From: an uncultured Eubacterium sp.
GTDB lineage: Bacteria > Bacillota > Clostridia > Lachnospirales > Lachnospiraceae
Assembly (NCBI GenBank): GCA_934317205.1
Contig: CAKREL010000027.1
Coordinates: 1-23,686, forward strand
Length of the DNA stretch: 23,686 nucleotides
Reading direction: 5' to 3'
Made by a program: the position numbers and the translations under genes. Below are positions 1 through 23,686 of the stretch, piece by piece. Within the stretch, counting starts at the first letter, position 1. Each line of letters starts with the position of its first letter. Below the pieces are notes generated by a model that worked only from the letters and a program-made list of their open reading frames with translations, had not been told where the DNA came from and did not search any database.

Positions 1-6
1 TGCTAT

Positions 7-24
7 GCCCGCCTTTGTGCGGGC
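7..24. repeat. Short GC-rich hairpin
   Basis: GCCCGC (7-12) pairs with GCGGGC (19-24) around a six-base loop. It is followed on the plus strand by TACTTTTAT, so it could be the terminator of a plus-strand gene lying left of the window. The T tract is interrupted, so this is uncertain. Confidence 0.4.
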
Positions 25-39
25 TACTTTTATATCAAG

Positions 40-58
40 AGTTCTCCAAAGGAGAACT
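40..58. repeat. Perfect 8-bp hairpin with AAA loop
   Basis: AGTTCTCC (40-47) and GGAGAACT (51-58) form a perfect stem around AAA. It sits 15 bases after the previous hairpin and 10 before the next inverted repeat, in a cluster of palindromes with no coding potential. Confidence 0.5.
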
Positions 59-68
59 TTCCTATAAA

Positions 69-130
69 GCAAGAAAGTGTGCTATCACACACTTACGCGA
101 ATAAAATCATCAATAGCACAGCTTTCTTGC
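69..130. repeat. Long inverted repeat with competing inner hairpin
   Basis: The left arm (69-85, GCAAGAAAGTGTGCTAT) matches the reverse complement of the right arm (113-130) with one bulged base. The left arm overlaps a second perfect hairpin, GTGTG-CTAT-CACAC (77-90), so two exclusive folds are possible. No ORF of note covers it. Whether it is a MITE-like repeat or a transcribed structure cannot be decided here. Confidence 0.55.
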
Positions 131-203
131 CCGCGCCGAGCACGCTTGCGAAGCAATAATTTCTTTTCGTGCGAGTGCGCATCGTTTGCACGAAGTGCTT
201 TTG

Positions 204-237
204 TTTGATAGGAAATTCATCGTAATTTCCTATCAAA
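204..237. repeat. Perfect 14-bp inverted repeat
   Basis: TTTGATAGGAAATT (204-217) and AATTTCCTATCAAA (224-237) form a perfect stem around the six-base loop CATCGT. It directly abuts the terminator-like hairpin at 243-287. The stretch 131-203 before it holds no gene that I can see. Confidence 0.6.
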
Positions 238-287
238 TGAAAAAGGCTTCGGACATTGTGATGATATAATCACTCATCCGAAGCCTT
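238..287 (-). terminator. Rho-independent terminator, minus strand
   Basis: AAGGCTTCGGA (243-253) pairs with TCCGAAGCCTT (277-287), with an inner GTGAT/ATCAC stem. Read on the minus strand the hairpin ends in TTTTT. It is the first convincing terminator downstream of the ABC-F gene, about 200 bases past its stop codon. Confidence 0.6.
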
Positions 288-339
288 CTGTAGGCTACTC
301 TTCCTCTATATGCACTGCAATCTACACTTCGTTTCGGTC

Positions 340-378
340 GGCGCAAAACCATTGTCTCCCAGACAATGGTTTTGCGCC
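340..378. repeat. Perfect 18-bp palindrome with CCC loop
   Basis: The stem 340-357 pairs without mismatch with 361-378 around CCC (arm begins GGCGCAAAACC). There is no T tract on either side, so it is not a standard terminator. A diverged copy lies at 5776-5814. A smaller hairpin, CAAATAT/ATATTTG, lies between it and the ABC-F gene at 442-462. Confidence 0.75.
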
Positions 379-483
379 CTCGCGGAGCGTTTATCATTTC
401 ACTATCTAAGGGGCTGAAAAGCCTGTAAAACAAGGAAAGTTCAAATATCATATCAATATTTGTCTCAAATACTTCCGCAATTC

Positions 484-2076
484 CTACAATACATTCTTTG
501 CTTCTTTCCACTTACCATCTCTGAGCAGTGCATTGATCCGCACTTCCTTTTCCACACGAATGCGCTCTGCCTCAAAAATATCACTTTCAAAATATTTTTT
601 ATAAATACTCTTGCGGTAAGCTCTTCCGCTCTGCTCACGAACAGTTCCATTCTCAAGTAATAATATACGGTCTGCACAGTTTGCAACAGTATAAAAATCA
701 TGTGTTACCATGAGCACGGTTCCCTGATACTCTTTGATTGCTTTTTCAAGGGCAATCTGTGCATAAGTATCCAGATGGCTGGACGGCTCATCCAAAAATA
801 AGATTTCTGCATCTGATTCGCACAATGCTCGAAGCTGTTTGATATTCCGCTCGCCGCCGGAAAGCTGCTCCGGATCATCATCAAAAATCTGAGTGTAATA
901 ACCGATTCGGTCAGCATCTGACTTCATGCTTTCATAAATATCTTTCAGCATACTGGATTTTCCGGTTCCGTTTGCACCAACGATGGCAACTTTCTCGCCT
1001 GCTTTGATATCAAAAGAAACATTTTTCAGCAATTCACGTTCAAAGGAAAGAGCATAATCTTTCACGGAGATCACAACCGGTGCATGTTCCGGGTCAAAAT
1101 CCTCCGGCAGTTCCACCTCCGGGAAAGTAAAATCATATCCATGATTTTCAATAAACGGATTTTTACACTGTCTTGCCTGCAGCCGCTCCAGATAAGATAC
1201 GCGGGCTTTGAGCTGTCTTCCTTTCGCCGGATTATCGATGTAAGTTGCTTCTGAACGAATCTTCTCAATCAGCTTTTCCTGCACTGCGATCCACTCAGCA
1301 TCTTTTGTAGCCTGCTCTGCCATCTGAACTTTTGTCTCCAGCATCGCCTGATTATACTCCGCAAAAGTACCCGGAAATTCCTGAAGTTCCATATTTTCCA
1401 GATGAAGGATCTTGTTGAAGCACTGGCTTAACAGCAGTCGATTATGGGAAATCGCAATGATGGTTCCCTCATAATTATTGATCAATTTGGAAAGACCAAT
1501 GATATTTTCAAAATCAAGAAATACATCCGGCTCATCCATGATCAGAAGCTGCGGTTTCAAAAGCATACTCCGGATAATAGATAAAAGCTTGAACTCTCCA
1601 CCGGAAATTTTTGTGACAGAAGTATCTTCCAGTGCTGTCATCCCTGCAATCGCAAGTTCTTTTCGGATATTGGAATCATAATTATACGCATCCATAGCAT
1701 CCATCTCATCCAATACTTTCTGATAACGGCCATACACCTCATCCATATCCTCTGCCGTCTCCATTTCCGCACAAATGGCCTCTGATTTTTTCTGCAGTTC
1801 CACAAATGGTTTTGCCAGAAAATCAAATGCTGAAATGTCCTCTGTCTCATGCTTTACAAACTGTGGAATGTAACCGATCCGCGCGGCTTCATCTTTTTCA
1901 ATTTTTCCATCGTATAAATAGTCATCCGTGTGGATGATCATGTCGATCAGTGTGCTCTTCCCTGTGCCATTACTGCCGATAAGTGCTGCATGGTCACCCT
2001 CGACAATTTCAAAACAAATTTCATTATATAACTCCTTCTGTGGAAACCCGAAGGAAACATCCTCAAATTTTATCAT
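484..2076 (-). CDS. ABC-F family ATPase (ribosome-protection type likely)
   Basis: This is a soluble protein of 530 residues with two ABC ATPase domains and no membrane segments, the ABC-F layout. Such proteins act on the ribosome, and some protect it from antibiotics. Domain 1 has Walker A GSNGTGKST (about 34-42), signature ISGGEF (about 157-162) and Walker B LLIMDEP (about 177-183). An alpha-helical linker follows (about 230-310). Domain 2 has GANGTGKSS (about 367-375), LSGGE (about 405-409) and ILFLDEPSSHLD (about 425-436). I place the start at MIKFEDVSF, because GATGAGG lies 6 bases upstream of that ATG; the longer reading adds eight residues without a better site. It follows the sensor kinase gene by 74 bases and is probably cotranscribed with it. 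That context suggests a drug- or peptide-induced resistance factor. The exact ABC-F subfamily and its substrate are not determined. Confidence 0.88.
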   Translation of the reverse strand: MIKFEDVSFGFPQKELYNEICFEIVEGDHAALIGSNGTGKSTLIDMIIHTDDYLYDGKIEKDEAARIGYIPQFVKHETEDISAFDFLAKPFVELQKKSEAICAEMETAEDMDEVYGRYQKVLDEMDAMDAYNYDSNIRKELAIAGMTALEDTSVTKISGGEFKLLSIIRSMLLKPQLLIMDEPDVFLDFENIIGLSKLINNYEGTIIAISHNRLLLSQCFNKILHLENMELQEFPGTFAEYNQAMLETKVQMAEQATKDAEWIAVQEKLIEKIRSEATYIDNPAKGRQLKARVSYLERLQARQCKNPFIENHGYDFTFPEVELPEDFDPEHAPVVISVKDYALSFERELLKNVSFDIKAGEKVAIVGANGTGKSSMLKDIYESMKSDADRIGYYTQIFDDDPEQLSGGERNIKQLRALCESDAEILFLDEPSSHLDTYAQIALEKAIKEYQGTVLMVTHDFYTVANCADRILLLENGTVREQSGRAYRKSIYKKYFESDIFEAERIRVEKEVRINALLRDGKWKEAKNVL

Positions 2077-2150
2077 TTTATACCTCATCATTTTTTTCAC
2101 TGTTTTTGCTTATTCTAACAGCATTTCTGTCCAAGGACAATCTTTTATTC

Positions 2151-3212
2151 TTAATCCCTGAAATCAATCGCCCCGTTTGAAAAACCAACACTTACGTTGG
2201 TACCCTCTCCCATTTCGGACTGTATCTGGATTGTATGTCCCAGCTTTTGTAACGCTTCTCTGCATAGATACAGTCCAATTCCTGTAGACTGTTTATCCTC
2301 ATGACCGTTAAACCCGGTATATCCCTTTTCAAATACCCTTGGTATGTCTTCATTGCAAATACCGATACCTGTATCCCGGATCTCCAGCCAGATCTGCTGT
2401 GATTCTTCCCGTACTTCAATGGTAATCTCTCCTTCTGAAGTATACTTGACTGCATTGGAAAGTAGCTGTTCTAATACAAACGCAAGCCACTTTTCATCTG
2501 AAATAACCGTCGCTTCTGTTTTTTCATAATGCATGTGGATTTTCCGACGGATCATGATTTTTGCATATTTGTGGATGACCTGACGGATTACAGTATCCAG
2601 CGATACCTGTGTTAAAATGTAATCGTTTGAGGTACTGTTGAGCCGTTGATACTGCAATGCCATTCCCACGTATTCTTCAATCCGAAACAATTCTTCCTCA
2701 ATATCTGTCACATTCTGAATCTGTTTCAGATAAAGTTCTTCTGAAATTTTTTCCTGCGATTCTGCCTCCCCCAGCTCACTGCGTTCCATCTGAAGTAAAA
2801 GCTGAAGGCCTGCGATCGGTGTCTTTATCTGGTGTACCCACTTAGCATAATAATCCTTCATCTCTGATTGCTGCCTGGCGGTACTATTCAAGGTCAGCTG
2901 TCGCTCGATATTCGCATTTTCCACAAGCTGTCCCAACAGTTCTTCTGTCACATCCTCTGTCTCCGGCAGTTTCAATTCACCGGAAAACGGTTGCTGTAAC
3001 ATATCCTTCAGATACCGCACTTTCCGATAAAAACGGATGTACGCAATGCATGCTGCAAATGCAATGATGCACATATCCAAAATTCCCGCATAGATGAGAT
3101 CCCCGTTTGGGCGTCCGATCAAAAATAAATAAAACACATGCATACAAAGCAAAACAGCGCTCAGGATCAGCCACTCTATATTTCGTTTGATAAAACTTTT
3201 TACGGTTTTCAT
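2151..3212 (-). CDS. Bce-type (intramembrane-sensing) sensor histidine kinase
   Basis: This 353-residue membrane kinase has two close N-terminal helices (about 14-33 and 40-60) with almost no outside loop. That is the hallmark of BceS-like kinases, which sense through a partner transporter rather than directly. The H box is WVHQIKTPI with the phospho-accepting His at 127. The N box is EQLLSNAVKY (Asn 253), with DTGIG (280-284), the F box RVFEKGYTG and STGIGLYL (about 309-316) after it. Its ATG overlaps the regulator's stop codon as ATGA, so the two are translationally coupled. No BceAB permease pair is visible in the window. The family role is known; the ligand is not. Confidence 0.92.
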   Translation of the reverse strand: MKTVKSFIKRNIEWLILSAVLLCMHVFYLFLIGRPNGDLIYAGILDMCIIAFAACIAYIRFYRKVRYLKDMLQQPFSGELKLPETEDVTEELLGQLVENANIERQLTLNSTARQQSEMKDYYAKWVHQIKTPIAGLQLLLQMERSELGEAESQEKISEELYLKQIQNVTDIEEELFRIEEYVGMALQYQRLNSTSNDYILTQVSLDTVIRQVIHKYAKIMIRRKIHMHYEKTEATVISDEKWLAFVLEQLLSNAVKYTSEGEITIEVREESQQIWLEIRDTGIGICNEDIPRVFEKGYTGFNGHEDKQSTGIGLYLCREALQKLGHTIQIQSEMGEGTNVSVGFSNGAIDFRD

Positions 3213-3880
3213 CCAATTCGATACCCGATTCCTTTCTTGGTCAGAATGAATTCTTCCAACCCGATGGTAGATAACTTTTTCCGCAGACGGTTCACATTTA
3301 CAGACAATGTATTTTCATCTACATAAGCATCACTTTCCCAGAGTTTTTCCATCAATTCTTCACGACTGACGATTTTTTCTTTATGTCCCATCAACGTCTG
3401 CAAAATCTTCAGTTCATTTTTCGTCAGTTCAATCTGCTGGCCGTTCCATATCAGAGTTGCGTCCATGAGATTCAGTACTGCACCTTTGTGCTCCATAATA
3501 CTGCTGCTTCCCACAAAATCATAACTTCTGCGCAACAAGGCCTGAATCTTCGCCGTCAGTACTTCCAGATCAAAAGGCTTCGGAATAAAATCATCTCCCC
3601 CCATATTCATTGCCATGACGATATTCATATTATCTGCCACTGATGAGAGGAAAACCACAGGTACTTTTGATATTTTGCGAATTTCTGTGCACCAGTAATA
3701 TCCATTGTAAAAAGGAAGTCGGATATCCATCAGCACAAGCTGCGGGGCAAATGCCACAAACTCCGTCATAATCTGGCTGAGGTCTTCTGCCACATGTACT
3801 TCAAAGTCCCATTTTTCCAAATGTCTTTTTATCATTTTCCCGATGGTCTCATCGTCTTCTACGCAAAAAATTCGATACAT
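3209..3880 (-). CDS. BceR-like OmpR-family response regulator
   Basis: This regulator has 223 residues, with a receiver domain (1-118) and a winged-helix DNA-binding domain (about 128-222). The acidic pocket is EDD (8-10), the phosphorylated Asp is D52 in LVLMDIRLP and the conserved Lys is K101 in PKPFD. The stretches PFYNGYYWC and DNMNIVMAMNMGGDDFI are typical of regulators paired with intramembrane-sensing kinases that respond to cell-wall peptides. Weak GAAAGG precedes the ATG. It is the first gene of a probable three-gene operon with the kinase and the ABC-F ATPase. The upstream region holds the inverted-repeat element at 3948-4056, and I could not pick a convincing promoter there. Confidence 0.93.
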   Translation of the reverse strand: MYRIFCVEDDETIGKMIKRHLEKWDFEVHVAEDLSQIMTEFVAFAPQLVLMDIRLPFYNGYYWCTEIRKISKVPVVFLSSVADNMNIVMAMNMGGDDFIPKPFDLEVLTAKIQALLRRSYDFVGSSSIMEHKGAVLNLMDATLIWNGQQIELTKNELKILQTLMGHKEKIVSREELMEKLWESDAYVDENTLSVNVNRLRKKLSTIGLEEFILTKKGIGYRIG

Positions 3881-3947
3881 AACTGCAGCCTTTCTGATTT
3901 ATAAAATTTATAAAAAATATAAAAGAATCTCTAAGAATACTTACTTT

Positions 3948-4056
3948 TGTTACAGTTTACTCATTATGTAAAGCGAACATTCGCAATCCACTTTCGCTAC
4001 TTGCTCATGAACGCACGTGAGACTTGACATATGATTCTGATGAATGAGCTGTAACA
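3948..4056. repeat. Inverted-repeat element between divergent genes
   Basis: Outer arms TGTTACAG + CTCATT (3948-3955, 3960-3965, four bulged bases between) pair with AATGAG + CTGTAACA (4043-4056). Inside are GTAAAGCGAACATTCGC (3968-3984), whose relatives lie at 9577 and 21646, and GAACGCACGTGAGACT (4009-4024), whose exact inverted copy lies at 21471-21486. The rest of the 300-base gap 3881-4180 is AT-rich sequence and the presumed promoters. It may be a MITE-like element or a folded transcript. Confidence 0.6.
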
Positions 4057-4086
4057 CACTTTTTTCCTATTGTAACAGATTTTTCC

Positions 4087-4114
4087 TTGCTGTGTGGAAA
4101 AAATATGGTATCAT
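4087..4114 (+). promoter_or_regulatory. Possible promoter of the cardiolipin synthase gene
   Basis: TTGCTG (4087-4092) and TATCAT (4109-4114) are separated by 16 bases. A TATACT at 4119-4124 is an alternative -10. Either would give a leader of about 50-60 bases before the ATG at 4181. Confidence 0.4.
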
Positions 4115-4180
4115 AATCTATACTATACAACTCGTACATGTATGTTTTTGTATCCCTATGATAGAAAGGTTGATATTACT

Positions 4181-5749
4181 ATGGCAAAAACACATCATCA
4201 TACAATGGAAGGAAGAAGTAAAACCAAAAACAGTGTGAAACGACTTTTCTTCTGCCTGCTGGCAATTTTTCTTCAGATTGCCTTTGTTATTACTGTTATA
4301 AACCACCTGAACACACAGATGCCATGGATCAATGCATTCACTAAAATTTTTGTTTTAATTCTTATTTTTTATATTTACAGCAAAAATAAGACCTCTTCCT
4401 TAAAAATGCCCTGGATTATTTTGATTTTAATTATGCCAGTACTTGGCGTCAGCTTGTATCTGATGTTTCAGACAAACAAAGGTACCCGCAATATGCGCAG
4501 ACGTTATCAGGAAATCGATGCCATTTTGCTGCCGTGTCTGCCTCCAAATCCTGACATTTCGCATCGGCTAAAAAAGCATTTTGCTGCAGCCGGAAGTATT
4601 TCTGATTATTTATACCGGAATGCATTTTATCCTGTTTATCAAAATACAGATATTACTTATTACCCGGAAGCCATACAAGGACTTAATGCTCAGCTTGCAG
4701 ACCTGGCAAAAGCTGAAAAATTTATTTTTATGGAATATCATGCTATTGAAAATGCCGATGCCTGGCAAAAAATCCAGGATGTACTGGCAGAACGGGCAAA
4801 AGCAGGTGTCGAAGTGCGTGTTTTTTATGATGACATGGGTTCCATAAGTTTTCTGAATCATGATTTTGCAAAACAGCTGGAAGCGCTTGGTATCTCCTGC
4901 CGTGTATTTAATCCCTTTGTTCCGGGTGTTAATTTATTTTTGAATAACCGCGATCATCGCAAAATTACCGTCATTGATGGAAAAATAGGCTTTACCGGCG
5001 GTTACAATCTTGCTAATGAATATTTTGGATTTTCTCATCCGTATGGAGAATGGAAAGATACTGGCATTCGGCTTGAAGGAGATGCTGTCAGATCCCTGAC
5101 CATCACATTTCTCGAAATGTGGAATGCCATCAAAAAGAGTCTGCCAAGCGATCGTTCTTTTGAACCTTACCTGCCAAAATATCAGTATCAGGCATTACAA
5201 CGTGGCTATATCCAGCCTTATGCTGACAGCCCTCTGGATGATGAGCAGGTGGGAGAAGAAGTCTATATCAGTATGGCTAATAAAGCGGAGCATTACTGCT
5301 GGTTTATCACACCTTATCTGATCATTACCGATGAAATGTCGCATGCACTTTCTCTTGCAGCCAAACGTGGAGTAGATGTTCAGATCATCACACCTGGAAT
5401 TCCTGATAAAAAGCTGGTCTACAGCGTTACCCGTTCCTTTTATCATCAGCTGGTTTCTAACGGAGTTCGGATTTTTGAATGGTCACCCGGATTCTGCCAT
5501 GCCAAAATGAGCATTGCCGATGATCGTATGGCTACCTGTGGAACGATCAATCTGGATTATCGCAGCCAGTATCACCATTTTGAAAATGGCTGTTTCATGG
5601 TAGATTGCCCGGCAGTTGATGAGATAAAACACGATTTCAAACATACGTTTTCGCAATGCCGTGAAGTGACAGAAAAATACAGAACCGGACTAGGTGCTCA
5701 TCTGCGTCTGGGGCAGTTGATTTTACGGTTATTTGCACAGCTAATGTAA
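4181..5749 (+). CDS. cls: Cardiolipin synthase (phospholipase D superfamily)
   Basis: This membrane enzyme of 522 residues joins two phosphatidylglycerol molecules into cardiolipin. Hydrophobic segments lie at about 20-41, 49-66 and 76-95, as in bacterial Cls. Two PLD catalytic motifs follow: HRKITVIDGKIGFTGGYN (His about 259) and HAKMSIADDRMATCGTINLD (His about 440), both with H-x-K-x4-D intact. I chose the start MAKTHHHT because GAAAGG lies 11 bases upstream. The longer open frame from 4094 has no ribosome site and would begin next to the likely promoter. The gene stands 105 bases before a CDF transporter on the same strand. Membrane-lipid adjustment fits beside a cell-envelope stress system, but that link is inference. 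Confidence 0.93.
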   Translation: MAKTHHHTMEGRSKTKNSVKRLFFCLLAIFLQIAFVITVINHLNTQMPWINAFTKIFVLILIFYIYSKNKTSSLKMPWIILILIMPVLGVSLYLMFQTNKGTRNMRRRYQEIDAILLPCLPPNPDISHRLKKHFAAAGSISDYLYRNAFYPVYQNTDITYYPEAIQGLNAQLADLAKAEKFIFMEYHAIENADAWQKIQDVLAERAKAGVEVRVFYDDMGSISFLNHDFAKQLEALGISCRVFNPFVPGVNLFLNNRDHRKITVIDGKIGFTGGYNLANEYFGFSHPYGEWKDTGIRLEGDAVRSLTITFLEMWNAIKKSLPSDRSFEPYLPKYQYQALQRGYIQPYADSPLDDEQVGEEVYISMANKAEHYCWFITPYLIITDEMSHALSLAAKRGVDVQIITPGIPDKKLVYSVTRSFYHQLVSNGVRIFEWSPGFCHAKMSIADDRMATCGTINLDYRSQYHHFENGCFMVDCPAVDEIKHDFKHTFSQCREVTEKYRTGLGAHLRLGQLILRLFAQLM

Positions 5750-5775
5750 CTTCTATTGAAACGCATGTACGGCTT

Positions 5776-5814
5776 GGTGCAAAACGATTATCTCCCAGCC
5801 AATGCGCGTTTTAC
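5776..5814. repeat. Diverged copy of the 340-378 palindrome
   Basis: Aligned to 340-378, the first 29 bases match at 25 positions, including TCTCCCAG at the centre. The right arm is rearranged but still pairs: GGT-AAAACG with CGTTTTACC. It lies between cls and the CDF gene and is not an obvious terminator, since no T tract follows. Confidence 0.55.
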
Positions 5815-5854
5815 CGATATTAAAAATTATACACATAGAAAATGAGGTTTTAAT

Positions 5855-6808
5855 ATGCATGTAGGAAAGAAAACACAGAAAAGAGAAAAATCAGCGATGA
5901 CGCTGTCTCTGTACGGCAGTCTGGCCTTTGCCATCGTAGAAATTGGCATGGCTGTTTTTTCCGGTTCTCAGGCGGTACTTCTGGATGCGGTTTATGACAG
6001 CGTGGAATTTTTTATGATGCTCCCATCCATTTTTCTAATTCCGCTGCTATACCGTCCTTCGAGTGAACAGCACCCTTTTGGATATACCCAGGTGGAAACT
6101 GGATTTGTAGTAGTCAAAGGTGCCATCATGGCAGCGGTTACTTTTGGACTGATTTTCAACAATATCCACTTGCTGCTTCACGGTGGGCATAAAGTATCCT
6201 TTCATACGATTTCCGCTTTTGAACTTTTTGCCTGCGCACTGAGTCTGACCATGGCCATCTGTCTCTATTTAAAAAATAAACATATGAGTTCACCGCTGGT
6301 AAATATTGAATTACAGACCTGGAAGATTGACTGCGTGGTTTCCCTTGGAATGGCAATCGCCTTTTTTCTTCCTATCATTGTTCCATTCGCATGGTTTCAA
6401 CGTCTGACACCATATCTGGATCAGATCATCACCATCGTATTGTCTGCATTCATGCTGCCGACACCGATCAAAACGGTTATTACCGGACTTCGTGATCTGA
6501 TGCTCTGGCCACCGGAAGCAGAAACTGTAGACGATATCAAGGCAACCGTAGAACCGATCATTGGCTGTTATGGGCATAAAAATCTATACTATGACATTGT
6601 ACGCACCGGACGAAAACTCTGGATCAGTGTATACATTACCTTTGATAAGGACATTATCTCGCTGTCAAAATTCCAGATCTTGCAGACAAAATGCATTGCT
6701 GCCCTGGCTGAGAAATATCAGAATTTTTATTTTGAACTGCTGCCAGACATTCAGCTGGACAGCATGGATGAGCAAAAAATCAAAGCTCACACAGAGGAAG
6801 AAAACTAA
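5855..6808 (+). CDS. Cation diffusion facilitator (CDF) family transporter
   Basis: This is a predicted membrane antiporter of 317 residues, from a family that exports divalent metals such as zinc, manganese or iron. Visible family marks are D44-x3-D48 in LLDAVYDSVE and HPFGY (73-77) followed by an acidic E81. About six hydrophobic segments precede a soluble C-terminal domain (about 220-317), the usual CDF order. The TM5 site that normally reads H/D-x3-D appears as T155-x3-D159, so one metal ligand differs. TGAGG lies 7 bases upstream of the ATG. The gene may be read from the cls promoter. It converges with the GH3 gene across 41 bases with no strong terminator. The metal is not predictable. 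Confidence 0.85.
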   Translation: MHVGKKTQKREKSAMTLSLYGSLAFAIVEIGMAVFSGSQAVLLDAVYDSVEFFMMLPSIFLIPLLYRPSSEQHPFGYTQVETGFVVVKGAIMAAVTFGLIFNNIHLLLHGGHKVSFHTISAFELFACALSLTMAICLYLKNKHMSSPLVNIELQTWKIDCVVSLGMAIAFFLPIIVPFAWFQRLTPYLDQIITIVLSAFMLPTPIKTVITGLRDLMLWPPEAETVDDIKATVEPIIGCYGHKNLYYDIVRTGRKLWISVYITFDKDIISLSKFQILQTKCIAALAEKYQNFYFELLPDIQLDSMDEQKIKAHTEEEN

Positions 6809-6849
6809 TACTTCTCCGCCAGGAGTGTTTATCTCAGCTGAAGATGGAA

Positions 6850-9405
6850 CTAATCTCTATAACTTACTGCATCCTCATACTGATTGGACTGCAGAATAAT
6901 TTTTATCGTATGGTATACGCAGCGTTTCAGCTCCCAGACATCAAGGCTTCCATCCTCTAATGCCTGACGGATACTTGCGTGATCCCGCAGATCACCCGGC
7001 ATAACCATATCATTTCCGGCTTTCATACAACCTGCTGCGCTACACTCTCCTGCTGTAGAATCTGTGGTTGTCGTCCAGTCAGTCATAATGGCACCTTTAA
7101 ATCCCCACTCATCCCGGGCAGCTTTTGTACAGATATCATAACTGTTTGCTGCATGCACACCATTGATCAGATTGTAAGATGTCATCATTGCCATCGGCTG
7201 TGCCTCGCGGATTGCAATTTCAAAACCTTTCAGGTAAATCTCACGTAAGGTTCTCTCTGATAAAATTGAATCCGAACCCATACGGTTATCTTCCTGATTA
7301 TTGCAGGCGTAATGTTTGATTGTTGTTCCGCAACCTGGTACAGACTGTACGCCAATCGTCATGGCAGAAGCCATCTTCCCTGACAATACCGGATCTTCGG
7401 AATAATATTCAAAGTTTCTGCCACACAATGGATTACGATGCAGGCTCATGCCTGGTGCCAGCCATAAAGTCACTTCAAATTCGTTCATTTCACCGGCAAT
7501 CATTCGACCAAGTTTTTTCATTAACTCTAAATTCCAGGTCTGTGCCAGCAAAGTTCCTACTGGAATCGCTGTACAATATTGATGATAAACTGTCCCTGTC
7601 AGCTCTTTCGCCTCTGCAAAGAAGCCATTCTCAAAACCATCCAGGAAATCGCCACTGTCAATACTTCCATCCTCCCGCACCTGATACTCACTGCGCAGAC
7701 GCAACCCTGCCGGTCCGTCAGCAAGCACGATACTTGCCACATTATAAGGATCTTTTTCTGCCACATTAACGGTCTCTGCCGCTGCTCCCGGAACCGTCTG
7801 ACCTGCAGAACCAAGGGCACTTGCTCCCTGATCCTTTGCCGGATCTCCGGTTGCTAATGCAATCAATTCGTCTGTGGACAAATGATCCACAATCTCACCT
7901 GCTCTGCCCGGATAATGATCCTGTACTTCTTCATAAACGACTGTCTCTGTCGGAAGATCTTTTGCCGAAATCAATAACTGTGGCAACTTCTTTTCATCAG
8001 CTTCCCGCATCCACGCCTTCTGCTTTTTTTCTAATTTAGCTCTGGCAGGCTGAAGTTCTTCCAGTTTTTCTTTTAGCGGGCAAATGTGCTCACACTGTAC
8101 CAGCACTTTATCTTTATCCAGTACAAATGTAGCACAAAGAGCCGCTGATGATAACGCATTTCCAACCCAGATACCATATGTTCCTGCCTCCAGCAGCCAT
8201 GCAGCCTGTTCCTCCGAATATGATGCGAGCTGATAGAAATCTACCGTCAGTTCCATAGACTGTGTCTGACCTGGCGCCAGCAGTTCTGTTTTTTCAAAAG
8301 CTGCCAGACGGCGAAATTCTTTTGGCAGGATTCCCTGCGGACAGGACACATACACCTGAACGACTTCTTTTCCGGAATATGTCGCTCCAATATTTGTTAC
8401 ATCTGCAGATAGTAACAGTGTTGATCTACCCTGCGCGGATATCTTTGTGGAAACTCCGGTTGCTTTTATATTAAAGTCCGTATAAGACAATCCATATCCA
8501 AAACTGTAACGCACTGGAACGTCAAAGGTATCAAAGTATCGATATCCGACATAAATGCCTTCTTTGTATTCTTCCCGATAGACATCCCCGCTTTTGTGGC
8601 TGAAATATGCCGCATTTGGATAATCCATATAATCAAATGCCCATGTATCTGTCATTTTTCCAGAAGGTGTTACTTTTCCTGAAAGTACATCTGCCAGTGC
8701 ATTTCCGCCCTCCTGACCAGCCTGCACAAACTGTAAAATTGCTGTGATATTTGGAAATTCATCTGTAAAGGCGAGGTCCATCAGGCCACCGGTATTTACT
8801 ACCAGAATGACTTTTTCATAGGCTTCACATAACGCCGTGATCTGTGCCCGTTCTTCTTCCGTAATATAGTAATCACCCGGCTCATCCCGGCGGTCTGCAT
8901 TTTCTCCCGCGATCCGGGCCAGTACATAAATGCCAACTTCTGCGCCATCTGCTTTTGCCGCTGCCACATCAATTGCAGCTCCTTCCGGCATGGAAAATGG
9001 TGTCGTAGAATATGCTTCAAAAAAATTACCGTTACATTCTTCGTTTAGTTTACGGAAAATTTCTGTTTTCCAATTCTCACGCGCCTGAACATAACAACTG
9101 TCATATCCATCAAGCCACGCTCCACTTGTCACCTCATATCCGGCATTTTTTAAACCGTCATAAATATTGACATTATAGCGATTATTGACATCTCCGGAAC
9201 CAGTTCCACCTTTGATGGTGCGTACAGCCCCTGCGCCGTACAGACCAATTTTCGCTCCTGGATTTAACGGCAATGTCTGTGCTTCATTTTTTAATAATAC
9301 AAACCCTTCTGCAGCTGCTTCTCTTGCAAGAATAGCATTGTCTTTTTCACGCTGTGACATTTCCGTGGACGTCGTTCCTACGTATCCTCTTTTTCGCAGT
9401 TTCAT
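6850..9405 (-). CDS. Glycoside hydrolase family 3, swapped domain order
   Basis: This 851-residue enzyme, probably a beta-glucosidase or beta-xylosidase type, hydrolyses terminal beta-linked sugars. The order is reversed from standard GH3. The alpha/beta sandwich domain comes first (about 27-305, with VLLKN at 36-40, GENADR at 167-172 and FGYGLSYT near 302-309). A fibronectin III-like domain follows (about 311-430). The TIM barrel is last (about 530-835), with GRNFEYYSEDP (662-672), KHY (697-699) and the nucleophile Asp 776 in MTDW. No signal peptide is seen, so it should be cytoplasmic and act on imported oligosaccharides. GAGGAGAAGG directly precedes the ATG. No sugar transporter or regulator is adjacent. 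The reversed order is known in some rumen and gut Firmicute GH3 enzymes. Confidence 0.92.
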   Translation of the reverse strand: MKLRKRGYVGTTSTEMSQREKDNAILAREAAAEGFVLLKNEAQTLPLNPGAKIGLYGAGAVRTIKGGTGSGDVNNRYNVNIYDGLKNAGYEVTSGAWLDGYDSCYVQARENWKTEIFRKLNEECNGNFFEAYSTTPFSMPEGAAIDVAAAKADGAEVGIYVLARIAGENADRRDEPGDYYITEEERAQITALCEAYEKVILVVNTGGLMDLAFTDEFPNITAILQFVQAGQEGGNALADVLSGKVTPSGKMTDTWAFDYMDYPNAAYFSHKSGDVYREEYKEGIYVGYRYFDTFDVPVRYSFGYGLSYTDFNIKATGVSTKISAQGRSTLLLSADVTNIGATYSGKEVVQVYVSCPQGILPKEFRRLAAFEKTELLAPGQTQSMELTVDFYQLASYSEEQAAWLLEAGTYGIWVGNALSSAALCATFVLDKDKVLVQCEHICPLKEKLEELQPARAKLEKKQKAWMREADEKKLPQLLISAKDLPTETVVYEEVQDHYPGRAGEIVDHLSTDELIALATGDPAKDQGASALGSAGQTVPGAAAETVNVAEKDPYNVASIVLADGPAGLRLRSEYQVREDGSIDSGDFLDGFENGFFAEAKELTGTVYHQYCTAIPVGTLLAQTWNLELMKKLGRMIAGEMNEFEVTLWLAPGMSLHRNPLCGRNFEYYSEDPVLSGKMASAMTIGVQSVPGCGTTIKHYACNNQEDNRMGSDSILSERTLREIYLKGFEIAIREAQPMAMMTSYNLINGVHAANSYDICTKAARDEWGFKGAIMTDWTTTTDSTAGECSAAGCMKAGNDMVMPGDLRDHASIRQALEDGSLDVWELKRCVYHTIKIILQSNQYEDAVSYRD

Positions 9406-9511
9406 GATAACCTTCTCCTCATATACTATTGCTGTTTACATTTTTCCAAAATCAGTTCAGCCAGAATTTACATCATCTGCTTTTACATTAATAAATAAAA
9501 TCCCGATTTCT

Positions 9512-9593
9512 CGCTTTGTTAAACAAAGAAAGCGCAAATATGCCGAAGCATACTTACGCTTTCTACTTGTATGCTAGTAAAGCGGACATTCAC
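9512..9593. repeat. Hairpin-rich intergenic block with dispersed motif
   Basis: Three small structures follow each other: CGCTTT/AAAGCG (9512-9534), AGCATAC/GTATGCT (9547-9575) and a competing CGCTTT/AAAGCG (9557-9584). GTAAAGCGGACATTCAC (9577-9593) is a copy of the motif also found at 3968 and 21646. The block lies just past the upp stop codon and may stop or stabilise the upp transcript, though no clean T tract is present. Confidence 0.5.
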
Positions 9594-9607
9594 ACAGGCA
9601 AAGCTTT

Positions 9608-10246
9608 TTATTTTGTACCGAAAATACGGTCTCCGGCATCCCCAAGTCCCGGGCAGATATAAGCGTGATCATTTAATTCACGATCAAGCTGTCCAATGTA
9701 AATCTGAACATCAGGATGTGCCTCATGCAGTCTCTTTACACCTTCCGGTGCGGCAATCACAAACATACATTTGATATTTTTTCCACCATGTTTTTTAATA
9801 TAATCTACGGCTGCCACAGCAGATCCACCAGTAGCGAGCATCGGATCTACCACTACGATCAGACGTTGGTCGATCGGATCTGGCAGTTTACAGTAATACT
9901 CATGTGGCTCATGCGTTTCTGGATCACGGTATAATCCAATATGTCCTATCTTTGCAGACGGAACCAGTGTAGTTACACCATTTACCATCCCAAGACCGGC
10001 ACGCAAAACCGGAACGATAGCAAGTTTTTTTCCTGCGATCATCGGACTTTTACATTTCTCAATCGGAGTCTCAATTTCTACATCTTCTATCGGCAGATCA
10101 CGAAGTGCCTCATATCCCATCAGCACAGCAATCTCTTCGATCAGTTTACGAAACTCGTTTGTTCCTGTATGTTTGTTACGGATCATAGATATTTTGTGTT
10201 TGATCAGCGGATGATCCATGATAAATACGTTTTCCATTTTTTCCAT
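9608..10246 (-). CDS. upp: Uracil phosphoribosyltransferase
   Basis: Upp converts uracil and PRPP to UMP in the cytoplasm, for pyrimidine salvage. The protein has 212 residues, the normal family length. It shows the PRPP loop [13 protein letters not shown] (about 131-143), RAGLGM in the middle and the family C-terminus [19 protein letters not shown] sits 7 bases before the ATG. A good promoter lies at 10282-10310. It is divergent from the uracil permease gene across 351 bases, so uptake and conversion of uracil are side by side. Confidence 0.97.
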
Positions 10247-10281
10247 AAAAAAACCTCCTAATAATGCTTCTCATTTCTTCA

Positions 10282-10310
10282 AGAATAACGGATTCTCAGT
10301 TATAAGTCAA
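10282..10310 (-). promoter_or_regulatory. Sigma-A promoter of upp
   Basis: On the minus strand TTGACT (10305-10310) and TATTCT (10282-10287) are separated by exactly 17 bases. Transcription would start near 10275, giving a leader of about 30 bases before the upp ATG. Confidence 0.7.
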
Positions 10311-10479
10311 CCGAAATCCTTATGTGTCCAAAGTTCTCCCCATGCCAGTATTTGCAACTTCCACTGAAGGAAATTTGTTATGCTTACCATTTACAGAAGA
10401 TAGTTTCTCTTTGCAGAAGAGACTTCCTCAACTCAGCTTAAAGAACTCAGATTGAAGTAAACAGAAGCCTAAAATCTCC

Positions 10480-10508
10480 TTGCTCTCTCCGATGATTTCC
10501 GTTATACT
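10480..10508 (+). promoter_or_regulatory. Sigma-A promoter of the uracil permease gene
   Basis: TTGCTC (10480-10485) and TATACT (10503-10508) are 17 bases apart. Transcription would start near 10514, leaving a leader of about 84 bases. The segment 10311-10479 between the two divergent promoters shows nothing else I can name. Confidence 0.6.
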
Positions 10509-10513
10509 GATTT

Positions 10514-10560
10514 GTTAGAGTCTGATATTAAAGAGCTTTGTATATTGTCAGATTTGTAAC
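10514..10560 (+). promoter_or_regulatory. Possible leader hairpin of the uracil permease mRNA
   Basis: GTTA (10514-10517) and TCTGA (10521-10525) can pair with TCAGA (10548-10552) and TAAC (10557-10560). The structure would sit at the very 5' end of the predicted transcript. It does not match the PyrR binding loop as I know it, and no terminator follows, so any control function is a guess. Confidence 0.3.
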
Positions 10561-10597
10561 TAAAAATTTATCATAAAAATAGTAGGAGAATGAGTTT

Positions 10598-11938
10598 ATG
10601 AAAACAAACGAAAACGGCATCTATGATGCCAGGACGCTTGGGCTTCCAAAAATGCTGATCCTTGGTCTTCAGCATATGTTTGCCATGTTCGGTGCAACCA
10701 TCCTTGTTCCGGTTCTGGTAAACACATACTTCCACGGTGAGGGCTTATCCATTCAGGTCACATTGTTCTGTGCAGGAATTGGAACTTTGCTATTTCACCT
10801 GATGACCAGATTAAAAGTACCAGCCTTTCTCGGTTCCTCTTTTGCATTCCTGGGTGGTTTCCAGACAGTTGCAAACCTGGACACCGGAATTTTTGCAAAC
10901 ATGAGCTACGGTGAAAAACTTCCGTATGCATGTGGTGGAGTACTGATTGCAGGTCTGCTCTATCTGATTTTATCCCTGATCATCAAAGTGATTGGTGTAC
11001 GACGCGTTATGCGTTTTCTTCCACCAATCGTAACCGGACCTATCATCATCTGTATCGGACTGAGTCTTGCACCTTCCGCTATTTCCAATGCGTCCACGAA
11101 CTGGCCATTGGCACTGATTGCACTCGCCACTGTTATTATCTTTAATATCTGGGGAAAAGGAATGTTCAAAATCATCCCGATTCTGATGGGAATTATCGTA
11201 TCTTATGTGGCAGCTCTGATCATGAATGCCGCAGGTATGACATGTGCAGACGGAAGCGCCATCTTAAACTTCAGCGGTGTGACTAACGCAGCTATCGTTG
11301 GAGTACCACAGTTCTTCCTCTGTAAGTTCAATATCACAGCTATCCTTGCAATGGCACCGATCGCCATCGCATCCATGATGGAGCATGTCGGAGATATTTC
11401 TGCCATTTCTGCAACAGTAGGAGAGAACTTTATCGAAGAGCCGGGACTTCACCGTACACTGCTTGGTGATGGACTTGCAACTGCACTCTCTGCTTTAATT
11501 GGTGGACCGGCAAACACAACTTACGGTGAAAACACCAGTGTACTGGCGCTGAGCCGTGTATATGATCCGCGCGTTATCCGTCTGGCTGCTTTCTATGCCG
11601 TTATCTTAAGCTTCATCCCGAAAATGGCAGAGATCATCAGTTCTCTTCCGGCTGCGATCATCGGTGGTATCAGCTTTATTCTTTACGGAATGATCTCAGC
11701 TGTCGGTATCCGCAACGTTGTTGAAAATAAAGTAGACCTGACAAAATCCCGTAACCTTGTTATCGCAGCTTGTATCCTTGTTTGCGGTCTCGGTTTTTCA
11801 AATGGACTGACTTTCCACGTAGGCGGTACAGCCATCACACTGACAAGCCTTGCTCTGGCAGCTATCGTTGGTATCGTGCTGAATGCAATTCTTCCGGGAA
11901 ATGAATATCAGTTTGAAAGTTCTTCCAAGAAAAGATAA
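10598..11938 (+). CDS. uraA: Uracil permease (NCS2 family)
   Basis: This 446-residue membrane protein imports uracil with protons. Many hydrophobic segments run from about residue 18 to 432. The family stretch GPANTTYGENTSVLALSRVYDP is near 303-324, and the N-terminal part GLQHMFAMFGATILVPVL is typical of UraA/PyrP. AGGAGA stands 9 bases before the ATG. Divergent pairing with upp supports uracil over purine or xanthine as substrate. It is monocistronic, closed by the terminator at 11988-12036. Confidence 0.93.
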   Translation: MKTNENGIYDARTLGLPKMLILGLQHMFAMFGATILVPVLVNTYFHGEGLSIQVTLFCAGIGTLLFHLMTRLKVPAFLGSSFAFLGGFQTVANLDTGIFANMSYGEKLPYACGGVLIAGLLYLILSLIIKVIGVRRVMRFLPPIVTGPIIICIGLSLAPSAISNASTNWPLALIALATVIIFNIWGKGMFKIIPILMGIIVSYVAALIMNAAGMTCADGSAILNFSGVTNAAIVGVPQFFLCKFNITAILAMAPIAIASMMEHVGDISAISATVGENFIEEPGLHRTLLGDGLATALSALIGGPANTTYGENTSVLALSRVYDPRVIRLAAFYAVILSFIPKMAEIISSLPAAIIGGISFILYGMISAVGIRNVVENKVDLTKSRNLVIAACILVCGLGFSNGLTFHVGGTAITLTSLALAAIVGIVLNAILPGNEYQFESSSKKR

Positions 11939-11987
11939 TCCATACAATATGTACGAATGCTGTTCTGTATAAAGTACTTTTGTTTAA

Positions 11988-12036
11988 TAGAAAAGTCGTT
12001 GACGATTCATCTCTTGAATGGTCAACGACTTTTTCT
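11988..12036. terminator. Bidirectional rho-independent terminator
   Basis: AAAAGTCGTTGAC (11991-12003) pairs with GTCAACGACTTTT (12021-12033), and ATTCA/TGAAT extends the stem inward. T runs follow on both strands. It ends the uracil permease mRNA on the plus strand and the riboswitch-controlled ABC operon on the minus strand. Confidence 0.88.
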
Positions 12037-12090
12037 CTCGTACTATAATATGATTTAAATGAGAAAATACAAAAATCTTGTTTGCACATC

Positions 12091-13206
12091 TTAGTATTTA
12101 TCTCCATGTCTTACTTCCAATTTTCCCTTCTCTCTCGCATATTCCATAAGCTGCCGATTTGCTTCATTCAATGGGCCAAATTCCTCTGATTCCAGTGTAC
12201 ATATACATGATTCACACTGATCGATCCATTTTTTTGCATCTGCAATCTGGGATTCTTCGAGTGGATAAAATGCTTTCTGGGAAATCACTTCGCTTGCCAG
12301 TGCCCGAGCCGTCTGATATTCCCTGTCATTTTCCTGCAAAATACCTGCCACAAAAGGAATACTCTGTCGCTGCAGACGATTATATACTGCAATGCCGCTT
12401 CCTCCTCCGCCTATGACAAACACCTGTGGAATACCTCTGAAGGGATTTAAAAACACCTCGCCGGTGACCGGATCAAAACTGGTATCCGATACTCCATATA
12501 ATTCCTGCACATACGTACCGTCAAAAATTTCCTCCGGTGTACCAATGCGGTCGATGTGATCTCCTTTTACACAGGCAATCGTATCTGATACTTTCTGTGC
12601 CAGATCCAGTTCATGTAATGACATAATAATTGCTAAATTCCGATCTCTGGCCAGCATACGGATATTTGCAAGAATATCCAATTTAAATCCCATATCCAGG
12701 TATGACGTTGGCTCGTCAAGCAGCAAAATATCCGTATCCTGACAAATCGCCCTGGCCAACATCAAACGCTGACGCTGTCCATCACTCATTTTTCTAAAAT
12801 CCTGATTCTGCACATCTTGTGCATGTACCAGCGCAATGGCCTCATCGACTTTCGCCCAGTCGTCATCTGATAAAATACCAAATTTTCCGGTATATGGATA
12901 ACGTCCCGATGCTACCACATCCCGTCCACTGAGGAGTTCTGTCTGCAGCCGTTCCGTCATCACCATGGACAGGCTTTTGGAAATTTCACTGTCACGCATA
13001 GTATGCATGGATTCTTTTCCCAGATATACCGTTCCGCCAAGAATTTTCAGCTGCTTTGTTATTGTTTTTAAAATTGTGGATTTTCCGGCTCCATTCGGGC
13101 CGATCAATGTCAGCACTTCCCCGGATTTCACACACAGATTTACATTTTTTATCAACGGATTTTTATCATATCCGACCACTAAATTTTCTGTTCTCAGTTC
13201 CATCAT
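12091..13206 (-). CDS. FecE/BtuD-type ABC ATPase with extra C-terminal domain
   Basis: This 371-residue protein is the energy-giving subunit of the importer encoded just upstream. The ATPase part (1-255) has Walker A GPNGAGKST (36-44), signature MSDGQRQR (140-147), Walker B ILLLDEP (160-166) and H-loop His 198. Metal-chelate and cobalamin ATPases normally end near 255-270. Here about 110 residues follow (259-371), beginning VFVIGGGGSG and looking like a small Rossmann-type domain with a Gly-rich loop. I do not know its function. The ATG overlaps the permease stop codon (ATGATG around 13201-13206), and AGGGGAA is in front, so translation is coupled. It is the last gene of the operon. Confidence 0.9.
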   Translation of the reverse strand: MMELRTENLVVGYDKNPLIKNVNLCVKSGEVLTLIGPNGAGKSTILKTITKQLKILGGTVYLGKESMHTMRDSEISKSLSMVMTERLQTELLSGRDVVASGRYPYTGKFGILSDDDWAKVDEAIALVHAQDVQNQDFRKMSDGQRQRLMLARAICQDTDILLLDEPTSYLDMGFKLDILANIRMLARDRNLAIIMSLHELDLAQKVSDTIACVKGDHIDRIGTPEEIFDGTYVQELYGVSDTSFDPVTGEVFLNPFRGIPQVFVIGGGGSGIAVYNRLQRQSIPFVAGILQENDREYQTARALASEVISQKAFYPLEESQIADAKKWIDQCESCICTLESEEFGPLNEANRQLMEYAREKGKLEVRHGDKY

Positions 13207-14243
13207 CTGTTCCCCTGCTTTCTCAGCATCGCCGCAATGACTACCGGTACCAAAAATACTGCTGTCACAGAGCTTATGCTGATTTCTGTCGGTGCAAATA
13301 GTGTTCTTGCAATTCCATCACAAAACAATGTGATTACAGCACCAAACAAAAAACATCCCGGAATCAAAATGATCGGTTTTGCTGTTTTGGTCATTAATTT
13401 TACCAGATGAGGGACAGCAATTCCAACAAATGAAATCGGACCAGCAAACGCTGTAACGCAAGCTGACAGCATACTTGAGAGCAGAATCAAACCAATTCGC
13501 AGCGCTTTCACATTTACTCCCATATTTCTCGCATAAGTTTCCCCAAGCTGATATGCACCGATTGGTTTTGCAAGCAGAAAAGTAATGACCACACCAACCG
13601 CAACTAATACGACCATCAGTCGCACGTTTTCCCATGTCATACCAGAAAAACTTCCCAGTGACCAGTTATGTAGATTCACAATATTGGAATCGTCCGCAAA
13701 TGTCACACAGAAATCTGTAATTGCAGAACAAATATAGCCAATCATGATACCGCACACTACCAGAAGCGACATCTTAGAAACCCGAAAAGAAATCAGCAGG
13801 ACAAATCCCATAGCAATCAGGGAACCTGCAAATGCAGCAATGACCATTCCTGCGGAATTCAATGTCAGGCCTCTCTGCAGACATATGATCATAGTCAATG
13901 CAACCACCAACTTTGCACCGGAAGAAATTCCCAGTACATACGGGCCTGCGATCGGATTCTGAAAAAAGCTCTGAAGCAAAAATCCGGATACAGATAATGC
14001 CCCACCAAGCAGAATAGCCGCCACAATACGCGGTAACCTGATTTTCCACACAATCTGATATAATGTGGAATCACTGCCATCTTTTCCAAACAGTGTAAAA
14101 AAATCTCCCAGAGACATATTGACACTTCCCACACCTACATTCCACAGAAAAAGTGCGATCAGTGCACAGATAAATATTAAAAATGTTATTATATACCGTT
14201 TTTTCACTTCCCTAACTTCCTTTACCTTCTCTTTTTCACACAT
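13203..14243 (-). CDS. FecCD/BtuC-family ABC permease
   Basis: This 346-residue membrane subunit forms the channel for iron-chelate, haem or cobalamin import. It shows the family stretches LPRIVAAILLGGALSVSG, FQNPIAGPYVLGISSGA and GPISFVGIAVPHLVK, and about ten hydrophobic segments. The first ATG (14243) has only CCAGGA two bases ahead. A GTG start at 14207 (VKKRYII), with AAGGAAG eight bases before it, is a serious alternative. The gene follows the binding-protein gene by 53 bases. The substrate is not readable from the permease itself; the cobalamin riboswitch upstream points to corrinoid, cobalt or a related tetrapyrrole. Confidence 0.92.
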   Translation of the reverse strand: MCEKEKVKEVREVKKRYIITFLIFICALIALFLWNVGVGSVNMSLGDFFTLFGKDGSDSTLYQIVWKIRLPRIVAAILLGGALSVSGFLLQSFFQNPIAGPYVLGISSGAKLVVALTMIICLQRGLTLNSAGMVIAAFAGSLIAMGFVLLISFRVSKMSLLVVCGIMIGYICSAITDFCVTFADDSNIVNLHNWSLGSFSGMTWENVRLMVVLVAVGVVITFLLAKPIGAYQLGETYARNMGVNVKALRIGLILLSSMLSACVTAFAGPISFVGIAVPHLVKLMTKTAKPIILIPGCFLFGAVITLFCDGIARTLFAPTEISISSVTAVFLVPVVIAAMLRKQGNR

Positions 14244-14296
14244 TCCTGGAAATAACTACTCCATTATTCAGAAAGTGCCATATTCTATTTTTGTTA

Positions 14297-15811
14297 TTAT
14301 TGCAGCTTTCTGATAAAACGATAATCGGTGTCGCTGCTGTCTGTCAGAATCTTGTTCAAATCTTCGATAAAATCGCAGGTTGCGCTTGTTTCCTGATAAA
14401 AATTACTGCCGGTTGTATAAACATTTCCTGACTGTACAGCTTTAAAGTCTGCAAACAGACTATTCTTTGCTATCAACTCGTCAATAGAATTTAATTCACC
14501 TTCAATCGTACCGTTATAGATCAAAATATCTGCATCTTTCTCTGCCACATAGAAATCTTCCATCTGCATTTTCAATGTAGACAACGCATTTTCTTCTTCC
14601 TCAATATAGCCATTCAGAGAGTACACTCCACCAGCCAGATCGATCATAGAGGACACATAATCATTCGGTTTTCGAACCGTGATCGTTCCATCGGAAGATA
14701 CTGCAAAAAAGGCAACCGTACGACCAGTATTTTCTTTTTCCAGAATCGGCTGCACACGCTCTACCTGCGCACGGAAAAATTCGGTTCCCTTCTGTTCCTG
14801 ATTGAACAACACGCCAAACAGTCGAATCCATTCCAGACGTCCAAGCGGATGTTTTTCATAGCTGGAACGCTCGATCAAAACCGGGATTCCGAGTTCTTCA
14901 AGTTTTTCTTTAACTTCCGGATTATGCAGGATCATACTATTTTCAATGGCAAATTTACAGCCATCTCCAAGCAAAAGTTCATAATCCGGTGCATTATATT
15001 TTCCTGCATAAACTAAATCTCCCGCTTTCATAGCATCTGCTGCTTCCTGTACATACCAGTCTTTTTCCTTCAATCCGGTAAACTTAATATCCGAAAGAGC
15101 CCCGCTCTTGCATACAAGATCCATAACTGCACTGGATACAAGGTATCCGTCTGTCAGCGGTTGCTGCAAAACCACAACATCTGCTGGTATATCTGCTGGG
15201 ACAGACATCCCTTTCGGTACAAGCAAATAACGACCGCTGTCAACGATCGTTATCATTTTGTAAGCTCCATATTGTTCCACACTAAACTGATCCGCATATG
15301 CAAGATTCATACGTCCTTCGCATTTCAGATCATTAAAACTTACCGTTTCCGGGAAGGAAAAGGTAAGTGTATATTCAATTTCATGAGGTGTGCTCATGGC
15401 AGTGGTATCTCCAATCACATCCATTTCACACGGAACTCCATCGATTGGGAATGTAAAGGTTGAATTTCCACCTTCGTTTTCATTTAAATATTTTTCCCCA
15501 TCGACGAGCATATAATCATAATACGTACTGCTCCATACAATTGTCGCCATAGCCTGACCATCAGTTACATTCACCGTTGCAGTGGATTCCACTGTCGCTC
15601 TTCCGCTGCCGCCGCTTAATTCCACATTGACAGAATAGGTGCCATCTTCCAGCATCGGTGTCCCTGCATCTGCAGTCTGATCTTCTGCATCTGCACTGAC
15701 ACTCAGATCAGAAGAACTTGCCGGTGTATTATTTTCCTTTGTCCCGCATCCGGCCAGTGCGGTAACACTTACCATGACAGCCAAAATGACTGCCGCAATT
15801 TTCTTCTTCAT
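14297..15811 (-). CDS. ABC substrate-binding lipoprotein with N-terminal beta domain
   Basis: This 504-residue lipoprotein has lipobox LAGC (Cys 22) and should be anchored outside the membrane. Two parts follow a Ser/Asp-rich linker. A beta-rich domain (about 52-165, starting LEDGTYSVNVEL) resembles the iron-transport-associated/NEAT-like class by eye. A FecB/BtuF-type binding domain (about 185-490) contains ERSSYEKHPLGRLEWIRLFG near 313-332. FecB-like proteins are usually near 300 residues, so the N-terminal domain is an addition. Start: AAAGGA, 11 bases before the ATG. It lies 15 bases after the small lipoprotein gene and before the permease gene. The probable ligand is a corrinoid or other metal-tetrapyrrole, by inference from the riboswitch and the chelatase neighbour. 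Confidence 0.85.
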   Translation of the reverse strand: MKKKIAAVILAVMVSVTALAGCGTKENNTPASSSDLSVSADAEDQTADAGTPMLEDGTYSVNVELSGGSGRATVESTATVNVTDGQAMATIVWSSTYYDYMLVDGEKYLNENEGGNSTFTFPIDGVPCEMDVIGDTTAMSTPHEIEYTLTFSFPETVSFNDLKCEGRMNLAYADQFSVEQYGAYKMITIVDSGRYLLVPKGMSVPADIPADVVVLQQPLTDGYLVSSAVMDLVCKSGALSDIKFTGLKEKDWYVQEAADAMKAGDLVYAGKYNAPDYELLLGDGCKFAIENSMILHNPEVKEKLEELGIPVLIERSSYEKHPLGRLEWIRLFGVLFNQEQKGTEFFRAQVERVQPILEKENTGRTVAFFAVSSDGTITVRKPNDYVSSMIDLAGGVYSLNGYIEEEENALSTLKMQMEDFYVAEKDADILIYNGTIEGELNSIDELIAKNSLFADFKAVQSGNVYTTGSNFYQETSATCDFIEDLNKILTDSSDTDYRFIRKLQ

Positions 15812-15826
15812 CCGTTGAAAAATCCT

Positions 15827-16396
15827 TTACTCTACTTTCTGTGGGTCTGATACACTGACTTTATGATCATACCAGGTTCCTTTTTTTCCTATGATTGCAA
15901 GGTCAAATTCCTGATCCAGTGCTTCTACCGGTACATCAAATCCATATACTTCTTCAGTGGTGCCATCGCTGTAAGTGACAGTATCTGTGGTCGGCTCTAA
16001 AAGTTCTGCACCGTCTTTCTGTGCATCCTCTGCAGTTCCAACAAACAGATTTACTATATTCTTTGATGCAAGACTGATATGCATGGTCATCTTTCCATTT
16101 TCTACTGTCAAAGTGCCACGTCCGTCATTTGCCTCATTGACATGGAACATACTGCTGTCTGTGTCAAATTTTGCATCATAAATTCCATCTTCCAGTGCCG
16201 GTGTCTGCGCATCAGTGGAAGTCTGATCTGTCGTATCTGTCTTATCATTCGTTGTCTCGTCTGGTGCACTTGTATCCGTCTGATCTACAGATTCCTTTGT
16301 GCTGTCTGCCGCCGGCTGCGCATTATTTCCGCATCCGCCAAGCATGCCTACTGCCAGCGCAAATACTGCCGCTAACATTGCAATTCTTTTTTTCAT
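15827..16396 (-). CDS. Small lipoprotein with one beta-rich ligand-binding-like domain
   Basis: This 189-residue lipoprotein has lipobox LGGC (Cys 22), a long Thr/Asp/Ser-rich spacer (about 27-65) and one domain (about 68-186). The domain opens PALEDGIYDAKF and ends WYDHKVSVSDP. Its layout parallels the N-terminal domain of the downstream binding protein (EDG-x-Y opening, a TVENGKM-like turn, late His). This suggests a shared NEAT-like or iron-transport-associated fold and a role handing ligand to the binding protein. AGGAGG lies 9 bases before the ATG. Function is inferred only from context and fold resemblance; no similarity search was possible. Confidence 0.8.
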   Translation of the reverse strand: MKKRIAMLAAVFALAVGMLGGCGNNAQPAADSTKESVDQTDTSAPDETTNDKTDTTDQTSTDAQTPALEDGIYDAKFDTDSSMFHVNEANDGRGTLTVENGKMTMHISLASKNIVNLFVGTAEDAQKDGAELLEPTTDTVTYSDGTTEEVYGFDVPVEALDQEFDLAIIGKKGTWYDHKVSVSDPQKVE

Positions 16397-16456
16397 GTAT
16401 TCATCCTCCTGTCACATCATTTTACGTCCGCTTTAACATATCTTTTCCATATGCAA

Positions 16457-16493
16457 CTCACAGCAGGAACGAAAGAATCATTCCTGCTGTGAG
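16457..16493. repeat. Perfect 13-bp hairpin inside the operon
   Basis: CTCACAGCAGGAA (16457-16469) pairs with TTCCTGCTGTGAG (16481-16493) around an 11-base loop. It sits in the 138-base gap between the chelatase and small lipoprotein genes. No T tract follows on the minus strand, so it more likely stabilises the 3' end of the first gene's message or marks a processing site than acts as a full terminator. GTCCGCTTTA at 16426-16435 is a partial inverted copy of the dispersed motif. Confidence 0.55.
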
Positions 16494-16534
16494 ATTGGAT
16501 GTCATTTTTTACTTTTTACTGCACTATGTATCTC

Positions 16535-17761
16535 TTATTTACCTAAAGAATCAATAGCTGCTTTTGTATGATCCACATAAATCTGCTGAACAGCTTCAAT
16601 CTCACCTAAACCAGCAATCTGTGTATCAATCTTATCAAAGTTTCCGCTTGCTGTAAACATGCTCTTCCAGGAATCGTCATCATCGCCTGCCATATCATTG
16701 TTTGCATGATCACCTGCAACAACCATTAACGGTCTTAATACAACGTTTTTGTATCCTGCTTCTTTTACTGCTTCGATAACTGCTTCACAAGCTGTCTCTT
16801 CCGGCTCACCTTCAACAGTTCCGATAAATACATTCTCATATCCAAGTGCTGCCATCTGGGAAGCCATCTGGCTGTAGCTTACTTTTGCTGTATGAGAAGT
16901 ACCATGTCCCATAAATACGAAAGCTGTGCTGTCTGCTTTTGCAGCATCCAGAGAGTCATATCCAGCTGTCTTTACTGCTTCTGCTGTAATATCCTCAGCT
17001 ACTTTTGCTTTGTCTTCATTTACAGCAGTTGCATCTGCTCCTACTTCGCCAAGTAACGGCTCAGCAACAGTTACAGATTCAAATTTATCTTTGTAGTTAT
17101 CAAGTGCTGCTACCAGTTCATCATACTCAGCACCATGCATTAAGTGTGTCGGCTGAACAACCAGGTTCTTTACGCCATTATCAACAGCTCTCTGAAGAGC
17201 CTGATCTACGTTATCAATCTTCTCACCATCTCTTGCCTGTACGTGGTTGATGATGATCTGTGCAGTAAATGCACGTCTTACGGACCAGTCTGGATTTGCA
17301 GCCTGGATTGCTTTCTCAACGCCACCAATATCAGCTACACGACTGTCATTGAAAGATGTACCAAAACTTACAACAAGGATCTCATTCTCGCCGATCTCGT
17401 CCTGATTCAGCGGATCATCCTTGGAAGCATCACCTGTATCTCTGCCGAAATAATCCGGATCAGCATTTTCACCTTCTACTAATTCTTTCTGAGCATCTGT
17501 CAGTTTATCCCATGCTGCTTTTGCAGCTGCACACTGTTCGTCTGTCTTGTCTGTTCTCTCCTGAACATAAATTGCATCGATCAGATCAGCCACCTCATCA
17601 GCTTTTGCCTGATCCTCATTTTCCTCAGCTGCTGCGCTTCCATCCTCTGATGCACTTACTGCAGCATCCTTTCCTGCATTTGCATTGTTGTTTCCACAAC
17701 CTGCAACTAAGCCAACTGCCATGGTAAATACTGCCATTAAGGCAACCATTCTTTTTTTCAT
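16535..17761 (-). CDS. CbiK-like cobaltochelatase, exported lipoprotein
   Basis: This 408-residue lipoprotein has lipobox VAGC (Cys 22). An acidic linker follows, then a short helical segment (about 53-97; AAWDKLTDAQKELV is like FIVAR-type surface repeats). The CbiK/anaerobic cobaltochelatase domain runs from about 125 to 405. Seen motifs are LVVSFGTSF, PTHLMHGAEYDEL (His 206, 209), FMGHGTSH (His 286), GTVEGEP and PLMVVAGDHANNDMAGD (His 352). The His residues correspond to the metal-binding positions of this family. Cytoplasmic CbiK inserts Co into sirohydrochlorin, but the lipobox places this one outside. It could bind cobalt or act on external tetrapyrroles. AAGGAGAAGG precedes the ATG. It is the first gene behind the cobalamin riboswitch. 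Confidence 0.9.
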   Translation of the reverse strand: MKKRMVALMAVFTMAVGLVAGCGNNNANAGKDAAVSASEDGSAAAEENEDQAKADEVADLIDAIYVQERTDKTDEQCAAAKAAWDKLTDAQKELVEGENADPDYFGRDTGDASKDDPLNQDEIGENEILVVSFGTSFNDSRVADIGGVEKAIQAANPDWSVRRAFTAQIIINHVQARDGEKIDNVDQALQRAVDNGVKNLVVQPTHLMHGAEYDELVAALDNYKDKFESVTVAEPLLGEVGADATAVNEDKAKVAEDITAEAVKTAGYDSLDAAKADSTAFVFMGHGTSHTAKVSYSQMASQMAALGYENVFIGTVEGEPEETACEAVIEAVKEAGYKNVVLRPLMVVAGDHANNDMAGDDDDSWKSMFTASGNFDKIDTQIAGLGEIEAVQQIYVDHTKAAIDSLGK

Positions 17762-17859
17762 GTGTCCTTCTCCTTTTAATTATTTATAGATTTTTTACTT
17801 CACAGGGTACAGTCGTTCCGGAAGAATGACATTATCGCAGCTGACATATACATGACTGC

Positions 17860-17897
17860 AAAACAAAAATGCTCCACTCGGATCATCCAAGTGAAGC
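17860..17897 (-). terminator. Expression-platform terminator of the cobalamin riboswitch
   Basis: On the minus strand GCTTCACTTGG (17887-17897) pairs with CCGAGTGGAGC (17871-17881), with two G-U pairs and a five-base loop, and is followed by ATTTTTGTTTT. It lies between the aptamer and the chelatase gene, the expected place for B12-dependent premature termination. Confidence 0.82.
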
Positions 17898-17977
17898 AAT
17901 TCTATCTTCTAAATAATCAATCATTTTGTTCAACAAACAGCACAATCAATAACTCGTGATTCTGGAATATATCCGGT

Positions 17978-18128
17978 ACCAGACAACTGGCAGGTTTCCT
18001 GGCTGAAAGATCAACATACAGATTCGGCCTTCCCAATGCTATATGCAGCAGTGACCAATTTCTGAATCTGCACTCCCTTATCACAGTGACGAGTCTCGTA
18101 CAGGAATTACACCTGTTTCCCTTTTAAC
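17978..18128 (-). promoter_or_regulatory. Cobalamin (B12) riboswitch
   Basis: Reading the minus strand, the conserved blocks appear in order: AAAAGGGAAACAGGTG (18125-18110), AATTCCTG and CACTGTGA in the middle, then the B12 box GCCAGGAAACCTGCC (18003-17989). Spacing fits the AdoCbl-type class. Exact P1 ends are uncertain. With the terminator at 17860-17897 it should lower transcription of the five downstream genes when cobalamin is plentiful. Confidence 0.93.
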
Positions 18129-18262
18129 CATACTTTTGCTTCTTACAGTTTTCGGACAGATCAAAAACATTTCCCCGATCGTTTTGAACTGCTGTTGACT
18201 ATCTTTGCCGTAATACCTGCAAGTGCATGGCACCAACTATCTTTCTCTATGAACTTGAGGTT

Positions 18263-18291
18263 ATCATATCATATCAGATGCTATAATTCAA
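18263..18291 (-). promoter_or_regulatory. Promoter of the riboswitch-controlled operon
   Basis: On the minus strand TTGAAT (18286-18291) and TATGAT (18263-18268) are 17 bases apart. The transcript would start near 18256, about 125 bases before the aptamer core. The remaining leader (18130-18256) and the stretch 18292-18389 hold nothing else I can identify. Confidence 0.65.
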
Positions 18292-18389
18292 CCCCAGACA
18301 TCATACTAATTTTATTTTTTTACACCAAATTCATTACCGTTCACACGCACCATTCGCCATTCATAAAACATCTTTTCAATGAACTTCTG

Positions 18390-18755
18390 TTATCTTATAA
18401 AAGTAGATAGTTTTTTTCCACACAGAACTCCCATTATGCAGCCACAACAGCTTAATAATACATACAATCCTCCCGTTACATATTGATGTTCCTCAAACAG
18501 ACAATATGCCTCCAGGGAAAATGTTGAAAAAGTGGTAAACCCACCACATACTCCGGTTTTCCAGAATAATATCGTATTTTCCGATACTTGATTCCTTCCA
18601 CTTGTAATACCGACAATAAATCCTATCAGAATCGCTCCTATCATATTCGTCATCAATGTCAGCAGTGGAAATCCACTCTTAACAGGAACAAGACTTATAG
18701 CATATCTGCCCATTGCTCCTACAGCTCCGCCAAGAGCTACAAACAAAAATCCCAT
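18390..18755 (-). CDS. crcB: Fluoride channel FluC/CrcB
   Basis: This small membrane protein of 121 residues exports fluoride ions as a dual-topology dimer. The family marks GGAVGAMGRYAIS near the N-terminus, NMIGAILIGF and GVCGGFTTFSTFS (the fluoride-path Phe/Thr/Ser region) are present, with four hydrophobic segments. I start it at ATG 18755 (MGFLF), because GAGGA is 9 bases ahead. The in-frame TTG at 18764 is only one base from that site and is unlikely. It lies 133 bases after the OmpA-domain lipoprotein gene. No fluoride riboswitch is visible in that gap. A single copy is seen, so it is probably the homodimeric type. Confidence 0.9.
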   Translation of the reverse strand: MGFLFVALGGAVGAMGRYAISLVPVKSGFPLLTLMTNMIGAILIGFIVGITSGRNQVSENTILFWKTGVCGGFTTFSTFSLEAYCLFEEHQYVTGGLYVLLSCCGCIMGVLCGKKLSTFIR

Positions 18756-18888
18756 ATGTTTCAAATCCTCTTTTTTATTTCAATCATATTCCTTTCATAG
18801 TACATACTCACTATTTTTTTATCTTCTGACAACGTTCCTATTCTTATCCCATCGCTTAGTGTTCTACGCACTTGAAGTGGTGGAATGC

Positions 18889-20484
18889 TTATTCTGCGTT
18901 CAAGACATATCTGACTTCTACTCGTCTGGATGCTGCGGCATCTTCTTTGCCTTGTTCATCTAGAATAAGATTATTTTTTCCATTGCCGACAACTGCAATC
19001 GTGTTAGTGAGTTCCGGATAACTAGCTTTCATATAATCTGCAACAGTCTGTGCTCTTTCCTCAGAAAGTTTTAAATTGTAAGCCGCATCTCCGGCTGAAT
19101 CTGTATAGCCCTCAACTACGATGGTTGATACCTTGCCTTCCTCTATCGCACTGGATATTACCGGTACATAGGCCGCAAGAAATTGATCCAAATAGGCTTT
19201 TCCCTCTTCTGACAAATCCGCTTTATCCCAGGCAAAAAGCACATTATTATCCATCTGTACTGTTCCCGTTGACTCATCTATCTTCGCAGAATCAAGTCCC
19301 TGCTCTTTGAAAGCTCCCATCAATCCACTTGAGACTTTTGTCTGATTTTCTTTTAACTCTCCCAACTCCTCTTCACTCATACTGCTTACATCAGCATCTG
19401 CCGCTAAATTATCACTTAATTCTCCCTCCCAATAAGTAGAAGACTTGTAAATATAAGGATACCATTTGCCATCAATACAAATGCACAGGCCTCCATCTAA
19501 TCCTCCATTCGGTCGAGCAGTAATCAGGAAAATACCCGAGAGTTCTCCGCCTTCGCCTTTCACATATTCTCCAAGATCATAATCATAGCGACTGGTATTT
19601 TCCCATGTAAGAGCAAACTGATTACCTTCAATCTGTGTAGTTACATTCTCACTTATTCTGCCATCTGCCCACTCAATATAAGAATCATAATCTTCTAGCG
19701 TACTTAACATGACGGAAACTATCCCGTCATATCCTGCAGTAGAATTCTTGGCATACCCCCATTCAAGAATTCCTTCATTTGTTTCTTCTGCCAGAAGCAT
19801 ATCATAGGATCTAAGTCTTGTACTTTGTCCATCCTTAGACAAAATCAGATCCAGCCCATCAAAGCCATAAGAGTATTCAATCCAGTCTTTGCGGTCCTGC
19901 AAGTAATACTCCAGAGGTCCACCATTCTCTTCATCAGTAAACATAGCTTCCAATCCCATATAGAGTTTGTCTCCAACAACTTCATAGGCAAAATGGAAAG
20001 CACTATCTGTCGAATAGGAATACTCTCCACCCTCAGATTCTTTTTCTCTGTCAATCCATCGGGCTAATATATGATCATATTGCCAAAATTCATGCAAAAT
20101 GCTGATCTGTTGGTCTGTCAGACCCATCTCTTCTTTTAACTCTGTATCTGTCTTTCCAACAAAATCAGAATTCAGCAAATCGGAATCTGCTCCCAGCTCT
20201 ACCGGAAGAGTCTGCACTTCAAATTCATCGGAATCTGCAATCTGCAACGTCATATAATCATAATCATCTGCATGCGCATCTGCATAGGAACCATCTTCAT
20301 CTTTATAAAATTCTTCATTCTTATAAATTCCATAAAGGATATATGACTGTGGATCAGATCCCAAATCTATTGTTTCTATTTTTTTAGTTTGTTTTCCGTT
20401 ACTACTATTTTCAACATCAGTCCCACACGCAGTAAATGCCATTGTGCAGATCAAAAGGGTCAGTAATATGCAAATCTTCCTCAT
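18889..20484 (-). CDS. Lipoprotein with C-terminal OmpA-like domain
   Basis: This 531-residue exported lipoprotein has lipobox FTAC (Cys 20). A long N-terminal region (about 30-370), rich in acidic and aromatic residues, is not recognised. SSGLMGAFKE (385-394) is shared with the preceding lipoprotein. The OmpA-like domain (about 410-528) contains VEGYTDSAG (Asp about 462), YNLKLSEERAQTVADYM and SRRVEVRY (Arg about 520-521), the residues used by this family to hold diaminopimelate of peptidoglycan. It therefore probably bridges membrane and cell wall. It sits 26 bases after the smaller lipoprotein gene and shares its promoter. The role of the N-terminal part is unknown. Confidence 0.82.
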   Translation of the reverse strand: MRKICILLTLLICTMAFTACGTDVENSSNGKQTKKIETIDLGSDPQSYILYGIYKNEEFYKDEDGSYADAHADDYDYMTLQIADSDEFEVQTLPVELGADSDLLNSDFVGKTDTELKEEMGLTDQQISILHEFWQYDHILARWIDREKESEGGEYSYSTDSAFHFAYEVVGDKLYMGLEAMFTDEENGGPLEYYLQDRKDWIEYSYGFDGLDLILSKDGQSTRLRSYDMLLAEETNEGILEWGYAKNSTAGYDGIVSVMLSTLEDYDSYIEWADGRISENVTTQIEGNQFALTWENTSRYDYDLGEYVKGEGGELSGIFLITARPNGGLDGGLCICIDGKWYPYIYKSSTYWEGELSDNLAADADVSSMSEEELGELKENQTKVSSGLMGAFKEQGLDSAKIDESTGTVQMDNNVLFAWDKADLSEEGKAYLDQFLAAYVPVISSAIEEGKVSTIVVEGYTDSAGDAAYNLKLSEERAQTVADYMKASYPELTNTIAVVGNGKNNLILDEQGKEDAAASRRVEVRYVLNAE

Positions 20485-20510
20485 ATCATTCCTTTTCCTC
20501 CTAGCTAGGC

Positions 20511-21293
20511 TTAGTTCGCATAAACGCTAAAGAACTGATCTGCCTGATCCACTGCATCCAGATCTAAGCCCAATAGATTGATACCTAACAGATAACGCGG
20601 ATCCTGTTCGTTCACCAAATACACATTGACACCATAATAAGGAACATTATCTGCCTTAAATGTGAATTGTGCTGCGTAGTGTTTCTCACCTAAAAACGTG
20701 ATTTCTTCCACATTATTTTGGAATTCTGTAATCTCTACATCTTCTCCATATATTTCTTTAATCTCTTCCTCCGTCACCACTGAAGTTTCCGCTATGGACT
20801 TTTCTTCAGCCCATACTGCTTGATTATCTAAAACTGAGGCCTTTTGAAGACTCAGTCCAATGTATGTATTTTCATCTTTTGCTTCAAAAACTGTTGATTT
20901 TCCCAATGCAACCATGGATCTTATCAAATTATAAGTAGTTTCTTTATTAGAGGCTTCTATTGGATCTTCATTGTCTATTTTAATGGTGCATCTATTTTCC
21001 AATGTATAAGTATCCGGAAGGGCGATTTTAAATCCAAATCCGGTATTTTCATATCCCTGGGATACATACCTTCCAATCATGTCGTCGCTTACTTCATCCT
21101 CCTCACCGGCATCATCTGCATTTGATCCATCACTTGTATCTGTCGCTTCTTTTACAGCCCCCATCAGTCCACTACTTGATTGAGATGACGTATCATCAGA
21201 CGCCTTGCTCTTTCCTTCGCATCCTACTAATCCTGATAAACACAGACATCCTGCAATAACAAATGCAAAGATTTTAACTTTTTGATTTTTCAT
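20511..21293 (-). CDS. Lipoprotein of unknown function
   Basis: This 260-residue protein has a signal peptide and lipobox LVGC (Cys 25). A Ser/Asp-rich linker holding SSGLMGAVKE (40-49) comes next, and a single alpha/beta-looking domain fills about 75-260 (FGFKIALPDTYTL, then YYGVNVYLVNEQDPRYLLGINLLG). I do not recognise the fold. It is the first gene of a two-gene unit with the OmpA-domain lipoprotein, and the shared SSGLMGA-x-KE segment suggests that they work together or derive from a common module. AGAGGAAAGAGAG precedes the ATG. The promoter is at 21518-21546. Confidence 0.75.
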   Translation of the reverse strand: MKNQKVKIFAFVIAGCLCLSGLVGCEGKSKASDDTSSQSSSGLMGAVKEATDTSDGSNADDAGEEDEVSDDMIGRYVSQGYENTGFGFKIALPDTYTLENRCTIKIDNEDPIEASNKETTYNLIRSMVALGKSTVFEAKDENTYIGLSLQKASVLDNQAVWAEEKSIAETSVVTEEEIKEIYGEDVEITEFQNNVEEITFLGEKHYAAQFTFKADNVPYYGVNVYLVNEQDPRYLLGINLLGLDLDAVDQADQFFSVYAN

Positions 21294-21439
21294 ACTCTCT
21301 TTCCTCTTTCTTTTCCTGCTTATCTATTGAAATAATGTGCTATCTTTTATTGATGCACTATTATCCTCTTCATTCGTGACATACGTTCTGTTCTTGATTA
21401 TGTAAGTACTGTACATAAATCTGATTCTAAAATAAATAT

Positions 21440-21486
21440 GTCAGCTTACGCTGACCAGGATCACGTACCCAGTCTCACGTGCGTTC
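21440..21486. repeat. Intergenic repeat with inverted copy of the 4009 motif
   Basis: GTCAGC-TTAC-GCTGAC (21440-21455) is a perfect hairpin. AGTCTCACGTGCGTTC (21471-21486) is the exact reverse complement of 4009-4024. The block lies in the long leader (about 218 bases) of the lipoprotein mRNA. Confidence 0.55.
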
Positions 21487-21517
21487 GGCTTGAATTTATA
21501 TACTTTCTATTGTTTTT

Positions 21518-21546
21518 ATTGTACCAAGAGAATTTCTATAATTCAA
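21518..21546 (-). promoter_or_regulatory. Promoter of the two-lipoprotein unit
   Basis: On the minus strand TTGAAT (21541-21546) and TACAAT (21518-21523) are 17 bases apart, with start near 21511. It shares TTGAATTATAG with the riboswitch operon promoter at 18263-18291. The rest of the 308-base gap is leader plus the repeat at 21440-21486. Confidence 0.7.
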
Positions 21547-21601
21547 CGTAGATTTTTGCATTATCTTCGAATGTAAAGTTCTCCCTTCCATAGCTGGTTT
21601 C

Positions 21602-23008
21602 TTATTTCCGGAAAACGTCCGAACAGTTTTCTGTCGGTGATCCACGTAAAGCGGACATTCGCTTTAACTCCGGCATCACAATTGCCAGCATTGTAACAAA
21701 ACACAAACTTCCTCCAATTACATTTGATATCGGTTCAGCTAAAAACACACCTCTTGTTCCCATGTGAAATGTATATGGGAACAAATATGTTAATGGTACA
21801 ACTATAAATACTTTTCTAAGTAATGAAAAGAAGATTGCCTGTTTCTTTTTATTTAATGATTTAAATACCGTCTGTCCAATATATTGCAAATCCATAAATA
21901 TAAATGCTGCAAAATATAGCTTCAATGCGTCTATTGCATCTGCCAGTAATTCTTTATCCGTACTGAAAATACCGATTAAGAATTCCGGTACAAAAATAAT
22001 CACACTCCACATGATTGCTGTATAAATAAGAATCATGCACGTCATTACTCCAATTGCTTTTCTGACACGTTTCGGGTACTGAGCCCCATAGTTGTAACTT
22101 AAAATTGGGGAGGTTCCTTCATTCATAGCACAAATCGGTGTCTCTACCATCTGCCGGATGCTTGATACAATTGTCATCACTGATATATAAACATCTCCTC
22201 CGATACCTGACAGCACACTGTTGCAGCATATTGTTACTAAACTATTTGTCAGTTGCATAATAAATCCTGCACTACCAAGACTCACGATATTTTTTGCATC
22301 TGCTCCGCATACTTTCCATTTTGCCTTTGAGAGCATCCGCACTTTTAGTTCCGATTTCTTTCTCAAAAAATAAAATACATATGCTGCTGATAAAGTCTGT
22401 GAAATAATTGTTGCGATTGCCGCTCCTTTTATTCCTAAATGTAATCCAAATATAAATAATGGATCTAAAATCAAATTGGCAACTGCCCCAATTATTACAG
22501 ACAACATGCCTGATGTAGCATAACCTTGTGCATTAATAAACGGATTCATTCCTGTTGCAATCATGGATGGCACTGTTCCTATCAAATAAATCATCATATA
22601 TGGATACGCATAAGATAAACCTTCCTCTGATGCACCAAATAATACCAGAATCGGACTTGCAAACAACATGCCGATTAGCATCAATACCACTCCGCAAATA
22701 CATAGCATTGAAAATGATGTATTCATAATTGTTTCAGCTTTTTTTGTATTCCCTTGTCCTCTATTAATGGAAAATAAGGGTGCACCGCCACTTCCGAACA
22801 AATTACTGAATGCGGTGATAATCACAATAATTGGAAAACATAAGCCAACCGCTCCAAGTGCTGTTGTTCCAACTGCAGGAATTCTGGCAATATAAATTCG
22901 ATCCACGATATTATACAAAAGACTCAATATCTGCGCCACCAGCATCGGTAATGCCGCTCCTAAAATATTTCCTGTAATTGTTCCATGTTCAAAATCAATT
23001 CGTTTCAT
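21602..23008 (-). CDS. MATE-family multidrug exporter
   Basis: This 468-residue membrane protein from the MATE group exports drugs or metabolites with Na+ or H+. About twelve hydrophobic segments form two similar halves. The first half opens GNILGAALPMLVAQILSLLYNIVDRIYI, and NPFINAQG and EGTSPILSYNYGA are typical family stretches. The ATG is preceded by AAAGGA. The last residues after MPELK (RMSALRGSPTENCSDVFRK) are read from a dispersed repeat (21646-21662) and a small hairpin (about 21619-21637), so the natural C-terminus was probably replaced. An extended -10 lies at 23040-23045. The substrate is unknown. Confidence 0.92.
   Translation of the reverse strand: MKRIDFEHGTITGNILGAALPMLVAQILSLLYNIVDRIYIARIPAVGTTALGAVGLCFPIIVIITAFSNLFGSGGAPLFSINRGQGNTKKAETIMNTSFSMLCICGVVLMLIGMLFASPILVLFGASEEGLSYAYPYMMIYLIGTVPSMIATGMNPFINAQGYATSGMLSVIIGAVANLILDPLFIFGLHLGIKGAAIATIISQTLSAAYVFYFLRKKSELKVRMLSKAKWKVCGADAKNIVSLGSAGFIMQLTNSLVTICCNSVLSGIGGDVYISVMTIVSSIRQMVETPICAMNEGTSPILSYNYGAQYPKRVRKAIGVMTCMILIYTAIMWSVIIFVPEFLIGIFSTDKELLADAIDALKLYFAAFIFMDLQYIGQTVFKSLNKKKQAIFFSLLRKVFIVVPLTYLFPYTFHMGTRGVFLAEPISNVIGGSLCFVTMLAIVMPELKRMSALRGSPTENCSDVFRK
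21646..21662. repeat. Dispersed motif copy inside the MATE gene end
   Basis: GTAAAGCGGACATTCGC is the third copy of the motif at 3968-3984 and 9577-9593, all in the same orientation. Here it is read through as codons for the MATE C-terminal tail. Next to it CCGAACAG/CTGTCGG (about 21619-21637) can fold with one bulge. Confidence 0.6.
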
Positions 23009-23039
23009 ATTATCATTCCTTTTTCTTTCCTTGACTCTA

Positions 23040-23093
23040 AGTATAACACGGATTAAACTATATAAAAAATATGGTTTTTGTATAGCAATACAA
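23040..23093 (-). promoter_or_regulatory. Promoter and possible operator of the MATE gene
   Basis: Minus-strand TGTTATACT gives an extended -10 (TATACT at 23040-23045) with a poor -35. About 33 bases upstream, TTGTAT-4-ATACAA (23078-23093) is a perfect inverted repeat flanked by AT-rich arms (about 23061-23072 and 23093-23104). It could be an operator. Confidence 0.45.
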
Positions 23094-23147
23094 TATTTTT
23101 ATATCGTTATTCAATGAACACTTATTCTAAAAAGTAGGAGATATTAC

Positions 23148-23188
23148 AAGCAAAACATGTATTTCTCCGTGAAAAACACGTTTTGCTT
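23148..23188. repeat. Long imperfect hairpin, T-rich on plus side
   Basis: AAGCAAAAC (23148-23156) pairs with GTTTTGCTT (23180-23188), and the pairing continues inward with two mismatches. ATTCTCATTTTTTC follows on the plus strand, but no plus-strand gene leads into it. The stretch 23189-23311 holds no other signal. Confidence 0.5.
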
Positions 23189-23311
23189 ATTCTCATTTTT
23201 TCTTACTTTTTTATATTTTCTGTTATGGCATTCATTAATCTTTCTTTTTCCTGTTTCTCTTTTTCCTTACCTATCTACTACACAAACCCTGTAAACCCCT
23301 TTATTTTCAAC

Positions 23312-23356
23312 AAAAAAGGACACAAGACAGGCTTTTGTATTACCTGTTTTGTATCC
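23312..23356 (-). terminator. Rho-independent terminator after guaA tail
   Basis: On the minus strand CCTGTCTTGTGTCC (23318-23331) forms the 3' arm opposite 23343-23356, with one mismatch and one wobble pair, and TTTTTTG follows. It stands 65 bases past the guaA stop codon, where the original guaA terminator would be. Confidence 0.78.
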
Positions 23357-23420
23357 TTATTTGTGGATAGTATTTTTTGCTAATTTAGTGAACAGTGTTC
23401 GTTACAAAATGACAATTTGT

Positions 23421-23612
23421 TTATTCAAACTCCACAGTTCCGGTCGGCTTTGGTGTGAAGTCATAAAGCACACGATTGATTCCGGCAACTTCGTGTGTGA
23501 TACGATCTGTGATATGAACCATCAGTTCATGTGGAATCTCAGCAACAGTTGCGGTCATAACGTCTGTTGAGCATACTGCACGAACAATACAGCACCATTC
23601 AAAAGCACGTTT
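23421..23612 (-). pseudogene. guaA: GMP synthase C-terminal fragment (5'-truncated)
   Basis: The minus-strand frame ending TAA at 23421-23423 reads YKRAFEWCCIVRAVCSTD, then MTATVAEIPHEL, DRITHEVAGINRVLYD and finally KPTGTVEFE. This is the C-terminal end (about 60 residues) of glutamine-hydrolysing GMP synthase, the dimerisation part, matching the known RAV-SSVDGMTA and INRVVYD-KPP-TIEWE pattern. An in-frame stop codon (23625-23627) lies just upstream, and no start codon or ATPase domain precedes it, so the rest of the gene is missing here. The frame is intact, which suggests recent separation. guaA ends are known integration sites of genomic islands, and that is the likely cause. Confidence 0.85.
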
Positions 23613-23624
23613 GTACGTGCTTTT
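23601..23624. other. Palindrome at the guaA fragment junction (candidate att core or terminator)
   Basis: AAAAGCACGT (23601-23610) and ACGTGCTTTT (23615-23624) are perfect arms around TTGT, with two more T after it on the plus strand. It overlaps the first codons of the guaA fragment. It could be a plus-strand terminator for an element to the right, or the inverted-repeat core of a recombinase attachment site. The remaining bases 23628-23686 hold nothing recognisable. Confidence 0.45.
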
Positions 23625-23686
23625 TTAATCACAATAAAAGTATATCATTATGCAAACAAAAAGAGAACCCGACATCTCAAGCAAAT

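Follow-up and report, generated by a model that had tools for sequence, protein, structure and literature searches.

The Iht system of Porphyromonas gingivalis comprises a CbiK-type lipoprotein outside the cell, a binding protein, a permease, and an ATPase, and is described as a heme/iron uptake system with a TonB-dependent receptor (PMC10913741); the same species is said to be without the steps to precorrin-2 (PMC6461909). In C. difficile, CD2999-7 is reported as a BtuCDF-type cobalamin importer under the control of a B12 riboswitch (PMC11477304). The category of tetrapyrrole precursor salvagers dates from 2018 (Shelton et al.; PMC6461909), and a precorrin-2 salvager class is quoted at 0.6% (PMC8123684). 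The sections of Shelton et al. drawn on here (PMC6461909) describe a growth test for ALA salvage only and mention no system by which a ring-level precursor would be taken up. Among the open-access papers listed, titles and abstract openings had nothing on a B12 riboswitch-controlled importer with an exported CbiK or on sirohydrochlorin uptake. In human feces, sirohydrochlorin cobaltochelatase, in a form left unspecified by the source, is reported at 0.1 to 1.0% of the protein functions present in greatest abundance (PMC4829149).

Here, we describe an operon in a window of DNA (the whole stretch analyzed, 23,686 nucleotides, from an uncultured Eubacterium sp. of the Lachnospiraceae) whose nearest named relative is E. 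ramulus (84% over 5.8 kb). We consider it modestly probable that this operon is a B12-repressed importer of a B12 ring precursor at the level of sirohydrochlorin (factor II) or precorrin-2.

Results

A cobalamin riboswitch operon with a putative exported chelatase and an ABC importer

A sequence-only reading of this DNA had proposed one operon of five genes behind a cobalamin riboswitch and its terminator. The five genes were confirmed, all on the minus strand, and the features are as follows:

12091..13206, minus strand: ABC ATPase with a C-terminal extension (ABC_tran)
13203..14243, minus strand: FecCD/BtuC-type permease (PF01032)
14297..15811, minus strand: binding lipoprotein, 504 aa, with a weakly NEAT-like N-terminal domain and a solute-binding domain (Peripla_BP_2)
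15827..16396, minus strand: predicted NEAT-fold lipoprotein, 189 aa (fold comparison)
16445..16505, minus strand: stable intergenic hairpin without a T-run (z = -6.7)
16535..17761, minus strand: predicted exported CbiK-type chelatase, a lipoprotein of 408 aa (PF06180; lipobox in the sequence)
17870..17898, minus strand: intrinsic terminator of the riboswitch (13-pair stem, then a T-run)
17972..18164, minus strand: cobalamin riboswitch aptamer (RF00174; 78.5 bits, full length)

Both regulatory elements were borne out: the RF00174 match (E = 4.3e-18; gathering threshold, 31.5 bits) covers model positions 1 to 189, and none of 200 shuffles was as stable as the terminator hairpin (-22.9 kcal/mol; z = -7.9). 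Repression of the operon by B12 would be expected from this arrangement. The single promoter that had also been proposed found no support above chance, with 14 promoter-like sites against a shuffle mean of 17.0. An intergenic hairpin is likewise present in E. ramulus (positions 11235 to 11378 of locus L001; z = -6.0).

The chelatase carries export signals and conserved catalytic motifs

The CbiK-type chelatase with a lipobox stood up to analysis, the CbiK domain (PF06180) matching at an E value of 5.9e-73 and the lipobox being legible in the sequence. From such export signals, the protein is predicted to be exported, not cytoplasmic like standard CbiK. Only three distinct PDB sequences matched it at an E value of 0.001, namely, 1qgo, 9b86 (FetB), and 2xvx, and the parallel with IhtB/FetB drawn earlier holds at the level of the components. 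Against the NCBI sirohydrochlorin cobaltochelatase equivalog NF047852, it scored 193.3 bits, under the cut-off of 400.

Conservation was assessed in 80 loci retained as the closest relatives among the matches listed. Once the chelatase had been aligned to Salmonella CbiK for residue mapping, the active-site motifs around His145, His207, and Glu175 (Salmonella numbering), the last of which we take to be an active-site residue of CbiK, proved to be kept in 79, 79, and 80 of the 80, respectively. His145 and His207 are described as the catalytic histidines of Salmonella CbiK (PMC7689651). A strict lipobox pattern, which overlooks atypical lipoboxes and plain signal peptides, was found in the chelatases of 70 relatives; the other 10 were judged by eye to have a weaker lipobox, an ordinary signal peptide, or a wrongly set start. 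In a quick CbiK tree of 34 exported and 44 cytosolic rows, a starred group of 42 contained all 34 exported and 8 cytosolic sequences. Export state changed at least three times on this tree, which is rough and has several long branches, so that a single origin of export is not shown.

Binding proteins, permease, and ATPase

For the small beta-rich lipoprotein of the sequence-only reading, comparison of its predicted structure refined the description to a predicted NEAT beta-sandwich fold; a profile search of PDB sequences returned no NEAT entry, the fold being found by structure comparison only. Scores against the NEAT family (PF05031; gathering threshold, 32.8 bits) were under threshold both for this protein (16.2 bits) and for the binding protein (13.9 bits). 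The latter had been read as a two-domain protein, of which the solute-binding part held (Peripla_BP_2; E = 9.3e-25), while the first domain appears NEAT-like by weak sequence similarity (NEAT match, 0.075). Structural comparison of the binding-protein model matched solute-binding domains alone; thus, the NEAT nature of the N-terminal domain rests on sequence. A profile match (6.5e-9) connected the binding protein to Lmo2184, which we take to be HupD, and the IsdE model scored 26.8, far under its cut-off of 298.65.

A predicted NEAT fold, an IsdE/HupD-like binding protein, and a chelatase related to FetB in sequence would suit the heme/iron piracy proposed for IhtB/FetB, by which the chelatase would remove or swap the metal of heme at the surface and the NEAT and binding proteins would import the ring or the metal. 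We regard this as very unlikely for the present operon, given that the switch is of the B12 type, not an iron switch, in 77 of the 80 loci, that operons and fusions join the system to B12-synthesis enzymes, and that disruption of cbiK in B. fragilis, cited as unpublished (PMC6460266), is reported to have been without effect on heme-iron use.

The permease matched FecCD (PF01032; E = 1.4e-78) and scored 201.9 bits against the BtuC equivalog model, under its cut-off of 334. The ATPase matched ABC_tran (E = 3.5e-30), and what had been called an added domain aligns with the C-terminal part of the corrinoid ABC ATPase model NF007082 (residues 2 to 337 on positions 2 to 345 of 402; 205.4 bits, under the cut-off of 537). 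In relatives, CbiP, CbiD, or CbiET can occupy the place of this C-terminal extension.

The operon is conserved and joined to B12-synthesis genes

At least 596 pattern matches to the exported-CbiK operon were found, 591 of which were confirmed. When relatives were searched for the five-gene order, the binding protein, permease, and ATPase lay 3' of the chelatase in 60 of the 80 loci, and the covariance model placed a riboswitch ending 48 to 433 nt upstream of the chelatase match in 77. The operon is widely conserved, and its arrangement is far beyond chance. The covariance model took over this count from a motif scan that was too blunt, since the occurrence of two of its three motifs was recorded for 36 loci out of the 80 and for 21 windows out of the 375 used as controls. 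Rfam, which was also run on 20 genomes, gave a riboswitch match in 13 of 15 loci of one subset and in 3 of 4 of a second, whose remaining member is the far end of one cluster. In ten loci for which 3.9 kb or more of sequence followed, exported CbiK stood without importer genes.

B12-synthesis genes were located downstream in 38 of the 80 loci within the fetched flank, and the ATPase was fused to CbiP (11), CbiD (2), or CbiET (1) in 14 of the 60 importer loci. The Faecalibacterium longum cluster extends for about 21 kb on one strand behind one riboswitch, in the order exported CbiK, NEAT protein, binding protein, permease, ATPase::CbiD, CbiL, CbiF, CbiG, CbiJ, CbiET, CbiA, CobT, CobU, CobS, CbiB, CbiP, and CbiC. 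No HemB or HemC match was found in that genome, and no SUMT over cut-off. The operon supplies the sole CbiK of F. longum, as it does in Butyrivibrio sp. AE2015, for which HemB, HemC, and SUMT were likewise not found. The link to corrin-synthesis genes lies outside the window and was therefore invisible to the sequence-only reading.

Many loci have late genes only downstream (CbiP, CobT, CobU, CobS, and CbiB), so salvage of late corrinoids would be served too. Alternatively, then, the operon may capture corrinoids as a Gram-positive-type cobamide/cobinamide importer, its CbiK-like and NEAT proteins being mere surface binders, presumably comparable to BtuG/BtuH of Bacteroides. Control by a B12 riboswitch would fit, as would a permease and an ATPase closest to the BtuC and corrinoid-ATPase models. 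However, the catalytic motifs are retained in 79 to 80 of the 80 relatives, the predicted NEAT fold is known for flat porphyrins, the CbiD and CbiET to which the ATPase can be fused act on ring intermediates, and exported CbiK is tied to corrin-ring synthesis and to SUMT loss (see below). Overall, we find corrinoid capture rather unlikely.

Exported CbiK and loss of the precursor pathway

In an unselected sample of 130 genomes of the family, exported CbiK occurred in 39 of 72 genomes with CbiC versus 2 of 58 without it (Fisher, 6e-11; kinship ignored). For the 48 genomes classed "other" in CbiK filing, all N termini were read before the exported/cytosolic table was made. Among exported CbiK proteins filed by length outside the 80 loci, 27 of 29 N termini bore an export signal; one of the remaining two was truncated at a contig start, and one (G057) had been missed by the motif.

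SUMT, the enzyme making precorrin-2, was missing from 17 of 25 CbiC-positive genomes with exported CbiK only (and kept in the other 8) versus 1 of 42 with cytosolic CbiK (Fisher, 5e-9; kinship ignored). Counted by SUMT status, exported CbiK was present in 17 of 22 CbiC-positive genomes without SUMT versus 22 of 50 with it (P = 0.011; kinship ignored), the 22 including 4 in which no CbiK was found and 1 with cytosolic CbiK only. HemB loss showed no significant link to exported CbiK presence (24 of 38 versus 15 of 34; P = 0.16).

These counts bear on a cobalt-scavenging role, in which the cell would release its own sirohydrochlorin as a cobalt carrier, load it by surface CbiK, and re-import it, mainly for cobalt supply. 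This role would suit E. ramulus and other hosts whose pathway is complete, but it is impossible in hosts without SUMT (the 17 of 25 exported-only genomes), and we consider it highly improbable.

A kinship-aware test on the CbiC tree was limited to 7 independent pairs on branches with good support. SUMT loss went with exported-only CbiK in a mean of 2.5 pairs and against it in 0.2 (sign test, median P = 0.5); for lack of cytosolic CbiK, the means were 3.7 and 0.2 (median P = 0.25). Presence of exported CbiK as such was directionless with respect to SUMT loss (1.6 versus 1.3 pairs). The association between exported CbiK and SUMT loss is directional and, allowing for relatedness, not significant. 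In addition, draft gaps or one deletion could take out hem, SUMT, and cytosolic cbiK together, because these genes can be neighbors.

Among 46 host genomes hand-picked out of the 80, exported CbiK was present in 46, CbiC in 45, HemB in 16, HemC in 19, and SUMT over cut-off in 19; each CbiX match listed falls within a CbiK gene. Corrin-ring genes were present and HemB, HemC, and SUMT all absent in 24 of the 46. CbiL over cut-off was absent in 18, 17 of which had at best a weak cross-match, and this counts against the entry of sirohydrochlorin, since the proposed route needs CbiL. Gemmiger and Butyrivibrio hosts are among those without a clear CbiL.

Discussion

Gene neighbors, fusions, and the loss of genes across genomes favor a precursor of the sirohydrochlorin/precorrin-2 level that feeds B12 synthesis. 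The sequence-only reading had suggested a surface step in which metal is loaded into, or removed from, a tetrapyrrole or corrinoid before import; the idea of a surface step is supported, and the precursor assignment narrows the choices to loading of cobalt, rather than removal, and away from a ready-made corrinoid. In the precursor importer that we favor, a lipid-anchored CbiK outside the membrane would put cobalt into scavenged sirohydrochlorin, NEAT-fold domains would hold the flat tetrapyrrole and hand it to the solute-binding protein, and the cobalt-loaded ring would then enter the cell by way of the permease and ATPase, to be processed there by CbiL and then by later corrin enzymes. The genomic evidence above leads us to infer the substrate, extracellular insertion of cobalt, and the hand-over to CbiL. 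It speaks against this role that E. ramulus retains the whole precursor pathway, with HemB, HemC, and SUMT as well as a second, cytosolic CbiK; in the window's own lineage, the operon therefore probably serves as an accessory route.

In its fullest form, which we hold tentatively and place just short of probable, the proposal is that some gut and rumen microbes carry out cobalt insertion, the first committed step of B12 synthesis, outside the cell: surface CbiK would charge sirohydrochlorin from other microbes, and a dedicated NEAT/ABC relay would import cobalt-sirohydrochlorin and deliver it to enzymes of ring synthesis that are attached to the ATPase of the transporter. If true, a textbook cytosolic step would be relocated to the cell surface, sirohydrochlorin would join the compounds cross-fed in the B12 economy of the gut, and genome-based calls of B12 makers would change, because an annotated CbiK may be extracellular. 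The operon, which is present in many gut bacteria, is a concrete and widespread candidate that makes ring-precursor uptake testable.

Comparison with described systems shows both shared and distinct parts. Family and catalytic motifs are common to the chelatase and Salmonella CbiK (1qgo), whereas the chelatase is predicted to be exported and lipid anchored, carries some 100 additional residues N-terminal to the domain, and shares one chain with a NEAT motif in 26 of the 80 relatives. A predicted NEAT fold and an IsdE/HupD-like binding protein recall the Isd/Hup heme relay, from which the B12 riboswitch and the chelatase set the operon apart. As with C. difficile CD2999-7, a riboswitch precedes an ABC importer, made up here of a FecCD/BtuC-type permease, a Peripla_BP_2 protein, and an ATPase, but the operon also has a putative surface chelatase and NEAT-type domains, and the ATPase is extended or fused to ring-synthesis enzymes. 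Like Iht, the operon unites a CbiK-like lipoprotein, a sequence relative of FetB (9b86), with an ABC importer, as do 60 of the 80 relatives; to what is described for Iht, it adds NEAT-type proteins, control by a B12 riboswitch, and, in relatives, ATPases fused to enzymes of B12 synthesis, and a TonB-dependent receptor (IhtA) is absent from its five genes. Finally, although E. ramulus is not among them, 24 of the 46 hand-picked hosts of this operon resemble precorrin-2 salvagers in having corrin-ring genes without precursor genes, and for such salvagers the operon is a candidate importer.

Results

All five genes that the sequence-only reading had grouped into one operon (window 12091..18291) were found where it placed them:

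minus strand, CbiK-type lipoprotein, 408 residues
minus strand, small lipoprotein, 189 residues
minus strand, binding lipoprotein, 504 residues
minus strand, permease
minus strand, ATPase, 371 residues

The cobalamin riboswitch and terminator proposed ahead of these genes were also recovered, the former full-length (78.5 bits) and the latter strong (z -7.9); the promoter site named with them scores no better than chance. A second, very stable hairpin (window 16445-16505, minus strand) separates the chelatase gene from that for the small lipoprotein, which is predicted to have a NEAT fold of the type known for flat porphyrins, and is nearly identical in Eubacterium ramulus (locus L001, 11235-11378), to which the window is kin (ATCC 29099, 84% identity, 5.8 kb). 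No T-run follows it at either locus, and it probably serves as an mRNA stabiliser and may lift chelatase mRNA above the remaining operon. Elsewhere in the window, a CrcB fluoride channel gene lies upstream of the operon (18390-18764, minus strand), and a Clostridiales-1 RNA match at 3948-4077 (minus strand) is sub-threshold (29.9 bits, cut-off 48).

Scanning of genome contigs gave at least 596 pattern matches, at least 591 of them confirmed; the loci analyzed are the best 80 of those confirmed and are thus a set chosen by similarity. The proposed check for a conserved gene order behind cobalamin riboswitches bore out the arrangement: a covariance model built from 13 sequences (the window's, 5 from the 80 loci, and 7 from other loci) found the riboswitch at 77/80, ending 48-433 nt (median, 202) before the chelatase match, and missed it only at L015, L056 (contig edge), and L073. 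The chelatase is followed by binding protein, permease, and ATPase at 60 loci. Ten of the other 20 have at least 3.9 kb of downstream sequence with none of these three genes (L020, L036, L046, L053, L055, L056, L060, L061, L065, and L073), and the riboswitch is present at all of these except L056 and L073; in the remaining ten, contig or flank ends cut the genes or the importer is partial. A NEAT motif lies within the chelatase chain itself at 26/80 loci, and two hosts (L025 and L039) are named as spirochaete bins.

Forty-six host genomes of these loci, chosen for isolates and operon types, were scanned for B12-synthesis genes. Exported CbiK was present in 46/46 and CbiC, a marker of corrin-ring synthesis, in 45/46. 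HemB was found in 16 (one partial), HemC in 19 (one a fragment), SUMT above cut-off in 19, and CbiL above cut-off in 28; every listed CbiX match falls, by eye, within a CbiK gene. HemB, HemC, and SUMT were all missing from 25 genomes, 24 of them carrying CbiC, and seven of these 24 are strain-named and not marked as bins: Kineothrix MSJ-39, Pseudoflavonifractor MSJ-37, Faecalibacterium longum, Lachnospiraceae AC2031 (which carries a further, weaker CbiK), Hominifimenecus microfluidus, Gemmiger formicilis, and Butyrivibrio AE2015. E. ramulus keeps every gene scanned, cytosolic CbiK included.

CbiL was not found above cut-off in 17 of the 46 (G009, G012, G022, G023, G026, G028-G035, and G039-G042), which gave weak cross-matches at best; G017 has a sub-threshold match of 133 bits. 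CbiC is present in 16 of the 17, and G029, G033, and G034 retain HemC and SUMT. The gap may be due to a C20 methylase that has diverged or to an entry point further along the pathway.

Drawn evenly across the family-level group that includes E. ramulus, 130 genomes provided an unselected sample, in which CbiK forms were filed after reading N-termini (export signal confirmed in 27/29 further ones). Exported CbiK occurred in 39/72 genomes with CbiC versus 2/58 without.

CbiK form and SUMT absence in the 72 CbiC-positive genomes
Exported only: 25 genomes; 17 without SUMT
Exported and cytosolic: 14 genomes; 0 without SUMT
Cytosolic only: 28 genomes; 1 without SUMT
Neither: 5 genomes; 4 without SUMT

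In the sole cytosolic-CbiK genome without SUMT, G107, the enzyme is placed next to the exported clade. Two results weigh against the association. HemB status showed no significant link to exported CbiK in these 72 genomes (P = 0.16). SUMT status changed at least 12 times on the tree used for a relatedness-aware test, which had only 7 supported pairs and gave median P values of 0.5 for exported-only CbiK, 0.25 for absence of cytosolic CbiK, and 1 for mere presence of exported CbiK. In G085, G097, G139, and G171, CbiC is present while CbiK, SUMT, and HemB were not found; these are either incomplete genomes or users of another entry point.

Same-strand B12 genes, identified by comparison with seed sequences to which Pfam and NCBIfam had given names, lie downstream within the fetched flank at 38/80 loci (ring genes at 16 and late genes at 21, overlapping). 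Of the ATPases in the 60 complete cassettes, 11 are fused to CbiP, 2 to CbiD, and 1 to CbiET (family models verified the fused domains for L008, L014, L075, and L034); the others have a short extension (25), are plain (18), or are cut (3). In F. longum, a single riboswitch precedes one same-strand run of about 21 kb:

First part: exported CbiK, NEAT protein, binding protein, permease, ATPase::CbiD, CbiL, CbiF, CbiG
Second part: CbiJ, CbiET, CbiA, CobT, CobU, CobS, phosphatase-like frame (recognised by eye), CbiB, CbiP, CbiC

CbiH probably occupies an overlapping frame of this run, where a methylase match sits. In G015 (contig C7, 64916-66376), adjoining CbiK and CbiL matches both lie in 561-residue open frames and probably represent one fused protein; at L127 (genome G126, 638-2365), CbiK makes up the C-terminal end of a longer frame that, judged by eye, begins like porphobilinogen deaminase. 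At L019 (13883-19047), a protein of 1595 residues lies behind a second B12 riboswitch. Several NEAT-like repeats, representing both motif types, were seen in it by eye, and Pfam found no family; a surface tetrapyrrole sponge is possible.

Discussion

Hosts that keep the post-CbiK enzymes and have lost HemB, HemC, and SUMT must join the pathway no earlier than precorrin-2/sirohydrochlorin. In such hosts, the only chelatase is exported; beside it lie an importer and binding folds of the tetrapyrrole type, with a B12 riboswitch ahead of the whole set. Capture of corrinoids, as well as haem piracy, could be proposed as the operon's role, but each explains fewer of these facts than the simplest reading, surface cobalt loading of a putative sirohydrochlorin substrate followed by product import. 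Exported CbiK would load cobalt into scavenged sirohydrochlorin at the cell surface, and the importer would bring the product into the cell. Since B12-synthesis enzymes are fused to the ATPase, hand-over to ring enzymes at the membrane is suggested. The observation made in the sequence-only reading stands, with its interpretation sharpened to a proposed loading of sirohydrochlorin with cobalt and import.

The class of tetrapyrrole precursor salvagers was defined by Shelton et al. (PMC6461909), who tested salvage of ALA, and a review (PMC8123684) quotes a precorrin-2 class of 0.6%. Incomplete B12 pathways were found in gut butyrate producers in work that could not exclude precursor traces in the medium (PMC7360928). 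The operon makes an open question directly testable. Passages of PMC6593275 list CbiK among the B12-synthesis signature genes and do not mention its export, and no description of a B12-riboswitch exported-CbiK/NEAT/importer operon was found in searches of open-access literature. The operon combines known parts in a new arrangement, and the nearest exported CbiK described, as far as passages of PMC10913741 and PMC13402209 indicate, is IhtB/FetB of Porphyromonas gingivalis.
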